From Bdellovibrionota bacterium (GTDB lineage: Bacteria > Bdellovibrionota > Bdellovibrionia > Bdellovibrionales > JAEYZS01), in contig JAZKEU010000009.1 of NCBI GenBank assembly GCA_040386775.1, forward strand, positions 1-64,000: a stretch of 64,000 bases of DNA, read 5' to 3'. How positions within the stretch are numbered: the stretch's first letter is position 1; the number at the start of each line of letters is the position of its first letter. Shown here one piece after another: positions 1 through 64,000 of this stretch. Under the pieces are notes generated by a model. The model was not told the origin of the DNA and ran no database searches. It saw only the letters and a program-made list of their open reading frames with translations. The translations under genes and the position numbers were made by a program.

Positions 1-2
1 AT

Positions 3-80
3 GACTTGATGTATTTCGTAGAATCTTCTCGAGAGAACAGAAGATCTATTCTTGAGACTATTTTCAAGAAAGCTGTTTAA
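3..80 (+). CDS. 3' end of an unidentified gene (partial)
   Basis: An open frame enters from the left edge and ends at TAA (78-80), giving 25 residues that finish in IFKKAV. The composition (charged, helix-like, R-E-N-R-R-S-I-L-E-T) reads like a genuine protein tail, not random frame, but it is too short to assign a family. It would converge on the minus-strand peptidase remnant that ends at 123. The 42 bases between them hold no clear terminator hairpin. Confidence 0.4.
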   Translation, partial: DLMYFVESSRENRRSILETIFKKAV

Positions 81-122
81 TTATAAAATAAGAAAATAGT
101 TTCCTGCTTAGAAAAGTCTGCT

Positions 123-629
123 TTAGATATAACCATAGCCACCCGTCTCTATAAAAATCTCCCTCCCACTAATATCGACTACTTTTACTCCTGGAGTAGC
201 GAAATATAGATTTAATATTCTTTTGTCTCCTTTGTTTAATTTTTTTATAATCTCTGCTTCTAGTTCGGATTTTTTCGGAATTTTGTGCCATTCAGGACTG
301 ATTGTGTAATCTACATCCATAAGCTCGAATCTTACATTTGCTGTCTTATAGCTCGAGTTTAAAACGTCCATTTGTTCATTGATTTTTTCTCTGGAGATAT
401 ATCCGCCTTCTGGTTTTTCATCTTTAGCTATAACATGTACATATACTGGAACAAGGATTTTTGAATTCATCTCCCGAGCATACAATGGTAAATTCTTTTG
501 TCTTTTTCGAGTGACTGATAACGCTCCATCGATCAGTAAAGCTTCTATCGCACTGATTTCTGGAACTCCGCAGACCAAAAAATTTTCTCCCGCAAAAGAA
601 GAGGGGGACACCAGTATTAAAATTTTCAA
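123..629 (-). pseudogene. Remnant of an M43-like (pappalysin/cytophagalysin) metallopeptidase
   Basis: The 168-residue frame has the pro-region/N-terminal hallmarks of secreted M43 peptidases: PVYVHVIAKD (61-70), a conserved Q followed by VLNSSY (86-94), FELMDV (101-106) and ILNLYFATPG (138-147). It stops at GGYGYI, before any HExxHxxGxxH zinc motif, and no continuation of the domain is visible in the remaining 122 bases. The frame opens with TTG at 627-629. A better start, GTG at 643-645, is separated from it by a run of eight A. With seven A the two would join and give a normal signal peptide beginning MKKTILKILILVS. The gene therefore looks both truncated and frameshifted. Family assignment is by motif memory only. 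Confidence 0.55.
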
Positions 630-697
630 TATAGTTTTTTTTCACATATCAAAAACGATGGACCGAGCGATTGATATTGTCTTTTTTGTAAATAAAA

Positions 698-720
698 AAC
701 CCAAGCTTTTAACTTGGGTT
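698..720 (-). terminator. Rho-independent terminator of the LysM lipoprotein gene
   Basis: An 8-bp perfect stem (AACCCAAG at 698-705 with CTTGGGTT at 713-720) and a 7-base loop are followed on the minus strand by TTTTATTT. It lies 30 bases after the stop of the gene ending at 750. Confidence 0.85.
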
Positions 721-749
721 TCTTCAGCTATATTTAAACTTAGTTTAAA

Positions 750-2060
750 TTAAATTTGTGTGTGAGTGTTCATGCTCATTTTGCGAGATCTACCTTTTCT
801 TATAATTCCAAGGAGAACTCCTACGCCCACAAGCAACAATCCGCCTGCGGATAACATGAACGTTAAATCTTTTTCGTCATTAGAAGCCACAGATTTTTGT
901 GGAGCCGGTGCTGCTGGAGGCGGCGGAGGTGGTGGCTCTACTGCAACAGTTCCTGCTGCTGCACCTGAATTTGCCATATCGTCTGGTAATGCAAAATCGT
1001 CTTGTGGGGCCGCTGGATCGTTAGCTGCAATCGGAGCTTCAGGAGTCGGCTCAGGCATTTGCGGAGCCTCTGGAGCTGGCGGCGAGGCAGTTTCTGCCAT
1101 TGCTGGCACTCCCGCTGAACCCTCTGGCCAGTATCTTAACTCTGTACCCTCTGCAAGTTCGTCTTTTGAGTCTACTGCCATGTTTGTCGCCCAAACTTCT
1201 TTCCAAGAACCTTGGTCGCCCAATAAATTTTTAGAAATCACTCTGATATTATCGCCAGATTTAGCTACGTATGATGTTGGCGCCAATCCGTTATCTTCAT
1301 AATAAGTCATCATTCTCTCAGCATCCTGAGGTCTTTTTGGTGAATTGTAATAAACTTTGTCACCAACTTTTACGCCGTTAGAAAGATTGGGATTAGCTTG
1401 CGTTAGTACCGCAGTTTGATCATTACCAAAAATCTTTTGACTGATTCCAGACAAGTCATCACCTGGTCTTGCGATATATACTGTATTTAAAAGTAATCCA
1501 TTTTTGTTGAATGGAGCATCTGCGATCTTTTTTACTGGAATGAATTTTGGAGTTTCTTCATAAGATGAAGTTTCAGCAGCAGTGTCTGTTGGGGTTTCTG
1601 AAGCTGAGTTATCAAATGAAGCTTCTTCGGTTGGAGCAGAATCGCTCACTGACCCATCAGCCAATTCTGTACCTTCTGTCGCAGTTCCATCTTCAGCAAC
1701 GATAGCTGAGCTGTCTTCCATTGTGTCTGCCGGAAGTTCTTCTGTCGCAACATCTGTAGATGGAGCGCTTTCTTCAGCAGCACCTTCTTCTACAACTTCT
1801 TCTTCACCTGTATCAGCAACAACTTCTTCATCGGCAGCAAAGTCATCACCCTCTTCAACTACTTCTTCACCTTCAGCCGACTCTTCGCTGACTTCTTCAG
1901 AGCCTTCTTCTGCGCTAGTGTCCCCAGTTTCTTCGCCCTCTAATTGAGAGTCTGCATCTGCTGCTTCAACATCTGTGGACTCATCGTTAGATGAAGTACA
2001 TCCAGTGGTGTTAACCATTAACCCGAGGATTAGTAGTAGAGATAATAATTTTAGTTTCAT
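750..2060 (-). CDS. Acidic LysM-domain lipoprotein with a C-terminal membrane segment
   Basis: 436 residues. The first 20 form a lipoprotein-type signal ending NTTGC, so Cys21 is the probable lipidation site, although T at -3 is atypical. Residues 25-165 are low-complexity Glu/Asp/Ala/Ser. A LysM-like module with ARPGDDLSGISQKIFG follows at about 194-240, and a second diverged one (AKSGDNIRVISKNLLG) at 265-312. Residues 318-390 are Pro/Ala rich, and a hydrophobic helix at about 399-419 is followed by basic residues (RKGRSRK). LysM modules bind peptidoglycan, so an envelope role spanning membrane and wall is inferred. A lipid anchor plus a C-terminal helix would tether both ends. It is monocistronic with its own terminator. 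Exact function unknown. Confidence 0.8.
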   Translation of the reverse strand: MKLKLLSLLLILGLMVNTTGCTSSNDESTDVEAADADSQLEGEETGDTSAEEGSEEVSEESAEGEEVVEEGDDFAADEEVVADTGEEEVVEEGAAEESAPSTDVATEELPADTMEDSSAIVAEDGTATEGTELADGSVSDSAPTEEASFDNSASETPTDTAAETSSYEETPKFIPVKKIADAPFNKNGLLLNTVYIARPGDDLSGISQKIFGNDQTAVLTQANPNLSNGVKVGDKVYYNSPKRPQDAERMMTYYEDNGLAPTSYVAKSGDNIRVISKNLLGDQGSWKEVWATNMAVDSKDELAEGTELRYWPEGSAGVPAMAETASPPAPEAPQMPEPTPEAPIAANDPAAPQDDFALPDDMANSGAAAGTVAVEPPPPPPPAAPAPQKSVASNDEKDLTFMLSAGGLLLVGVGVLLGIIRKGRSRKMSMNTHTQI

Positions 2061-2221
2061 GGGTAAATCTTCCTTGTTGCTTTTTATGTTTTGCGCAATT
2101 CTTACGAATATATATCGTCACCCTGCTATATTTTATTTAAGCACTATTTACATAATTCTCAAAAGATTTTTTTTCAGATGGGTCTAGTTAGCCTGACGTC
2201 AAGGTCCGAGGTGAAGTTTTG
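2061..2221. other. Intergenic region upstream of the LysM gene
   Basis: AT-rich, no open frame of note. It must hold the promoter of the LysM gene (minus strand) and the end of the gatC-DUF192 operon. A TGACGTCA palindrome lies near 2197-2204, but no U-tract follows it, so I do not call a terminator. Confidence 0.3.
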
Positions 2222-2692
2222 CTACTGCCCTTTAGTCACAAAATCAAATTTACAACCTGCTTTGATTTTGTTTTTCTTGAACCAACCTCTATTGGTTTCA
2301 AGTGCATAGACCGCGGGTTTTGAACTTAAAACAGGTTTTTCACTGAACGGCTCTAGATCGTAAGTGTCTATAAGTGTTTTATTTTTGTCTAAATACCCAA
2401 TGCTAAGTGGAAGCTTTGTGTTCTTCATCCAAAATGACAAAGTTCTTTCGTTTTCAAAGACAAAGATCATCCCGTTATTCTCACCAAGGCTCTCTCTGCA
2501 CATTAGTCCAAAAGCTCTCAACACATCATTGTCTGCTATATCAACGTCTAGTGTTTGATTGCAAATTTTTAATTTTGCCTTTTTAAACTGGGCTTTTAAT
2601 ATCATTTCGCATTTTGGTTCCTCCATGAACTGGGCTTTTGACAAGCTAGGAAATAATAAAAACATAAATATTGAGGCTAAAAAAAATTTCAT
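2222..2692 (-). CDS. DUF192 family exported protein
   Basis: 156 residues with a signal peptide (first about 20 residues, ending SKAQ). The DUF192 core is clear: RAFGLMCRESLGENNGMIFVF, then FWMKNTKLPLSIGYLD, then ALETNRGW with a late glycine-rich turn (IKAGCKF). The family is widespread in exported form and its biochemical role is not established. It is the last gene of the gatC-gatA-gatB-AsmA-ppx unit, starting one base after the ppx stop, so it is probably co-transcribed. The mature part has extra cysteines that could form disulfides in the periplasm. Confidence 0.85.
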   Translation of the reverse strand: MKFFLASIFMFLLFPSLSKAQFMEEPKCEMILKAQFKKAKLKICNQTLDVDIADNDVLRAFGLMCRESLGENNGMIFVFENERTLSFWMKNTKLPLSIGYLDKNKTLIDTYDLEPFSEKPVLSSKPAVYALETNRGWFKKNKIKAGCKFDFVTKGQ

Positions 2693-2693
2693 A

Positions 2694-3590
2694 CTAATGA
2701 CATCCTAACATTTTATAGGCCAAACCGTACCTAACTCCACGACATGAAACAGTTACTGAATCTAGTTTACATATTTCTAATACATGTTCAAGAATCAATG
2801 CGCCTGCCATTATGACATCTGCTCTTGGAGCATCAATTCCCGTGAGTTTTTTTCTTTCCTCAATAGTTAATTCATGAAGTTTTTTGATTAAATCTTTTAT
2901 ATGTGTTTTTGTTAATTGAAAATTATCAATCACACTTGGATCAAACTCTCTTTTTAAATGCAAACTTGCTAGGGTAGTGGGGGTTCCCGCAACGGCTACC
3001 ATTTCAAGATTTCCAAAATCCATGAATGGCATTTTTTCTTTTAAATAGTTTCTAAATTCTACTATTTCAAAGTCCCTTTCAGGATTTGATTTCAAAAAAA
3101 GTTCTGTCAGCCTTACACAGCCAACGTTAAAGCTTTTGGCTTTCAGCGAATCATTTGACCGATACGCAATTTCTGTAGACCCTCCGCCAATGTCGAGAAC
3201 AGAGAAGTTCGGCTTCTTTGGTCTGCTAGAGAGAACTCCTAAATATGTATAGTCACCCTCGTTTTCTCCGCTAATAATTTCTATTGGAATTCCGTATTTC
3301 TTACCAAGGTCAAAGAATTTATCTTTGTTACTGACATCTCTTGCAGCGCTTGTCGCTACAGAAGCAATTTTTTCTACTTTATGTTTTTCAATTTGCTTTT
3401 GAAATTTTTGAAACGCAAACTCTGCTCTTTCTAGGGCTCCCTCTGAGAATGCTTTGTTCTTATGAACGCCTTCACCAAGCTTTACAAATTCTATGGTGTC
3501 ATAAACTTCTTTAATGTTTCCGTTTTTATCTTTTTCGGCAATCAAGCATAAAAATGAATTTGATCCAAGATCAATCGCTGCAACTCTCAA
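2694..3590 (-). CDS. Ppx/GppA family exopolyphosphatase/guanosine pentaphosphatase
   Basis: 298 residues, the length of the short two-domain form that lacks the C-terminal HD domain of E. coli Ppx. The N-terminal phosphate-binding loop reads AIDLGSNSFLCLIAE (5-19). A second ATPase-like loop reads FSVLDIGGGSTEIAYR, and an AVAGTPTTLASL segment follows. Members remove phosphate from polyphosphate or pppGpp; sequence alone does not say which substrate is used. It overlaps the upstream AsmA-like gene by four bases (ATGA), which indicates translational coupling. Confidence 0.88.
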   Translation of the reverse strand: MRVAAIDLGSNSFLCLIAEKDKNGNIKEVYDTIEFVKLGEGVHKNKAFSEGALERAEFAFQKFQKQIEKHKVEKIASVATSAARDVSNKDKFFDLGKKYGIPIEIISGENEGDYTYLGVLSSRPKKPNFSVLDIGGGSTEIAYRSNDSLKAKSFNVGCVRLTELFLKSNPERDFEIVEFRNYLKEKMPFMDFGNLEMVAVAGTPTTLASLHLKREFDPSVIDNFQLTKTHIKDLIKKLHELTIEERKKLTGIDAPRADVIMAGALILEHVLEICKLDSVTVSCRGVRYGLAYKMLGCH

Positions 3591-4615
3591 AACTTGATTC
3601 CTTTTATTAACTCTTTGATCTTTTCATCTTTCATCAATTTTTCTTTTAATTTGTTCACTTCTTTTTTAATGATTTTTTTACCTTCGTCTTTGGTGTAGGC
3701 ATGAACAACAAGCTCAATCATTTTTTCCCAGTTGATTTTTGGATTATCTATTGTCCCAATCACATCGAAAGGAATTTTTCCACGTCCGTCTGAAGACCTT
3801 AGTTCGCCAGGAACGTTGTCTAAGGGTAGTATAAAGTTTCCATCGATTTTCAATGCATTCTTTGTGTTAATGATGCCTGACGCTCGAACTTCGACCTTAC
3901 TCTCTGGAATATCCATAAATAGTTCTTGGATATTCGTAATTCCGTTTTGCAAAAGAATTTTGCCTTTTAGCGTTTCAAATTTTTCATCTATATCAATATC
4001 TTCGATCATTTTTTTTGCTTGCGGAATACTTGCTGTTTTCTTTTCGAGTTCACCTTTGATTTTTTCAACCGGCCAAACTCCATTTTTCACTTCAAACTCA
4101 AAAATGGCTTTAAGACTTTGTGAGAAGTCCATCTCCAAGAAACTTGCTCCCTTGCCTTCAAAAATATTGAACTCCGTATTTTTTAGTTTTACTATAGATT
4201 CTTCTTTTAGAAAATCCGACTTGAATTTGTTTATTACTAGCTGTCTGTTATTAACAGATATTTCGTCTGCCAGAATTGCTATTTTTATTTTTTTGGCCCA
4301 CTCTGTTGGATTTTTTCTTAAGACAGAATATGGCATTACAAGACTGAGATCTGTTAGATCGACTGTAATTTTGTCCTTAATGATTTTAAGAGTATCAATC
4401 TCAAGACTCACTTTACCAAATAAACTGAGAGAAATATCACCCATAGTGACTTTTGCAGCTAGATTTTTTTCTAGCGCATCTACCAAAATAGGTTTTATTT
4501 TTTTGTTGATATCAATGAATAAGGGGGCAATAGCCAGAGCAGATATCGCCAGTATCATTAAAACTACAAATGCGATAAATACTTTTTTCACCGAACTCAT
4601 TCCTCCAAATTTCAT
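3587..4615 (-). CDS. AsmA-like/periplasmic repeat protein, membrane anchored
   Basis: 342 residues. One N-terminal membrane helix (about 9-31, VFIAFVVLMILAISALAIAPL) is followed by FIDINKKIKPILVDALEKNLAAKVTMGDISLSLFGKV, the arrangement seen at the start of AsmA-type proteins (membrane helix, then a beta-rich periplasmic part). The end is Lys-rich and helical (residues 310-342). AsmA-like proteins act in phospholipid or outer-membrane homeostasis, but this one is shorter than the classical members, so only the general class is inferred. It follows gatB by three bases and overlaps ppx by four. Confidence 0.6.
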   Translation of the reverse strand: MKFGGMSSVKKVFIAFVVLMILAISALAIAPLFIDINKKIKPILVDALEKNLAAKVTMGDISLSLFGKVSLEIDTLKIIKDKITVDLTDLSLVMPYSVLRKNPTEWAKKIKIAILADEISVNNRQLVINKFKSDFLKEESIVKLKNTEFNIFEGKGASFLEMDFSQSLKAIFEFEVKNGVWPVEKIKGELEKKTASIPQAKKMIEDIDIDEKFETLKGKILLQNGITNIQELFMDIPESKVEVRASGIINTKNALKIDGNFILPLDNVPGELRSSDGRGKIPFDVIGTIDNPKINWEKMIELVVHAYTKDEGKKIIKKEVNKLKEKLMKDEKIKELIKGIKF

Positions 4616-4618
4616 TAA

Positions 4619-6052
4619 TTATCCTTTCAGTTTTTTCTTAAGGAGATCGTTCAACATCTCGGGGCTTGCTTGGCCTTTTGACGCCTTCATGGCCTGACCC
4701 ACAAAGAAGCCAAAGAGCTTATCTTTTCCAGATCTATAGTCATTCAGTTGATTTGGATTTGCCGTCATCACTTCATCAATGATTTTTTCAATCGCCGAGG
4801 TGTCTGTGATCTGCGTTAAGCCCTGGCTAGCTACGATGTCTTTTGGAGATTTTCCCGAAGTAAACATTTCGGCAAAAACTGTTTTAGCAATTTTTCCAGA
4901 AATTGTTCCTTTATCGATCATCATAATCATTTCACCAAGTGCTTCTGGTTTAATAGGGCAATCTGAAATTTCTTTTTTAGAGTTGTTCAGTTCTCTTAAA
5001 AGCTCAGACATAATCCAGTTCGATGCCAATTTTGCATTCCCGCAAGTTTTAACAACTGTTTCATAGTAATCTGCCATTTCTTTTTCGATTGTTAAGATCA
5101 AGGCATCATATTCCGGGAGAGAGTAGTCTTTTTGGAACCTCGCTGATCTTTGGTTCGGGAGCTCCGGCAGACTTGTTTTGATTTTTGCAATGTACGCTTC
5201 ATCAAATTTCAATGGAATCAAATCTGGTTCCGGAAAATATCTATAATCGTGAGCCTCTTCTTTAGATCTCATTGAGAAAGTTTTATTTTTTGTCGAGTCG
5301 TACAATCTTGTTTCTTGAACAATAGCTTGTCCTGCTTCAATGGAATCAATTTGTCTTTCGATTTCATATTGAATGGCTTTTTCAATAAATCTAAATGAGT
5401 TGATATTTTTTAATTCTGTTCTGGTCCCTAGCTTTGTTTCGCCTTTTTTGCGAACACTCACATTGCAATCGCATCTCATCGAGCCTTCTTCTAGATTTCC
5501 GTCGCAAACGCCGAGATATCTTAGGACTGAGCGAACTGTTCTTGCATATTCCGCAGCCTCTTGTGGAGATCTCATATCTGGTTCAGACACGATTTCTAAA
5601 AGTGGAACCGAACTTCTGTTTAAGTTTACGAGTGTGAATTCTCCGTGGTGCGTAGACTTTCCCGCATCTTCTTCGATGTGCGCTCTTGTGATTCCGATTT
5701 TCTTCTTCTCACCATCCAATAGAATTTCAATATGTCCATTTCCACAAACGGGCTCATCGAATTGAGAAATTTGATATCCTTTAGGTAAATCTGGATAGAA
5801 ATAGTTTTTTCTTGAGAAAACTGACTTTTGATTCACTTTACAATTGAGCGCAAGTCCTGTTTTCACAGCAAACTCTACAACTTTTTCATTCAAAACAGGC
5901 AGAGCGCCAGGCATCCCTGTACAAACCGGACAAGTATTTTCATTATCACCACCGCCGTATCTCGCAGAACATCTACAAAATAATTTTGAATTCACCAAAA
6001 ACTGCGCGTGGATTTCTAAACCTATGACTGTTTCGTAATCACTATATGCCAT
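4619..6052 (-). CDS. gatB: Asp-tRNA(Asn)/Glu-tRNA(Gln) amidotransferase subunit B
   Basis: 477 residues, the normal length. Signature segments are visible: VIGLEIHAQF near the start, CPVCTGMPGALPVLN with the zinc-site cysteines (CRCSARYGG before it), RKNYFYPDLPKGYQISQFDEP, GITRAHIEEDAGKSTH, NRSSVPLLEIVSEPD, and the C-terminal GatB/YqeY tail. It is the kinase/tRNA-binding subunit that activates Glu (or Asp) mischarged on tRNA before amidation. It overlaps gatA by 11 bases in the order gatC-gatA-gatB. A GatCAB system suggests that Gln-tRNA or Asn-tRNA is made indirectly in this organism. Confidence 0.97.
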   Translation of the reverse strand: MAYSDYETVIGLEIHAQFLVNSKLFCRCSARYGGGDNENTCPVCTGMPGALPVLNEKVVEFAVKTGLALNCKVNQKSVFSRKNYFYPDLPKGYQISQFDEPVCGNGHIEILLDGEKKKIGITRAHIEEDAGKSTHHGEFTLVNLNRSSVPLLEIVSEPDMRSPQEAAEYARTVRSVLRYLGVCDGNLEEGSMRCDCNVSVRKKGETKLGTRTELKNINSFRFIEKAIQYEIERQIDSIEAGQAIVQETRLYDSTKNKTFSMRSKEEAHDYRYFPEPDLIPLKFDEAYIAKIKTSLPELPNQRSARFQKDYSLPEYDALILTIEKEMADYYETVVKTCGNAKLASNWIMSELLRELNNSKKEISDCPIKPEALGEMIMMIDKGTISGKIAKTVFAEMFTSGKSPKDIVASQGLTQITDTSAIEKIIDEVMTANPNQLNDYRSGKDKLFGFFVGQAMKASKGQASPEMLNDLLKKKLKG

Positions 6053-7511
6053 CGACCATCCCGCCTTTCATTTTCATATCTACTTTCAGATTATTTTCAA
6101 GAGCCTGAGAAATATTAAAGATTGTTTGTTCTTTAAAGTGCGGGGCCATAATTTGTATTCCAATAGGTAGGCCGTCTTTAGATAATCCGCCTGGAATGCT
6201 CATTCCCGGAAGACCCGCAAGGTTTGTCGACGTTGTAAAGATATCGTTATAGTACATTGAAAGAGTATCTTTGATTTTTTCGCCCACTTTGAACGCGGTT
6301 GATGTTGTCACTGGGCAAATGATGGCATCACAACCTGTGAATGCTTTTAAAAAATCATTTAAAATGATTCTTCTCACTTGCGATGCCTTTTTGTAGTAAG
6401 CATCGTAGTAGCCGCTTGAGAGCGCAAATGTACCAAGCATGATTCTCTTTTTTACCTCTGTTCCAAAACCATCTGATCTTGTTTGGCTATAAAGCTCATT
6501 TAAATCCTGAGAAGGAACTCTTAATCCGTAACGAATACCATCGTAACGAGATAAGTTGCTCGAAGCCTCGCTTGTCGCCACAAGATAGTAAACCGGAACT
6601 GCAAACTTTGTGTGAGGTAAAGATATTTCTTTAAATTTTGCACCCTGGGATTTTAAGATTTCAATGGCGTTTAAAACTACAGATTTAATTTCTGGATTTA
6701 AATCTTCACCAAAATATTCTTTTGGGATGCCGATGGTTACCTTTGTCATATCTGGATTGATGTCTTTTGCAAAATCTGGAACCGCTTCTGCTGAAGATGT
6801 TGAATCCATTTCATCAAAGCCTGCAATCGAAGTTAAAATTTCTGCTGCATCTTTTGTTGAGCTTGCAAGCGGTCCCGCTTGATCTAGAGATGAAGCGTAA
6901 GCAATGATTCCATAACGGCTTACTCTTCCATAAGTGGGCTTGATTCCATAAAGTCCGCAAAGACTTGCTGGCTGCCTGATAGATCCACCTGTGTCAGTTC
7001 CCATGGAGCCAAAAACATATCTCGCTGCCTGAGCTGCTGCTGCACCACCGCTCGAGCCTCCAGCAACGTGGCCCTTTCTCCATGGATTTTGTACAACTCC
7101 ATAGGCAGAGTTTTCGTTACTTGAGCCCATGGCAAATTCATCGCAGTTTGTTTTTCCAACGATGACAGCGCCTTCTTTTTCAAGTTTTTGAACCACGGTT
7201 GCTGAATACTGAGGAATAAAATTATTTAAAATCTTTGATGCTGCTGTAGTCTTGAGACCTTTTGTACAGTACATGTCTTTTACGGCAATTGGAACTCCCG
7301 CGAGTCTTCCAACTTTTTCGCCTTTTTTAATACGCGTATCGATTTCTTCTGCTCTTTTCATGGCAACGTCATTCATTGTGATGAATGCGTTGATGTCTTT
7401 GTCATATTTCTTAATTCTTTCTAAAGATTCTGTAACAACATCTACTGATCTTGTTTTTCCGCCCTGAATTTGATCACGAATATCTAGAAGGGTTTGATTT
7501 AAAAATTTCAT
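6042..7511 (-). CDS. gatA: Asp-tRNA(Asn)/Glu-tRNA(Gln) amidotransferase subunit A
   Basis: 489 residues, an amidase-signature enzyme. The Ser-cisSer-Lys triad is visible: Lys78 in GVPIAVKDMYC, the cis-Ser in GGSSGGAAAA (151-160) and the nucleophile Ser177 in TDTGGSIRQPA. It liberates ammonia from glutamine and channels it to GatB. The start ATG lies two bases after the gatC stop and the 3' end overlaps gatB by 11 bases, consistent with stoichiometric translation of one complex. Confidence 0.97.
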   Translation of the reverse strand: MKFLNQTLLDIRDQIQGGKTRSVDVVTESLERIKKYDKDINAFITMNDVAMKRAEEIDTRIKKGEKVGRLAGVPIAVKDMYCTKGLKTTAASKILNNFIPQYSATVVQKLEKEGAVIVGKTNCDEFAMGSSNENSAYGVVQNPWRKGHVAGGSSGGAAAAQAARYVFGSMGTDTGGSIRQPASLCGLYGIKPTYGRVSRYGIIAYASSLDQAGPLASSTKDAAEILTSIAGFDEMDSTSSAEAVPDFAKDINPDMTKVTIGIPKEYFGEDLNPEIKSVVLNAIEILKSQGAKFKEISLPHTKFAVPVYYLVATSEASSNLSRYDGIRYGLRVPSQDLNELYSQTRSDGFGTEVKKRIMLGTFALSSGYYDAYYKKASQVRRIILNDFLKAFTGCDAIICPVTTSTAFKVGEKIKDTLSMYYNDIFTTSTNLAGLPGMSIPGGLSKDGLPIGIQIMAPHFKEQTIFNISQALENNLKVDMKMKGGMVDGI

Positions 7512-7513
7512 TT

Positions 7514-7801
7514 TTAATCTCCTCCCACTACAGGTGGAACTTTAAATAAGTTTCCGCTTCTCTCTGGAGCATTTTTTAGAATCTCTTCTGTCGTCACAAC
7601 TCTCTTCACTTCATCTTTTGCAGTGTGGGGAGTATGAGTTGTTGGGGTGACCAGGGGTTCGATGCCTTCCGTTTTGATTGAACTCAACTCTTCAAAGTGA
7701 CCAAGAATCATTGATAAATGGTTTGTGTAAAAATCAACTTCTTCGGAAGTGAGCTTGAGGCGAGATAAGCGCCCGATTTTTTCTACTTCTTTTTTGTCCA
7801 T
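7514..7801 (-). CDS. gatC: Asp-tRNA(Asn)/Glu-tRNA(Gln) amidotransferase subunit C
   Basis: 95 residues. Typical GatC pattern: an N-terminal helix VEKIGRLSRLKLTSEEVDFYTNHLSMIL, then PLVTPTTHTPHTAKDEVKRV and a final GNLFKVPPVVGGD wrapping segment. It stabilises the GatA-GatB interface. First gene of the operon; its promoter must lie in the short divergent gap with ligA (7802-7936). Confidence 0.95.
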   Translation of the reverse strand: MDKKEVEKIGRLSRLKLTSEEVDFYTNHLSMILGHFEELSSIKTEGIEPLVTPTTHTPHTAKDEVKRVVTTEEILKNAPERSGNLFKVPPVVGGD

Positions 7802-7936
7802 GCTAATCCTTTTTTGGCTAAAATTTTAGCCAAATTACAAGACGACAGAGTAACCTTTTCCGAATAGGAATTCATCTCAGTGCGCATTGCGTTGCTTGTT
7901 TATTTTTCGTTTATTTCTAAAGGGGATTGGAGTCTT

Positions 7937-9973
7937 ATGGTCCCCGACGGGAAACATATGAAAAAGGTACAGCCTAATCTTACAAAAAGATACGCCGAGC
8001 TCATCGAAGAGATTCAGGTTCATGATACAAACTATCATGTTCTAGACCGTCCTACGATTCCAGACCGCGAATATGATAAGCTCTACGCAGAATTAAAAAA
8101 CATCGAAGAGGCTCATCCCGAAATCATTTCAGAATTGTCTCCAACCCAGAGGGTCGGTGCTCAGGCTCTTGATAAGTTCAAAAAAGTAGCCCATAGAAAA
8201 CCCATGCTTTCGCTTCAGAATAGTTACTCCGAAGAAGACATTCTGGCTTTTGATAAAAGAGTGAAAAAGGTTTTAGCTTCGGAAAAAGACATTGAGTATT
8301 TTTGCGAACCCAAACTGGATGGCCTTGCAATTGAATTAATTTATGAAAACGGAACATTGGTTGGCGCACTCACACGAGGCGATGGAACAACTGGCGAAGA
8401 TGTTTTTTCAAATATCAAAACCATCAAATCTATTCCTATGAAATTAAAAACATCAACCCCTCCCAAGCTCGTAGAAATTCGCGGTGAAGTTCTAATGCAG
8501 AAAAAAGATTTCTTAAAGCTGAATGAAGAGCAGCAAGAAGAAGGCGAGGTTCCCTTTGCCAATCCTCGAAACGCGGCCGCAGGAACAATCCGACAACTTG
8601 ATCCAAAAATCGCAGCCGCAAGACCTTTGAGATTTTATGGTTATTCTCTTGGGGCCTTTGAAGGAATCCAATTCAAATCTCAAGACTCTACTCAAAAACA
8701 ATTCAGAGATTGGGGAGTTCCGACCGTTGCAGAAGAGATTATCTCACTTGTGGATAAGGCTGATGGAGCTGTGGATTACTATAATAAAATTAAAAAACTT
8801 AGAAAAGCTTTACCCTTCGAAATCGATGGCATTGTTGTAAAAGTAAATGATTACAAACTCCAAGATGAATTGGGTTTTATCTCAAGATCTCCGAGATGGG
8901 CCAATGCTGCAAAGTTCGAACCCGACCAAGCTGAAACACAAATTGAAAAAATCGTTGTTCAAGTCGGAAGGACCGGCGCCCTCACTCCGGTTGCAATAAT
9001 GAAGCCTGTTGTTGTTGGCGGAGTAACGATAACCAACGCCACTCTTCATAATCAAGATGAAATTGATCGCAAAGACGTCAGAGAGCAAGATTTTGTTATC
9101 GTACATCGAGCGGGCGATGTGATTCCTGAAATCGTTGAAGTATTAAAAGATAAGCGCGAGAAAAAAAGTAAAGCTTATTATATTCCAAAAGAATGTCCGG
9201 TGTGTGGATCTGAAGCCACTAAAGTCGAAGGCGAAGTGGTCTTAAGATGTCCCAACCCACTTTGTGATGCCAAACTAAAAGAATCTCTAAAACATTTTGT
9301 TTCAAAGCGTGCAATGAATATAGAAAAGGTCGGAGACAAACTCATTGACAGTTTTGTAGACAACAAATTGATTGGTTCCTACTCGGATCTTTATAAAATT
9401 AAAATCGATCAGGTTTTAGTTTTAGAAAGACAAGGCGAAAAATCTGCTCAAAACATTATCGAAAGCATCGATAGCAGCAGAAAACCCAGTCTATCAAGAT
9501 TCATATACGCTCTAGGAATCCGTTTCGTCGGCGAGCAAACAGCTAAAATTCTCGCCCATCACTTTGGACTCTTAGATAAATTTCTAAAAACAAATTTAGA
9601 AGAACTCGTCGAGATTGATGGTGTCGGACCAAAGGTTGCTCAATCCATCATCGACGCAATTTCACAAGATTCCTTCAAAAAAGAAATTCAAAAGATAATT
9701 AAAAATGGCGTAGACATCCAAGGTGAGGAAAAAAAAATTTCTTCTGAAAGATTTAAAGGCCTCACGTTTGTAATTACGGGCACTCTACCGATGGATCGCG
9801 ATGAAGTTAAAAAAATAATCGAAAGCCACCTGGGAAAAACCAGCGGATCCGTGAGTAAGAAAACTAGCTATGTCTTAGCTGGTGAGGCTGCAGGAACAAA
9901 ACTCGATAAAGCGCAAGAACTCGGAGTTAAAGTTCTATCTTGGGAAGAGTTTCAAAGCTTGCTTGCAGAATAA
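7937..9973 (+). CDS. ligA: NAD-dependent DNA ligase
   Basis: The frame opens at 7880, but the ATG at 7937 (with GGAG and AGGGG upstream) or 7958 fits the family better; the extra N-terminal residues are hydrophobic and look unrelated to LigA. Domains in order: Ia NAD-binding (YHVLDRPTIPDREYD), adenylation domain with the nucleophilic Lys in CEPKLDGLAIEL (residue 126 from this start), OB fold, four-cysteine zinc finger (CPVC...CPNPLC), helix-hairpin-helix repeats (VDGVGPK-like IDGVGPKVAQSI), and a C-terminal BRCT (TFVITGTLPMDRDEV). It seals nicks in replication and repair. Transcribed divergently from gatCAB. Confidence 0.96.
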   Translation: MVPDGKHMKKVQPNLTKRYAELIEEIQVHDTNYHVLDRPTIPDREYDKLYAELKNIEEAHPEIISELSPTQRVGAQALDKFKKVAHRKPMLSLQNSYSEEDILAFDKRVKKVLASEKDIEYFCEPKLDGLAIELIYENGTLVGALTRGDGTTGEDVFSNIKTIKSIPMKLKTSTPPKLVEIRGEVLMQKKDFLKLNEEQQEEGEVPFANPRNAAAGTIRQLDPKIAAARPLRFYGYSLGAFEGIQFKSQDSTQKQFRDWGVPTVAEEIISLVDKADGAVDYYNKIKKLRKALPFEIDGIVVKVNDYKLQDELGFISRSPRWANAAKFEPDQAETQIEKIVVQVGRTGALTPVAIMKPVVVGGVTITNATLHNQDEIDRKDVREQDFVIVHRAGDVIPEIVEVLKDKREKKSKAYYIPKECPVCGSEATKVEGEVVLRCPNPLCDAKLKESLKHFVSKRAMNIEKVGDKLIDSFVDNKLIGSYSDLYKIKIDQVLVLERQGEKSAQNIIESIDSSRKPSLSRFIYALGIRFVGEQTAKILAHHFGLLDKFLKTNLEELVEIDGVGPKVAQSIIDAISQDSFKKEIQKIIKNGVDIQGEEKKISSERFKGLTFVITGTLPMDRDEVKKIIESHLGKTSGSVSKKTSYVLAGEAAGTKLDKAQELGVKVLSWEEFQSLLAE

Positions 9974-9995
9974 TTCTTCCCAGATCTAATATACT

Positions 9996-10301
9996 TTAAA
10001 GGCAGCTTGAATTTTGATTTTTAATTCGAATCATTTGTTTTTTACGCTGTTCACATAAAATTCTAACATGTCTGTGATTAATACACATATTATTACAGTT
10101 CAAAAAGGTTTCATACAATAGTGACTCAACATCACTTATTAACGCTTTATCTTTACACTCGCCTATGAGCGTATTCCAGAAATCAAAAGTCTCCTCTACG
10201 AGATCGTAGGCTTTATTACAAGCTTCATTGGGTGAAATGCCTGAAGCCTGTGATTCATAAGAAATTAAAAAAGCAATCAAAGCGATAAATATTTTACTCA
10301 T
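9996..10301 (-). CDS. Small cysteine-rich exported protein
   Basis: 101 residues. A signal peptide is evident (MSKIFIALIAFLISYESQASG, cleavage probably after QAS). The mature part of about 80 residues has six cysteines (EAC, GEC, LNC, NMC, ILC, SCL) and is helical, so three disulfides in the periplasm or outside the cell are plausible. I recognise no family. It converges on ligA (stops 22 bases apart) and stands alone. Confidence 0.65.
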   Translation of the reverse strand: MSKIFIALIAFLISYESQASGISPNEACNKAYDLVEETFDFWNTLIGECKDKALISDVESLLYETFLNCNNMCINHRHVRILCEQRKKQMIRIKNQNSSCL

Positions 10302-10460
10302 ATCAGAATCCTTTTGTTATCATTTGGAACGTTGTTTAGACATATAGAGATAAAGTATGAGGCTGATTAAAATTCATGCTTTTTTAGGTTACTTATAATT
10401 TTTCTATATCGAAAACACTTCCAGAATTGTGTAAAATCATCATCATATCTATAAAAGAAA
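10302..10460. other. Intergenic region between the Cys-rich gene and the histone terminator
   Basis: About 160 AT-rich bases containing the presumed promoter of the Cys-rich gene. I see no open frame or RNA-like structure here apart from the histone terminator at its right end. Confidence 0.3.
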
Positions 10461-10484
10461 AAAGGCGAGTTGTTGCTCGCCTTT
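10461..10484 (-). terminator. Rho-independent terminator of the histone gene
   Basis: A 9-bp perfect stem (AAAGGCGAG with CTCGCCTTT) and a 6-base loop are followed on the minus strand by a run of T (TTTTTTCTTTT). It lies 28 bases beyond the histone stop codon, so the histone is likely transcribed as a short single-gene mRNA. Confidence 0.9.
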
Positions 10485-10511
10485 GTGAATTCAATTTTTT
10501 AATTTATAATT

Positions 10512-10706
10512 CTATAAATGGTCGATGTTGATATCGCGAGCCATAACGGTTTTTCTGCCGTCGTTTTTTGCGCTCTCGATTCCACGATCACAAAGTGCCT
10601 GAACAGCTTTGCTCAATACATCAACGGTTTCTGATGAAGTGTTGTAAGTTGCTTTTTCTTTGATGTACTTTTTAACTTTGCTAGTTACTACTAAAACGTC
10701 CGCCAT
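10512..10706 (-). CDS. Single-domain bacterial histone (Bd0055/HBb-like)
   Basis: 64 residues made up almost entirely of one histone fold without tails: helix 1 about 4-17 (LVVTSKVKKYIKEK), loop with TSSETVD, long helix 2 about 24-47, loop GRKTV (50-54), helix 3 MARDINID. The GRKTxxARDI motif is the bacterial counterpart of GRKTIKAEDI in archaeal HMfB, and the whole protein closely matches my memory of the B. bacteriovorus histone Bd0055. That protein is an abundant chromatin component there, and its DNA binding differs from nucleosomal wrapping. A strong ribosome site (GGAGGA) lies 8 bases upstream, and the gene has its own terminator, as expected for a highly expressed gene. Confidence 0.93.
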   Translation of the reverse strand: MADVLVVTSKVKKYIKEKATYNTSSETVDVLSKAVQALCDRGIESAKNDGRKTVMARDINIDHL

Positions 10707-10727
10707 AATATTTCCTCCAAAACGCTC

Positions 10728-10842
10728 ATAAGAGCTCTTATTTCAGAAATTAAAATATACTCGAATATATTCGTTTTGAAGCTAATTTTAACGAAACGTT
10801 AAGATTTGTGTCTTTGACGCAATCCGCGCAGCAATTGCTGCG
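10728..10842. promoter_or_regulatory. Palindrome-rich promoter region of the histone gene
   Basis: Four inverted repeats lie in 115 bases upstream of the histone start: ATAAGAGCTCTTAT (10728-10741, perfect), CGAATATATTCG (10762-10773, perfect), TTAACG-aaa-CGTTAA (10788-10802) and CGCAGCAATTGCTGCG (10827-10842, perfect 16-mer). A TATATT on the minus strand at about 10753-10758 could be the -10 element. The last palindrome lies just after the metallophosphoesterase stop (10872) but lacks a T-tract, so it is not an ordinary terminator. Operator or nucleoid-protein binding sites are an inference. Confidence 0.5.
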
Positions 10843-10871
10843 GTGGGTTTCCAAAAGTTGACGGGCACCTT

Positions 10872-12356
10872 TTAGGAACTAACCTGAATAACGGTTGGAG
10901 CATCAGCATCTTGGGGAGGTTTTCCGCTTTTAATTTGATATGAATCGCCACGGATAAATTCTCTGAGCTGAGCCGTTCTTTTGCCGTTCTCGCCTGGCTC
11001 AATCCAAATGTATGTCTTCTTGCCAAAAGGTTTCGTGCACTCCACATCTAGAAACGCGGGAGTCCAACATCCTGAATTCAAATGTTCTACCTCGCCAATG
11101 AACTCATGACGAGCGACATGTGTGTGACCATAGATCACACGTTTTACTTTTGTGATTCTTGAAGACACACTCAAAACCCATTCATTGGGTTCTTTTACCG
11201 AACTCACATCGGAGTGAATTGATTTAGCGTAGAAGACAAAAAACGGAACCAAAATAAACAACGGAATGAACATCCAGAAAAATGAAAAGTCATAGGCGAG
11301 TTTAATAATAGTAAAAATTTGGAAGATAAAAATAAATCCAATAAGCACGATGAACGCACGATCAAGCCACAACTCTCTCGCTAGTCGAATCGGATTACTC
11401 GCAGCAGGATTCGCCGCCAACTCTTTGAGTTCGCGAACCATTCTTGGTGTTGCGTTTGCTTTTTCGGCGATGTCATTAACTCGATCCTCTGTAGTGAGTG
11501 GGTCTTTTAGCTCGGGCAAAAGTCTATCGAGTAATGATTGAAATAAAACTAAAATAGAAGACCAAAACCATGTCCACATGATGAGCGGCTGAGTTCTGAT
11601 TAAATATTTCGTGAAAAACTTAATATAATCCCCAAAACTCATAATGAAATTCGAATCCACGTGAGGATTAAAAAAGCCCATGCCGTTTGTCATGTATCTT
11701 CCCGCCAAATCCCCGAATGGAAGTCTTAATTCCACGCGGTTAAATTTTTGCACAAGTGGGTGAATTGGATTTTGGCAAAGACAGTAGGGATCGTATTGGT
11801 TTCCGTGCTCAATAAGAGTGTCTTCATTGCTGATGTAAAACCATTCGCAAAAACGTACTCTTTTTTCTTCTTCTTTTGTTAAATTCAAAGAATAAATAAT
11901 ATCTCTCTGGACCTGGTGGTAGTGAAGCTCTAAATCGTGATTCCCAATGATGATGACAACTTGGTTTCCTCTTTTGATGAATTTTCTTAAAGCCTCAATG
12001 AATAATGGATGCTCGCTCAATATTTTTTGTATTTTATAAGAGGCTTTTTCTTCTTCGGGATATAGTCCCCTGATTTTTTCTAGCCATGTAATTCTGTAAT
12101 GAGCATCTTCAGGATAAGACATCACCGCATCGAAATCAAAAATGTCTCCATTTAAAATCAACTCGGCTTTTTCACTGCCTGTCTGCTCTTGAATGTATTC
12201 GAAAAAATCACTGAGCGTGTCGTCAAAAAAGAATTCCTTGCTCTTAAATTTTTTCCAAAGATCACCAGACGGATGCTCGGGCTCTGCTTCCGTTAAATGA
12301 ATATCGCTTATAATCGCGGTATATTTTGCGTGTTGGAAAGGATTGTTGTTGTCCAT
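10872..12356 (-). CDS. Calcineurin-like metallophosphoesterase with a membrane insertion
   Basis: The frame can extend to 12428 (GTG), but the ATG at 12354-12356 (MDNNNPFQHAKYTAIISD) is the likelier start. Metal-binding motifs appear in order (numbered from the long frame): SDIHL (41-45), LNGDIFDFD (92-100), IGNHDLELH (161-169), IEHGNQYD (206-213) and YGHTHVARH (433-441). Between the fourth and fifth lies a stretch of about 220 residues with hydrophobic segments at about 282-303 and 358-401, so the phosphoesterase fold is split by membrane helices. Substrate unknown; UDP-diacylglucosamine hydrolase-like or nucleotide-cleaving roles are possible. No strong ribosome site is visible at either start. 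Confidence 0.8.
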   Translation of the reverse strand: MDNNNPFQHAKYTAIISDIHLTEAEPEHPSGDLWKKFKSKEFFFDDTLSDFFEYIQEQTGSEKAELILNGDIFDFDAVMSYPEDAHYRITWLEKIRGLYPEEEKASYKIQKILSEHPLFIEALRKFIKRGNQVVIIIGNHDLELHYHQVQRDIIYSLNLTKEEEKRVRFCEWFYISNEDTLIEHGNQYDPYCLCQNPIHPLVQKFNRVELRLPFGDLAGRYMTNGMGFFNPHVDSNFIMSFGDYIKFFTKYLIRTQPLIMWTWFWSSILVLFQSLLDRLLPELKDPLTTEDRVNDIAEKANATPRMVRELKELAANPAASNPIRLARELWLDRAFIVLIGFIFIFQIFTIIKLAYDFSFFWMFIPLFILVPFFVFYAKSIHSDVSSVKEPNEWVLSVSSRITKVKRVIYGHTHVARHEFIGEVEHLNSGCWTPAFLDVECTKPFGKKTYIWIEPGENGKRTAQLREFIRGDSYQIKSGKPPQDADAPTVIQVSS

Positions 12357-12574
12357 GTTGTTTCTATTAATTGTATCTGTATGTCTCAAAGTAGAACAGT
12401 ACAATTTGGTTATACAATTTGACGGCACAACGAGCAGTATATTTATACCGCAAATTTTGTCATGAATTGGCGAACATATAGACAGTATCTCAGTCTGGGG
12501 CGCTCTTAAGTGCTTAGAAATACACGTTTTTTTATTATAGAAATGGCACCGAGTTTGCTTTATATGAAAGTACT

Positions 12575-13969
12575 ATGAAAACTATCTGCTTAAATATCGT
12601 AATGGGATTGGGTTTAGGTACCTTCTTTAGTACTGAAGTTATCTATCAGCCTACGTTGAATTTGTCGAACAAGGCCTGGGCATCCGTTCCCGTATTTGAC
12701 GCCAGCACAGAGAGTTTTGATCGTAATCCAAATACATTTGCTCCTTCAACAAACAACCATATTGTCTCTACGATCAATCAAACTTTTGATAAGAATTATG
12801 TATTGAATGATCTAGACAATAAGATCTCTGATGATTTTAAGATCCCTCCTGATTTAAGAGAAAGAGTGTCTTTCTGGTTTGATATTTATACAAAGTATTC
12901 TGCTCAAGAGGAAGTGATTCATCATGCGAATTATCCCTGGATTGTTTTCAGAATTGTAGATTTAAGACCTATACTGGAATCTGACGGAAATAAATGGGTA
13001 AAGTACCATAAATCTAAAAAATTCTCAAAAATTCAAAGACAAGATGTTAGCAATATATTAACAAGACTCTCTAAAAAGAAAAGTTTCACAAAATTATCTC
13101 CAGATGAACAAGACATTCATCAAGCACTCTTACAAATTCCTGGCAAAAACAGACAAAAAATTGCTCTCAATGCTCTGAGAAATCTGAGAACCCAAGTCGG
13201 GCAAAAAGATTTTATTCTTAAAGGTTTAGAATCAAGCTCTCTTTATATTCCTGAATTAGAAAAAGTATTCGCAGAAAAAAATCTTCCCTTAGAGTTAACA
13301 AGACTTCCTTTCGTTGAAAGCAGTTTCAATGTAGATGCTGTAAGTAAAGTTGGTGCAAGTGGTATCTGGCAAGTGATGCCTTATATCGGCAGAAAATTAC
13401 TCATCATGAATAACGCCGTGGACGAAAGAAATTCTCCCGTAAAAGCTGCAAGCTCAGCCGCATTTATCTTAAAACAAAATAAACAAATCTTGAAAAACTG
13501 GCCACTCGCTTTAACAGCATACAACCACGGCGTGGGAAGCTTGAATACGGCAGTTAAGAAAACAGGATCCAGAGAACTCACATTCTTAATCAAAAACTAC
13601 AAGGCAAAGTCTTTTGGTTTTGCTTCACAAAATTTCTTCTCTTCATTCTTAGCAGTACTTCATGCAGAAAAATATAGAGCTCAAATCTATGATACAGTAA
13701 TTCCTCTTTCTCCATTGAAATTCAGAGAATTGAAACTCACAAAAGCCGTGAAGTTAAAAGAGCTTTTAAAATTCACAGGCATGAGCAAAGATGGATTCCA
13801 AAAATATAATCTTGATATTAAAGACGACGCTTTCAAAAGAAACATGTCTATCCCAAGAGGATACATAGTTCACATTCCAGACACAATCGTCACAGAATTC
13901 TTATCAAAGAAACAAAAATTCGGAAAACTCATAGAAGATTCGTCAACTATTGAGTCACGCATAAATTAA
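12575..13969 (+). CDS. Lytic murein transglycosylase (MltD-like, SLT domain)
   Basis: 464 residues with an N-terminal export signal (about 1-37). The first 200 residues are a helical region of unknown role. The SLT catalytic domain starts near 238: LTRLPFVESSFN with catalytic Glu248, then KVGASGIWQVMP, and ALTAYNHGVGSL near 313. The C-terminal portion (about 385-445) has a LysM-like pattern ending in IPRGYIVHIP. It cleaves glycan strands of peptidoglycan with formation of anhydromuramic acid. Promoter region 12429-12574 is shared divergently with the metallophosphoesterase. In a predatory relative, wall-cutting enzymes of this kind can also act on prey; that role is not shown here. Confidence 0.88.
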   Translation: MKTICLNIVMGLGLGTFFSTEVIYQPTLNLSNKAWASVPVFDASTESFDRNPNTFAPSTNNHIVSTINQTFDKNYVLNDLDNKISDDFKIPPDLRERVSFWFDIYTKYSAQEEVIHHANYPWIVFRIVDLRPILESDGNKWVKYHKSKKFSKIQRQDVSNILTRLSKKKSFTKLSPDEQDIHQALLQIPGKNRQKIALNALRNLRTQVGQKDFILKGLESSSLYIPELEKVFAEKNLPLELTRLPFVESSFNVDAVSKVGASGIWQVMPYIGRKLLIMNNAVDERNSPVKAASSAAFILKQNKQILKNWPLALTAYNHGVGSLNTAVKKTGSRELTFLIKNYKAKSFGFASQNFFSSFLAVLHAEKYRAQIYDTVIPLSPLKFRELKLTKAVKLKELLKFTGMSKDGFQKYNLDIKDDAFKRNMSIPRGYIVHIPDTIVTEFLSKKQKFGKLIEDSSTIESRIN

Positions 13970-14000
13970 AACATTCCTTTTTCAATGGCCTGCTAGAAGG

Positions 14001-14026
14001 TTTTCCGTTTTTATACAAACGGAAAA
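14001..14026. terminator. Terminator hairpin between convergent genes
   Basis: A 10-bp perfect stem TTTTCCGTTT/AAACGGAAAA with a 6-base loop lies 32 bases after the transglycosylase stop. The A/T ends of the stem let it act from either side. A second smaller hairpin (AGGTC/GACCT around 14032-14048) follows on the side of the oxygenase gene. Confidence 0.65.
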
Positions 14027-14090
14027 TCACAAGGTCGACGAAGACCTCTTTAAATAAGAAAAAACAACATCGACCGCGTGAGCATACCTC

Positions 14091-15080
14091 TTACTTAATC
14101 AACCCAATCTCTCTTAATCTCTGCATTAAGAAGTCATGCTCTCTAATCGGCGGATACTTTTCACCCTCACCCCTGCAAGACGGAATACACTCCAATACAG
14201 ATTCTGGATGCGCATGCATAAAGTAAGGCATCGAGTATCTGCTTTTATTTTCCGTATTTGCTGGGTTGATCACTCTGTGAGTTGTAGAAGGAATCACGTC
14301 GTTTGTAATTCTAGCTAACATATCTCCCGCATCCACCGTGATAAGGTGAGGCGCAGTTTCTACGTCCAACCATTTTCCGTCGCGATCTTTTAATTGAAGA
14401 CCTGAGGCTGATGCACAAACCAATAGTGTAATGAGATTGATATCCTCGTGAGCTGCTGCTCTCACACATCTTGGGTCGACACCTTCTGGAATTGGCGGGT
14501 AGTGAAGCATTCTAAGAATAGAGTTTCCACCACCGGCTAATTTATCAAAATAATTTTCTGGAAGCTCTAATGAATAAGTTAATGCTTTTAAAAGTTGAAA
14601 AGCGCAATTGTCTAATTCGTTGTAAAGGTGCATGTAAAGTTCTTTAAACTCAGGAACTTCTTTTGGCCAAATGTTTGGTGCAAAATACTGAGCGCTTGGA
14701 TCTCCATTAATAGGATCGCGACCGACATGCCAGAATTCTTTTAAATCCATCACTGGAGAGTCTTTGGCGTGCTCTTGGCCAAACGCTGTGTAGCCCCTTG
14801 CTCCGCCGCTACCTTTTAGAATGTATTGTTTTTTTGTATCAAGAGGTAAGCTGAAAAGTTTTTCGCTAAGCTCGTAGGCTTTCTTTAAAAGATCCGAATC
14901 AATTCCATGATCCCTGAGGTTGATGAAACCAAACTCTTTCATACCCAGGAATAAGTCGTCGATAAACTGTTTTCTTTGTTGTGAGGTGCCTTGAGTAAAG
15001 TCTTTAAGTGATAATTCTGGAACCTGACGATCAGGCACATATTTGGATGTCGTTGAGTTTGTATTTTGAGTTGTTTCCAT
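14091..15080 (-). CDS. 2-oxoglutarate/Fe(II)-dependent dioxygenase, isopenicillin N synthase family
   Basis: 329 residues, the normal length. The N-terminal DIOX_N-like part contains FINLRDHGID. The C-terminal oxygenase core has the iron ligands HED (AAAHEDINLITLL) and a distal His (PSTTHRVINP), followed by the RxS motif that binds 2-oxoglutarate (NKSRYSMPYF). Such enzymes hydroxylate or oxidise small molecules; the substrate cannot be read from sequence, and a true isopenicillin synthase role is unlikely given no biosynthetic neighbours. Single-gene unit converging on the transglycosylase. Confidence 0.88.
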   Translation of the reverse strand: METTQNTNSTTSKYVPDRQVPELSLKDFTQGTSQQRKQFIDDLFLGMKEFGFINLRDHGIDSDLLKKAYELSEKLFSLPLDTKKQYILKGSGGARGYTAFGQEHAKDSPVMDLKEFWHVGRDPINGDPSAQYFAPNIWPKEVPEFKELYMHLYNELDNCAFQLLKALTYSLELPENYFDKLAGGGNSILRMLHYPPIPEGVDPRCVRAAAHEDINLITLLVCASASGLQLKDRDGKWLDVETAPHLITVDAGDMLARITNDVIPSTTHRVINPANTENKSRYSMPYFMHAHPESVLECIPSCRGEGEKYPPIREHDFLMQRLREIGLIK

Positions 15081-15169
15081 AAGTTTAACCCTCCCTAAAG
15101 AATTTAGGCTTATTTTTTGAGCAATCTACTCAATTTCATAAGGGATTTCAATATATCTATAGCTCTTTT

Positions 15170-17386
15170 CTAGAATTTTGTGCTGAAAACGTTTATGGCA
15201 CTAGAATCCACGGCCATCGTAGTAATCTTTAGGTTTTGCGTACCATGGTACTTATTGAAAAGACTGCGTATTCCTGGATTTACGTTCACTGCAACAAAAC
15301 CGCCGCCTACGGGAGTAATCATTGCTCCCGGAACCAATCGGCCTTGATTATCAAAATAAATGATCTTTGTATCTTCATTATACGCGCCTGGATCAAGTTC
15401 TACGGAATAAGATAATTCCAAAGCTGTCCCAATCACTAACCCTGTCTCAGGAATTACCGTAACTTTTAAACGAGACATTAGAGCATTCAACCAGCTTTGA
15501 GAAATCATCGGGATAAGAATTTCTTTTTCTGATTTGTCTACAGTAACTCGTGTTGAATAGTAATTTTGATCAGGAGACTGCACTTCTAAGAATTGCACTC
15601 CATCTGTACCAGAAAATGAAATCAATTTTCTTGCTTGCACGGGAACTTTGGTTTCTGAGCCCAAGAAGCTGATATTCGCACTCATCATTTCGCTCGATTG
15701 AATATCAAATATAAACGCTTCCGCTAAAGCAGGCTTTTGCACATCAAATTGCACTTGCGTAATAAAGCCCGGTTCAACCGGCGCAACTTGTGGAGAAAGA
15801 TATTTTCCTTTGTACTTTGCTCTGACTAAATAGTTTCCCTCGGGGATATCAGGAAAGGCATACTCTCCATTGGCTGTTGTCGAGGTGAGCGATGCATCTG
15901 GAATAAATGAATTGAAATAAACGGGCTTAATAGACTCTTGGCCGATGATTTCTACTTCTGCTCCAGCAACATGTTTTCCAGAGATTAGCACTTCACCCTT
16001 GATGATACCCATTTGTTCCTTTGGAGTTCTAATTCCTAAAATATCTTTGAGAGCTTGAATGGTCGCATCGGGATTTAATACATGAGTGAAGAGCTGTTTT
16101 GAAGAGCCCAAAATGATATTCCCCCAATGATTTTCTTTTGTGGCTTTTACGATCACTGAAGAGTTAAAAACTTTGATGTTAGCATTGAGAGCATCGCTGA
16201 TTCTGATTTGAGAGTTGTTGAGTTTTTCTTTTTTGTAATAAGAGTACGCCGAAATATTTTGGGCAACAACTTGATCTAAAATTGGAGCGATCTTAATTGG
16301 AACATTTTTTAGGTCCGCATCCGATTTTATATTTAACATCACTTCCGGCATAAGAATTTCTGCTCTTCCTACCATCGTGTCGTTTTCTAAAAGTTCTGCG
16401 ATGACCACTCCCGTATTAGGTTCGTTGACATAAATCTCGTAACGACCTTTATCCAAGAACACTTGGCCATATTCGTACTTCGTTCCTCCGATTTGTCTGT
16501 AAACTACAATTTTCTGAGTTCCCGTAAGGGCTAATCCTTTTGTCACTTCCAGATTTCCTGCGATCAGAGCTTGTCTCTGATTTCCACGACTAGCAACTGT
16601 GATTCCTTCGTTACTCTCTTTGTTACCTTTCTCATCGATTATCTCATCCGAAGGAGCCGTAGGGAGTGGCGGGCTTCTTTTTCCGCTTCCTTTTGTATAT
16701 CCACTGCGAGAAAAATTGCTCGCCTGTCTTGTTGCTCTTTCTGCGGCTTGCTGCCTTCTTTGTGAATAAGATTTTCTAGCGCCTGTGTTTGTACCGTAAG
16801 TGTTTGCAATTTCTCTTTCAGTTGGCGCCTCTGGATCTACTCCTGCGCTTGCAAGAGCAGTCTTTGCTCTTGCTTCAAAAGACTCAGTTCCATAATCTTG
16901 CTCTAAGATCTCATCAAAGTTTTCAATCTCTTCAACGCGATCACGTAAATTTGTTGGCAGGGTTGCCGCAAACATCTGTTTTTCTGGATTGCTCGGCTTA
17001 TTGATGATGGCAATGCTTGATGAACTTTTCTGTAAAGATAGGCCCGCAAGCATTCTGGCTTGAACTTTTGGTTTTGCTTCTTCAACAGCTGCTTTTTGAA
17101 GAGCGGCAAATTTTCTAGAAATTTTTAAAACTATCTTTCTTGTTTGCAGGCGGTTGGTTTCAAGAACCTGCTTTGTATTATTGCTTACAAACTCCTCATC
17201 TATGTGGGGAGTGATTCTTTCATCGTCAAATATTGCAAGCGGTGGAGCTGTTTTTGAATATTTTAAACTCAAACCTTCTTGATGACTCAAGCTATAGTTC
17301 GACAACGAAAGAGGTAATGCGATTACACTTCCAAAAATTGCACGAGAAATAATGTTGAAAACATTTTCTAATCTAAAGTTGTCCAT
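15170..17386 (-). CDS. Large exported protein with a carboxypeptidase-regulatory-like (Cna-B type) domain
   Basis: 738 residues. A hydrophobic N-terminal stretch (about 14-30) suggests export. Residues 60-270 are charged and low in order (Arg/Gln/Ser-rich, with GKRSPPLPTAPS). A beta-rich region follows, then at about 455-560 a clear CarboxypepD_reg/Cna-B-like module: GIIKGEVLISGKHVAGAEVEIIG, later TTANGEYAFPDIPEGNYLVRAKYKG. The last 180 residues are again beta-rich. These modules usually form rigid stalks in surface or secreted proteins. I do not recognise the complete protein. It sits downstream of a lipoprotein gene on the same strand, 97 bases away. Confidence 0.6.
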   Translation of the reverse strand: MDNFRLENVFNIISRAIFGSVIALPLSLSNYSLSHQEGLSLKYSKTAPPLAIFDDERITPHIDEEFVSNNTKQVLETNRLQTRKIVLKISRKFAALQKAAVEEAKPKVQARMLAGLSLQKSSSSIAIINKPSNPEKQMFAATLPTNLRDRVEEIENFDEILEQDYGTESFEARAKTALASAGVDPEAPTEREIANTYGTNTGARKSYSQRRQQAAERATRQASNFSRSGYTKGSGKRSPPLPTAPSDEIIDEKGNKESNEGITVASRGNQRQALIAGNLEVTKGLALTGTQKIVVYRQIGGTKYEYGQVFLDKGRYEIYVNEPNTGVVIAELLENDTMVGRAEILMPEVMLNIKSDADLKNVPIKIAPILDQVVAQNISAYSYYKKEKLNNSQIRISDALNANIKVFNSSVIVKATKENHWGNIILGSSKQLFTHVLNPDATIQALKDILGIRTPKEQMGIIKGEVLISGKHVAGAEVEIIGQESIKPVYFNSFIPDASLTSTTANGEYAFPDIPEGNYLVRAKYKGKYLSPQVAPVEPGFITQVQFDVQKPALAEAFIFDIQSSEMMSANISFLGSETKVPVQARKLISFSGTDGVQFLEVQSPDQNYYSTRVTVDKSEKEILIPMISQSWLNALMSRLKVTVIPETGLVIGTALELSYSVELDPGAYNEDTKIIYFDNQGRLVPGAMITPVGGGFVAVNVNPGIRSLFNKYHGTQNLKITTMAVDSSAINVFSTKF

Positions 17387-17483
17387 CCATGGTTACTTCG
17401 TTAGTTACTTTATTAACTGTTACATCTGTTCAAATGTTTATGACTACTCATTTTAGAGAATAGGCACCACCCTATTATTGTAT

Positions 17484-17981
17484 TTAGAATGGTCTAAAAT
17501 CGTCAAATATGTTTTTGTTTTTGCGACGTTGGGCAAGCTGATCTTCAATACGACTGACTACTCTTTTGGCTAGGGAAACTTGACCCTGAAATTCAGTTCC
17601 GTAGTTGAATGCTTCATCCACTTTTGAAATATTTGGAGCTACTTTTCTTACATCCACAGCAAGACCATAGGGTCGTCTATCTCCATCGATTAGCACTCTC
17701 ATAACTAGAGGGATTTTGCCTTTCTTCTCTTGCTCCGTTTTCTCTTGGGTGACTGTAAATTTTTTTGAATAGAATACACGCCTATTCTCATTAGTTGCTC
17801 CCAAGCCCTGAGGAAGGTTTTCAACAATGGCGCTCTGAATATCCATAATTGAATAATCATAGTCATAGGTCGCGTAAGAAGCGGTTGAACAGGCATTCAA
17901 ACATACTACGCTTAAGCTACTCAATAATAGAGTAGCCAAAGCTTTATAAAAGGATTTATTGATGAGATTTTTTATAATCAT
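17484..17981 (-). CDS. Small lipoprotein of unknown function
   Basis: About 165 residues. The signal region has hydrophobic [17 protein letters not shown], with a good lipobox LNAC. The mature protein contains Tyr/Asp-rich YATYDYDYS, a central beta-like segment ([25 protein letters not shown]), and a basic C-terminus ([14 protein letters not shown]). The ATG at 17979-17981 is used here; TTG at 17996 in the same frame is an alternative. Either way the start lies inside the end of the transaldolase gene, so the two are probably translated together. No family recognised. Confidence 0.65.
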
Positions 17982-18600
17982 TGAGAAAGATTTCAATACC
18001 CTTGTCGGTTAATGGATGGTGAGTCAGTTGCTTAATAACTTTGTGTGGAATTGTCGCAATATGTGCGCCAGCCAATGCTGCGTCTAGTAGGTGAATTGGA
18101 TTACGAATACTCGCCGCCAAGATTTGAGTGCTGAAATTATAGTTTTGAAAAATTTGGACCATTTGGCGAACAGCCGTCATTCCATCAGAGCCAATGTCAT
18201 CCAGTCTTCCAATAAAAGGTGAAACCATTGTTCCGCCTGCTTTTGCCACTAGAAGCGCCTGCAGGGGAGTGAAGACAAGTGTAACATTTGTTTTGATTTT
18301 TTCAGCTGAGAATTTTCTTACAGCTTGAAGACCCGCTTCTGTCATTGGAACCTTGATCACTACGTTGTCATGAATTTTTGCAAGCTCCATTCCTTCTTTG
18401 TACATACCTTCTGCATCGAGCGCGATAACTTCCGCAGAAATTGGACCTTTTACGATTTCACAGATGTCTTTGATCACATCCTTGATAGGCCTTCCTGTTT
18501 TTGCGATTAAACTTGGGTTTGTTGTTACCCCGTCAACAAGGCCGAGTGACTGAACTTCTTTGATTTCGTTAATGTCTGCAGAATCAATAAAAAACTTCAT
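17956..18600 (-). CDS. tal: Transaldolase (compact TalC/fructose-6-phosphate aldolase type)
   Basis: 214 residues from the ATG at 18598-18600, preceded by AGGAG. The longer frame to 18627 lacks a site. Family marks: [15 protein letters not shown] at the start, [14 protein letters not shown], the Schiff-base Lys in [42 protein letters not shown] and ILAASIRNP. This small decameric class carries out the dihydroxyacetone transfer of the pentose phosphate pathway. It is the eighth gene of the ftsK-dap run, with a small inverted repeat in its leader (18618-18641). Confidence 0.93.
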
Positions 18601-18617
18601 AAAAGCTCCTCTGGTAG

Positions 18618-18641
18618 TACTAATCACCTGGGTAATTAGTA
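18618..18641. repeat. Inverted repeat in the transaldolase leader
   Basis: TACTAAT (18618-18624) pairs with ATTAGTA (18635-18641) across a 10-base loop, lying just before the ribosome site of the transaldolase gene (minus strand) and just after the HPPK-like stop. It may be an operator, a transcript-processing hairpin or chance. Confidence 0.35.
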
Positions 18642-18653
18642 TGAGGGCAAAGG

Positions 18654-19145
18654 CTATTTCTCTCTGGATAAAAAATCAAGAAGCGTTTTACTTTGGGCGT
18701 AAAACTCAATTTTCTCCAGCGATCCCGTGGTCTCTGAGAGTATTTTGAGATCTTTTCCTACGACGGGATGCACATAGTCCCCCCAAAGATCTGCGGCCGG
18801 CAAGCACCATCTTTTGAGCTTATGAAGCTCCATGCATGGCAGAACAAGATCAGGACTCCTAAGTATGACGTCATCAAAGATCAATACCTCAATCATGTAC
18901 CGAGTGCTCTTGATGCTTTTTGTGATTTCATCAATTTTCCTCTTTAGAGCTTTTGGTTCTGATTGAGTTCGAAGAGAATAAACAACTGTAAGTCCTTCTT
19001 CTTCGTTATCAGAATATTGATAGACGCCAGATACTCCATGCACATCCGCGGTGCGATAAAGCGCTTTTGCTACTCTCCGATGAAGAGAAAGACTTGGATC
19101 TAAATCTGTTTGAACTCCGATAAGAGCTCTGTGAAGCGGCATCAT
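18654..19145 (-). CDS. HPPK (FolK)-like protein with a degraded active site
   Basis: 163 residues, FolK length. The layout follows 6-hydroxymethyl-dihydropterin pyrophosphokinase: [26 protein letters not shown], then VSGVYQYSD, then VVYSLRT, then [22 protein letters not shown] and the final [16 protein letters not shown]. In active FolK the metal site is DxD in LDLDI and a His follows in LPHP. Here the aligned residues are M and E (MIEVL), and the His is Cys (LPCME). It may be a non-catalytic or altered paralogue. It overlaps dapB by four bases (ATGA), so it is translated with the lysine genes. Confidence 0.6.
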
Positions 19146-19777
19146 TTAAGGACATCCTCGATAGAATAATTTGCTGCTTTTTTCTTTAAAATCCATTTTG
19201 CACAAGTCACTGCTCCGCGCGCAAATACCGTTCTATTCAAAGCATCATGCTGGATAAGAATGGTTTCTTCTGGTCCTTTAATAATCACTTTATGCTGACC
19301 AAAAACCTCTCCTTCTCGATGCGAGGTTATGTCTTTTATTTTTTTCTTAATCGCTTTTTCCAAGTGACTTTGAATTGTTAATGCCGTTCCACTGGGAGCG
19401 TCTTTTTTATGAATGTGATGTGTTTCTTCGATAGAAAAGTCGTAATCTTTTATCGCCCTTAAGTTCTTTAACATTTCGTTAATGACTGTCACGCCCATGC
19501 TCATATTCGAGGCCCAGAGAGTTGGTATTTTTTTAGATGCCATCCTTAAAGCTTTAAATTGCTTTGCAGATAATCCCGTTGTCCCACATACAAATGGAGT
19601 TTTGTTTTTTAAAGCAGCTTGCAGGTTTTTTAGGAATGCCTCTGCGTTAGAGAAATCAATAATCACATCGGCGCTCTCTATTTTTTCAGTTCGCTTTAGT
19701 TTTTTATCACTTTCAATAAGCTTAGAAATTTCTTTCCCCATTTTTCCCGAAGCGCCAAATAAAAAAACATTGCTCAT
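19142..19777 (-). CDS. dapB: 4-hydroxy-tetrahydrodipicolinate reductase (compact form)
   Basis: 211 residues, shorter than the usual 240-270. The nucleotide-binding loop FLFGASGKMGKEI (5-17) is present, as are DVIIDFSNAEA, FVCGTTGLS, ASNMSMGV, and the substrate motif EETHHIHKKDAPSGTAL, close to the E. coli version. It reduces the DapA product with NAD(P)H on the way to meso-diaminopimelate and lysine. The shortening falls between the Rossmann loop and DFS, where beta strands are reduced. Four-base overlaps with dapA and the HPPK-like gene. Confidence 0.95.
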   Translation of the reverse strand: MSNVFLFGASGKMGKEISKLIESDKKLKRTEKIESADVIIDFSNAEAFLKNLQAALKNKTPFVCGTTGLSAKQFKALRMASKKIPTLWASNMSMGVTVINEMLKNLRAIKDYDFSIEETHHIHKKDAPSGTALTIQSHLEKAIKKKIKDITSHREGEVFGQHKVIIKGPEETILIQHDALNRTVFARGAVTCAKWILKKKAANYSIEDVLK

Positions 19778-20640
19778 ACAAAACCCTTCACTTGTACATC
19801 CACCTTTGGTTTCATTTCTTCTGAGATAGAAACGAGTGGCAATCTCATTTCGTCCGAAGATAAAATTCCAATTTTTTTCAATGCGTACTTCACCGGAATG
19901 GGATTAGCTTCTACATACATGCTATCGATGAGAGGAAAATATTTTTCGTATTCTATAAGAGCTTTGGCGTCTCCGGCTTTGATTCTTTTATAAGTGTCTT
20001 GCATTTTTCCAGAGATAAGATGTGAAACTACAGCAATGACACCTTTTCCGCCTTTTGCCGCAAGTGCCATGCAGGTTTTATCATCACCACTGAGAACATT
20101 GAAATCTCTTCTTACTTTAGAAATAATTTTAGCACCAAATTCAACATCGCCAGTAGCTTCTTTGATCCCTACAATTTTTTTATTCTCGCTCAAAGATAAA
20201 ATTGTATCCAGCTCCAGTGAAGTGATGGTTCTCCCAGGAACATTATAAAGTATCGTCGGAATCTCAACAGAGTTTGCTACTTTATTGAAATGTTCAAAAA
20301 GCCCTCGCTGTGGAGGTTTATTATAATAAGGAACAACGACCAGAAGAGCTTTTGCTCCCCACTTTTCTGCTTTTTGGGATCTCTGAATTGTGTCTTGAGT
20401 AGAGTTTGTCCCTGTTCCCACAATAAGAGGAACTTGTCCTGCCACTTCTGATTTTACAAATTGAAATATTTTTTCTTTCTCTGCATCTGTTGTGGTCGGA
20501 CTTTCCGCTGTCGTTCCGTGAACAACGAATCCATCAATACCCTGATCAAGCTGACTCTTTAAAAGGTTTTTTAAAGAAGGATAATCTACTTCTCCATTTT
20601 TAAAAGGCGTAACAAGGGCTGTAATTATACCTTCAAACAT
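19774..20640 (-). CDS. dapA: 4-hydroxy-tetrahydrodipicolinate synthase
   Basis: 288 residues, normal length. Motifs: GIITALVTPFKNGEVDY, GIDGFVVHGTTAESPT, the Tyr in ILYNVPGRT, the Schiff-base Lys in IVGIKEATGD, and NVLSGDDKT. It condenses pyruvate with aspartate semialdehyde. It overlaps dapF by 16 bases and dapB by four. Feedback inhibition by lysine cannot be judged from the sequence alone. Confidence 0.96.
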   Translation of the reverse strand: MFEGIITALVTPFKNGEVDYPSLKNLLKSQLDQGIDGFVVHGTTAESPTTTDAEKEKIFQFVKSEVAGQVPLIVGTGTNSTQDTIQRSQKAEKWGAKALLVVVPYYNKPPQRGLFEHFNKVANSVEIPTILYNVPGRTITSLELDTILSLSENKKIVGIKEATGDVEFGAKIISKVRRDFNVLSGDDKTCMALAAKGGKGVIAVVSHLISGKMQDTYKRIKAGDAKALIEYEKYFPLIDSMYVEANPIPVKYALKKIGILSSDEMRLPLVSISEEMKPKVDVQVKGFV

Positions 20641-21437
20641 AACTCTCCTTCACAAATAATTTCTGCGGATCCGGTAACAATCGCTGATTTTCCTTTTAAA
20701 TCCACTTTAATTTTTCCGCCAGGCATTTGTACTGTGATTGGGGTTTTTTCGTAGACTGCTTCGAAAACCATTCCAACGGCGACGGCTCCTGTTCCGCAGG
20801 CCAAAGTAAAATCCTCAACTCCTCTTTCAAAAGTAATTGCTTTCACTGTTGAGCTTTTTCCCTCCCAATAGGTCACATTGCTTCCAGGTTTATTGAAGAT
20901 TTTATGAAATCTCAATTGAGAGGAAATATGTCTTAAGGATTCTAAATTTGTGAACTTTTTATGAACTACAAAATGAGGCACTCCGGAATTCACCGCATAC
21001 CCATCGGTTTCATGGTGTTTCCCATCAAACGTGCGTACGTTCAACAGTTTAATTTTTTGCTTTCTAATCGGGAGCTCAACTTGGATGTCTTTGCCGGAGG
21101 CTTTTCCGGTTACGAGCCCAACGATGGATTCAAATTTTACATTTTTCTTTTTTTGTAGTTCATACCTCACCACGCAGCGAGAAGCATTCAAACACATCTC
21201 CGCGCGAGAGCCGTCGCGATTATAAAAATCCCAGCGAAAATCATTTTTTATATTTTTTGCTTTTTCTAAAAACAAAAGTCCATCGGCACCTACGCCGTAG
21301 TGACGATCACAAGCTGCTTTAACAATTTCTTTTCTCTTCTTTTGAGAAAAAGATTTTTTTAAAGATCTCAAATCAACAACGATAAAATCATTTCCCGCTC
21401 CAGAGAGCTTGGTAAATCGTAGGCTATTTTTTTTCAT
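20625..21437 (-). CDS. dapF: Diaminopimelate epimerase
   Basis: 270 residues from ATG 21435-21437; the frame extends to 21479 but family homology begins at RFTKLSGAGNDFIVVD. Two catalytic cysteines are present: the first in MCLNASRC, where the usual pattern is CGNGxRC, and the second in LACGTGAVAV. The Gly-to-Leu change beside the first Cys is unusual. It interconverts LL- and meso-diaminopimelate for peptidoglycan. The start lies inside the end of the LptM-like gene (14-base overlap). Confidence 0.93.
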   Translation of the reverse strand: MKKNSLRFTKLSGAGNDFIVVDLRSLKKSFSQKKRKEIVKAACDRHYGVGADGLLFLEKAKNIKNDFRWDFYNRDGSRAEMCLNASRCVVRYELQKKKNVKFESIVGLVTGKASGKDIQVELPIRKQKIKLLNVRTFDGKHHETDGYAVNSGVPHFVVHKKFTNLESLRHISSQLRFHKIFNKPGSNVTYWEGKSSTVKAITFERGVEDFTLACGTGAVAVGMVFEAVYEKTPITVQMPGGKIKVDLKGKSAIVTGSAEIICEGELCLKV

Positions 21438-21654
21438 CGGCTTCTTTTTTCTTTTTTGTTTCTTCTGTTGTAGGTGCATAAACTGGCGGCACTGTAGGAA
21501 ACGCTAGATTTTCAGTTGCGCCCTTATAGGTAGGCTGTCCTCTGCCAAGTTCTGCCGGAATTTTGGGTGGAACAGGATCTCCGCGAACACCGCAACCAAC
21601 GTGCCCAATCATCGCAATTAGAAAGATGATTATTATTCTTTTAGCCGTCTTCAT
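21424..21654 (-). CDS. LptM (YifL)-like small lipoprotein
   Basis: 76 residues. The signal is hydrophobic (RIIIIFLIAMIGHVGC) with lipidation at Cys21. The mature start CGVRGDPVPPKIP resembles the CGxKGPLYxP motif of LptM, the lipoprotein that assists assembly of the LptDE lipopolysaccharide translocon. The tail is Lys/Glu rich. In E. coli the lptM gene is also directly upstream of dapF, so position supports the motif. The C-terminal tail is not conserved, and the assignment rests on a short motif and position. Confidence 0.6.
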   Translation of the reverse strand: MKTAKRIIIIFLIAMIGHVGCGVRGDPVPPKIPAELGRGQPTYKGATENLAFPTVPPVYAPTTEETKKKKEADEKK

Positions 21655-22562
21655 TAGTTATCCTTTTTTTCTTGATCCAAAATTCCTTTGTATTCCACTT
21701 CAAATGTTTTGAATTCATGGCAAAGTCTTGGTTCTAGTTCGTATTTTAAATAATCTGCCTTGGTGATTGTCTTGCATCCGCGAATATATCTTGAGGCTGC
21801 GTCCTTAAAAGAAAGCTCCTGCTTTTCGAGAATTTGGCTTTCCCAAAAATAAATCTCTGGAAATTCTTTATCAATTTGTTTGGCTTTCTCTATATGATAA
21901 GTTGCCTCTGGGTATTGTTTTTGCGTAAAGAATTTTTGTACTAGCACCATGTTAAAGTAAAGAGGATAAAGGGTTTCGAGGTATTTATATTCGCTTGCAG
22001 ACTTATTAAGAGGCTCGATCACTTGCAGACAGGCTTTGATCTGTAAGTCAGTAAGCTGAAGTTGTGGATAGAACGGGTTGATCTCAAGAGCCTTTGTTAT
22101 AGAGGTATTGGCTTCTTCACACTTACCGGTAACCATTGCCAAGCGCGCCATCCAGAGCAAAATTAAAATATTGTCTGGCTCAACTTTGATTGCTTCTTTA
22201 AATTTTTCAGCGGCTTCTGCTGGAGATTCTCTTAGTAGCGATTTTGCGTATTCATAAAATTTTTGTGTTTTTTCGGTATAGAATAAAGTCGAAATATTAT
22301 TGAGGGTTTTCTTTAATTCTTCCTGGGCTTTTCTGTTATACGTTTCCGATTTGATCACTCGAACTAAAACTTGAGAAGCCTGAAGTCGATCTTGTTGAAG
22401 GGTTAAGCTCTGAGCTTTTTGAATTATATCCTTATAGCTTTCTTTACTTTTCGATGGTGTTTTGCTTTTAATATCTGGAATTGGGCTGGGTATTAAATCA
22501 GTTTGCGCCATAGACACTTTTGAAATGAATAATAAAATAAAAAGATTTAAGAAAAACTTCAT
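21654..22562 (-). CDS. Exported TPR-repeat protein
   Basis: 302 residues. A signal peptide (MKFFLNLFILLFISKVSMAQ) is followed by a Pro/Lys/Ser linker and several tetratricopeptide-type helices: SPAEAAEKFKEAIKVEPDNILILLWMARLAMVTG, CEEANTSITKALEINPFYPQL, and YPEATYHIEKAKQIDKEFPEIYFW. It is probably a periplasmic scaffold. The stop overlaps the next start by one base, and ftsK ends 69 bases upstream on the same strand. Confidence 0.8.
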   Translation of the reverse strand: MKFFLNLFILLFISKVSMAQTDLIPSPIPDIKSKTPSKSKESYKDIIQKAQSLTLQQDRLQASQVLVRVIKSETYNRKAQEELKKTLNNISTLFYTEKTQKFYEYAKSLLRESPAEAAEKFKEAIKVEPDNILILLWMARLAMVTGKCEEANTSITKALEINPFYPQLQLTDLQIKACLQVIEPLNKSASEYKYLETLYPLYFNMVLVQKFFTQKQYPEATYHIEKAKQIDKEFPEIYFWESQILEKQELSFKDAASRYIRGCKTITKADYLKYELEPRLCHEFKTFEVEYKGILDQEKKDN

Positions 22563-22631
22563 GTATCATGATTACTATGATTTGGCCCACTAAGACAAGT
22601 CCGGAGGCAAGACCATAATCATTAGTTGTCT

Positions 22632-25001
22632 CTAAAGTTTATTCAGTAGCACTAAACGCGGCTTGCTTCCGTTTGCTGGACCCACAACGCCTTCTTTTTC
22701 AAAAATTTCAATGATTCTGGCGGCTCTTGGATAACCCAGGCGGAACTTTCTTTGTAAAAGTGACGCGCTTACTTCTTTGAGACCTGAAACATATGCTAAT
22801 AATTCATCATATCTTTCATCGGATCCCTCTTCTTCCCCGCCATCAAAAGAGGCTCCGCTGGCGCCATTTGAAAATTCAAATCCCCCGCCAGAGCCATCTA
22901 ACGTTTTCATAGCTGACGGGTCAAACTCAGGCTCTGATTGTTTTGACCAGAATGATGTGAGCTCTGCGATTTCTTTTTCCGAAACCCAAGCCCCATGATG
23001 CCTTTGTGGCTTAGAAACACCAGGAGCTAGGAACAACATATCCCCTTGAGCCAAAAGTCTTTCTGCTCCGGATTCATCGAGAATGATTCTTGAGTCCATT
23101 TTACTAGCAACTTTAAAGCTAATCCTCCCTGGAATATTTGTTTTGATTAATCCTGTTACCACGTCTCTTCTTGGAGACTGCATTGCTAGAACCAAATGCA
23201 TACCGCAAGCCCTTGCCATTTGTGCTAGGCGCACAATCAACTGCTCTGTATTCACCTTATCCACCGACATCAAATCGCCAAATTCTTCTACAATGATAAC
23301 GATATAGGGAAGTTCCTGGAAATAATATCCTTCAACATTCCCTCTGTTTTGCGCATCCAGCTCATCATTGTAAGCTTGGTGCTCTGAAGCTTGCTGCTTA
23401 GAAAAATCCGCCATCTTTTCGTTGAATGCTTCAAGTCCGCGAGTATTGAATTTCGACATTGAGCGATAACGTTTTTCCATTTCGCGAACAGCCCAGCGCA
23501 AACTCACCACAGCTTTTTTAGGGTCTTTGATCGGGGGCATTATCAGGTGAGGAATATTATGGAAAGCCGCGAGATCCACTTGTTTTGGATCTACTAAAAT
23601 TACTTTTAATGTTTTCGGAGAATGTTTAAATAGTAAACCCGTAAGGAGTGAGTTGATGAATACCGATTTACCAGATCCTGTTGTCCCCGCTACTAATAAG
23701 TGAGGCATCTTTCTTAGATCCACAGTTTTAGGGTCTCCATTTGCTTCTTTTCCAAGAGCAATTGGAAGTTTTATTTTTTCATCCCAGAAAGCTGTATCTT
23801 CCACGATTTCTCTTAAATAAACCGAATCTCTTTTTGGATTTGCTGTTTCAATACCCACCACGTCTCTTCCTGGGAGTGGAGCAATGATACGAATGGACTC
23901 TGAGCTCAGTGCCAACGATAGATCATCTGCTAGTTCTGTGATTTTAGAAATTTTAACGTCTGCATTTGGTTTAAATTCATACATTGTTACCGCGGGTCCT
24001 GGTCTCACCGCAACAACAGAACCATTCACAGAAAACTGCGCAAGTTTGTCTTCTAATAGGAACGTATTTCTCTTGATGATTTTTTCATCTACTTTAATTC
24101 CGCTATTTGGTGCAGCTTCTAAAATGGAAAGCTTTGGAAGCTCCCAGTGTTCGATTCGTTTTAATTTTTTATGGGCTTCCTGTGTGATTTTTTCTTTTTT
24201 GTCTGTCATTTTTTGGATTACAAAGTTTGCTCTTCTTTGTTCATCAATGCTGATGGCATTGTCGAGATCCGTATCCATTTCTTCATCATCTGTGCCCAAC
24301 ATCATAGGATTTTCTTTAATTGGAGCCTTTAAAACATTTAGAATTTTTGATTCTATAACCGGAGAAACTCGCTTTTCGATTTTCGCTTTCTTCTTAAATA
24401 GATCTTTAAAGAAAGTAATCACACCATCTCTAATGTCTTTTAGTTTTTTAATTGCAGCGTTGGGAAGTAGAAGTTCTGCAAATTCCTTAAGTGATTTTTC
24501 GGTATAAAATATAGTGAGAACTAGAAGAGCGCTCCAAAGAATAACTGCCACTCCAGTTTTATTAAAAACAGCTACCAAGCCTTTTGTTGCAAATAATCCT
24601 AAAAGCCCACTTGCATAAATGGCACCATTGAAAAATTTTTCCAGTGGCAGATATAGTGAAATTAAAGAAGAACATGCCAATAAAAATAAGCCCGCCAGCG
24701 TCCAACTTGCAGCGCCACTGATTTTCTTTGGATTGTTACCATACTTAAAATGCATATAGGATTGTCTTATTCCTGCAAATACAAATAACCACGCCGTTAA
24801 ACCAAATGCCTGATAAAATATATCAGACAAAAAGCTTCCAAAATACCCACAGAGGTTTTGAACGGAGCTATTTATTCCTGTGGAATTAAATGAAGGATCA
24901 GCAGGGTTATAGCTCCACAGAGCGAGCGACAAGAAGAGGCTTCCTGCAAGCCATCCAATAACAACAATATCTCTTTGAAATTTTTCAATCATTTTCGACA
25001 T
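22632..25001 (-). CDS. ftsK: DNA translocase FtsK
   Basis: 789 residues. Four N-terminal membrane helices (about 12-30, 62-80, 98-118, 150-168), a short charged linker (about 170-330), then the motor: Walker A GTTGSGKS (439-446), LRMILIDPKQVDL-like VILVDPKQVDLAAF, and Walker B YIVIIVEEFGDLM. The last 65 residues form the gamma winged helix (DELLAYVSGLKEVSASLLQRKFRLGYPRAARI), which reads KOPS sequences. It pumps chromosomes and supports XerCD dimer resolution at division. First gene of the dap run. Confidence 0.96.
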   Translation of the reverse strand: MSKMIEKFQRDIVVIGWLAGSLFLSLALWSYNPADPSFNSTGINSSVQNLCGYFGSFLSDIFYQAFGLTAWLFVFAGIRQSYMHFKYGNNPKKISGAASWTLAGLFLLACSSLISLYLPLEKFFNGAIYASGLLGLFATKGLVAVFNKTGVAVILWSALLVLTIFYTEKSLKEFAELLLPNAAIKKLKDIRDGVITFFKDLFKKKAKIEKRVSPVIESKILNVLKAPIKENPMMLGTDDEEMDTDLDNAISIDEQRRANFVIQKMTDKKEKITQEAHKKLKRIEHWELPKLSILEAAPNSGIKVDEKIIKRNTFLLEDKLAQFSVNGSVVAVRPGPAVTMYEFKPNADVKISKITELADDLSLALSSESIRIIAPLPGRDVVGIETANPKRDSVYLREIVEDTAFWDEKIKLPIALGKEANGDPKTVDLRKMPHLLVAGTTGSGKSVFINSLLTGLLFKHSPKTLKVILVDPKQVDLAAFHNIPHLIMPPIKDPKKAVVSLRWAVREMEKRYRSMSKFNTRGLEAFNEKMADFSKQQASEHQAYNDELDAQNRGNVEGYYFQELPYIVIIVEEFGDLMSVDKVNTEQLIVRLAQMARACGMHLVLAMQSPRRDVVTGLIKTNIPGRISFKVASKMDSRIILDESGAERLLAQGDMLFLAPGVSKPQRHHGAWVSEKEIAELTSFWSKQSEPEFDPSAMKTLDGSGGGFEFSNGASGASFDGGEEEGSDERYDELLAYVSGLKEVSASLLQRKFRLGYPRAARIIEIFEKEGVVGPANGSKPRLVLLNKL

Positions 25002-25077
25002 ATCTACATGATACGGAAGTTGTATTGACTTTGGTAGTCGGGGCTTTTAAATCATTAGGACTTTAATCGAGAAAATA

Positions 25078-25713
25078 ATGATAAAAATCAATGAGATCTT
25101 CTTTAGCATTCAAGGGGAGTCCAGTTACACGGGAATTCCGACAGTTTTTGTGCGCACCTCAGGGTGCCCGCTCCGCTGTACTTATTGTGATACCCAGTAC
25201 GCATATTATGATGGTGAAAAAATATCAATTGATGCCATCATCGAAAAAATTAAATCTTTTCCTACAAAATATGTATGTGTTACTGGCGGAGAGCCTTTAT
25301 CACAGACCAATTCCAATGAGCTTATGTCAAGGTTATGTGAAATGGATTATAAAGTTTCTATAGAAACGAGTGGTGCCGTCTCTTGTGAATTCGTCGATAA
25401 ACGAGTCAAGAAGATTATAGATATAAAAACACCCGATAGCGGCGCAGCAGATACGTTTATAATGAAAAATTTAGATCACGCAACCGCTCTTGATGAATTT
25501 AAATTCGTGATTTGTTCAGAAAAAGATTTCCATTGGTCAGAAAGTTTTGTACAAACACACCTCTCAAGTGGACAGAGTATATTGTTTAGTCCTTCTTTCG
25601 GTGTCGTGAGTGAATTGCAATTGGCTCGCTGGATTCTCGAAAAAGGAAGTCAAGCAAGAATGCAGATGCAAATGCATAAATATATCTGGCCTCCTGATAC
25701 AAAAGGTGTATAA
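25078..25713 (+). CDS. queE: 7-carboxy-7-deazaguanine synthase
   Basis: 211 residues. Starts MIKINEIFFSIQGES, with the radical-SAM cluster motif CPLRCTYCDTQYAY and TGGEPL. It converts 6-carboxytetrahydropterin into the queuosine precursor CDG. No other que gene is nearby, and I see no preQ1 riboswitch in the 76 bases upstream. Divergent from ftsK. A TTGACT at about 25033 with a TTAAAT 16 bases on may be the promoter. Confidence 0.92.
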   Translation: MIKINEIFFSIQGESSYTGIPTVFVRTSGCPLRCTYCDTQYAYYDGEKISIDAIIEKIKSFPTKYVCVTGGEPLSQTNSNELMSRLCEMDYKVSIETSGAVSCEFVDKRVKKIIDIKTPDSGAADTFIMKNLDHATALDEFKFVICSEKDFHWSESFVQTHLSSGQSILFSPSFGVVSELQLARWILEKGSQARMQMQMHKYIWPPDTKGV

Positions 25714-25791
25714 CACTCACTCAAAACTGAAGTGAAAAAAACTGAAACTCAAAACCTAAAATTAGGTAAAACTATAGGGGTCGTGACAACC

Positions 25792-26136
25792 ATGAACACT
25801 ACTGCAAATTCTACTACAAACTCTACAACGCCACCAATCTCTCCAGAAGCTTTTCAACCTAACCACTTATTCGTAGCTAATTTAAAATCAGTAAGCTTAG
25901 AAAAATTAGTTAGATCTAAACTTGAAGTTCTTTTTGATGAACAACAAGAAACATCTGTAGAGCTAAATGGATTGTACGACGTTGTATTAGAACAAGTAGA
26001 GAAGCCTCTTATTGAACTTGCATTGAAGGTTCACCGTGGTAACCAAGTTAAGACAGCAAAAATGTTAGGTATCAACAGAAACACGCTCAAGAAGAAAATG
26101 GACGGATATAAAATCAAAGTTCGCTCATTAACATAA
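25792..26136 (+). CDS. Fis-type HTH DNA-binding protein
   Basis: 114 residues from ATG 25792 (AGGGG upstream, spacing somewhat long); a GTG at 25732 gives 134. The N-terminus is Thr/Asn rich and probably disordered. The C-terminus, from about residue 75, is the Fis helix-turn-helix: RGNQVKTAKMLGINRNTLKKKMDGYKIK, very close to enteric Fis and NtrC-family DNA-binding domains, without a sigma-54 activation domain. Likely a nucleoid-associated or global regulator. Its target genes cannot be read from this window. Confidence 0.82.
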   Translation: MNTTANSTTNSTTPPISPEAFQPNHLFVANLKSVSLEKLVRSKLEVLFDEQQETSVELNGLYDVVLEQVEKPLIELALKVHRGNQVKTAKMLGINRNTLKKKMDGYKIKVRSLT

Positions 26137-26257
26137 GATCAGCTTAATTAAATCGACTTATCGAATCTTAAAGGTTCATCCACTAGAGTCCAACACATCA
26201 GTGGGTCATTTGTATCCGACAGCAGGCAAAAGGCCCACAATTTATTTAAACCAATGA

Positions 26258-26449
26258 CTATTTATATTCTTCACGAACTTGCAAGATCACATCTTGCAGG
26301 TAATCGGCCAACACATCCCTGATTTGATCTAGCGTCAATGTGCTTTTCTCAAAACCTTTGTCAGAAATTTTCTTTAAAAAATCCTGAGTGACCAATTCTT
26401 CTGGCAATCCTGTGCTTTTAACTATTTTTTCGAAAAGATTATCATCCAT
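26258..26449 (-). CDS. Small conserved-looking acidic protein
   Basis: 63 residues, no signal peptide. Helix-rich, beginning DDNLFEKIVKSTGLPEELV and ending DVILQVREEYK. It follows dnaB on the same strand (97 bases) and may share its transcript. The CAACCGGTTG palindrome at 26487-26496 lies between them. No family recognised; possibly specific to Bdellovibrionales. Confidence 0.55.
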   Translation of the reverse strand: MDDNLFEKIVKSTGLPEELVTQDFLKKISDKGFEKSTLTLDQIRDVLADYLQDVILQVREEYK

Positions 26450-26545
26450 GAAAAACCCCTCTCTATGGATGACATTATCAAACCAACAACCGGTTGATTG
26501 TTTAATATATTTTGAAGGAATTTTTAAGAACTGGACTTCGGTCTA

Positions 26546-27961
26546 CTAAGACTCTGGTGCAAAATTTTGAAGCGGTCCCTTGGGTTTAGCGGGATACTTA
26601 TCTTCCTTGGGTGGTTGAGAAAATTGCGCAAGGCTCTCTGCCGCAAGGTTAGCAAATTGACCGTATTGAGATAACCACGCAAGCTTTGCTACTCCTGTTG
26701 GTCCGTTTCTTTGTTTACCAATAATAATTTCCGCAATACCCTTCGCGTCTGAGTTTTCTCTTTCGTAGTAATCATCACGATAAATCATCATGATAACGTC
26801 TGCATCTTGCTCGATAGAGCCCGATTCTCTCAAATCTGAGAGCATTGGTCTTCTATCTGATCTGCCCTCAACTCCACGATTGAGCTGTGCGAGGGCAATC
26901 ACTGGAACTTTTAATTCCTTGGCAATTGCTTTTAATGTTTTTGAGATTTCCGATACTGCTCTTTCTCGGCTTTCTACTTTTTGCTTTAAATCCATCAACT
27001 GAAGATAATCCACCATGATGAGATCTAACCCATGCGTGGCCTTCAGTCTTCTACACTTCGCACGGATCTCAAAGGGGCTAATACCTGAGGTTTCATCAAT
27101 GAACATTCCTGATTTACTGATGATGCTCACCGTATTGATAAGTTTTGGCCAACTTGAATCTGGAATTTTACCCACTCTCATGAGTGACATATCGATTTTT
27201 GATTCAGAAGCCAGCATTCTCAACATCAACTGCTCTTGACCCATCTCCAGAGAGAAATAGGCCACTTTTTTGCCCTCTCTGATCGCCGCATGAGTGGCAA
27301 TGTTTAAGCTGAATGCTGTCTTACCCATAGAAGGACGAGCCGCAATAATCGTTAATTCGCCCGGCTGAAATCCTGCTGTCATTTTATCAAGCTCGGTAAA
27401 TCCAGAGCTCACACCCGTAATGGCCGCGCCCCCGGAGTTATAGAGCTCGTCGATTCTTTGCATATTGAGTTTTAGAATTTCATTGGCTGGAATCAATCCA
27501 TCCACTTTTTTCTTTTCGGCAATGGAGAAGATTTTTGATTCGGCGTTATCTAGAAAGGTACCGATATCCTCGTAATCGCCGTCGTAAGCTTTACCAACTA
27601 ATCCTTGGCACTCAGTGATGAGTTTTCTTAAAATTGCTTTTTCCGCCACGATTTCGACGTAACTTTTTAAGTTTGCCGTCGTTGGAGTTTGGTTGAGAAT
27701 CTCAGCCAAATAAGCTGATCCCCCAACTTGATCCAATTCATCTTTTTTCTTTAGAAGTTCCGATACCGTTAAAATATCAATGGGCTGACCCTTGATATTC
27801 AATTCTCTGAATGTGGAATAGATAGTCCGGTGTGCATTTTTATAGAAGTGTTCTTCCGAAATGGTGTCATTGACTTCATCCCACTTTTCAGGCTCTAGCA
27901 TGATGCTGCCTAAAACCGATTGTTCTGCTTCAATGTTATGTGGTTGAACTCTTAATTGCAA
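26546..27961 (-). CDS. dnaB: Replicative DNA helicase
   Basis: 471 residues. The N-terminal collar domain starts RVQPHNIEAEQSVLGSIML. The RecA-like motor contains TIIAARPSMGKTAF (Walker A), FSLEMGQEQL, the Walker B segment LDLIMVDYLQLM, and AQLNRGVEGR. The tail is Pro/Lys rich. It unwinds DNA ahead of the replisome. It follows rplI in the ribosomal run rpsF-DUF2232-rplI-dnaB, a common arrangement. Confidence 0.97.
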   Translation of the reverse strand: MQLRVQPHNIEAEQSVLGSIMLEPEKWDEVNDTISEEHFYKNAHRTIYSTFRELNIKGQPIDILTVSELLKKKDELDQVGGSAYLAEILNQTPTTANLKSYVEIVAEKAILRKLITECQGLVGKAYDGDYEDIGTFLDNAESKIFSIAEKKKVDGLIPANEILKLNMQRIDELYNSGGAAITGVSSGFTELDKMTAGFQPGELTIIAARPSMGKTAFSLNIATHAAIREGKKVAYFSLEMGQEQLMLRMLASESKIDMSLMRVGKIPDSSWPKLINTVSIISKSGMFIDETSGISPFEIRAKCRRLKATHGLDLIMVDYLQLMDLKQKVESRERAVSEISKTLKAIAKELKVPVIALAQLNRGVEGRSDRRPMLSDLRESGSIEQDADVIMMIYRDDYYERENSDAKGIAEIIIGKQRNGPTGVAKLAWLSQYGQFANLAAESLAQFSQPPKEDKYPAKPKGPLQNFAPES

Positions 27962-27993
27962 AAAACCCCCTCGAGAAACCGTTTCTTTAGAAC

Positions 27994-28437
27994 TTAAGCG
28001 CGTTCTACAGAAACTAGAACTTCCGCCTCTAGGCCTTCACCGAAGCTTACAGTTGCTTTATGTTGACCAAGAATTTTGATGCTGTCCTCAAGGATAACGT
28101 CTCTTCTATCAACTTGGAATCCTTGCTTCTCAAGTTCGCGAGCGATATCGCTTGCGCCAATAGAACCGAACAATTTGTCTGTCTCAGAAGCGTTCATTTT
28201 GAATGTTACAGTTTTGCCTGACATTTTTTGTAAAATTTCTTTTTTCTCGCCTACTGCTTTTTTCTTTTTAGAATCTGCCATCTTTTTGATGTGTTCAAAT
28301 TCTTTAACTCTTCTTTCGGTTGCTTCACTTGCTAATTTCTTTGGAAATAAAAAATTTCTTGCGAAACCTGTTGCAACATTAACTAGTTGACCAATTTTTC
28401 CTACGTTTTTTACATCTGATTTTAAAATAACTTTCAT
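27994..28437 (-). CDS. rplI: 50S ribosomal protein L9
   Basis: 147 residues. The N-terminal RNA-binding domain reads MKVILKSDVKNVGKIGQLVNVATGFARNFLFPK. A long connecting helix rich in Lys/Glu (about 40-75) leads to the C-terminal domain (KLFGSIGASDIARELEKQGF). Standard L9 architecture and length. 32 bases upstream of dnaB. Confidence 0.97.
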   Translation of the reverse strand: MKVILKSDVKNVGKIGQLVNVATGFARNFLFPKKLASEATERRVKEFEHIKKMADSKKKKAVGEKKEILQKMSGKTVTFKMNASETDKLFGSIGASDIARELEKQGFQVDRRDVILEDSIKILGQHKATVSFGEGLEAEVLVSVERA

Positions 28438-28489
28438 GGATTTATCCTTGTTTAATTTTTTTATTAGCCCTAATTCTTTTAATCTATTT

Positions 28490-29347
28490 TCATAATGCTT
28501 TTTTAGAGATTTTATTCCTAAAATTCAACCAAAAATCCAATATGCCGAGGCAAATAGGCAATAGCAATTGAGCAATGAATATAAAGTACACGATCATTTT
28601 AAGCAACGAACCAAAATTCAAATTTTCCATTAAGAACGACAGAACCGAAAGTCCTTGAAAAAAATACAGCAAAAGTGAGACATTCAGAACATTTAATGCG
28701 GCTTCCTGTAATCCCGGAACTGGCGTCTTTAAGAATGAAAAAAGAAGCGAAACGATAATCACCCAAATGAATACATCGGGAGTTCTAAAATTTTTTATCT
28801 CAATTTGGGCTCTCAATGTTCCCATTCTTCTTTGCGCTCTAGAATCGAATAGAACTGCGATCCAAAGATTTAAAGCTAAAAGCGTAACAATGAGAGAGGG
28901 AACCTGATGCGTGAGAGTCTCAAGAGTGATACTCATCTCGCCTATAACTGTTTTCGCTTGAATGAAATAAAATTCTACCTGAGTTGAAATCCAGCCCCAG
29001 AATTGCGCACCTTCTTTAAAGTGCACCCAAAGGAAAAGGATAAAGAAAAAGGCCGCCGTACTTGATAGAACTGCCACTACGCTTTTTAGCAAAATGTTTT
29101 TTTTCTCCATTGCTACGAAGACTAGAATCAAAATAGATGTACACAGAATCATCAACGCTAACATTTGAGCTTTGAAGTAAAGCGCAATCGTTATCGTTAA
29201 GAGCTGGAGGAAAATAAAGTTGAGTGTATCCGCGGTTCTTCTCAGGAGAAGCAGCGGGGCCCCTCCGAAAATTCCCGTGCTGAGAGTTAAAATCACGCAC
29301 GAGAGTTGTAAGAATAATGCGGAAAATATTTTTTCCTTAGAGATCAT
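28490..29347 (-). CDS. DUF2232-type polytopic membrane protein
   Basis: 285 residues with about seven or eight hydrophobic helices and few charged loops; the C-terminus is basic (RNKISKKAL). The position between rpsF and rplI is the usual place for YybS/DUF2232 proteins in many bacteria, and the alternation of helices fits. The function of the family is not firmly known; a membrane transporter or division-linked role has been suggested. Ten bases after rpsF. Confidence 0.7.
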   Translation of the reverse strand: MISKEKIFSALFLQLSCVILTLSTGIFGGAPLLLLRRTADTLNFIFLQLLTITIALYFKAQMLALMILCTSILILVFVAMEKKNILLKSVVAVLSSTAAFFFILFLWVHFKEGAQFWGWISTQVEFYFIQAKTVIGEMSITLETLTHQVPSLIVTLLALNLWIAVLFDSRAQRRMGTLRAQIEIKNFRTPDVFIWVIIVSLLFSFLKTPVPGLQEAALNVLNVSLLLYFFQGLSVLSFLMENLNFGSLLKMIVYFIFIAQLLLPICLGILDFWLNFRNKISKKAL

Positions 29348-29356
29348 TGATGTCGA

Positions 29357-29791
29357 TTATACAGACGGTCTCATTTGTCTTTGAGCGCGTGCTTTTTCGA
29401 AATTCTTTTCTCTTTCTTTTTCACGAGCTTGAGCTGCGCTTAAAGAATCTTTGAATTCTTGAACGTGCTTCGTAAGATCAGTTCCATCTTCTAGCTTAAC
29501 GTGAACGAATCTTAACACATCATCGTTAATTCTCATTGTACGCTCTAACTCAGCAACAACCTGAGTGTTTGCTGTGAAAGTTGTATGGAAGTAAATGCCC
29601 GTTTTTTCTTTTTGGATTGGATTTCCAAGGCGTCTTTTGCCCCAAGTATCGATGTGGGCCATCTCACCCTTGAAAGATTCGATAATTTGTTTGTTTTTTT
29701 GAAGTAGGCCTTTTTGCTTTTCTTCAGTTGTATCAGATTTCAAGATAATTACTGATTCGTATGGACGAATAGTTGTGACAGTTTTAGCCAT
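29357..29791 (-). CDS. rpsF: 30S ribosomal protein S6
   Basis: 144 residues. The core has YESVIILKSDTTEEKQKGLL, WGKRRLGNPIQKEKTGIYFH and LERTMRINDDVLRFVHVKL, typical for S6. An extended charged C-terminal tail (about 110-144, Lys/Arg/Glu) is present. First gene of the run. The rpsR gene, normally next, is absent: only nine bases separate rpsF from the DUF2232 gene. Confidence 0.96.
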   Translation of the reverse strand: MAKTVTTIRPYESVIILKSDTTEEKQKGLLQKNKQIIESFKGEMAHIDTWGKRRLGNPIQKEKTGIYFHTTFTANTQVVAELERTMRINDDVLRFVHVKLEDGTDLTKHVQEFKDSLSAAQAREKEREKNFEKARAQRQMRPSV

Positions 29792-29921
29792 TTTAACAGT
29801 TCCTTTTGGTTAAAGCCCCATCTCTACGGGTGGAGCAAGGTTTTTAAAGAATGACTTTTATGCCACGAAACTGGTCTTTAAGGCAATAGAAATGATGGAT
29901 AATTGATATATACTTAAGTAT

Positions 29922-30608
29922 ATGGATTTATACATAAAAATCACATCTGGAACACGCGTAGGAGATGTCTTTAAGCTTCAACCAGGAGTTACTCTGGGAA
30001 GATCTAAGGCTGATATCCATTTGAAAGACTCGAAAGCCTCTTTGGTTCACGCAAAAATTGTCGAAGAAGATGATGCTCTTTTTTACCTAGATATGAATTC
30101 TACAAATGGAACTATGGTTGCAGGCCGGGGAATTAAAAAAGTAAAATTGATTCCTGGTCTCGTCATAACGATCGGGGCTACCAATTTAGAAATCGTAAGC
30201 GAATTTGATATTAAAAAAACTTCCGAAGTGAATTTGAGCGAATGGCGCGAGGCACTTTTCAATTTCACGCAAAAATTAAAAACAGATCAGTCTCTCGTTG
30301 AGGTGACACCTTTTGAAAGGTGTATCACCGTAGATGTAAAGTCTGGCGTTCAAGCGGGAACGGGATGGATTTTGGGTTATGGTCCAAGAAAGCTTGGACC
30401 GGGATCTTCTGATTTGTGCATTTTAGACGATACTCTTGAGGAATTCTGTTTAGAAATCTCGCAGAGCGAAGAGGGTCATGTGATTATTGAATCTGTTGGG
30501 GAGAACCCCTTTATCATTGATGGTAAAAAAAGAATTACCGAAATTTTAAAAAATAGATTAAAGATACAGGTCGGAAACACAATACTGGAAGTTGGATTTT
30601 TAGAATGA
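29922..30608 (+). CDS. FHA-domain protein
   Basis: 228 residues. The N-terminal FHA domain has GVTLGRSKADIHLKDSKASLVHAKI, then DMNSTNGTMVAG, carrying the Arg, Ser, His and Asn-Gly pattern that binds phosphothreonine. The C-terminal half (about 120-228) has a second beta-rich module reminiscent of FHA (TGWILGYGPRKLGPGSSDLCILDDT) but without the binding residues. Reads phosphorylated partners; no kinase gene is in the window. It overlaps the hydrolase by four bases. Confidence 0.85.
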   Translation: MDLYIKITSGTRVGDVFKLQPGVTLGRSKADIHLKDSKASLVHAKIVEEDDALFYLDMNSTNGTMVAGRGIKKVKLIPGLVITIGATNLEIVSEFDIKKTSEVNLSEWREALFNFTQKLKTDQSLVEVTPFERCITVDVKSGVQAGTGWILGYGPRKLGPGSSDLCILDDTLEEFCLEISQSEEGHVIIESVGENPFIIDGKKRITEILKNRLKIQVGNTILEVGFLE

Positions 30609-31480
30609 AGCAATTCGAAAAAAAAGTAGGAACATTTAAAAGCTTTGATGGCACCGAAATCTATTACGAAGTTCGCGGCCAAGGCAAACCTTTAGTTCTT
30701 ACTTACGGCATTGTTTGCCTCATGAATCATTGGCATCACCAAGTGAAACATTTTAGCGAAAATTATCAGACTATTCTTTTTGATTTGCGAGGACATCACA
30801 ATACGCCGATCCCACTTGATCGCGAAAACTTATCTATGGATGCTATCGCTCGAGACATTCCTCTTTTACTCGAACATTTAGGAATTGAAAAAGCGAGCTT
30901 CTGGGGACACAGCTTTGGTTGCCAACTTTTAATTCGCGCTTATGACATGAATCCAAAAATGTTTGAAAATTTAATTTTGATCAATGGTTTTGCCAAAAAT
31001 CCACTCACAAAAACATTTGGCGTAGAGGCTGTTCACCAAGCTTTCTCGATTGCAAAGCAAGGTTACGATCTTTTGCCAGAGACTGTTTCATACATATGGA
31101 AAAAAGCCGTAAAGAATCCCGTCGCTATGAGAATTTCTGCTCTTGCCGGGGGATTCAATCTCAATCTCACAGGCTTTCAAGACATTGAAATTTACGCGAA
31201 AGGCGTTGCCAACGTCGAAGCAGATATTTTCTTAACTCTTTTTGAGCAAATGATTAAGTATGATGGTAGCGGTACTCTAGATCGTATCGAGTGTCCTACT
31301 TTAATCATCAGCGGACAAAAGGATGCGGTAACTCCCGTGCAATTCCAAGAAGATCTACACAAGAAAATCAAAGGCAGCGAGCACATCATTGTTCCCCACG
31401 GAACTCATTGCACTCAACTTGATATGCCTGATTTTGTAAATCTTAAAATCGAAAAATTTTTTAAAGAAAATAAATACTAA
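30605..31480 (+). CDS. Alpha/beta hydrolase
   Basis: 291 residues. Core features: oxyanion-hole region with LTYGIVCLMNHWHHQ, RGHHNT, the nucleophile elbow GHSFGCQL (Ser in GHSFG), an acid in SGQKDAVTP and a late His in PHGTHC. Substrate unknown: esterase, lactonase or haloperoxidase-like activities are all possible. Start overlaps the FHA gene stop (ATGA), which suggests a functional pair under phosphorylation control. Confidence 0.85.
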   Translation: MKQFEKKVGTFKSFDGTEIYYEVRGQGKPLVLTYGIVCLMNHWHHQVKHFSENYQTILFDLRGHHNTPIPLDRENLSMDAIARDIPLLLEHLGIEKASFWGHSFGCQLLIRAYDMNPKMFENLILINGFAKNPLTKTFGVEAVHQAFSIAKQGYDLLPETVSYIWKKAVKNPVAMRISALAGGFNLNLTGFQDIEIYAKGVANVEADIFLTLFEQMIKYDGSGTLDRIECPTLIISGQKDAVTPVQFQEDLHKKIKGSEHIIVPHGTHCTQLDMPDFVNLKIEKFFKENKY

Positions 31481-31785
31481 AATTATTTTTCTGCTCGCCG
31501 ATTTGATCTTTTACAAGTATATGCACACCACCACAGGTGGAATTGCTTTTTTTCAGTTCTCAAAGCCTCTTGAATCGCGGTCAGCTGACTGAGCTTGGCA
31601 GAGTCTCCAAAGTACTCGTATTGGTACTATAAGTGCTTGATTTTATTGTTATTTTTTAAAATACCTATAGGGGTTATATAATAAATCTAATATATCAATC
31701 AACTGTCCATTGTTGATAAATATTCGCTAATTGTAAACGGATTTCAGAAATTAAATGTGGGTTTGTTTTTGCACTTATTAATTGT
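31481..31785. other. 305-base intergenic region
   Basis: It holds a small hairpin, CCACC-ACA-GGTGG (31528-31540), followed by a T-rich stretch, which could end the FHA-hydrolase transcript. The rest is AT-rich, with the likely promoter of the next gene around 31660-31780. I see no open frame, tRNA or repeat. Confidence 0.4.
31528..31552 (+). terminator. Possible terminator of the FHA-hydrolase unit
   Basis: A 5-bp GC-rich stem (CCACC/GGTGG) with a 3-base loop is followed by AATTGCTTTTTTT. Short stem, so only moderate support. Confidence 0.5.
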
Positions 31786-33378
31786 ATGATAAGTAGAAAG
31801 CTATTAGCTCTTGGCTATTTAATTATAGTGTTACAAGTGTGTATATCTTCTATACACACGTTAGCTGCAAATGAGCTGTGCTCTCCGTTGTTCGCTGAAA
31901 AGCAAGCACCGTCTCTACCAATAAACGTACTTAATAATGCTGAAATCACAAGGATTAGGGCTAAGGGGCATACCGTTGTAGATAAGCTCAACGGCTATCA
32001 AGTCAGAAGTGGCCAAAGAAAAATCGTAGTGAATAATCCCAATGTCATCTTGCTATTAGGTGAGATTGCTTCACACCCGCGAGTAAATATTCGCTATACG
32101 GATACATTTTTTGCTCGGGGCGGGCCATTTAGAATTGGACAAGGGGAAAGAGATTTATACCGTTTTTTTAGAACATTACTAAATCGTTCAGAAGCAACGC
32201 AAATTTCAAGTTTACAGCAGTATTTGGCTCGTCTGAATTCTGGTGGCGCAGAGCTATTGATGTTCTTTTCAGAACATCTACTAAAGGATAAGCCAATTAT
32301 TATTAACTCAAATGGAAATTCACAGACTGTTCGATTTCTGCAATTAGATCCAAAGTCAGGATATGTTTTAATTGAATATTTAGTTTCAAAAAAGCAAGAG
32401 CGGATTCCTGGTGCAATATTTTATGAGCGAATGAGCAGAGAAGAGCGGGATAAGCTTGGATATAACTTTGATGTGTTGCCAGAATCTGAATGGTTCAGAA
32501 GTATTGGTAAAAAAAGGACAGGAAAAAACGGCTATATTTACATAGCAGAATTAAAAAATGATGTTCCTGTAAATCCCTACCCTAATAAAATGTTTGAAAT
32601 TGATCAGCATGAAATCCGAGAGTTTTCGAATGGTGTTTACTATAACGGGCTCCCAGTTTTAACGACAGTTACATCGAGGTTTCCAAATTTTGCGAGGACA
32701 TTTGGTATCAAGACTTTTCAAAAAAATAATCGTATTATCATTCAGTATCCAGATGTAGCATTAATTAATGAAACACTGAATGCACTTCCTCTGCATAGAG
32801 CCACGCCGGTAAGATTAATATCAACCAGTGAGTTTGAATCGATCCCTTTAATGACCTTTGCAAAAAGTTGGGCTAGAGAAGGGAAGAGTTATATTGCCGA
32901 ACAAGGTACTGGTCATTTTCATGATGTTTCATTACATCTTACAGCATATCTAGCCATCTCAAGGGAAATAGTTTTAGCTAATCGGTCTCATTTAGATTTT
33001 TGGATTCAAATAACTGAACATCCGCTTTTACAGAAAAATAAATCTTTGCAAGACTTCGCTCAGAAGGCCATCCAAACTTGGGCCCAAGACTTTGACAATT
33101 TGACCGGGCGGTTTCTTGAAAAGATTCAAGGAGCTGATACTGATGCCAAGATCAATTCTGTTTTAGAGAATTATTTAACAAACTTGAATCTCCAAAATGG
33201 CAAAGACATTGTGCTAAACTATTATGAGAACAGCTCTGCTCCTTGGGCCAAAATCCTTGCGCTAAGTAGAGAGGATATGGAAATTATTCAAGAGATTAAT
33301 ACTCTAGCTAAGCAAATCCCTACAGCGGATATTCCTGAGCACGTCAAAAAGGCGCGACAACAGCTGTTTCTACCATAG
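31786..33378 (+). CDS. Exported 530-residue protein of unknown family
   Basis: The signal peptide reads KLLALGYLIIVLQVCISSIHTLAAN, with cleavage near AA-N. No catalytic or binding motif stands out. A weak internal similarity exists between NNPNVILLLGEIASHPRVN (about 85-103) and QYPDVALINETLNALPLHR (about 322-340), each preceded by a short region that could fold alike. A region with GHFHDVSLHLTAYLAISREI (about 377) could bind metal through its histidines. The C-terminal third is helical. It stands alone, converging on the next gene two bases away. I cannot assign a function. Confidence 0.7.
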   Translation: MISRKLLALGYLIIVLQVCISSIHTLAANELCSPLFAEKQAPSLPINVLNNAEITRIRAKGHTVVDKLNGYQVRSGQRKIVVNNPNVILLLGEIASHPRVNIRYTDTFFARGGPFRIGQGERDLYRFFRTLLNRSEATQISSLQQYLARLNSGGAELLMFFSEHLLKDKPIIINSNGNSQTVRFLQLDPKSGYVLIEYLVSKKQERIPGAIFYERMSREERDKLGYNFDVLPESEWFRSIGKKRTGKNGYIYIAELKNDVPVNPYPNKMFEIDQHEIREFSNGVYYNGLPVLTTVTSRFPNFARTFGIKTFQKNNRIIIQYPDVALINETLNALPLHRATPVRLISTSEFESIPLMTFAKSWAREGKSYIAEQGTGHFHDVSLHLTAYLAISREIVLANRSHLDFWIQITEHPLLQKNKSLQDFAQKAIQTWAQDFDNLTGRFLEKIQGADTDAKINSVLENYLTNLNLQNGKDIVLNYYENSSAPWAKILALSREDMEIIQEINTLAKQIPTADIPEHVKKARQQLFLP

Positions 33379-33379
33379 A

Positions 33380-33679
33380 TTATCCCGCTTCAGGTTCTTC
33401 CAGTTTAAATTCGAGTTGTTTTAGTTCTTCAGAAGATTTCTTCTTGAAGATCGATTCAACGTTGGATCCCGCAGCTTTTTGTTCTGCTGGTGACTCTCTG
33501 TTCAAGAAAGAATCCAATGTGGCGTCGCCACATTCCTCTTCTGTTTGATAAATTTCTGGAATTTGTAGGTCCACGTTATAAGCTTGTTTTGCTAAATACT
33601 TAATGAACGCGGCTTTACTGCTTGGAGTGGAGTTTGCGTTGAAACCCATCTCTTCCATGATATCCCCGATCTTTTTCAT
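33380..33679 (-). CDS. Small acidic cytoplasmic protein, unknown
   Basis: 99 residues with no export signal. Starts MKKIGDIMEEMGFN, and the end is Glu/Lys rich (KKKSSEELKQLEFKLEEPEAG). A GAGG ribosome site precedes the ATG. Single-gene unit. No family recognised; reads as a real protein from codon use and context. Confidence 0.6.
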   Translation of the reverse strand: MKKIGDIMEEMGFNANSTPSSKAAFIKYLAKQAYNVDLQIPEIYQTEEECGDATLDSFLNRESPAEQKAAGSNVESIFKKKSSEELKQLEFKLEEPEAG

Positions 33680-33891
33680 AAAAACCTCTTGTGTTCTTAT
33701 CGGTTAGGGCTATGGATTGTTTACTTAAGATGTGTTTTAACTAGATGTAGTCATTGATGCGTTCTTCTCCCATTTTAGACAGAGTGATGTGAAACTTGGG
33801 TTAAATAATCATGTAACACGCGATGTTATGAAAAAACTAGCCCTCGAAAACACTAGATATAGTATTTCAGTGCTGAGATGACACCTAGATA

Positions 33892-33921
33892 TGTGGATAA
33901 GTATGTGAGTCATGTGGATAG
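33892..33921 (+). promoter_or_regulatory. Two tandem DnaA boxes upstream of etfBA
   Basis: TGTGGATAA (33892-33900, the reverse complement of the consensus TTATCCACA) and TGTGGATAG (33913-33921, one mismatch) lie in the same orientation, 21 bases apart, i.e. two helical turns. They sit just upstream of the etfB promoter. DnaA binding here would be expected if the protein follows the usual consensus, as the oriC boxes suggest. Confidence 0.55.
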
Positions 33922-33947
33922 TTTTGCTTTTTGACCCCACAATTGTT

Positions 33948-33974
33948 TTGACATAGTCTGGGCTCCGTTAAAAT
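33948..33974 (+). promoter_or_regulatory. Sigma-70-type promoter of etfBA
   Basis: TTGACA at 33948-33953 is followed after 15 bases by TAAAAT at 33969-33974 (or TTAAAA one base earlier). The transcript would start close to 33981, just before the GGAGG ribosome site at 33988-33992. Spacer slightly short. Confidence 0.5.
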
Positions 33975-33997
33975 TACAAAATTTCGCGGAGGACTGA

Positions 33998-34768
33998 ATG
34001 AATATTTTAGTTTGTATCAAACAAGTTCCTGATACAGAAACAAAAATTAAATTGGGCGGAACAGGTATCGACACAGCCGGTATCAAGTGGATCATGAATC
34101 CTTATGACGAATTTGCAGTTGAGGAAGCTTTGAAATTAAAAGCTGCAAAACCCGAAACACAAGTTCACGTGTTAACTGTTGGACCAAAGGCTCGCGCCGT
34201 AGAAGCTCTAAGAACTGCTCTTGCAATGGGCGCTGATGAAGGAGCGGTTATTGATGCTCCAGAAACTTTGGATAATTACAATATCGCAAAAGCAATCGCG
34301 GCGGCTTCAAAAACTCTTGGCGAATTTGGAATTTTACTCAGCGGAAAATCTGCCATTGATGACAATAACTTTTCTGTGGGTCAAATGGTCGCAGCCTTTT
34401 TGGACATTCCACATGTAACTTCAGTTTCAAAAGCAGATTACACTGAAAAAGGTGCTTTGCTTGAAAGAGAAATTGAGGGCGGTGCAAAAGAAATTATCGA
34501 AGTAGAATTCCCTGCGATGATCACAGCAAACAAAGGATTAAACACTCCAAGATACGCATCTCTCCCGGGAATCATGAAGGCAAAGAAAAAGGTGATCAAA
34601 GAATTAGCTCTGACAGATTGTGGTGTTGATGTTGCAAACATAAAAGTGAAATACACAAATTTTGAACTTCCTTCCGATAGACCGCCAGTACAAATGATCT
34701 CGGGCGAACCACAAGAACAAGCACAAAAACTCGTACAACTTCTAAGACAAGAAGCGAAGGTGATTTAG
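33998..34768 (+). CDS. etfB: Electron transfer flavoprotein subunit beta
   Basis: 256 residues. Starts MNILVCIKQVPDTETKIKL, with MNPYDEFAVEEALKLK and the EtfB signature near VEFPAMITANKGLNTPRYASLPGIMKAKKK. The AMP-binding subunit takes electrons from acyl-CoA and other dehydrogenases. Good GGAGG site. One base separates it from etfA. Confidence 0.96.
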   Translation: MNILVCIKQVPDTETKIKLGGTGIDTAGIKWIMNPYDEFAVEEALKLKAAKPETQVHVLTVGPKARAVEALRTALAMGADEGAVIDAPETLDNYNIAKAIAAASKTLGEFGILLSGKSAIDDNNFSVGQMVAAFLDIPHVTSVSKADYTEKGALLEREIEGGAKEIIEVEFPAMITANKGLNTPRYASLPGIMKAKKKVIKELALTDCGVDVANIKVKYTNFELPSDRPPVQMISGEPQEQAQKLVQLLRQEAKVI

Positions 34769-34769
34769 T

Positions 34770-35732
34770 ATGGCAAAAATTTTAGTTTTTATTGAATCGG
34801 CTAACAATAAGATCAAAAAGAGTTCTTTAGAATTATTAAGCGCAACAACTGGAAACGAAGTTGCGGCAATTCTCATTGGAGATAATGTTTCAACTGTAGC
34901 TCAAGGATTGAAAAACTATCCCGTGCAAAAAGCGTTTGTTTTTAACAACGCGGCTTTGAAAGATTACAATTCTTCATATTATTTTTCATGCTTTGAACAA
35001 GCGATCAAAAAATTCTCTCCAGATTTGGTTTTAGCTTCAGGCTCAATGGCGGCTAAAGATTTACTCCCCCGAGTAGCTGCAAAATTTGACGGCGGCATCG
35101 CGGGTGATTGCGTCGGTTTAAAAATCAGCGGAACAAAAGTTGAGGCCAGACGCCCACTATACTCTGGAAAAGTTCTCGCAACTGCTGAGTTTACAGATGC
35201 CTCTAAAATTAAAGTTGTTCTTATGAGACCAAATCAACTTCCTCAACCAGCAGAAGGTGCTTCAAATTGCGAAATCACTGAGGAGACCTTCACTGCCCCT
35301 GCGACAAAAGTAAGAGTGAAAGAAGTTGTTAAGAGTTCGTCTGCAAAACCAGATCTTACAGAGGCGGGAGTTATTGTTTCCGGGGGACGCGGCATGAAGG
35401 GTCCCGAGCACTTTAAACTTTTAGAAGATTTAGCTGAAACGATTGGCGCAACCGTTGGTGCATCAAGAGCCGTTGTTGATGCTGGATGGGTTCCACATGC
35501 AATGCAGGTTGGGCAAACAGGTAAAACTGTAGCACCAAATCTTTATATCGCAGCTGGAATTTCTGGTGCGATTCAACATATGGCTGGAATGGGTTCAAGC
35601 AAAGTGATCGTGGCCATCAACAAAGATCCTGAGGCGCCGATCTTCAAAAAGGCAACTTACGGTATCGTCGGCGACGCTTTCGAAATTCTTCCGAAACTAA
35701 AAGAAGAGTTTTCCAAATTATTGAGTCACTAA
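34770..35732 (+). CDS. etfA: Electron transfer flavoprotein subunit alpha
   Basis: 320 residues. The C-terminal FAD domain has the signature GRGMKGPEHFKLLEDLAETIGATVGASRAVVDAGWVPHAMQVGQTGKTVAPNLYIAAGISGAIQH and later INKDPEAPIF (split across the region, residues about 210-300). It binds FAD and passes electrons on to the ETF-quinone oxidoreductase. Its stop overlaps the next start by one base. Confidence 0.96.
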   Translation: MAKILVFIESANNKIKKSSLELLSATTGNEVAAILIGDNVSTVAQGLKNYPVQKAFVFNNAALKDYNSSYYFSCFEQAIKKFSPDLVLASGSMAAKDLLPRVAAKFDGGIAGDCVGLKISGTKVEARRPLYSGKVLATAEFTDASKIKVVLMRPNQLPQPAEGASNCEITEETFTAPATKVRVKEVVKSSSAKPDLTEAGVIVSGGRGMKGPEHFKLLEDLAETIGATVGASRAVVDAGWVPHAMQVGQTGKTVAPNLYIAAGISGAIQHMAGMGSSKVIVAINKDPEAPIFKKATYGIVGDAFEILPKLKEEFSKLLSH

Positions 35733-36391
35733 TGTGGAATAAGATCAAACCTACTCTGATTGCTATTTTAGTTTTTGTAGTTTATCGGGTTTGGTCTTTC
35801 ACTTGGAGATTACATCTCCACAAAAACGAAGAGCTTGAATCGGACATCAAAAATGGTGTCCCTATTGTTTTTGCTTTTTGGCATGGTCATGAACTTGCCA
35901 TGATTGGTTATTCAAAACATTATAGATTTGCGACGATGACCTCCGTCAGCTCCGATGGACAACTCATGGGAAAGGTTTTGAATTGGATGGGCGCAAAGAC
36001 CTCTAAAGGTTCTTCCTCTAGAAATGCTGTTCAAGGCTTAAAGGGTCTTATCCGTCTTGCAAAATCAGGATGTATTCCTGTGGTTCCTGTCGACGGACCA
36101 CGTGGACCAATCTATGAACCAAAGCCCGGTGTTTTTGAACTCTCAAGACTTTTGAATGCGAAGATTTATCCGGGAGGAGCGGCAGCTTCATCTAGTATAC
36201 TTTTTAAAAAAAGCTGGAACAAAACTTTCTTGCCTCATCCTTTTGCTAAAGTTTCTCTTCATTGGGGAAAACCACTCGCACCTGTCACCAAAGATCTTGA
36301 TCCGAGAGATCCTGAACTTATAAAAAGACTCAAAGATGCCATTAATGCCGCTGGTCAATCCGCGCTCAAAGAAATTGCACAGAACTCCTAG
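35732..36391 (+). CDS. DUF374 family lysophospholipid acyltransferase-like protein
   Basis: 219 residues. An N-terminal hydrophobic helix (about 8-24) is followed by the acyltransferase-like motif PIVFAFWHGHELAMI, then SSDGQLMGKVLNWMGAKTSKGSSSRNAVQGLK, and the GPRGP segment (PVVPVDGPRGPIYEPKPG). These are the conserved blocks of the DUF374/LpxL-like superfamily. It probably acylates a lipid, but the acceptor is unknown. Starts on the etfA stop codon. Confidence 0.85.
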   Translation: MWNKIKPTLIAILVFVVYRVWSFTWRLHLHKNEELESDIKNGVPIVFAFWHGHELAMIGYSKHYRFATMTSVSSDGQLMGKVLNWMGAKTSKGSSSRNAVQGLKGLIRLAKSGCIPVVPVDGPRGPIYEPKPGVFELSRLLNAKIYPGGAAASSSILFKKSWNKTFLPHPFAKVSLHWGKPLAPVTKDLDPRDPELIKRLKDAINAAGQSALKEIAQNS

Positions 36392-36454
36392 ATAGAGGAT
36401 ACTTTTTTCGTATCTTTTGTAACGGATTTCCGATGTTTTTTCTGTGGAGGATTT

Positions 36455-37282
36455 ATGTCTTTTTTCAATAAATTAGCTGTTGTTGCGAGTTCCATTTTGG
36501 TTCTCACTTTTACAATGACTTTGTTGGCTCAAAACGACGATGTTGTTGCTGTCGTTGGCAACAAACAAATTACTAAAAAAGAATTCAACGACAAGTACAA
36601 AGAAGTTGTTTCTAAAGCTTTCAATCCTCCAACTAAAGACTTATTCCTTGAAGACTTGGTGAGATACGAAGTGGGCGTAATGGAAGCTCAGAAGAGAAAT
36701 CTTGGTGATGATCCTATCGTTCAAGAAAGAATCAGACAGGTTATGTACATTGATCTGGTTGAGAAAGAAATCGGCAAAAAAGCTGATGCCATCACTGTAA
36801 GCGAAAAAGAAATGCAAGCTTACTATGCAAAGAATCCTGAAATCCGCACAAGTCACATCCTTGTGGAAGTAAAAGAAAATGCAAGAAAGTCAGAAAGAGA
36901 TGCAGCTAAGAAAAGAGCTGCTGAAATATATAAAGAAGTTTCTACTAGCAAGAAACCTTTCGAGCAACTTGTGAAGCTTTATAGTGATGATGTTATCTCT
37001 AAGAAAAATGGTGGAGATATTGGTTGGCACTCTTCTACAACTCTACTCCCAGAGTTTTACGTGGCCGCGCTTAAGCTCTCTGAGGGGCAGCTTTCTCCTT
37101 TGGTGGAAACAAAGTTTGGTTTTCATATCATCAAGCTCACTGGGAAAAAATCTTATAAGGATGCAGACAAAGTTCGCTTGAACGGTGCGGTTAAAGAATC
37201 AAAAAAGCGCTTATTGTTTGACGAATTTTTTGGGAAATTAAAATCAAAATACAATGTGAAGACATACACCCAAAAACTGTAA
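36455..37282 (+). CDS. Exported parvulin-type peptidyl-prolyl isomerase (first of three)
   Basis: 275 residues with a signal peptide (about 1-26, ending LLAQN). The N-terminal chaperone part starts VVAVVGNKQITKKEFNDKYKE. The parvulin domain (about 130-230) has IRTSHILVEVKE, SDDVISKKNGGDIGWHSSTTLLPEF and ETKFGFHIIKLTGKK. Periplasmic chaperone for outer-membrane proteins by inference. GGAGG before the ATG. Confidence 0.9.
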   Translation: MSFFNKLAVVASSILVLTFTMTLLAQNDDVVAVVGNKQITKKEFNDKYKEVVSKAFNPPTKDLFLEDLVRYEVGVMEAQKRNLGDDPIVQERIRQVMYIDLVEKEIGKKADAITVSEKEMQAYYAKNPEIRTSHILVEVKENARKSERDAAKKRAAEIYKEVSTSKKPFEQLVKLYSDDVISKKNGGDIGWHSSTTLLPEFYVAALKLSEGQLSPLVETKFGFHIIKLTGKKSYKDADKVRLNGAVKESKKRLLFDEFFGKLKSKYNVKTYTQKL

Positions 37283-37321
37283 GGGCTTCACTTAGTGCGT
37301 AGCTAAGGCTACTTAGGTAAA

Positions 37322-38308
37322 ATGAAAAAACAAAAGTATCTCGTCATTCTATTCTGGGGAGGAGTTTTAGCTCTTCTCTTTGTAGGGATCATTCTTTACT
37401 TTGATCTTCACAAAAGAAATACGCTTGCAGATACTGTTTTGGTTCAAGTTAATAACGACAGGCTGACGGCAAGAGAGTTTTCGGAAAAACTCGCGAGCAA
37501 CCTCGAGAGCTACGATACTCTTCTCGCCAAAGATACCCATGTTGTAGATTTTGCTAAAAATAAAATTGTTGAGGATTTTGTTCACTCTTCTCTCATTACT
37601 AGCTGGGCTGAGAGAAATTCCATTGAGGTTTTAAACTCCGAAGTGGATGCTGAAGTTTCAAAAATTCGAGCCAACTACCCAGATGAGGCTTCCTTTAAAG
37701 AGGCTCTCAACTCCTCACAAACCTCTCTTAAAGACTGGGAGAATCAAATCAAGAGCAAGCTTCTGCAGAAAAAGGTTTTTCAGAGTCTTGCGCTAAAAAC
37801 ACAAGTTCCTACAGATGAAGAAATTAAATCTTTCTACAATACAAACCGTGAAACCTTTAAAGAAAGACCTCAGGTTCGCATTAGACAAATAGTTTTTGAT
37901 AATGAAGATGCAGCTAATAGGCTCTATCACAGTATCACGCCGTCAACTCAGCTTGCAGATCTTGCAAAAAAATACTCCGTCGCCCCTGAAGCTAAAAATG
38001 GTGGTGACGTCGGCTGGATTGAACAAGGAACGTTAGATATTTTCGACAAAGCTTTCAATATGAGAGTAGGTCAACGCAGCGGTGTATTAAAAAGTCCCTA
38101 TGGATTTCATATCTTTGAGGTCACTGGAAAAAAGGCAGAGCAAACATTGTCTTTTGAAGAAGTGAAAGAGCGCATTTCAAGAACGCTCAAAGGAAACAAA
38201 GAACAGGCTATCTATACAGCTTGGCTCGAAGAACAATTGAAGGTCTCAAAAGTGCTAAAAAATACTGAGGCAATAAAATCTATTCAGGTAAAACCCTTAG
38301 GAGAATAG
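37322..38308 (+). CDS. Membrane-anchored parvulin-like chaperone (second of three)
   Basis: 328 residues. An N-terminal membrane helix (about 7-29) lacks a clear cleavage site, so it is anchored. A SurA_N-like part (VLVQVNNDRLTAREFSEKL) leads to a parvulin domain (about 185-280) with VRIRQIVFDNEDAANRLY, GGDVGWIEQGTLDIFDKAF and SPYGFHIFEVTGK. The HILV start of active parvulins is RQIV, so isomerase activity may be weak. Thirty-nine bases after the first parvulin, two bases before surA. Confidence 0.85.
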   Translation: MKKQKYLVILFWGGVLALLFVGIILYFDLHKRNTLADTVLVQVNNDRLTAREFSEKLASNLESYDTLLAKDTHVVDFAKNKIVEDFVHSSLITSWAERNSIEVLNSEVDAEVSKIRANYPDEASFKEALNSSQTSLKDWENQIKSKLLQKKVFQSLALKTQVPTDEEIKSFYNTNRETFKERPQVRIRQIVFDNEDAANRLYHSITPSTQLADLAKKYSVAPEAKNGGDVGWIEQGTLDIFDKAFNMRVGQRSGVLKSPYGFHIFEVTGKKAEQTLSFEEVKERISRTLKGNKEQAIYTAWLEEQLKVSKVLKNTEAIKSIQVKPLGE

Positions 38309-38310
38309 AC

Positions 38311-39255
38311 ATGAAGTTTTTTATTTTGATTTTAATTTCTTTTATTGGCGCTAACGTCCAAGCAGAAACTGTGGATAAAATCGTGGCCATTGTGAATGAT
38401 GAGATCTTAACTCTAAAAGATATTGAAAATTACAAAAGGCAACTTCAAAAGGGTAAGTTTGTTGATGATTTACTTATTTCTGATAAAGAAAAAATCTTAA
38501 AAGATCGTAACGCTCTAATTGATCATATGATCAACGAAAGACTTATTGACTCTGAAGTCAAAAGACAAGATCTCTCTGTTACCGTTGAAAAGGTAGATCA
38601 AGAAATAAAAAAAGTTTCTGACGGCAACAAAATGACTCGTGCTCAATTGATCGCGGCGCTCAAGGCTGAAGGTATTTCTTTTTCTGATTACCAAAACTTT
38701 ATAAAACAGCGACTAGAAAGACAGGCATTAATTCAAAAAACCATTTCTTCAAAAATTAAAATTACAGATGATGAAATTCAAAACTATTACATGAATAACT
38801 ATAAGGGAAACAGTGTTACAAGCTATGAGTACTCTTTGGCCCATATTCTCTTCCTCCCTAAAGGTGGAGACAAAGAAGCAGCCAAATCTCGTGCCGAAAG
38901 TGTGCTAAAGAAGCTGAGTGCCGGAGAATCTTTTGATAGCTTAGCTTCTCAATTCAGCGAGGACCCTAATTTTTCTAGCGGGGGATTTCTTGGCAATTTT
39001 AAAAGTGGAGAATTCTTGAAAGAACTTGAAACCTCAGTTCAAAATTTATCTGTCGGTGCAAATACTGGGGTTGTTCCGACAAAATTTGGTTACCATATCG
39101 TAAAGCTTATTTCTAAAAAAATCGTAAAAGACTCTGTTTTTGAATCTAAGAAAAAAGAAATTCAAAATATTCTTTATGAAAAGGCTTTCGCTCAGCAATT
39201 TAAATTTTGGATTGAAGAGAGAAAGCTAGGATCCTTTATTAAGATCAATAAGTAG
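38311..39255 (+). CDS. surA: SurA-type periplasmic chaperone (third of three)
   Basis: 314 residues, shorter than E. coli SurA, with one parvulin domain instead of two. Signal peptide MKFFILILISFIGANVQAE, then the chaperone core starting TVDKIVAIVNDEILTLKDIE, a match to SurA's conserved start. Parvulin domain (about 170-270): YSLAHILFLPKGG, SGGFLGNFKSGEFLKELE, TKFGYHIVKL. The surA-pdxA adjacency is the same as in E. coli and supports the name. Confidence 0.88.
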   Translation: MKFFILILISFIGANVQAETVDKIVAIVNDEILTLKDIENYKRQLQKGKFVDDLLISDKEKILKDRNALIDHMINERLIDSEVKRQDLSVTVEKVDQEIKKVSDGNKMTRAQLIAALKAEGISFSDYQNFIKQRLERQALIQKTISSKIKITDDEIQNYYMNNYKGNSVTSYEYSLAHILFLPKGGDKEAAKSRAESVLKKLSAGESFDSLASQFSEDPNFSSGGFLGNFKSGEFLKELETSVQNLSVGANTGVVPTKFGYHIVKLISKKIVKDSVFESKKKEIQNILYEKAFAQQFKFWIEERKLGSFIKINK

Positions 39256-39261
39256 TAGAAA

Positions 39262-40209
39262 GTGAAAAGAATTTTAATTACAACGGGTGACGCAGACGGA
39301 ATTGGATTTGAAGTAACTGCCAAGGCCCTGAACAAAATCGGCCCAAAAAAAAATGTTCAATTTTATTATTACAAAAATCCTTTAACTGAAAAAAAATATC
39401 TTTCTATCATAAAAAAGAAATTTAAAATTAAAAAATTTTCTAGCATAGAAGATGCTTTAGGTGAAAGTCCTCAAGACAAAACTATATTCGAAATAGAAAG
39501 TTCTAGCAATCCTGCGCTTTGTTTTGAAGAAGGCGTTAAATATGCTAAAAATAAATTCTTCAATGCTATCGTTACTGCTCCGCTCTCAAAAGAATTGATT
39601 CAAGAGGCTGGGCTTTCGGACCGTGGTCATACAGATATTATGAGAAGAATTTTAAACCAGGAAAAAAATATCTATATGGCTTTTATTGGAAATCTTTTTT
39701 CTCTAATCTTGGTGAGCGATCATCTCTCTATTCGAGATGTGCCCTCGAAAATTTCTAAAGATCATTTATTGGATATTTTTTCTAGCGCCGATGCTTTTTT
39801 GAAAAACTTAAAATTACCCAAGAACAAACAGCGTATAGGTGTGTTGGGCTTAAATCCACATGCAGGTGAAATAAAAAATCTCGGCTTTGAGGATCGTGAA
39901 ATTATAGCCCCCGCAATTCTATCTGCACAAAAAAACAAGTTTCCAGTTTTTGGCCCTCTCGTTCCAGATGTGGCTTTTCAAGATTCGCATTATCAAAAGT
40001 ACGGTGTTTTTATTGCCATGTATCATGATCAAGGCCTTATACCTTTTAAAATACTTCACAAAAAACAACATGGTGTACAAGTTTCATTGAATACACCATT
40101 TGTTAGAACCAGCGTAGATCACGGAACGGCGAAGGATATTTTTGGCAAAGGAAAAGCTGACGCCGGATCCATGATTAAAGCTATCCAAACCGCGCTAAAG
40201 TTAGTATAG
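39262..40209 (+). CDS. pdxA: 4-hydroxythreonine-4-phosphate dehydrogenase
   Basis: 315 residues. Starts at GTG 39262 (KRILITTGDADGIGFEV; the usual motif is GDPAGIGPE). Metal and substrate motifs: TAPLSKELIQEAGLSDRGHTD, SDHLSIRDVP, LGLNPHAGE, AMYHDQGLIPFK, VRTSVDHGTAKDIFGKGKAD. Pyridoxal phosphate synthesis (DXP-dependent route). The N-terminal GDADGIGFE differs slightly from the consensus. Confidence 0.94.
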   Translation: MKRILITTGDADGIGFEVTAKALNKIGPKKNVQFYYYKNPLTEKKYLSIIKKKFKIKKFSSIEDALGESPQDKTIFEIESSSNPALCFEEGVKYAKNKFFNAIVTAPLSKELIQEAGLSDRGHTDIMRRILNQEKNIYMAFIGNLFSLILVSDHLSIRDVPSKISKDHLLDIFSSADAFLKNLKLPKNKQRIGVLGLNPHAGEIKNLGFEDREIIAPAILSAQKNKFPVFGPLVPDVAFQDSHYQKYGVFIAMYHDQGLIPFKILHKKQHGVQVSLNTPFVRTSVDHGTAKDIFGKGKADAGSMIKAIQTALKLV

Positions 40210-40272
40210 TATTTAGTCATCTTATCTATATTTTCCGGATCTTCCTCCGGATGCATTCTGAAGGGAACTTAT

Positions 40273-41640
40273 ATGATTATGAATCCTGTTATTTTCAGAG
40301 AGTACGATGTTCGCGGCGTTGTTGGCGAGCACTTCGATGCGGACTTTGCTTACACTCTCGGAAGAGCTTATGCCTCTTTACATTTTTCTGTTCTTCAAAA
40401 AAAATCTCCAACAATTGCCATTGGACAAGACGCAAGACTCTCTTGCCCCAAGCTCGTTGAGGCTTTGGCGAAAGGTCTTCAAGACTCTGGATTCAATGTA
40501 AAACTATTGGGTCTCGTTACTTCACCTATGACTTACTTTGCCACATTCTTTTATAAAGATATCGATGGCGGAATCATGGTCACCGGAAGTCATAATCCTC
40601 CGGAGTACAATGGTTTTAAAATTTCTATCGGTAAAAATACACTTTATGGTGCTGATATTTTAAAACTTTTAGAAATCATTAAAAGTGAAAAATACATCAA
40701 AGGCGCTGGAAAAATTGAAACTTTAGATATTTTTCCAGATTACATAGATCGTTACAAAAAAGAATTTGGCGATCTCTCTGGTTTAAAAATTGTTTTGGAC
40801 TGTGGCAATGGCGCCGCAGGCGTTATAGTGAGAAAGCTTTATGAAGCTTGCGGAGCAACCGCGACAATTCTATTCGAAAATCCTGATGGTACTTTCCCAA
40901 ATCATCACCCGGATCCAACCGTAGAGAAAAATTTAGTGGATCTTAAAAAAGAAGTTTTAAAACAAAAAGCTGATGTTGGAATTGGTTTTGACGGTGATGC
41001 CGATAGAATTGGTGTCGTTGATGAAAATGGAAAAATGATTTTAGGCGATGAGCTTATGGTCCTTATCAGTCGCGCAGTCATCAAAGACAATCCTGGCGCC
41101 AAGATCGTAGGTGATGTGAAGTGTTCGCATAGACTTTATGAAGATGTAGAAAAACATGGTGGTAAAGCCATCATGTGGAAAACAGGACACAGCCTTATTA
41201 AGCAAAAAATCAAAGAGGAAAAGGCTCCTTTTGGCGGTGAACTCAGCGGGCATATTTTCTTTAATGATAGAAACTATGGATATGATGACGCTCCATACGC
41301 AGGTCTTCGAGTAGTTGAAATCTTAAAGAAGGCGGGAAAACCTTTCTCTCATCTTTTAAGCGATCTTCCTAATGCTTTCTTCACTCCAGAAATCCGTATT
41401 GATACGACTGAAGAAAAAAAATATCAGATCGTTGAGGCTATTAAAAAGAAATATTTAGATACAAAAAACGCAACGGTACTTACTATTGATGGTATTCGTG
41501 TACAGTTTAGTGATTCTTGGTTTTTAGCAAGAGCTTCCAATACACAACCCGTAGTGGTTTTGAGATTTGAAGCGACCTCAAAAGAAAAGCTTGAGGTTTT
41601 AAAAGATGAAATCGAAAAAATAGTGAATCCATTATTATAA
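40273..41640 (+). CDS. Phosphomannomutase/phosphoglucomutase
   Basis: 455 residues, AlgC/ManB type. Starts NPVIFREYDVRGVVGEHF. The phosphoserine loop reads MVTGSHNPPEYNGFK, the metal loop GFDGDADRIGVVDENG, the sugar loop GGELSGHIFF, and the phosphate loop ends with RFEATSKE. It supplies mannose-1-P or glucose-1-P for envelope sugars. AAGGGA precedes the ATG. A short inverted repeat (CCGGA/TCCGG, near 40234-40250) lies in the gap after pdxA. Confidence 0.93.
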   Translation: MIMNPVIFREYDVRGVVGEHFDADFAYTLGRAYASLHFSVLQKKSPTIAIGQDARLSCPKLVEALAKGLQDSGFNVKLLGLVTSPMTYFATFFYKDIDGGIMVTGSHNPPEYNGFKISIGKNTLYGADILKLLEIIKSEKYIKGAGKIETLDIFPDYIDRYKKEFGDLSGLKIVLDCGNGAAGVIVRKLYEACGATATILFENPDGTFPNHHPDPTVEKNLVDLKKEVLKQKADVGIGFDGDADRIGVVDENGKMILGDELMVLISRAVIKDNPGAKIVGDVKCSHRLYEDVEKHGGKAIMWKTGHSLIKQKIKEEKAPFGGELSGHIFFNDRNYGYDDAPYAGLRVVEILKKAGKPFSHLLSDLPNAFFTPEIRIDTTEEKKYQIVEAIKKKYLDTKNATVLTIDGIRVQFSDSWFLARASNTQPVVVLRFEATSKEKLEVLKDEIEKIVNPLL

Positions 41641-41672
41641 AAAATAAGATCACTAAAATTGAATTTGATATT

Positions 41673-44222
41673 ATGGACGAAGGTAAAGACGGCATCCTTA
41701 TTAAGGGAGCGAGAGAGCATAATCTTAAAAATATTGATCTCTTTATCCCAAGAAACAAACTAACCGTTATCACTGGAATCAGTGGTAGTGGGAAGTCGAC
41801 TATTGCATTTGATACTATCTATGCTGAGGGACAGCGTCGCTATGTCGAGGGTCTTTCGACTTATGCTAGACAATTCTTAGAACAACTCAAGAAACCGGAT
41901 TTAGATTCTATCACTGGCTTATCTCCGACCATTTCGATTGAACAAAAAACTACCGTCGCTTCTCCAAGATCTACCGTGGGTACGATCACCGAAATTTATG
42001 ATTATTTCAGGCTTCTTTTCAGTAGAATTGGAAAACCAGTATGTCCAGATCATGGGGTTGAGCTTAAAAAATTAGATCTAGAAAGATTGATCGATGAGAC
42101 TCTAGCTCTTAAAGAAGGAACAAAGATTCACATTCTTGCTCCGGTTTTTAGAAACAAAAAAGGTGAGTTTCAAAAAGAAATCGAGAGCTGGCTAAAAAAA
42201 GGCTTTGTCAGAGCAAAAATTGATGGCGAATATTATGAACTTGAAAACCCACCGAAACTTTTAAAAACGAAAACTCACAATATTGAGCTGGTTATTGATC
42301 GTTTAATCATAAAAAAAGACTTAAGACCACGGCTTGTGGAAAGTTTAAATATTGCGCTTAAGATGGCAAAAGGAACTGTTGCCATAGAAAATATCTCAGA
42401 CAACAAATACCATATTTACTCCAAGGATTCTTCGTGTCCTATTTGTCAGTATTCTCCTCCAGAGATCGAACCAAGATTATTTAGCTTTAATGACCCTCGT
42501 GGCTATTGCCAGACGTGCCATGGCCTCGGAACCGTAGAGGACGAAGAAGCCGAAGAGTACGACGAGGACTCTGAGGACTCTGAGGACGCAGAAGCCCTCT
42601 TTGAAGAGGGCGATACTTGCCCTGACTGCAAAGGCTCTCGATTAAGAAAAGAAGCTATGTATGTTTTGGTGAATGAAAAAAATATTCATCAAACAAGTAT
42701 TTTATCTTTTGATAACCTTTTAAGTTGGATTAATGAACTTTCGCTTTCTGAGCGAGAGAAAAAGATTCTTCATAAATTGATTTTTAAAATTAATTACAAA
42801 GTAAATTTCTTGTTGCGACTTGGTCTTTCCCATTTGAGCTTATCAAGATCAACTAGATCTCTCTCCGGCGGGGAGGCACAAAGGATCCGTCTTGCAAATC
42901 AGCTAGGTTCTCCGCTCGTCGGCGTCCTCTATGTTTTGGACGAACCAAGTATCGGTTTGCATGCTAGGGATCATCATGAGCTCCTGACTGCGCTCAACGA
43001 ATTAAAGGACAAGGGTAACACCATCATTGTTGTTGAGCACGATGAAGAAACCATTATGGCCGCAGATTATGTTGTAGACATTGGCCCGCGTGCTGGAAAG
43101 TTCGGGGGAGATATAATGGCTCATGGAACTCCCCAAGAAATTGAACGAGCGAGTGGAAGCCTTACTGGAAGATATCTTTCTAGAAAATCTGTTGCTTATA
43201 CATTACGAGTAGAAAAAAAATTCTCTGAATTCTTGAGTATTGAGCATGCAACCGGAAATAATTTAAAAGATGTTTCCGTAAAAATTCCTATGAATGCCAT
43301 GACAACAATCACCGGGGTTTCGGGTAGTGGAAAGTCCACTCTTATTATAGATACTTTGTTTAAGTATCTATCGAATAAATTTTATGTGAGAGATTATAGG
43401 CCGGCGCCGTTTGATAAAATATCTGGTTTCGAAAAGCTCTCTGGTGTCATCGAAATCAATCAAAAACCGATCGGTAGGACGCCAAGATCAAACCCCTCTA
43501 CTTATACAGGACTATTCTCTCTCGTTAGAGATTTATTTGCACAGTTACCAGAATCTCGTTTGCGCGGATACAAGCCGGGTCGATTTAGTTTTAACGTGAA
43601 AGGTGGAAGATGTGAGGCTTGTCAGGGTGGCGGACAAGTCAAAGTCGAAATGCATTTCATGGCAGACGTTTACGTTCAGTGCGATGTTTGTAGTGGGGCG
43701 AGGTACAATCCAGAAACTCTCAATGTAAAATTTAAAGAAAAATCCATCGCCGATGTTTTGGCTATGAGCATTGGGGAAGCTTTGGAGTTTTTTGATAAGC
43801 AGCCTTATATTAAACAAAAATTAGAAATCTTAAACGTCGTAGGGCTTGATTACTTAACATTGGGCCAAAGTTCTATCACTCTTTCTGGTGGCGAGGCACA
43901 AAGAATAAAACTTTCAAAAGAACTTTCCAAAAAAAGAGCTGGGCAAATTTTATATATTCTTGATGAACCTTCTACTGGGTTACATTTTGAAGATACAAAA
44001 AAATTAATTGAACTTCTGCATAGACTTGTTGAGCAAGGACACACAGTACTTGTAATCGAACACAACATGGATGTGATCGCCTCTAGCGATCATCTCATTG
44101 ATCTTGGGCCGGACAGTGGCGAAAAAGGCGGAGAAGTTGTATCTGAGGGACATCCCAACTTTGTGATGAAAAATAAAAAATCATACACAGGCATATTTCT
44201 TAAAAAGCATTTAAGGTCTTAA
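41673..44222 (+). CDS. uvrA: Excinuclease ABC subunit A lacking its insertion domain
   Basis: 849 residues, about 100 shorter than usual. ATP-binding domain I (Walker A GISGSGKS at 35-42), UvrB-binding domain (about 130-245), zinc finger cysteines CPIC (255-258) and CQTC (279-282), then an acidic linker (287-315) followed directly by CPDCKGSRLRKEA, LSGGEAQRIRLA, Walker B VLYVLDEPSIGLH, and the second ATPase half with the C-terminal zinc finger (CEAC...CDVC). In typical UvrA, about 100 residues (the insertion domain) lie where the linker is. It scans DNA for damage and loads UvrB. The missing domain is discussed as a finding. Confidence 0.95.
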   Translation: MDEGKDGILIKGAREHNLKNIDLFIPRNKLTVITGISGSGKSTIAFDTIYAEGQRRYVEGLSTYARQFLEQLKKPDLDSITGLSPTISIEQKTTVASPRSTVGTITEIYDYFRLLFSRIGKPVCPDHGVELKKLDLERLIDETLALKEGTKIHILAPVFRNKKGEFQKEIESWLKKGFVRAKIDGEYYELENPPKLLKTKTHNIELVIDRLIIKKDLRPRLVESLNIALKMAKGTVAIENISDNKYHIYSKDSSCPICQYSPPEIEPRLFSFNDPRGYCQTCHGLGTVEDEEAEEYDEDSEDSEDAEALFEEGDTCPDCKGSRLRKEAMYVLVNEKNIHQTSILSFDNLLSWINELSLSEREKKILHKLIFKINYKVNFLLRLGLSHLSLSRSTRSLSGGEAQRIRLANQLGSPLVGVLYVLDEPSIGLHARDHHELLTALNELKDKGNTIIVVEHDEETIMAADYVVDIGPRAGKFGGDIMAHGTPQEIERASGSLTGRYLSRKSVAYTLRVEKKFSEFLSIEHATGNNLKDVSVKIPMNAMTTITGVSGSGKSTLIIDTLFKYLSNKFYVRDYRPAPFDKISGFEKLSGVIEINQKPIGRTPRSNPSTYTGLFSLVRDLFAQLPESRLRGYKPGRFSFNVKGGRCEACQGGGQVKVEMHFMADVYVQCDVCSGARYNPETLNVKFKEKSIADVLAMSIGEALEFFDKQPYIKQKLEILNVVGLDYLTLGQSSITLSGGEAQRIKLSKELSKKRAGQILYILDEPSTGLHFEDTKKLIELLHRLVEQGHTVLVIEHNMDVIASSDHLIDLGPDSGEKGGEVVSEGHPNFVMKNKKSYTGIFLKKHLRS

Positions 44223-44344
44223 AATATTTTTCTATTGAGATTGTCAACTTTCCTCCACGTGGTTTGAATAAATCTAAATTAGCCTTCTTCTAATTTCTTA
44301 TGGTACCAATCTAAAAATTTTATTTAACCCTTCTGGAGGCAATC

Positions 44345-44866
44345 ATGAATTACATACTGTTTATTATATTTCTTCTCGGATCCTTTGCTATGGCAAACGA
44401 AAAAACTCTGGGGATCGTAAGGATTAAAAATACTCAGCCTGTAAAATACCATACTGCTACTGGAAAAATTATTCCAGATTCTCAGAATACAATTTTAAGA
44501 ATTCAAGATATTGCTTATGACGAAACAAAACCAGGTAAGGTTGCGCTCGTTTCCACGAAGGGAGATAGATACGATGCCTTGATGGTAATATTTAATAAAG
44601 CAGACAGTAGAAATACTGTTCCTCAAAAATTTGGAGAATATTTATATAATAACCACGGGTTTCAAATTAATGTTACTCAGGATGATCTCGAATTTGATTC
44701 AACAACTTATTTATCAATATTAAAAATAGACGCAGAAGATATAGTACTAAAGAAAAATTCCAATTCTAATGCCGTCTCTCTGCGAACTATTGTTTGTCCA
44801 ATGAGAAGAGATTGGGATTGGAATCCCTGGACTCCTGACATCTTAGTGCGCACCAAGTGCTTATAA
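44345..44866 (+). CDS. Exported protein of unknown function
   Basis: 173 residues with a signal peptide (MNYILFIIFLLGSFAMAN). A beta-rich mature part follows with alternating Thr/Lys (LGIVRIKNTQPVKYHTATGK). Two late cysteines (TIVCPM and TKCL) could pair. GGAGG lies upstream. No family recognised. The start follows a 122-base AT-rich gap after uvrA. Confidence 0.65.
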   Translation: MNYILFIIFLLGSFAMANEKTLGIVRIKNTQPVKYHTATGKIIPDSQNTILRIQDIAYDETKPGKVALVSTKGDRYDALMVIFNKADSRNTVPQKFGEYLYNNHGFQINVTQDDLEFDSTTYLSILKIDAEDIVLKKNSNSNAVSLRTIVCPMRRDWDWNPWTPDILVRTKCL

Positions 44867-45122
44867 TTAAATTTTAATCTTTTATATCGTAAGAACTACA
44901 GCAAAAAAATTAAAGCTTATTGTAAATACTTTATCTCATTTCAACTGAGGCCACTTGCTTAAAAAGCGTAGAATTTATTTTTCTGTAGATATAATTAGTA
45001 TTTAAGAACACTATTGTATTTATAAATAATTAATGTCCTTGTTAATTAATATAAAATACATATTTTTTTAAAAAATTTTCTCCTATTCCTTACTATAACA
45101 AAAACATTTTTTGGAGGAAATG

Positions 45123-45413
45123 ATGAAAAAAGTATTTTTAGTGATAGCCACAATGTTTTCAATTGTTGGCTTATATGAAGTTTCTGTTGCTGGTCCAAAA
45201 TATCGAACGGAATTCATTCAATGTGGAAGCGAAAATTATAAATATAGAGAGTGCAGTGCTTCTTCAGTTAGAATGGTTGTAGAGGCAAGACTATCTCAAC
45301 AACATTCTAAAACTTCATGCCGAAAAGGTAGCACTTGGGGCTATGGTCGACAAGGAATTTGGGTAGATAAGGGTTGCAGAGGGACCTTTGAAGTTTCAGG
45401 AGTATCTCTTTAA
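45123..45413 (+). CDS. DUF3011 family exported protein
   Basis: 96 residues from the ATG at 45123, which has GGAGG at ideal distance; TTG 45111 and ATG 45120 in the same frame are less likely. Signal peptide about 1-22 (ending VSVAG). The mature part has the DUF3011 pattern of four cysteines with C-x8-10-C, QHSKTSCRKGSTWGYGRQGIWVDKGCRGTFEV. The SWGYD/GIWVDxGCRGxF core is diagnostic in my memory of the family; its function is unknown. Upstream 256 bases (44867-45122) are AT-rich with nothing else visible. Confidence 0.75.
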   Translation: MKKVFLVIATMFSIVGLYEVSVAGPKYRTEFIQCGSENYKYRECSASSVRMVVEARLSQQHSKTSCRKGSTWGYGRQGIWVDKGCRGTFEVSGVSL

Positions 45414-45437
45414 CATTAAGTAGATAATTCTAAAATA

Positions 45438-45470
45438 AAAACCCAAAGTGTACTGAGCACTTTGGGTTTT
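45438..45470. terminator. Bidirectional terminator between DUF3011 gene and atpE
   Basis: A 13-bp perfect stem, AAAACCCAAAGTG with CACTTTGGGTTTT, and a 7-base loop. T-runs on both sides let it serve the plus-strand DUF3011 gene and the minus-strand atp genes. Confidence 0.9.
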
Positions 45471-45497
45471 TACATTTTTCTTCTATTATTGATAGTC

Positions 45498-45803
45498 TTA
45501 GAATTTGCCGATCAACATGAAAGCGATAACGAACGCATAGATCACTAGTGACTCGATAAGAGCAAGACCAATGATCATTGGTACAAACAATTTACCTTGA
45601 GCCGCTGGATTTCTAGCAATACCGTCTAGAGCCGCTTGAGCTGCTTTACCTTGCCCAAGAGCACCACCGAAAGCAGCAATACCGATTGCAAGAGCAGAAG
45701 CAAGACCTAGCATTCCTGCGCTTGAAGAGTTAGCTGCAGCTTCTTGAGCAAACGCTGGAAGTGCAAACATAGAAAGAGCGATAACTGTAAAAATTCTTTT
45801 CAT
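45498..45803 (-). CDS. atpE: ATP synthase Fo subunit c
   Basis: 101 residues from ATG 45801-45803 with GGAG upstream. An N-terminal signal-like segment (about 1-19, ALPAFAQ) is followed by helix 1 (LGLASALAIGIAAFGGALGQGKAAQAALDGIARNP) and helix 2 (PMIIGLALIESLVIYAFVIAFML). The essential Glu is in IESLVIY. Gln in GQG of helix 1, Glu-Ser and Tyr in helix 2 resemble the ion-site residues of Na+-binding c-rings. Last gene of the Fo cluster, followed by a strong terminator; b, delta and F1 genes are elsewhere. Confidence 0.93.
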   Translation of the reverse strand: MKRIFTVIALSMFALPAFAQEAAANSSSAGMLGLASALAIGIAAFGGALGQGKAAQAALDGIARNPAAQGKLFVPMIIGLALIESLVIYAFVIAFMLIGKF

Positions 45804-45828
45804 TTTATTTTCTCCTTTTAGAAAATGA

Positions 45829-46542
45829 TTAATGATGGTCGTCGTGTGCTGTCGCCATGGATACGTACACCATGGATAACAACGTAAAAACAAATGCCTG
45901 AACAAAACAAACGAAAAGCCCAAGGAGATAAAATATCACTGGGATTCCGACTGGAACTAGATCTGTGAAAATACCAAGAACGGTATGGTCACCAACCATG
46001 TTTCCTCTTAAACGTAACCCTAAGCTCATCGGGCGTACGGCGTGCGAGATCAACTCGATCACAAACATAAGAGGTAACAACAATAATAATGGAGAAAGAT
46101 TTAAAGGTAAATGCCCGGTGAATTGCTTGATGTAAGCTCCGCCATGCTCTTTGATCCCAAGTGCCGTGTAGGCCACAAATGTAAAAAGACCCACCGCAAG
46201 TGTGGTGTTAAAATTATCTGTAGCCGGAGTCATTCCTGGAACCAAGCCCATAAGATTATTCACAAGAATATATAAGAAAATTGCGCCGAACATAGGAACA
46301 TATTTTTTCCCGTGAGGGCCAACAACTGTATCTACAAGTCCATTGATAAATTCTGTTAATACTTCTGCAAGGGCCTTCACTGAAAATTTATCAGCAGGAT
46401 CAAATGTAGGATTTTTTTTGTAAGCGATATAAGCTATCAAACTGAAAAGAGTTAAAAGGAGAGTTACAAAAGCTGCCGTTGCGACGTGACTGTAGTGGTG
46501 TCCTACCCCAGGAATTAATTGCATCCAATTAAAATGTGTCAT
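45829..46542 (-). CDS. atpB: ATP synthase Fo subunit a
   Basis: 237 residues from ATG 46540-46542 (MTHFNWMQLIPGVGHHY); the ORF extends to 46572. Five or six membrane helices; the essential Arg is in LRLRGNMVGDHTVLGIF, and a C-terminal helix contains QAFVFTLLSMVYVSMA. Forms the ion half-channels against the c-ring. Same transcript as atpE. Confidence 0.93.
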   Translation of the reverse strand: MTHFNWMQLIPGVGHHYSHVATAAFVTLLLTLFSLIAYIAYKKNPTFDPADKFSVKALAEVLTEFINGLVDTVVGPHGKKYVPMFGAIFLYILVNNLMGLVPGMTPATDNFNTTLAVGLFTFVAYTALGIKEHGGAYIKQFTGHLPLNLSPLLLLLPLMFVIELISHAVRPMSLGLRLRGNMVGDHTVLGIFTDLVPVGIPVIFYLLGLFVCFVQAFVFTLLSMVYVSMATAHDDHH

Positions 46543-46584
46543 TTTCAAATCTCTTTCGTTTTCCTGAGCCATTGCTCTGGATTT

Positions 46585-46947
46585 TTATTGTCCGGGTTCT
46601 TCTTTTTTTAGCTGCTTCCAATACAAGAACATTAGTCCTGCAATCGATGGAAGAAGTATGCTCAGGCCCACCACAAACCAAGAAACCATCAAATACTTTG
46701 AGGTCACAAGGAAGTAAAGTCCGAGTCCAAAAATAGTGTATTTAAATATAATGAGGATGAAGCTTAGGGCAACAGATTTTTTCCTAAAAAGTCTTGATAC
46801 TATGAAGACCAAAAACATGGTGTTTATCGTGGCAAATGCAGCTCCCGCAAAGAACGAAATTCCTTCGGTTCTCCCTGCAACCATATGAATAATGATCGTA
46901 AAAAGTAAGCTCAATGAAATTTGAAGTGTAAAAAGAGCTTTTAACAT
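46585..46947 (-). CDS. ATP synthase subunit I (AtpI-like)
   Basis: About 120 residues from ATG 46945-46947 (AGGA upstream). Four predicted membrane helices starting LFTLQISLSLLFTIIIHMVAG, ending in a basic tail KQLKKEEPGQ. Position between atpZ and atpB, and this topology, fit AtpI, a helper in Fo assembly and Mg2+ handling. The longer frame to 47061 overlaps atpZ and is not supported. Confidence 0.75.
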   Translation of the reverse strand: MLKALFTLQISLSLLFTIIIHMVAGRTEGISFFAGAAFATINTMFLVFIVSRLFRKKSVALSFILIIFKYTIFGLGLYFLVTSKYLMVSWFVVGLSILLPSIAGLMFLYWKQLKKEEPGQ

Positions 46948-46951
46948 GTTC

Positions 46952-47146
46952 CTACCGTAGGTTTTTGAAGGCTTGCATGAGATGAATAACCCAGATGACC
47001 AATGCAAGCACGGCGCCGCAAGCCACACCAATCCCTGACCAACCCATCTGTTGATCAACATAATACCCTGCGTAAACTAACGACACTACAAGTGCCACAA
47101 GTTCAAACACCAATCCTAAGAATATAAGGTATTCGCGCTTACCCAT
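46952..47146 (-). CDS. AtpZ-like small membrane protein
   Basis: 64 residues with two membrane helices (about 8-29 and 38-58), beginning MGKREYLIFLGLVFELVALVV and ending AFKNLR. The family (ATPase_gene1/AtpZ) sits at the head of many atp operons and works with AtpI, with a suggested ion-transport role. Ends five bases before the atpI start. Confidence 0.75.
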   Translation of the reverse strand: MGKREYLIFLGLVFELVALVVSLVYAGYYVDQQMGWSGIGVACGAVLALVIWVIHLMQAFKNLR

Positions 47147-47160
47147 TATTCGTTCCCATA

Positions 47161-47985
47161 TTACCTCTTCAATCCCGATGCGCCCGGCATGAGAGCTTTT
47201 CTTTCTTTGAGTCTTTCGATCTTTGCGTCCAGGGCTTCGGGGTTTTCTATTTCCGAACGAACAGATTCTAAAATTGATACCGCTTGATCCAAAAGTTTTT
47301 GTTCTTCAAGCAAAAGTACTTCATTCATAAAAACCTGATTTCTAAAGTACAAATCTTTAAAGCTTTCTTTGATTTCTTTATATGTATTCATCGCATCCGT
47401 ATATTTTTTGTTTGCCGACTGAATATCCGCTTTTAAAAGATATCCTTCAAATTTTTCATGATTATCTTTTACTTCTTTGATGTAGGAATTGAGTTCTACC
47501 TCTGCTTGGTAAAAATTTTTAATATAAAAATTGCTCTTTGCTAGTTTAATTTTTATTTCTGCTCTTCCGTCTTTGAAGTTTGCTTTTGATAGGAGTCTAT
47601 TCATTTCATCAATAGCTTGCGGATAAAACCCTTTGTCGTAATAAATTTCAGACAAGCGTTTTTGTGCAGCAATTTGATCTGCTTCTTTGTCTGACTTTTC
47701 AATTATATATTTTAAGAAAAATTCCTCTCGATCTGCGCAGGTTTTTTCTTTCAGGCACATGCTAGAGGCTTCGAGTGCTGCTTTCATAGCAATAGAATCT
47801 TGCTTGTACACTTGAATAACTTTTTTATAAAGATCTAAAGATTCCGTTGCTGTGCTTGCAGATCTTGCGTCTTTTAGCTCTCCCTCTCCTTTGCGTCCTT
47901 CGCAAGAAGTAAGGAGCCCGACGCACCCAACGAAAACTAGGGGGCTTATAATTATTTTATTGAATTGTTGCAGATGAAGGTTCAC
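47161..47985 (-). CDS. TPR-type lipoprotein between gyrA and the atp genes
   Basis: About 274 residues starting at GTG 47983-47985 with GAGG nine bases upstream. The ORF goes back to 48012. Signal region [20 protein letters not shown] with lipobox LTSC. The mature part is all helical with TPR-like units ([46 protein letters not shown]). An outer-membrane or periplasmic scaffold is inferred. Starts within the gyrA 3' end. Confidence 0.75.
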
Positions 47986-50434
47986 CTGTTTCTGCCTCAT
48001 CTTCTTCTGCAACCTTCGCGACGCTCGAAACGATTTCGCTTTCGTTGACGTTAATGAGTTTAACTCCTTGAGTATTTCTTCCCAATAACGAAATATTGTT
48101 GCACTTAATGCGGATCACTTGACCTTTGTCAGTCATCAACATCACATCTTCATTTTCACTCACAAGAATAGTCGATATCACTTCACCGACCTTATCACTT
48201 GTTTTTTGAGTGATAATTCCAACTCCACCACGGCCTTGAGTTCTGTATTCAGAAGTTTCGCTACGTTTACCGTAACCCTTTCCTGTCACCATCAAAATAT
48301 GTTTTTTGCAATCTGGGGTGATGATTTCACAACCGATCACATGGTCGCCTTTGCCAAGAGTAACGGCTTTAACGCCTCTTGCTGTTCTGCCCATCGGGCG
48401 CGTTTCCTCTTCGCTAAATCGGATCGACATACCTTCGCGTGTTGCTACAAAGATATCATCTTTTCCAGAAGTCACTTGGGCACAAATCAATGAGTCATCA
48501 AGATCTGTCGTCAATGCGATAATCCCTGATGGTCTTGGGTTTGAGAAGTTATCAAGAGATGTCTTTTTAATAATTCCATTTTTGGTTACAAGCACAACAA
48601 ATTTATCTGCGGTGAATTCCTCGATTGGCAAAATCGCTTGAACTTTTTCATTCGCTGCAAGCTGCACAACATTTGCGATGGCTTTACCTTTTGATTGTCT
48701 GTTTCCAGCTGGAAGTCTATGAACCTTACACCAGTAAACTTTTCCTTTGTCTGTGAATACAAGAAGAGTGGTGTGCGTGCTTGCGGTGAAAATGTTTGTA
48801 ACAAAATCTTCCTCGCGAGTTTCAACGCCTTTCAATCCCTTGCCGCCACGTCTTTGTGCTCTGTAAGTTTCAACTGGGATACGCTTGATGTAACCACTGT
48901 TCGTGATTGTCACCATTACGTTTTCTTGTTGAATCAGATCCTCATCTTCCATGTCTTCTGATTCTTCTTGAACGATTTGGGTTTTTCTTGGATTGCTGTA
49001 CGATTTTTTAATTTCTTCTAATTCTTGCACGATGATCTTATAGATTTCTTTCACATCACCAAGAACCATCTTGAGCCACGTGATTTCTTTTTCGATTTCT
49101 GCAACTTCATCAATGATTTTTTGTCTCTCTAAGCCAGTTAGCCTTTGAAGTCTCATGTCCAAAATAGCTTGCGCTTGAATTTCAGAGAATGAGAATTTCG
49201 TGATCAAACCAATTTTCGCGCCTTGCGCATCAGGGCTCTTTCTGATTGTCGCAACAACATCATCGATATTGTCGAGAGCCATTTTTAAACCCATTAAAAT
49301 ATGAATTCTTGCTTCAGCTTTCTTGAGATCAAAGATACACCTTTTTGTTACAACTTCACGTCTGTGATGAACAAAGGCTTCAAGAGCTTCTTTTAAGTTA
49401 AAGATTTTTGGACGAGACCCTTTATCAAGAGCTAAAAGGATAATGCCAAATCTTGTTTCCATTTGTGTGAACTTGTAAAGGCGGTTCATAACTACGCTTG
49501 CAGTTTCTCCGCGCTTCACATCGATTACGATTCTCATGCCTTCGCGTGATGATTCATCTCTGATGTCCGAAACACCTTCGATTTTTTTATCTCTCACAAG
49601 GTCAGCAATCGATTCGATCAATTTTGATTTGTTCACTTGGTAAGGAATTTCTGTAACAACAATTCTTTCTCTATCTGATCCGTATGTTTCAATTTCTGAA
49701 ACGGCTTTTAATGTAATACCGCCGCGACCAGTTTTGTATGCATCGAGAATTCCAGATTTACCCGCAATCACACCAGCAGTCGGGAAGTCTGGACCCTTAA
49801 TGTGTTGAAGAAGATCTGCTAACCCACAATTAGGGTTTTTAATGATTTCAATACAGCCATCAATCACTTCGCCCAAGTTGTGGGGCGGAATATTTGTAGC
49901 CATACCAACCGCGATACCAGAGCTTCCGTTGACAAGAAGATTTGGAAATTTTGCTGGAAGTACTAATGGAATTTCTAATGAGTCATCGTAGTTAGGGCCG
50001 AAGGCTACTGTTTCTTTATCTATATCGTTTAGTAATTCTTCAGCAAGCTTTGTCATGCGGATTTCCGTATATCTCATCGCCGCAGGGCTATCGCCATCGA
50101 TAGAACCGAAGTTACCTTGACCATCGATCAATGGATATCTCAAAGAGAAATCCTGCGCCATTCTCACTGCTGTATCATAAACTGCTGTATCACCATGGGG
50201 ATGGTATTTACCGATCACATCACCAACAACTCTTGCAGATTTTTTGTAAGGCTTATTGTGATAGTTTCCCATTTCTTTCATGGCAAAGAGAATTCTTCTG
50301 TGAACCGGCTTCAAACCATCTCTCACATCAGGGAGAGCTCTACCAACGATCACACTCATAGAGTACTGAAGGTAAGCCTCTTTCATTTCCTTGTTGATAT
50401 CGACGTTAATTATATTTTTATTTTCTGGTTCCAT
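47957..50434 (-). CDS. gyrA: DNA gyrase subunit A
   Basis: 825 residues. The catalytic Tyr is in [10 protein letters not shown] (about 121), with the quinolone-resistance region [17 protein letters not shown] just before. The C-terminal beta-pinwheel contains a GyrA-box-like [10 protein letters not shown]. Type II topoisomerase introducing negative supercoils with GyrB. Twenty-nine bases after gyrB. Ser/Ala codons in the QRDR look wild-type in layout (GDTAVYD), with Thr instead of the usual Ser83. Confidence 0.97.
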
Positions 50435-50463
50435 GTTTTCCTAATTTTCTTACTAAACTTTCT

Positions 50464-52932
<2,469 letters not shown>

Positions 52933-52972
52933 TTATTTTTATTTCGTAAAAGAAAATTCTTTCTCTTGGAAA

Positions 52973-54094
52973 TTATAAACTTACGCTTCCATCTTTCACA
53001 TTCAACACACTGACACTTGAATTTGATAACTCTAAGTTATCATCAAGGTCGGTTGTTGTTAGGAAAGTCTGCGCTTCGTTCTTGTTTAAAAACTGAATGA
53101 GGAACGATCTTTTTTCCCTATCAAATTCCGATAAAACATCATCGAGAATTAATATAGGATAATAACCATAAATGGCCTTGTGATACAAGATTTGGGTGAA
53201 TTTAAATGCCAAAATAAGCGCTCTCTGCTGACCCTGCGAACAATAAAATCGACTGTCTGACCCGGAGTACTCAAAAACAACATCGTGCTTATGAGGACCG
53301 TATAACGAATTTCCGGCGCTCATTTCTATAGCGAGCTTCTCCTCTAGATCTTTACGCAATGTATTAGATACGAAGTCTCTAGAATTCTCACGCTCTTCCG
53401 ACTTAATCACATAGTTCACAGCTATATCCACATTCTTGCCTGTTATCTCCATCAACGATTGTTGATTGAGGTTGTGGATATTTTTTAAGAGGGAAATTCG
53501 TAGATTTGTGAGTTCTGCTGCGTGTTCTATAAATACTGGATTTATTCCCATCAAAAGATCTTTTGTTTGGCCTGCCGTCATTCGGCCTTGCTTGAATTGC
53601 CGAAGAACATGGTTCTTGGTTTTAAGTATTTTTTTGAAATTTTGAATTACTTTTACGTTGGATTCGCTCTCTAAAATTAGTGTTTCGTCTATAAGATTTC
53701 TTCTGGATTCTGGCCCATCTTTAATCGCAGAAAGACTTTCTGGAGAAAATAAAATTACTGGAAATGATTTGAAGATTTTTAGGGCGTTTGTCTTTTTTCC
53801 ATTGAGAGTTTGGATTTTTGAATCGTTTATTATTCTGGCTTCAAGATCAACTTCGGTTTTGTCGGCAAAGGCTTTGCCATAAATTCTAGTTCCTTCACGA
53901 GAATCATTTTTAACAAGATGTTCAAGATTTGAAGTTCTAAAGCTTTTACCTTTTGATAAAAAATAAATGGATTCAACGAGATTGGTTTTGCCTTGGCCAT
54001 TTAAACCTTTGAATACCACAACGTGAGAGTCAAAATTTAAGTTTTGCTCTCGCACATTGCGGAAATTATAAAGATTTAAATTTTTTAACTTCAC
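52973..54094 (-). CDS. recF: DNA replication and repair protein RecF
   Basis: 373 residues. Starts LKNLNLYNFRNVREQNLNF, Walker A GLNGQGKTNLVESIYFL, signature FYCSQGQQRALILAFK and Walker B YPILILDDVLSEFD. An SMC-like ATPase that loads RecA at gaps with RecO and RecR. Nine bases after dnaN. Confidence 0.96.
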   Translation of the reverse strand: MKLKNLNLYNFRNVREQNLNFDSHVVVFKGLNGQGKTNLVESIYFLSKGKSFRTSNLEHLVKNDSREGTRIYGKAFADKTEVDLEARIINDSKIQTLNGKKTNALKIFKSFPVILFSPESLSAIKDGPESRRNLIDETLILESESNVKVIQNFKKILKTKNHVLRQFKQGRMTAGQTKDLLMGINPVFIEHAAELTNLRISLLKNIHNLNQQSLMEITGKNVDIAVNYVIKSEERENSRDFVSNTLRKDLEEKLAIEMSAGNSLYGPHKHDVVFEYSGSDSRFYCSQGQQRALILAFKFTQILYHKAIYGYYPILILDDVLSEFDREKRSFLIQFLNKNEAQTFLTTTDLDDNLELSNSSVSVLNVKDGSVSL

Positions 54095-54103
54095 AAGAAA
54101 TGA

Positions 54104-55246
54104 TTAAATTCTCATTGGCATAACAATACAAGTGTACTTGTTATCTTGTTTTGGTCTGAATAATCCAGGTGATAATTGATCGTTCAATTCAATTTCAACT
54201 TCATCTTCGTTGAAGCTGTTTAAAATATCTAAAAGATATCTAGCATTGAATCCGATTTTGATTTCTTCGCCATCATAGCTCACTTGAATTTCTTCTTTTG
54301 CGTCTCCTAGCTCAGGGTTATTTGTCGTGATCGACATGACTCCATGAGAAAGAGTTACTGTGATGCCTTTTGATTTTTTATTCGAAAGTAATGAAACTCT
54401 CTTTAAGCTTTGGATCAATTCATGTCTTGAAGCAACGATGTTTCTAGATAGAGATTTAGGAATGAGTTGTAGGAAGTTTGGATATTTCCCTTCAATCAGA
54501 CGAATCATCAGCACAGCAGAATTGTTTTTCAATATCAACTGTGGTCCTTCCACTGTGAACTCAACATCTTCCATTGAAGTTTCTAAGATTTTAGAAATTT
54601 CTGAAAGACCTTTTCTCGGAATGATTACTCCTTTTTCAAACTTTACTTTTCCATCAGCTTCAAAGCCAGTTTCTCTGTCTACAAGTGAAAGTCTATGTCC
54701 GTCTGTTGCTACCATTCTGTATTGGTAAGAATTTCCATTTTTAATTTGTTCAAAGAAAACTCCATTCAAATGGTAACGAGTTTCATCGGTAGATACGCTG
54801 TAAATAGTTTTCTCAATCATTTCTTTTAATGTTGAAGATTTAATTTTTACAAAACTATCTGAAGTGTATGTTGGGAACATTGGATATTCTTCTGGGTTCT
54901 TGCCAACCAAATTGAAAACTGCTTTTCCTTGTTGAACAAATAACCAGTTGTTGTCTTTGCTTTTTAATTGAATGATTCCATCATCGTTTAATTCTTTAAC
55001 GATTTGGAAAAGTTGCTTTGCATCGACGGCTACTTTTCCAGGTTCTGAAACTTTACAAGGTGCTTCGTCAGTTAAACTCACTTCTAAATCTGTTGCGTAA
55101 ACTTTAAGCGTATCACCTTTAGGAGATTTGTTACTAGCTTCGATAAGTACGTTCACCAGTATTGGCATCGTGTTTCTTTTCTCCACGATGTTTTGTGTCT
55201 TGCCAATAATCTCTAAGAGATCTGACTTCTTGATTTTTAATTCCAT
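54104..55246 (-). CDS. dnaN: DNA polymerase III subunit beta (sliding clamp)
   Basis: 380 residues with the three-domain clamp pattern: MELKIKKSDLLEIIGKTQNIVEKRNTMPILVNVLIEA, VDAKQLFQIVKEL, FEKGVIIPRKGLSEISKIL, GFNARYLLDILNSF and the C-terminal CIVMPMRI. Encircles DNA and tethers the polymerase. Upstream is oriC, and the AT-rich part of the origin overlaps its promoter region. Confidence 0.96.
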   Translation of the reverse strand: MELKIKKSDLLEIIGKTQNIVEKRNTMPILVNVLIEASNKSPKGDTLKVYATDLEVSLTDEAPCKVSEPGKVAVDAKQLFQIVKELNDDGIIQLKSKDNNWLFVQQGKAVFNLVGKNPEEYPMFPTYTSDSFVKIKSSTLKEMIEKTIYSVSTDETRYHLNGVFFEQIKNGNSYQYRMVATDGHRLSLVDRETGFEADGKVKFEKGVIIPRKGLSEISKILETSMEDVEFTVEGPQLILKNNSAVLMIRLIEGKYPNFLQLIPKSLSRNIVASRHELIQSLKRVSLLSNKKSKGITVTLSHGVMSITTNNPELGDAKEEIQVSYDGEEIKIGFNARYLLDILNSFNEDEVEIELNDQLSPGLFRPKQDNKYTCIVMPMRI

Positions 55247-55506
55247 TTTAATTCCGCCTAATATTTATTGAGCTTAAAGCTCACATATTTTTCTCTTATA
55301 TACTATTTTAATATCTATATATAAATATAGTAGTAGTAGTAGGTCCGTTGATAACTGCGAATCGAACTTAAACTACTAGAAAGATTCAATATTCGACGTG
55401 GATAAAATCCACAATAACAAACACTCAAACTTTCCACTTTTTGTGGGTAACTACTCATCCCCAACCATTCAACGTGTTATCCACACCGAATGTCCACAAT
55501 CCACAT
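55247..55506. other. oriC: Chromosomal replication origin (oriC) candidate
   Basis: The dnaN-dnaA gap has, from left to right: an AT-rich stretch (about 55281-55327), five TAG triplets (55328-55342), a short GTCCG spacer, and DnaA-box-like sites: CGTTGATAA (55346-55354), CGTGGATAA (55397-55405), TGTGGGTAA (55442-55450), a perfect TTATCCACA (55477-55485), ATGTCCACA (55490-55498) and CAATCCACA (55497-55505). Further sites enter the dnaA 3' end (TGTGGATCT, 55524-55532). This is the standard bipartite layout. Confidence 0.85.
55328..55342 (+). promoter_or_regulatory. DnaA-trio element
   Basis: Five consecutive TAG triplets. Read away from the DnaA boxes into the AT-rich DNA, this is 3'-GAT-5' repeated, the orientation described for the DnaA-trio, onto which DnaA extends as a filament to open the duplex. 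Adjacent weak DnaA box and GC spacer complete the pattern. Confidence 0.75.
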
Positions 55507-56910
55507 TCACACCCCTGTGGTATTGTGGATCTTCCTTCTTAAATCTTCGATATCCTTATGTAAATCAGAATCTCTTTCCTGTAGTTCATCGATTCTTCTT
55601 AAAGCACTGATGACCGTTGTGTGATCACGCCCACCGAAGGCTCTACCGATATCTATTAATGATTTCTCTAAATAAGTTTTAACTAAGTACATAGCAACTT
55701 GTCTTGCTACTACAATAGGCTTGGATCTATTTGCTGATTTAAGATCTGAGATCTTAATTTGAAAGTGATCACTCACAAGCTTTTGGATATCCTCAACCGT
55801 AAGTTGTTGAGACTCAGAAGAGTGACTAGCCAAAATATGCTTAGCCAAATCTAAACTGATAGGTAAAGCCCTTAATTCAGTAAACATTTTCACTTTATTA
55901 AGGTTACCCTCAAGCTCTCTAATAGATCTTTTGGATATTCTTGCAATAAAGTTAACCACATCATCAGGAACCGAAAGCCCTTTTTTTTCAGCTTTATATC
56001 TTAGGATAGCAACTCTAGTTTCCACATCCGGCATTTGAATATCAGCAATTAAACCCCATTCCAAACGAGTTCTAATTCTGTCTTCAAGACCGGTGATATC
56101 TCTAGGCATGCGATCACTCGCAACAACAACCTGTCTACCGCGATCAAAAAACGCATTCATTGTATGGAAAAACTCTTCTTGAAAAGCTTCACCACGACCG
56201 AGAACTTGAATGTCATCCAAAAGAAGAACATCACAATCATCACGATATTTTTTTCTTAGCTTGGCCATTTCGTTACGTCTGATTCCAGAGACAAACTCAT
56301 TTAAAAAAGCCTCCGTAGAAACGTATCTAATTTTTAATTGAGGGAAGCTTTCTTGAATGTGATTTCCAACGGCATTTAATAAATGCGTTTTACCCATACC
56401 TGTGGGTCCGCATATAAATAGAGGGTTATAACCACCACCAGGATTTTTTGCGACATTGTAACAAGCAGCATGGGCAAACTCGTTATTTCTTCCCACAACA
56501 AAGGTTGAAAATGTGTATTCTGTATTCAAAACTTGTCTTAAAGATTTGTTACCCAAAGCTGAATAACCAGTATCCTGTTCCACCTGAATAGGCGATGCCG
56601 GACCTAAATCTTTAGGTAATTGTTCTGCTTTTTCTGACTCAGACTTTTCCAACTCGGGGACAACTATTAGTTGAACCTGGAATGGTTTTTGTACAATGGA
56701 TGAAATTTCTTGGCAGATGCGATCTAAAAAGTTGTCTGATATCCAATTCTTATGGAAATCCGTAGGCACACCAAGTTTAAACACCGTGCCCTTATGGCTT
56801 TCCTCCGTATCAATCAGTTCAATAGGAGAAAACCACGTTTCTAAGTACGCATTATTAGGGTTTTTCACCTTGATATTCTTTTTTACCGATTCCCAGATCT
56901 GCGATTCCAA
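55507..56910 (-). CDS. dnaA: Chromosomal replication initiator protein DnaA
   Basis: 467 residues from TTG 56908-56910, preceded by AAGAGG at six bases, giving MESQIWESVKKNIK, which fits domain I. The ORF reaches ATG 56974-56976 (489 residues) with no ribosome site. Domain III: CGPTGMGKTHLLNAVGN (Walker A), DVLLLDDIQVL, and box VII arginine region SDRMPRDI. Domain IV: GRAFGGRDHTTVISALRRI, the DnaA signature helix that reads the box. Starts replication at the neighbouring oriC. Confidence 0.96.
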   Translation of the reverse strand: MESQIWESVKKNIKVKNPNNAYLETWFSPIELIDTEESHKGTVFKLGVPTDFHKNWISDNFLDRICQEISSIVQKPFQVQLIVVPELEKSESEKAEQLPKDLGPASPIQVEQDTGYSALGNKSLRQVLNTEYTFSTFVVGRNNEFAHAACYNVAKNPGGGYNPLFICGPTGMGKTHLLNAVGNHIQESFPQLKIRYVSTEAFLNEFVSGIRRNEMAKLRKKYRDDCDVLLLDDIQVLGRGEAFQEEFFHTMNAFFDRGRQVVVASDRMPRDITGLEDRIRTRLEWGLIADIQMPDVETRVAILRYKAEKKGLSVPDDVVNFIARISKRSIRELEGNLNKVKMFTELRALPISLDLAKHILASHSSESQQLTVEDIQKLVSDHFQIKISDLKSANRSKPIVVARQVAMYLVKTYLEKSLIDIGRAFGGRDHTTVISALRRIDELQERDSDLHKDIEDLRRKIHNTTGV

Positions 56911-56990
56911 TGTTTGCCTCTTAGCGATAGGTGGATTTAGCAATTTTTGCTCTGTTATACAACGCAATTTATGCATAAAAGTTCAACAAC

Positions 56991-57020
56991 TTGACAGGCA
57001 GTATCGCGTCATGGTTTTAT
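56991..57020 (+). promoter_or_regulatory. Candidate promoter of the rpmH operon
   Basis: TTGACA (56991-56996) followed after 18 bases by TTTTAT (57015-57020). A second candidate -10 is TATACT (57091-57096) closer to the gene, without a matching -35. Both lie between divergent dnaA and rpmH. Confidence 0.4.
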
Positions 57021-57111
57021 CTGCGCTCATTTTGAGTTAAAACCTTAAAACAACTTAGCTTTAAATACCCAACCTCGAATATGTATTGTATATACTTTCG
57101 ACTGTTAATTA

Positions 57112-57129
57112 GCCGGTTCAAAATCCGGC
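57112..57129 (+). other. Small hairpin in the rpmH leader
   Basis: GCCGG and CCGGC pair across an 8-base loop (TTCAAAAT). The stem abuts the GGAGG ribosome site (57130-57134), so it could modulate translation of L34. Not a tRNA despite the T-loop-like appearance. Confidence 0.45.
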
Positions 57130-57141
57130 GGAGGAATGAAA

Positions 57142-57291
57142 ATGAAAAGAACGTATCAACCAAGTAAAAAGCGCAGAAAAGCAACCCATGGATTTAGAGC
57201 GCGTATGGCTACTAAAAGTGGAGCCACAGTGATTAAAAAAAGAAGAGCTAAAGGTAGAAAGAAACTTACGGTTTCAGGTAGTGGTAAATAA
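57142..57291 (+). CDS. rpmH: 50S ribosomal protein L34
   Basis: 49 residues, too short for common cutoffs. It starts [18 protein letters not shown] and continues with [20 protein letters not shown], the near-invariant L34 sequence. GGAGG lies eight bases upstream. The stop overlaps the rnpA start by 11 bases, as in many bacteria. Confidence 0.97.
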
Positions 57292-57640
57292 GATTCACAC
57301 ATTACGTCGTAGTAGCGACTTCGAGCTTCTAAAGAAAAAAGGCAAAAGAATATATCCAAACCCTTGGTTAATTCTAAATTACCTCGAAAATACAGAGAAC
57401 AACGACAGATTCGGATGGACCATTCCGAATAAAGTGGGTGGCTCTGTGCTTAGAAACAGAATTAAAAGATGGTGTAGAGAATATTTTAAATCTCAAACTC
57501 TTCATCCAGAAAAACACTACGATGTGAATGTAATTATTAGAGCGAGCAGTGATGCTAATTACTTCCGAAAAATTAAATTTCAAGACTTCAAAGAAGAGCT
57601 CGATAAAGCCACAGGCTTTGCTTTCAAAAAGCATCGATAG
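57281..57640 (+). CDS. rnpA: Ribonuclease P protein component
   Basis: 119 residues starting at GTG 57281, which lies inside the rpmH end. Sequence [18 protein letters not shown] leads, with the conserved RNR motif in [13 protein letters not shown]. It helps RNase P RNA cleave tRNA leaders. Order rpmH-rnpA-yidD-yidC is standard. Confidence 0.95.
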
Positions 57641-57875
57641 CTTTCCGCGTTTTCTAGCGCTTTTTTTGATTCGCTCTTACCAACTCGTACTTTCTCCGAT
57701 GCTGGGTGGAGCATGCAGGTTTTATCCCACATGTTCTTGTTATGGCTCGGAGGCCTTTAAAAACCATGATTCTAAAACAGCATTTATCCTTACATTAAAA
57801 AGAGTATTGAAGTGCAGACCCCTCGGCCCCTCAGGATTTGATCCTGTGCCCGACAAACTAAATGAGGCGCAATAG
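57618..57875 (+). CDS. yidD: Membrane protein insertion efficiency factor YidD
   Basis: About 85 residues from TTG 57618; the ORF reaches ATG 57549 but the extra part is a shadow of rnpA. Core motif LIRSYQLVLSPMLGGACRFYPTCSCYGSEAFKNH and CRPLGPSGFDPVP, the YidD pattern. Assists YidC-dependent insertion. Overlaps rnpA 3' end and stops one base before yidC. Confidence 0.9.
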   Translation: MLSKSIDSFPRFLALFLIRSYQLVLSPMLGGACRFYPTCSCYGSEAFKNHDSKTAFILTLKRVLKCRPLGPSGFDPVPDKLNEAQ

Positions 57876-59480
57876 ATGAACCCACAGAACAGCAACAATA
57901 GCTTCTTCGACCAAAAAACACTTCTCGCAATCGTGATCGTCTTTGGATGTATTCTTGGATGGCAGTATTATCTAACAAAAAAATATCCTCAAACAGAAGC
58001 TCAAGTAGAGCAAAAAGTTGAAAAAGCACTCGATACAATTCCGACAAAAGATAAAGATACAGTAGCAGTGGTGCCAAAATCAGATATCGAAGTTGCGCCT
58101 AACAATGAAAACATTGTTGTGTTTAAAAGCGAGCCATTTAACTTTGAGATTTCTTCTCGTGGAATGGGATTAAAAAACATCCAATTAAACCAATTTAAAG
58201 AAAGAGATCTAAGCGGTGTAATTATCGCAAAAGGCGGAACAGAAGCTTATCTGGGTGAAACAAGAATAGATGGGGCGCCTGTTTATTTTAATCTAAGCAA
58301 AGTTTCAGAGACAGTCTATAAGGGAACAGGAAAAGCAGGCGAAATAGTAGTTACAAAAACAATCGAAGTAAACCCAGCAAAATATTCAGTAAAAACAACG
58401 ATAGAAACAAGCTCGGCGCCAAAAGTTTTAGAAACTTTATTGGTTGAAGAGGTTGTCCAAAACAAATCTAGCTCTTTCCTAATGCCATCTTTTGATTTTG
58501 AATCGGTGTTTGTTGCCTACGACACAAAAACAGAAAGAGCGGACATTAAGGCTGACGAATCGAAGATATTTGATGAAGACTTTAAGAATGTATCTATAGC
58601 GTCTGTAGGAAAACATTACTTCACGTCGGCAATCATCGATAATACAGCAATTGCCCCAACGTTCTCAGCAAAAGTTGATTTACAAAAATCGATAGCACTT
58701 GGAACATTAAAATACGTTCAAGAAAACGGAACAGTAAATAAATTTGAAACAACAACATTTATAGGACCCAAGGAATTAAAGTTACTAGAGCAGGTGGACC
58801 CAAGGCTCACAGAGACTATCAATTTTGGAATTTTCTCTATCGTAGCAAAGCCAATCTTAATGCTACTAAAGCTTTTGTATTCTTGGTTTGGTAACTACGG
58901 TGTAGCGATCATCATTGTAACTCTTTTTATTAGAATGTTGCTACTTCCGCTCAACGTTTCTTCTTATAAATCTATGAAGAAGATGCAGGTCATTCAGCCT
59001 CAACTTAAAGCTCTTAAAGAAAGATACAAAAAAGATCCAAGACAGCTTCAGGTAGAGACGATGAATCTTATGAAGAGAGAAAAGGTTAATCCGATCGGCG
59101 GGTGCCTTCCGATGTTGCTACAGCTTCCGGTCTTCATTGCACTCTATAACGTCCTTGCACAGAGTATTGAGCTCTATCAAGCGCCGTTTATGCTTTGGAT
59201 ACATGATTTAAGCTTAAAAGACCCTTATTATGTGCTTCCTGTGCTTATGGGGATCACTATGTTTATTCAACAAAAAATCACACCAACGACCATGGATCCT
59301 GCCCAAGCAAAAGCTATGCAGATCATGCCTGTGATTTTTTCTTTAATGATGATTTCACTACCCAGCGGACTGACATTATATATATTTGTGAGCACGCTAT
59401 TCGGTATTATCCAACAGTATATGATTATGAAAGAAAAAAAGACGGACGGCGAAGTGGGCGCTGTAACGAAATTAAACTAA
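57876..59480 (+). CDS. yidC: Membrane protein insertase YidC
   Basis: 534 residues. TM1 (about 12-29), a large periplasmic P1 domain (about 60-320), then four helices with the insertase core: FGNYGVAIIIVTLFIRMLLLPLNVSSYKSMKKMQ (hydrophilic groove Arg), PIGGCLPMLLQLPVFIALYNVL and PVIFSLMMISLPSGLTLYIFVS. Inserts and folds inner-membrane proteins. The Gram-negative form with P1 confirms a diderm host. Confidence 0.95.
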   Translation: MNPQNSNNSFFDQKTLLAIVIVFGCILGWQYYLTKKYPQTEAQVEQKVEKALDTIPTKDKDTVAVVPKSDIEVAPNNENIVVFKSEPFNFEISSRGMGLKNIQLNQFKERDLSGVIIAKGGTEAYLGETRIDGAPVYFNLSKVSETVYKGTGKAGEIVVTKTIEVNPAKYSVKTTIETSSAPKVLETLLVEEVVQNKSSSFLMPSFDFESVFVAYDTKTERADIKADESKIFDEDFKNVSIASVGKHYFTSAIIDNTAIAPTFSAKVDLQKSIALGTLKYVQENGTVNKFETTTFIGPKELKLLEQVDPRLTETINFGIFSIVAKPILMLLKLLYSWFGNYGVAIIIVTLFIRMLLLPLNVSSYKSMKKMQVIQPQLKALKERYKKDPRQLQVETMNLMKREKVNPIGGCLPMLLQLPVFIALYNVLAQSIELYQAPFMLWIHDLSLKDPYYVLPVLMGITMFIQQKITPTTMDPAQAKAMQIMPVIFSLMMISLPSGLTLYIFVSTLFGIIQQYMIMKEKKTDGEVGAVTKLN

Positions 59481-59523
59481 GCCACAGGCGAAATAGATTA
59501 GAAAACTCCAGAGGAGGAGCAGA

Positions 59524-60063
59524 ATGGGAATACTTAATAAAATTTTTGGATCTAAGAAAAGTAGCGCAAATGATGGCGCAATCCAAATTGTTGAAGATAC
59601 ACTAGATGGAATCTTCGGAAGAGCAAACTTCGATTTATCTTACGATTTAAATTCTGATGAAGAAGGAAATATCGAAGTAGAAATTTTTGGGAATGATCAA
59701 GAAAATTTGATCGACAAAGAAGGTCAGCTTTTAGACGCTTTTCAACTCTATTTAAAAAGAGTGCTTCAGCACCAACTGCCAGATCTAAAGTTAAATGTTA
59801 ATTGTGATTCAAACGGTTTTAGAAAAGAAGCCAGCGAAGAGCTTATCAGACTTGCAGACAAACTAAAAAAAATCGCCCTCGACAAAAATAAATCTGTTTA
59901 TTTCAGAGCTCTGCCTCCAAAAGATAGAAAAGTCATTCATCAGTATCTTGCTGAAGACGGAAGAGTGAAAAGCAGATCTGTAGGCGAAGGGCATTTCAAA
60001 AAAATCAAGATTTATCCAGCTAAGGCGGATAAGCCTGAAGGTTCAAAAAGAGCAGATGCTTAG
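59524..60063 (+). CDS. jag: RNA-binding protein Jag/KhpB-like
   Basis: 179 residues. The N-terminus begins GILNKIFGSKKSSAND, lacking a clear Jag_N. A KH domain follows (IEVEIFGNDQENLIDKEGQLLDAFQLYLKRVL) and an R3H domain (RALPPKDRKVIHQYLAEDGRVKSRSVGEG). It sits after yidC as in many bacteria. GGAGG upstream. Overlaps mnmE by eight bases. Confidence 0.9.
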   Translation: MGILNKIFGSKKSSANDGAIQIVEDTLDGIFGRANFDLSYDLNSDEEGNIEVEIFGNDQENLIDKEGQLLDAFQLYLKRVLQHQLPDLKLNVNCDSNGFRKEASEELIRLADKLKKIALDKNKSVYFRALPPKDRKVIHQYLAEDGRVKSRSVGEGHFKKIKIYPAKADKPEGSKRADA

Positions 60064-61429
60064 TTACAAAGTTGCGGACACAATTTGCGCCATCGCAACA
60101 CCCTCTGGTCATGGTGGGATAAGCGTGGTGCGAATATGTGGTCCTCGAACCCTTGAGGTTTCTCGAAAGCTAATGAACTTGCCCGTAGATATCGAGTCTC
60201 ACAGGGCCTATCTCACAATCGTAAATTCTGCGGATCAAACAAAACAAATCGATGAAGCTTTGGTAACTTATTTTGGCCAAGGCAAATCATATACTAACGA
60301 TGAGACCTTAGAAATCTCTTGTCATGGCAGCCCCGTCATTGCCGAAGAAATCATTCAGAATTTGATTCTTGCAGGCTGTAGACTTGCTCAGAAAGGTGAA
60401 TTTACTTTCAGAGCATTCATGTCTGGAAGAATTGATCTTCTTCAAGCAGAAAGTATTTTAACGCTCATTCAGAGCGATACAAAGAAAGCAGCAGAAATTT
60501 CTTTAAGACAGCTTAAAGGCGAGCTCAGCGATAAAGTAAAAGAAATGCAAGACAAAATGACTTGGCTCCTTGCACACCTTGAGGCGAGCATTGACTTTTC
60601 ACTCGAAGATCTTCAAACCGTGGATTATGAAACCATCAAAACAAAAGTTGAAGAGATCTATGCATTAAATAAAAAACTTTTGGATACTTACAAAAAAGGT
60701 AAAGTGATTACAGACAGCATGAACGTAGCTCTGGTCGGGGAACCTAATGCGGGAAAGTCTAGCTTATTCAACCAACTAATCAAAAACGATAAAGCTATCG
60801 TTACAGAGATTGCTGGAACAACAAGAGATATCCTAGAAGGATATGTCATCATTGGTGGAGTTAAGGTTAAATTTATTGATACAGCCGGCCTTCACGATAC
60901 GAAAGATACAGTAGAAATTATCGGTATTCAAAAAACCAGAGATCAGCTAAAGGTAGTGGATCATATATTTTACGTAGTAGACGCTACCCAAGATAAACCA
61001 ATATTAGATACAGAAATTCTAGAAAAATACTCAGAGAAAATTATTTTCCTATTAAATAAAAAAGATCTTCCAAAATTTAAAGAAAACTTCACACATGTGA
61101 TCGGGAAAAAAGTGGATAATCAAGTTTTCTTGGTTAGCGCTAAAATTCCTGAGACTTTAGATGAGGTAGTCCTTTATTTAGAAAATAAGATCAAGCAAGC
61201 TTTTCATGAAAGCTCAGCCGTAGTTCTGAAAACCAGACAATTTGAACTACTAGAAAAAATGAATCAATGTTTGGAAAGAGCAAAAAATTTATCATCAGAG
61301 AATGCATCGAGTGAATTTACAGCCTTTGAATTGAGAGACGCTTTAGAATGTTGCTTTGATCTTTTAGGTGAACGCCTAGACGATCAAGTTATGAATAAAG
61401 TTTTCCAAGAATTTTGTATCGGAAAGTAA
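60056..61429 (+). CDS. mnmE: tRNA modification GTPase MnmE
   Basis: 457 residues. The N-terminal folate-binding domain has VADTICAIATPSGHGGISVVRICGP. The G domain has GEPNAGKSSLFNQL (P-loop), DTAGLHD (G3) and LNKKDL (G4). The last four residues are CIGK, containing the essential Cys. With MnmG it makes the cmnm5 modification of U34 in tRNAs. The two genes are 48 bases apart. Confidence 0.96.
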   Translation: MLSYKVADTICAIATPSGHGGISVVRICGPRTLEVSRKLMNLPVDIESHRAYLTIVNSADQTKQIDEALVTYFGQGKSYTNDETLEISCHGSPVIAEEIIQNLILAGCRLAQKGEFTFRAFMSGRIDLLQAESILTLIQSDTKKAAEISLRQLKGELSDKVKEMQDKMTWLLAHLEASIDFSLEDLQTVDYETIKTKVEEIYALNKKLLDTYKKGKVITDSMNVALVGEPNAGKSSLFNQLIKNDKAIVTEIAGTTRDILEGYVIIGGVKVKFIDTAGLHDTKDTVEIIGIQKTRDQLKVVDHIFYVVDATQDKPILDTEILEKYSEKIIFLLNKKDLPKFKENFTHVIGKKVDNQVFLVSAKIPETLDEVVLYLENKIKQAFHESSAVVLKTRQFELLEKMNQCLERAKNLSSENASSEFTAFELRDALECCFDLLGERLDDQVMNKVFQEFCIGK

Positions 61430-61477
61430 TTTACTAAAGCGATACACGCATAACCACTATGCACATAAGGTAAGAAA

Positions 61478-63364
61478 ATGAAAAACCAGTTCGACATTAT
61501 AGTAGTAGGTGCAGGCCACGCAGGTATCGAGGCAGCTTTATCTTCGGCTAGATTGGGTGCAAATACTCTGGTGGTGACTACAAACCTGGAGCGTATTGGT
61601 TTTATGAGCTGTAACCCGGCTATTGGTGGACTTGCAAAAGGGCACATGGTGCGAGAAATTGATGCTCTCGGCGGCGAGATGGGTGTTGCTACAGACGAAT
61701 CATGCATCCAATTTAAGAGATTAAATGCTACAAAAGGACCCGCTGTTCGGGGATCCAGAGCTCAGTGTGACAAAGATCTTTATGTTTCACACATGATCGA
61801 AACCTTCAAAAATCAAAAAAATCTTTCTCTACTTCAAGGCGAAGCAAAATCCTTAATTCTTTCAGGATCAAAATGTTTGGGAATTAAAATTCAAGATGGA
61901 TCAGAAATCTTCGCGAAAAAAGTAATCATCACGACGGGCACATTTATGAATGCCGTTATGCATGTGGGATTGGAACAACAAGCCGGCGGAAGAGTGGGCG
62001 ACAATGCAACCGTTGGACTCTCTGATCAGCTCAAAAGTTTTGGATTCAATGTTTTCAGATTAAAAACAGGAACCCCCCCGAGGCTTCTTCGCGATTCAAT
62101 TGATTTTTCAGTAATGACTCCGCAACCAGGGGATCAAAAATTCTATCCATTCAGCTTTAAAAGCGGAAAAAACTACAAACTTCCGCAAGTGGATTGCCAT
62201 CTTTCGCACACAACAGAGCTTACTCACGAAATCATTCGAAAAAATCTCGACAAATCTCCCATATATTGTGGAATGATTGAGGGCACTGGACCTAGGTACT
62301 GTCCAAGCATTGAAGACAAGGTTACACGATTTGCAGAAAAAATTCGTCATCAAACCTTCTTAGAGCCAGAAGGTCTTTCGACAGATCATATTTATCTTCA
62401 GGGAATTTCTACAAGTTTACCGGCGGATATTCAGGACCAATTTATTAGAACTATCAAGGGACTCGAAAACGTGAAATTTGCTCGCTACGGTTATGCGGTA
62501 GAATATGATTTCATCGAGCCTACACAAATTCGTGCAACTTTAGAAACTCGCGCAATCGAAAATCTTTATCTTGCTGGACAAATTAACGGTACTAGTGGAT
62601 ACGAAGAAGCAGCTGCTCAAGGTTTTATGGCCGGAGTAAATGCAGCCCAAAGTCTCCAAGACAAAGATCCAGTTATTTTAAGACGTGACCAAGCTTACAT
62701 TGGCGTGCTGATTGATGATCTAGTTACAAAAGGTACAAAAGAACCTTACCGCATGTTCACATCAAGAGCTGAACACAGGCTGGTGCTTCGCGAGGACAAC
62801 ACACTTGATCGCCTCCTCGACCTTGGTAGAGACATTGGCTTGATCACCTCAGAAGATTTTGATCGCGTATCTTTAATCCGTGAAAAAAGAAATGCTCAAA
62901 AAAACTATCTTCGCTCTACTACGATTTATCCAAACAAGGAGACCAATGAAAAATTGGTTGCTATGGGAACTCAAGAAATCTTAAAACCAACAACTCTCGA
63001 TACATTATTACGCAGAGCAGAAATATCAACAGAGAAAATTGGAACGATGGGCCATAATTTAAATATGGATCCTGAAATTTTAGAACCTGTTGAAATTGAA
63101 ATTAAATATGAAGGTTATATCAAAAGACAAAAAGAGCTTATTGAGCAGTCATCTCGTTTGGAAACTTATAAATTAGATGAGAGCATGGATTACTCTAAGG
63201 TCAGAGGACTTTCGGCCGAGGAAATGGAAAAGCTTCTAAAAGTAAAGCCTCTAACTATTGGGCAGGCACAAAGAATCAGCGGGGTTAATCCATCTGCTAT
63301 TCAGGCAATTTTAATTCATATCAAAGGTCGTAAAAAAATTCATCAACTAGAGACGCACAATTAG
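61478..63364 (+). CDS. mnmG: tRNA modification enzyme MnmG
   Basis: 628 residues. FAD-binding start IIVVGAGHAGIEAALSSARLG; CNPAIGGLAKGHMVREIDALGGEMG; a cluster ending in YCPSIEDKVTRFA; ANSIGTSGYEE-like GQINGTSGYEEAAAQGFMAG. C-terminal helical domain reads RGLSAEEMEKLLKVKPLTIGQAQRISGVNPSA. Works with MnmE on wobble uridine. Followed after 9 bases by the rsmG-like gene. Confidence 0.96.
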   Translation: MKNQFDIIVVGAGHAGIEAALSSARLGANTLVVTTNLERIGFMSCNPAIGGLAKGHMVREIDALGGEMGVATDESCIQFKRLNATKGPAVRGSRAQCDKDLYVSHMIETFKNQKNLSLLQGEAKSLILSGSKCLGIKIQDGSEIFAKKVIITTGTFMNAVMHVGLEQQAGGRVGDNATVGLSDQLKSFGFNVFRLKTGTPPRLLRDSIDFSVMTPQPGDQKFYPFSFKSGKNYKLPQVDCHLSHTTELTHEIIRKNLDKSPIYCGMIEGTGPRYCPSIEDKVTRFAEKIRHQTFLEPEGLSTDHIYLQGISTSLPADIQDQFIRTIKGLENVKFARYGYAVEYDFIEPTQIRATLETRAIENLYLAGQINGTSGYEEAAAQGFMAGVNAAQSLQDKDPVILRRDQAYIGVLIDDLVTKGTKEPYRMFTSRAEHRLVLREDNTLDRLLDLGRDIGLITSEDFDRVSLIREKRNAQKNYLRSTTIYPNKETNEKLVAMGTQEILKPTTLDTLLRRAEISTEKIGTMGHNLNMDPEILEPVEIEIKYEGYIKRQKELIEQSSRLETYKLDESMDYSKVRGLSAEEMEKLLKVKPLTIGQAQRISGVNPSAIQAILIHIKGRKKIHQLETHN

Positions 63365-63373
63365 GAGGGCACC

Positions 63374-64000
63374 ATGGACACACAATGGAGAATCAGAGAT
63401 CACTTTCCAAACTTAACAGATGATTTGTTAAGTACTCTTAGACTTTTTCATGTAGAGCTCATGAGATTTAACCAAACATTAAGTTTAATTTCTACATTTA
63501 CTGAAAAGAACGCAGACCTTCTTCATTTTTATGACATCATCAAGGCTAGCGAGTTTATTATAAAAGATAATCCTACTATAAAAGAAGTTTATAACTATAG
63601 TTCAGGAAATGGACTCACGGGTATTATCTTTGGAATTCTTAACCCTCAAATAAAGATAAACATAGTGGTTGAAGATCAGAGAAAATTAGAATTTGTGAAA
63701 CATATTATTGCGAGGGCCCAGCTAGCGAATGTTCATATTTTGAATCTTAAGCCAGATAATCTTTCAATTGCAGGACCGTCAGTCAATATTACGAGAGATT
63801 TCTCTAATCTTGCTAGAACACTGCTTTTAGGGAACAAGATTCTTGCCGCCGGAAGCATGATTTATTCTTTGAAAGGCGCAGATTGGTTCAAGGAATTAAC
63901 AGCGCTGCCGTCGCAAATAAGTTCCACGTGGAACAATGAGATGGCTTTTGAATATGAACTTCCTGAGGCTTTGGGACCTAGAGTAGTTATAAAATCAGTA
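63374..64000 (+). CDS. rsmG: RsmG (GidB)-like methyltransferase, 3' end cut
   Basis: 209 residues visible; the frame is open at the window edge. GGAGGG precedes the ATG. The order mnmG-rsmG is usual. It has the RsmG outline (FHVELMRFNQTLSLIS, then TGIIFGILNPQIKINIVVEDQRKLEFVKHI, then SLKG near residue 170), but the SAM loop that should read like DVGSGGGLPG is NYSSGNGLTG. It lacks the acid and one glycine, so activity may be weak or changed. Also carries parS (63920-63935). Confidence 0.7.
   Translation, partial: MDTQWRIRDHFPNLTDDLLSTLRLFHVELMRFNQTLSLISTFTEKNADLLHFYDIIKASEFIIKDNPTIKEVYNYSSGNGLTGIIFGILNPQIKINIVVEDQRKLEFVKHIIARAQLANVHILNLKPDNLSIAGPSVNITRDFSNLARTLLLGNKILAAGSMIYSLKGADWFKELTALPSQISSTWNNEMAFEYELPEALGPRVVIKSV
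63920..63935 (+). other. parS: parS centromere site
   Basis: AGTTCCACGTGGAACA, a perfect 14-bp palindrome (63921-63934), matches 15 of 16 positions of the classical ParB site TGTTCCACGTGGAACA. It lies inside the rsmG-like gene, about 8.5 kb from oriC, where parS and parAB are commonly found beyond rsmG. Confidence 0.85.

Follow-up and report, generated by a model that had tools for sequence, protein, structure and literature searches.

The window analysed here, a stretch of 64,000 nucleotides from a Bdellovibrionota bacterium, contains a clear ortholog of the Bdellovibrio bacteriovorus histone HBb (Bd0055). The reading that we consider very probable is that its product is an HBb-type nucleoid protein, probably abundant, which would bend DNA as a homodimer and would not form nucleosomes. 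In the present analysis this reading is based on orthology, the predicted monomer fold, the identity of the DNA-contact residues and synteny; we infer the dimeric state, bending, abundance and near-essentiality from experiments on B. bacteriovorus.

Gene, product and expression signals

The histone gene occupies positions 10512–10706 of the minus strand, with its ATG at 10706 and its TAA stop at 10512, and encodes a 64-residue product (MADVLVVTSKVKKYIKEKATYNTSSETVDVLSKAVQALCDRGIESAKNDGRKTVMARDINIDHL) that contains GRKTVMARDI. The first-pass annotation had correctly placed a 64-residue single histone fold with the GRKTxxARDI motif at these positions, leaving the strand unstated, and the strong ribosome site and dedicated terminator that it described were both found. 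A Shine–Dalgarno motif, GGAGG, lies at 10714–10718 (minus strand), approximately 7–8 nt 5′ of the ATG. Relatives were collected with one genome per species, and the best 80 of 97 loci were kept; all 80 of these sequences carry a purine-rich, Shine–Dalgarno-like motif 5′ of the gene. A predicted intrinsic terminator at 10461–10484 (minus strand; GC-rich 9-bp stem, 6-nt loop and T-rich tail; TTTCTTTTAT) begins approximately 27 nt past the stop codon, and terminator-like hairpins occur within 100 nt 3′ of the histone gene in 48 of the same 80 sequences, compared with one of 80 mononucleotide shuffles. In the upstream gap, a weak σ70-like promoter candidate (TTAAAA-16-TATATT, 10764–10791, minus strand) is a consensus match only, and an alternative candidate is located at 10814–10785. 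The 5′ leader of the gene also includes a perfect 14-bp palindrome, ATAAGAGCTCTTAT (10729–10742), which was rejected as an operator-like site, being absent from the regions upstream of the histone gene in relatives. A search of the window with Rfam returned no RNA family.

The histone gene is probably a single-gene transcription unit encoding an abundant nucleoid protein. Its codon adaptation index is 0.69, against means of 0.64 for fragments of the window and 0.73 for the ribosomal-protein region, which places it at the 73rd percentile among 64-codon gene fragments of the window; a bias this mild is weakly informative, and codon usage was discarded as evidence of high expression. Because codon adaptation is raised only mildly, the case for abundance is made by analogy with Bd0055, which ranks 12th of 2,125 B. 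bacteriovorus proteins and is at the top of the nucleoid fraction (PMC10627809). The high expression proposed earlier is thus plausible by that analogy, but the codon usage does little to strengthen it.

Orthology and family membership

In a phmmer search of PDB sequences, the B. bacteriovorus histone, represented by two constructs (8fvx/8cmp; E = 3.2e-26), was the best match, and the window histone is 77% identical to it over all 64 residues without gaps. What had been described as a relative of Bd0055/HBb is in fact its ortholog. The next matches were Leptospira HLp (E = 4.7e-6) and the archaeal histone HTkC (9f2c; E = 7.9e-6), and the HMf histones matched only marginally (HMfA, E = 0.27). 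The Pfam family PF00808 (CBFD_NFYB_HMF) scores 19.3 bits (E = 0.0014), narrowly short of the family's gathering threshold of 21.4, compared with 23.7 for the B. bacteriovorus histone, and the NCBIfam archaea_histone model reaches 24.6 against a cut-off of 50. Since both profile scores are below threshold, automatic annotation can miss this gene or label it hypothetical. The best 80 of the 97 public loci encode proteins that are 66–84% identical to the window histone and are nearly all labelled Bdellovibrionota/Bdellovibrionales; these loci, their strong conservation and the phmmer E-value exclude a chance open reading frame. One of the records (L012, CALQIT020000112.1) is titled as a 'Streptomyces griseus' metagenome-assembled genome and is evidently a mislabelled Bdellovibrionota record, because its histone, metallophosphoesterase, ligA and gatCAB neighbourhood all match. 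Histone-fold reading frames that are 42–46% identical to HBb are also found in six IMG/VR contigs of 44–190 kb (L122–L127), and probably represent either published 'phage histones' or host DNA misassigned as viral. A viral origin of the window gene was rejected, these histone folds being too distant.

The window protein is a member of the 'bacterial dimer' class, which has been defined by sequence (PMC11390915), and belongs to the α3 histone family, with a short α2 and a truncated α3. It is a single histone fold in the ∼61–66-residue range without extra domains, clusters by sequence with Bd0055, and carries the RKT...D loop-2 motif (RKTVMARD), the RD clamp and the α1 lysines 10, 12 and 16. The earlier label 'HMf-type' was therefore loose: the GRKTxxARDI motif is there, but the protein is of the α3-family bacterial-dimer kind and not of the nucleosomal HMf type. 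HMfA and HMfB share with it the loop-2 RKT motif and the RD clamp, whereas the long α2, the three-turn α3, the tetramer histidine and the sprocket arginine are all missing from the window histone, in which α2 is shorter and α3 minimal.

HBb/Bd0055 (PDB 8FVX, 8FW7, 8CMP, 9EZZ and 9F0E) shares the length of 64 residues, and its gene likewise has its own Shine–Dalgarno motif and its own terminator. The 15 substitutions that lead from Bd0055 to the window protein (E3D, L14Y, G19A, Q20T, M21Y, A25S, I28V, I35V, E36Q, Q37A, L40D, K41R, V43I, A48N and V60N) are mostly conservative or at variable positions. B. bacteriovorus has a second histone, the ZZ-type Bd3044, whereas the window genome has none. 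The histone domain of Bd3044-type proteins is homologous (51% identity over 59 residues), but it is accompanied by an N-terminal zinc-finger domain (165-residue protein in B. bacteriovorus kdesi) that the window protein lacks. In strain kdesi a ZZ-type histone with a zinc finger and a histone domain, apparently Bd3044, is encoded at L090:1120–1617 (plus strand).

Predicted structure and DNA-contact residues

An AlphaFold2 single-chain model built from 34 aligned sequences (mean pLDDT 81.7, pTM 0.59) places helices at residues 3–19 and 25–48 (α2), followed by a very short third helical segment, with no third helix of at least four residues. In Foldseek searches against the PDB, the top five matches to the model are HBb entries (E = 4.9e-7 to 8.4e-6; TMq 0.80–0.84), followed by tetrameric HLp (TMq 0.72) and HTkC. 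The structure prediction proposed as a check of the histone fold is thus consistent with it.

A comparison of DNA-contact positions with Bd0055, likewise suggested by the first-pass annotation, gave a closely matching picture. HBb contacts DNA chiefly through N22, R57, S9, T53, T8, S24, K10, K12, K52 and K16; T23 and A25 likewise reach the DNA backbone, and a clamp is formed by D49, R51 and D58 (PMC11317129). T8, S9, K10, K12, K16, N22, T23, S24, K52, T53 and R57, as well as the complete D49–R51–D58 clamp, are identical in the window histone, and the sole contact difference is A25, replaced by a serine that is also found in 21 of the best 80 sequences of 97. Twelve residues (S9, K10, K12, K13, N22, T23, D49, R51, K52, T53, R57 and D58) are invariant in all 80, T8, K16 and S24 are nearly so, and the charge composition is equal in the window histone and Bd0055 (11 K/R and 9 D/E). 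The loop-1 substitutions A19, T20 and Y21 are rare within the family.

Genomic neighbourhood

The gene for the NAD-dependent DNA ligase, ligA (7880–9973, plus strand), is convergent with the histone gene and lies outside the histone unit, in conserved synteny. On the other side, a calcineurin-like metallophosphoesterase gene (10872–12428, minus strand) precedes the histone gene on the same strand and serves as a synteny marker; its true start probably lies inside this longest open reading frame. In B. bacteriovorus (L035) and most relatives the same set is found as in the window, namely the metallophosphoesterase, the histone, a convergent ligA and gatC–gatA–gatB. The gene had been expected to offer a second genomic context for comparison; this does not hold, the neighbourhood being that of B. 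bacteriovorus, with a convergent ligA in 73 of the 77 loci that have at least 1.5 kb of downstream flank and a metallophosphoesterase on the strand of the histone in 48 of the 74 that have at least 1.5 kb upstream. Because the histone gene has its own Shine–Dalgarno-like motif and terminator-like hairpin, the conserved histone–ligA neighbourhood looks like ancestral synteny and not a functional operon. A 101-residue open reading frame between ligA and the histone (9996–10301, minus strand) has a signal-peptide-like N-terminus and several cysteines, with no family match above the cut-off, and small secreted-looking frames are present in the ligA–histone gap elsewhere too (L117:761–1150 and L121:250–807).

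Proposed mode of DNA binding

The short histone-fold protein would form a homodimer, which is the most likely oligomeric state, and the dimer is expected to span the minor groove and contact the DNA backbone independently of sequence. The predicted contacts are made by T8, S9, K10, K12 and K16 of α1, by N22-T23-S24 of loop 1, by K52-T53 of loop 2 and by R57, with loop 2 presumably held by the clamp. By analogy with HBb, the chromosome would be compacted mainly through DNA bending by separate dimers, in the manner of HU/IHF, end-on coating of DNA being possible at a very high protein:DNA ratio and nucleosomes not being expected to form. Published studies of HBb–DNA complexes conflict between straight coating and bending, leaving the reference binding mode unsettled (PMC10627809; PMC11317129), and nothing in the window protein itself favours either mode. 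The main rival to our reading, to which we assign a minor but appreciable probability, accepts the same orthology but takes the in vivo role to be an end-on nucleohistone filament that sheathes straight DNA. The crystal structure of Bd0055 with DNA and analytical ultracentrifugation indicated approximately one dimer per 2.5 bp, with no FRET between the DNA ends (PMC10627809), and the N-terminal tail that is exchanged in the filament, AEVL in Bd0055, is nearly the same in the window histone (ADVL). However, deletion of the N-terminus of Bd0055 did not abolish DNA binding (PMC10627809), Hu et al. saw bending and compaction in solution and in simulation, and a second HBb crystal contact fits bending (PMC11317129); a complete genome-wide sheath would also demand very large amounts of protein. 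The straight-filament model of the 2023 structure may describe saturating conditions.

Wrapping of DNA by a tetramer, of the FtF type as in Leptospira HLp or of the nucleosomal type as in archaeal HMf, is very improbable, even though similarity to HLp, HTkC and HMf is detectable in sequence or fold. HLp from Leptospira perolatii (FtF; PDB 9QT0) shares the α3-family fold, the short α2 and α3 and the RD clamp, but it is a stable tetramer that wraps approximately 60 bp, and its dimer–dimer residues R49 and N53 align with S45 and D49 of the window histone. The position of the nucleosomal tetramer histidine is taken by N48, while S45 and I61 match Bd0055, which does not tetramerize and which drew the ends of DNA together only as the A48H/S45F/I61L mutant (PMC10627809); the HBb structures are, moreover, far closer to the model. 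With the tetramerization residues missing, the window protein belongs with the bacterial dimers. Equally remote is the possibility that the protein works locally, perhaps on ligA, whether as a regulator built on the histone fold or in some other role outside chromatin architecture. The fixed place beside ligA across most of the class would suit such a role, but the two genes are separate convergent transcription units, the histone with its own terminator, HBb binds genome-wide in a sequence-independent manner (PMC11317129) and the conserved contact residues touch only the phosphate backbone. Within the preferred reading, a homodimeric HBb-type architectural protein, a DNA-binding geometry shifted from that of Bd0055 or a larger share in nucleoid packaging could be imagined because the protein is the sole histone, has no ZZ-type partner and carries the rare A19, T20 and Y21, but we regard this as very improbable.

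Distribution and significance

Among 242 surveyed Bdellovibrionota genomes of at least 90% completeness, 225 contain some histone match, and a strong HBb match (E below 1e-33) is found in 101 of the 107 sampled genomes of the class, the window's own included. None of three apparent absences is a proven loss: in one genome (G173) an otherwise matching HBb gene is partly masked by N, in another (G141) the contig ends shortly past ligA and in the third (G119) no ligA was found in the assembly. Outside the class, histone matches are weaker and often lie within longer frames, as expected if they are ZZ-type or other histones. In the 2.86-Mb assembly of the window genome, whose completeness is 98.4%, the gene described here is the only one for a histone: queries with PF00808, PF09123, HBb and Bd3044 revealed neither a second histone nor a Bd3044-type ZZ histone in it, and a match on contig C23 (14 bits, within a 760-residue frame) was dismissed as below the cut-off and apparently due to chance. 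Three HU/IHF-family matches are present in this genome, and another genome of the same family (G135) has a second histone match. An extension of the histone family to a low-GC lineage, as proposed earlier, adds little, since Hocher et al. already recorded histones in 67% of Bdellovibrionota (PMC10627809) and loci of 32–40% GC are common among the relatives.

Three genomes of 1.4–2.0 Mb (G169–G171), which make up the rest of the six without a strong HBb match and are of the same order as the window genome but from another family and two genera, encode a strongly diverged histone of 67–70 residues at the position beside ligA (L117:1222–1434, minus strand; L118:1585–1797, plus strand; L119:2004–2207, plus strand). 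It has the pattern MSLIIVKK..KLKTVKxxHVP, and among PDB entries it matches HBb best (E = 1.2e-7). K10, K12, T23-S24 and K52-T53 are retained, and S9, N22, R51, R57 and D58 are absent, so that the RD clamp is gone. These proteins offer a natural test of which features the 'essential' HBb requires, and the conservation table of the histone relatives, which shows the freely varying residues, could guide mutagenesis of Bd0055.

The window gene is a new sequence of a known family already recorded across Bdellovibrionota, and it implies no new mechanism. The survey bears out that, within its class of Bdellovibrionota, the HBb histone gene is near-universal and syntenically fixed, and this near-universality fits histones as an ancestral chromatin protein of the lineage and not as sporadic imports.
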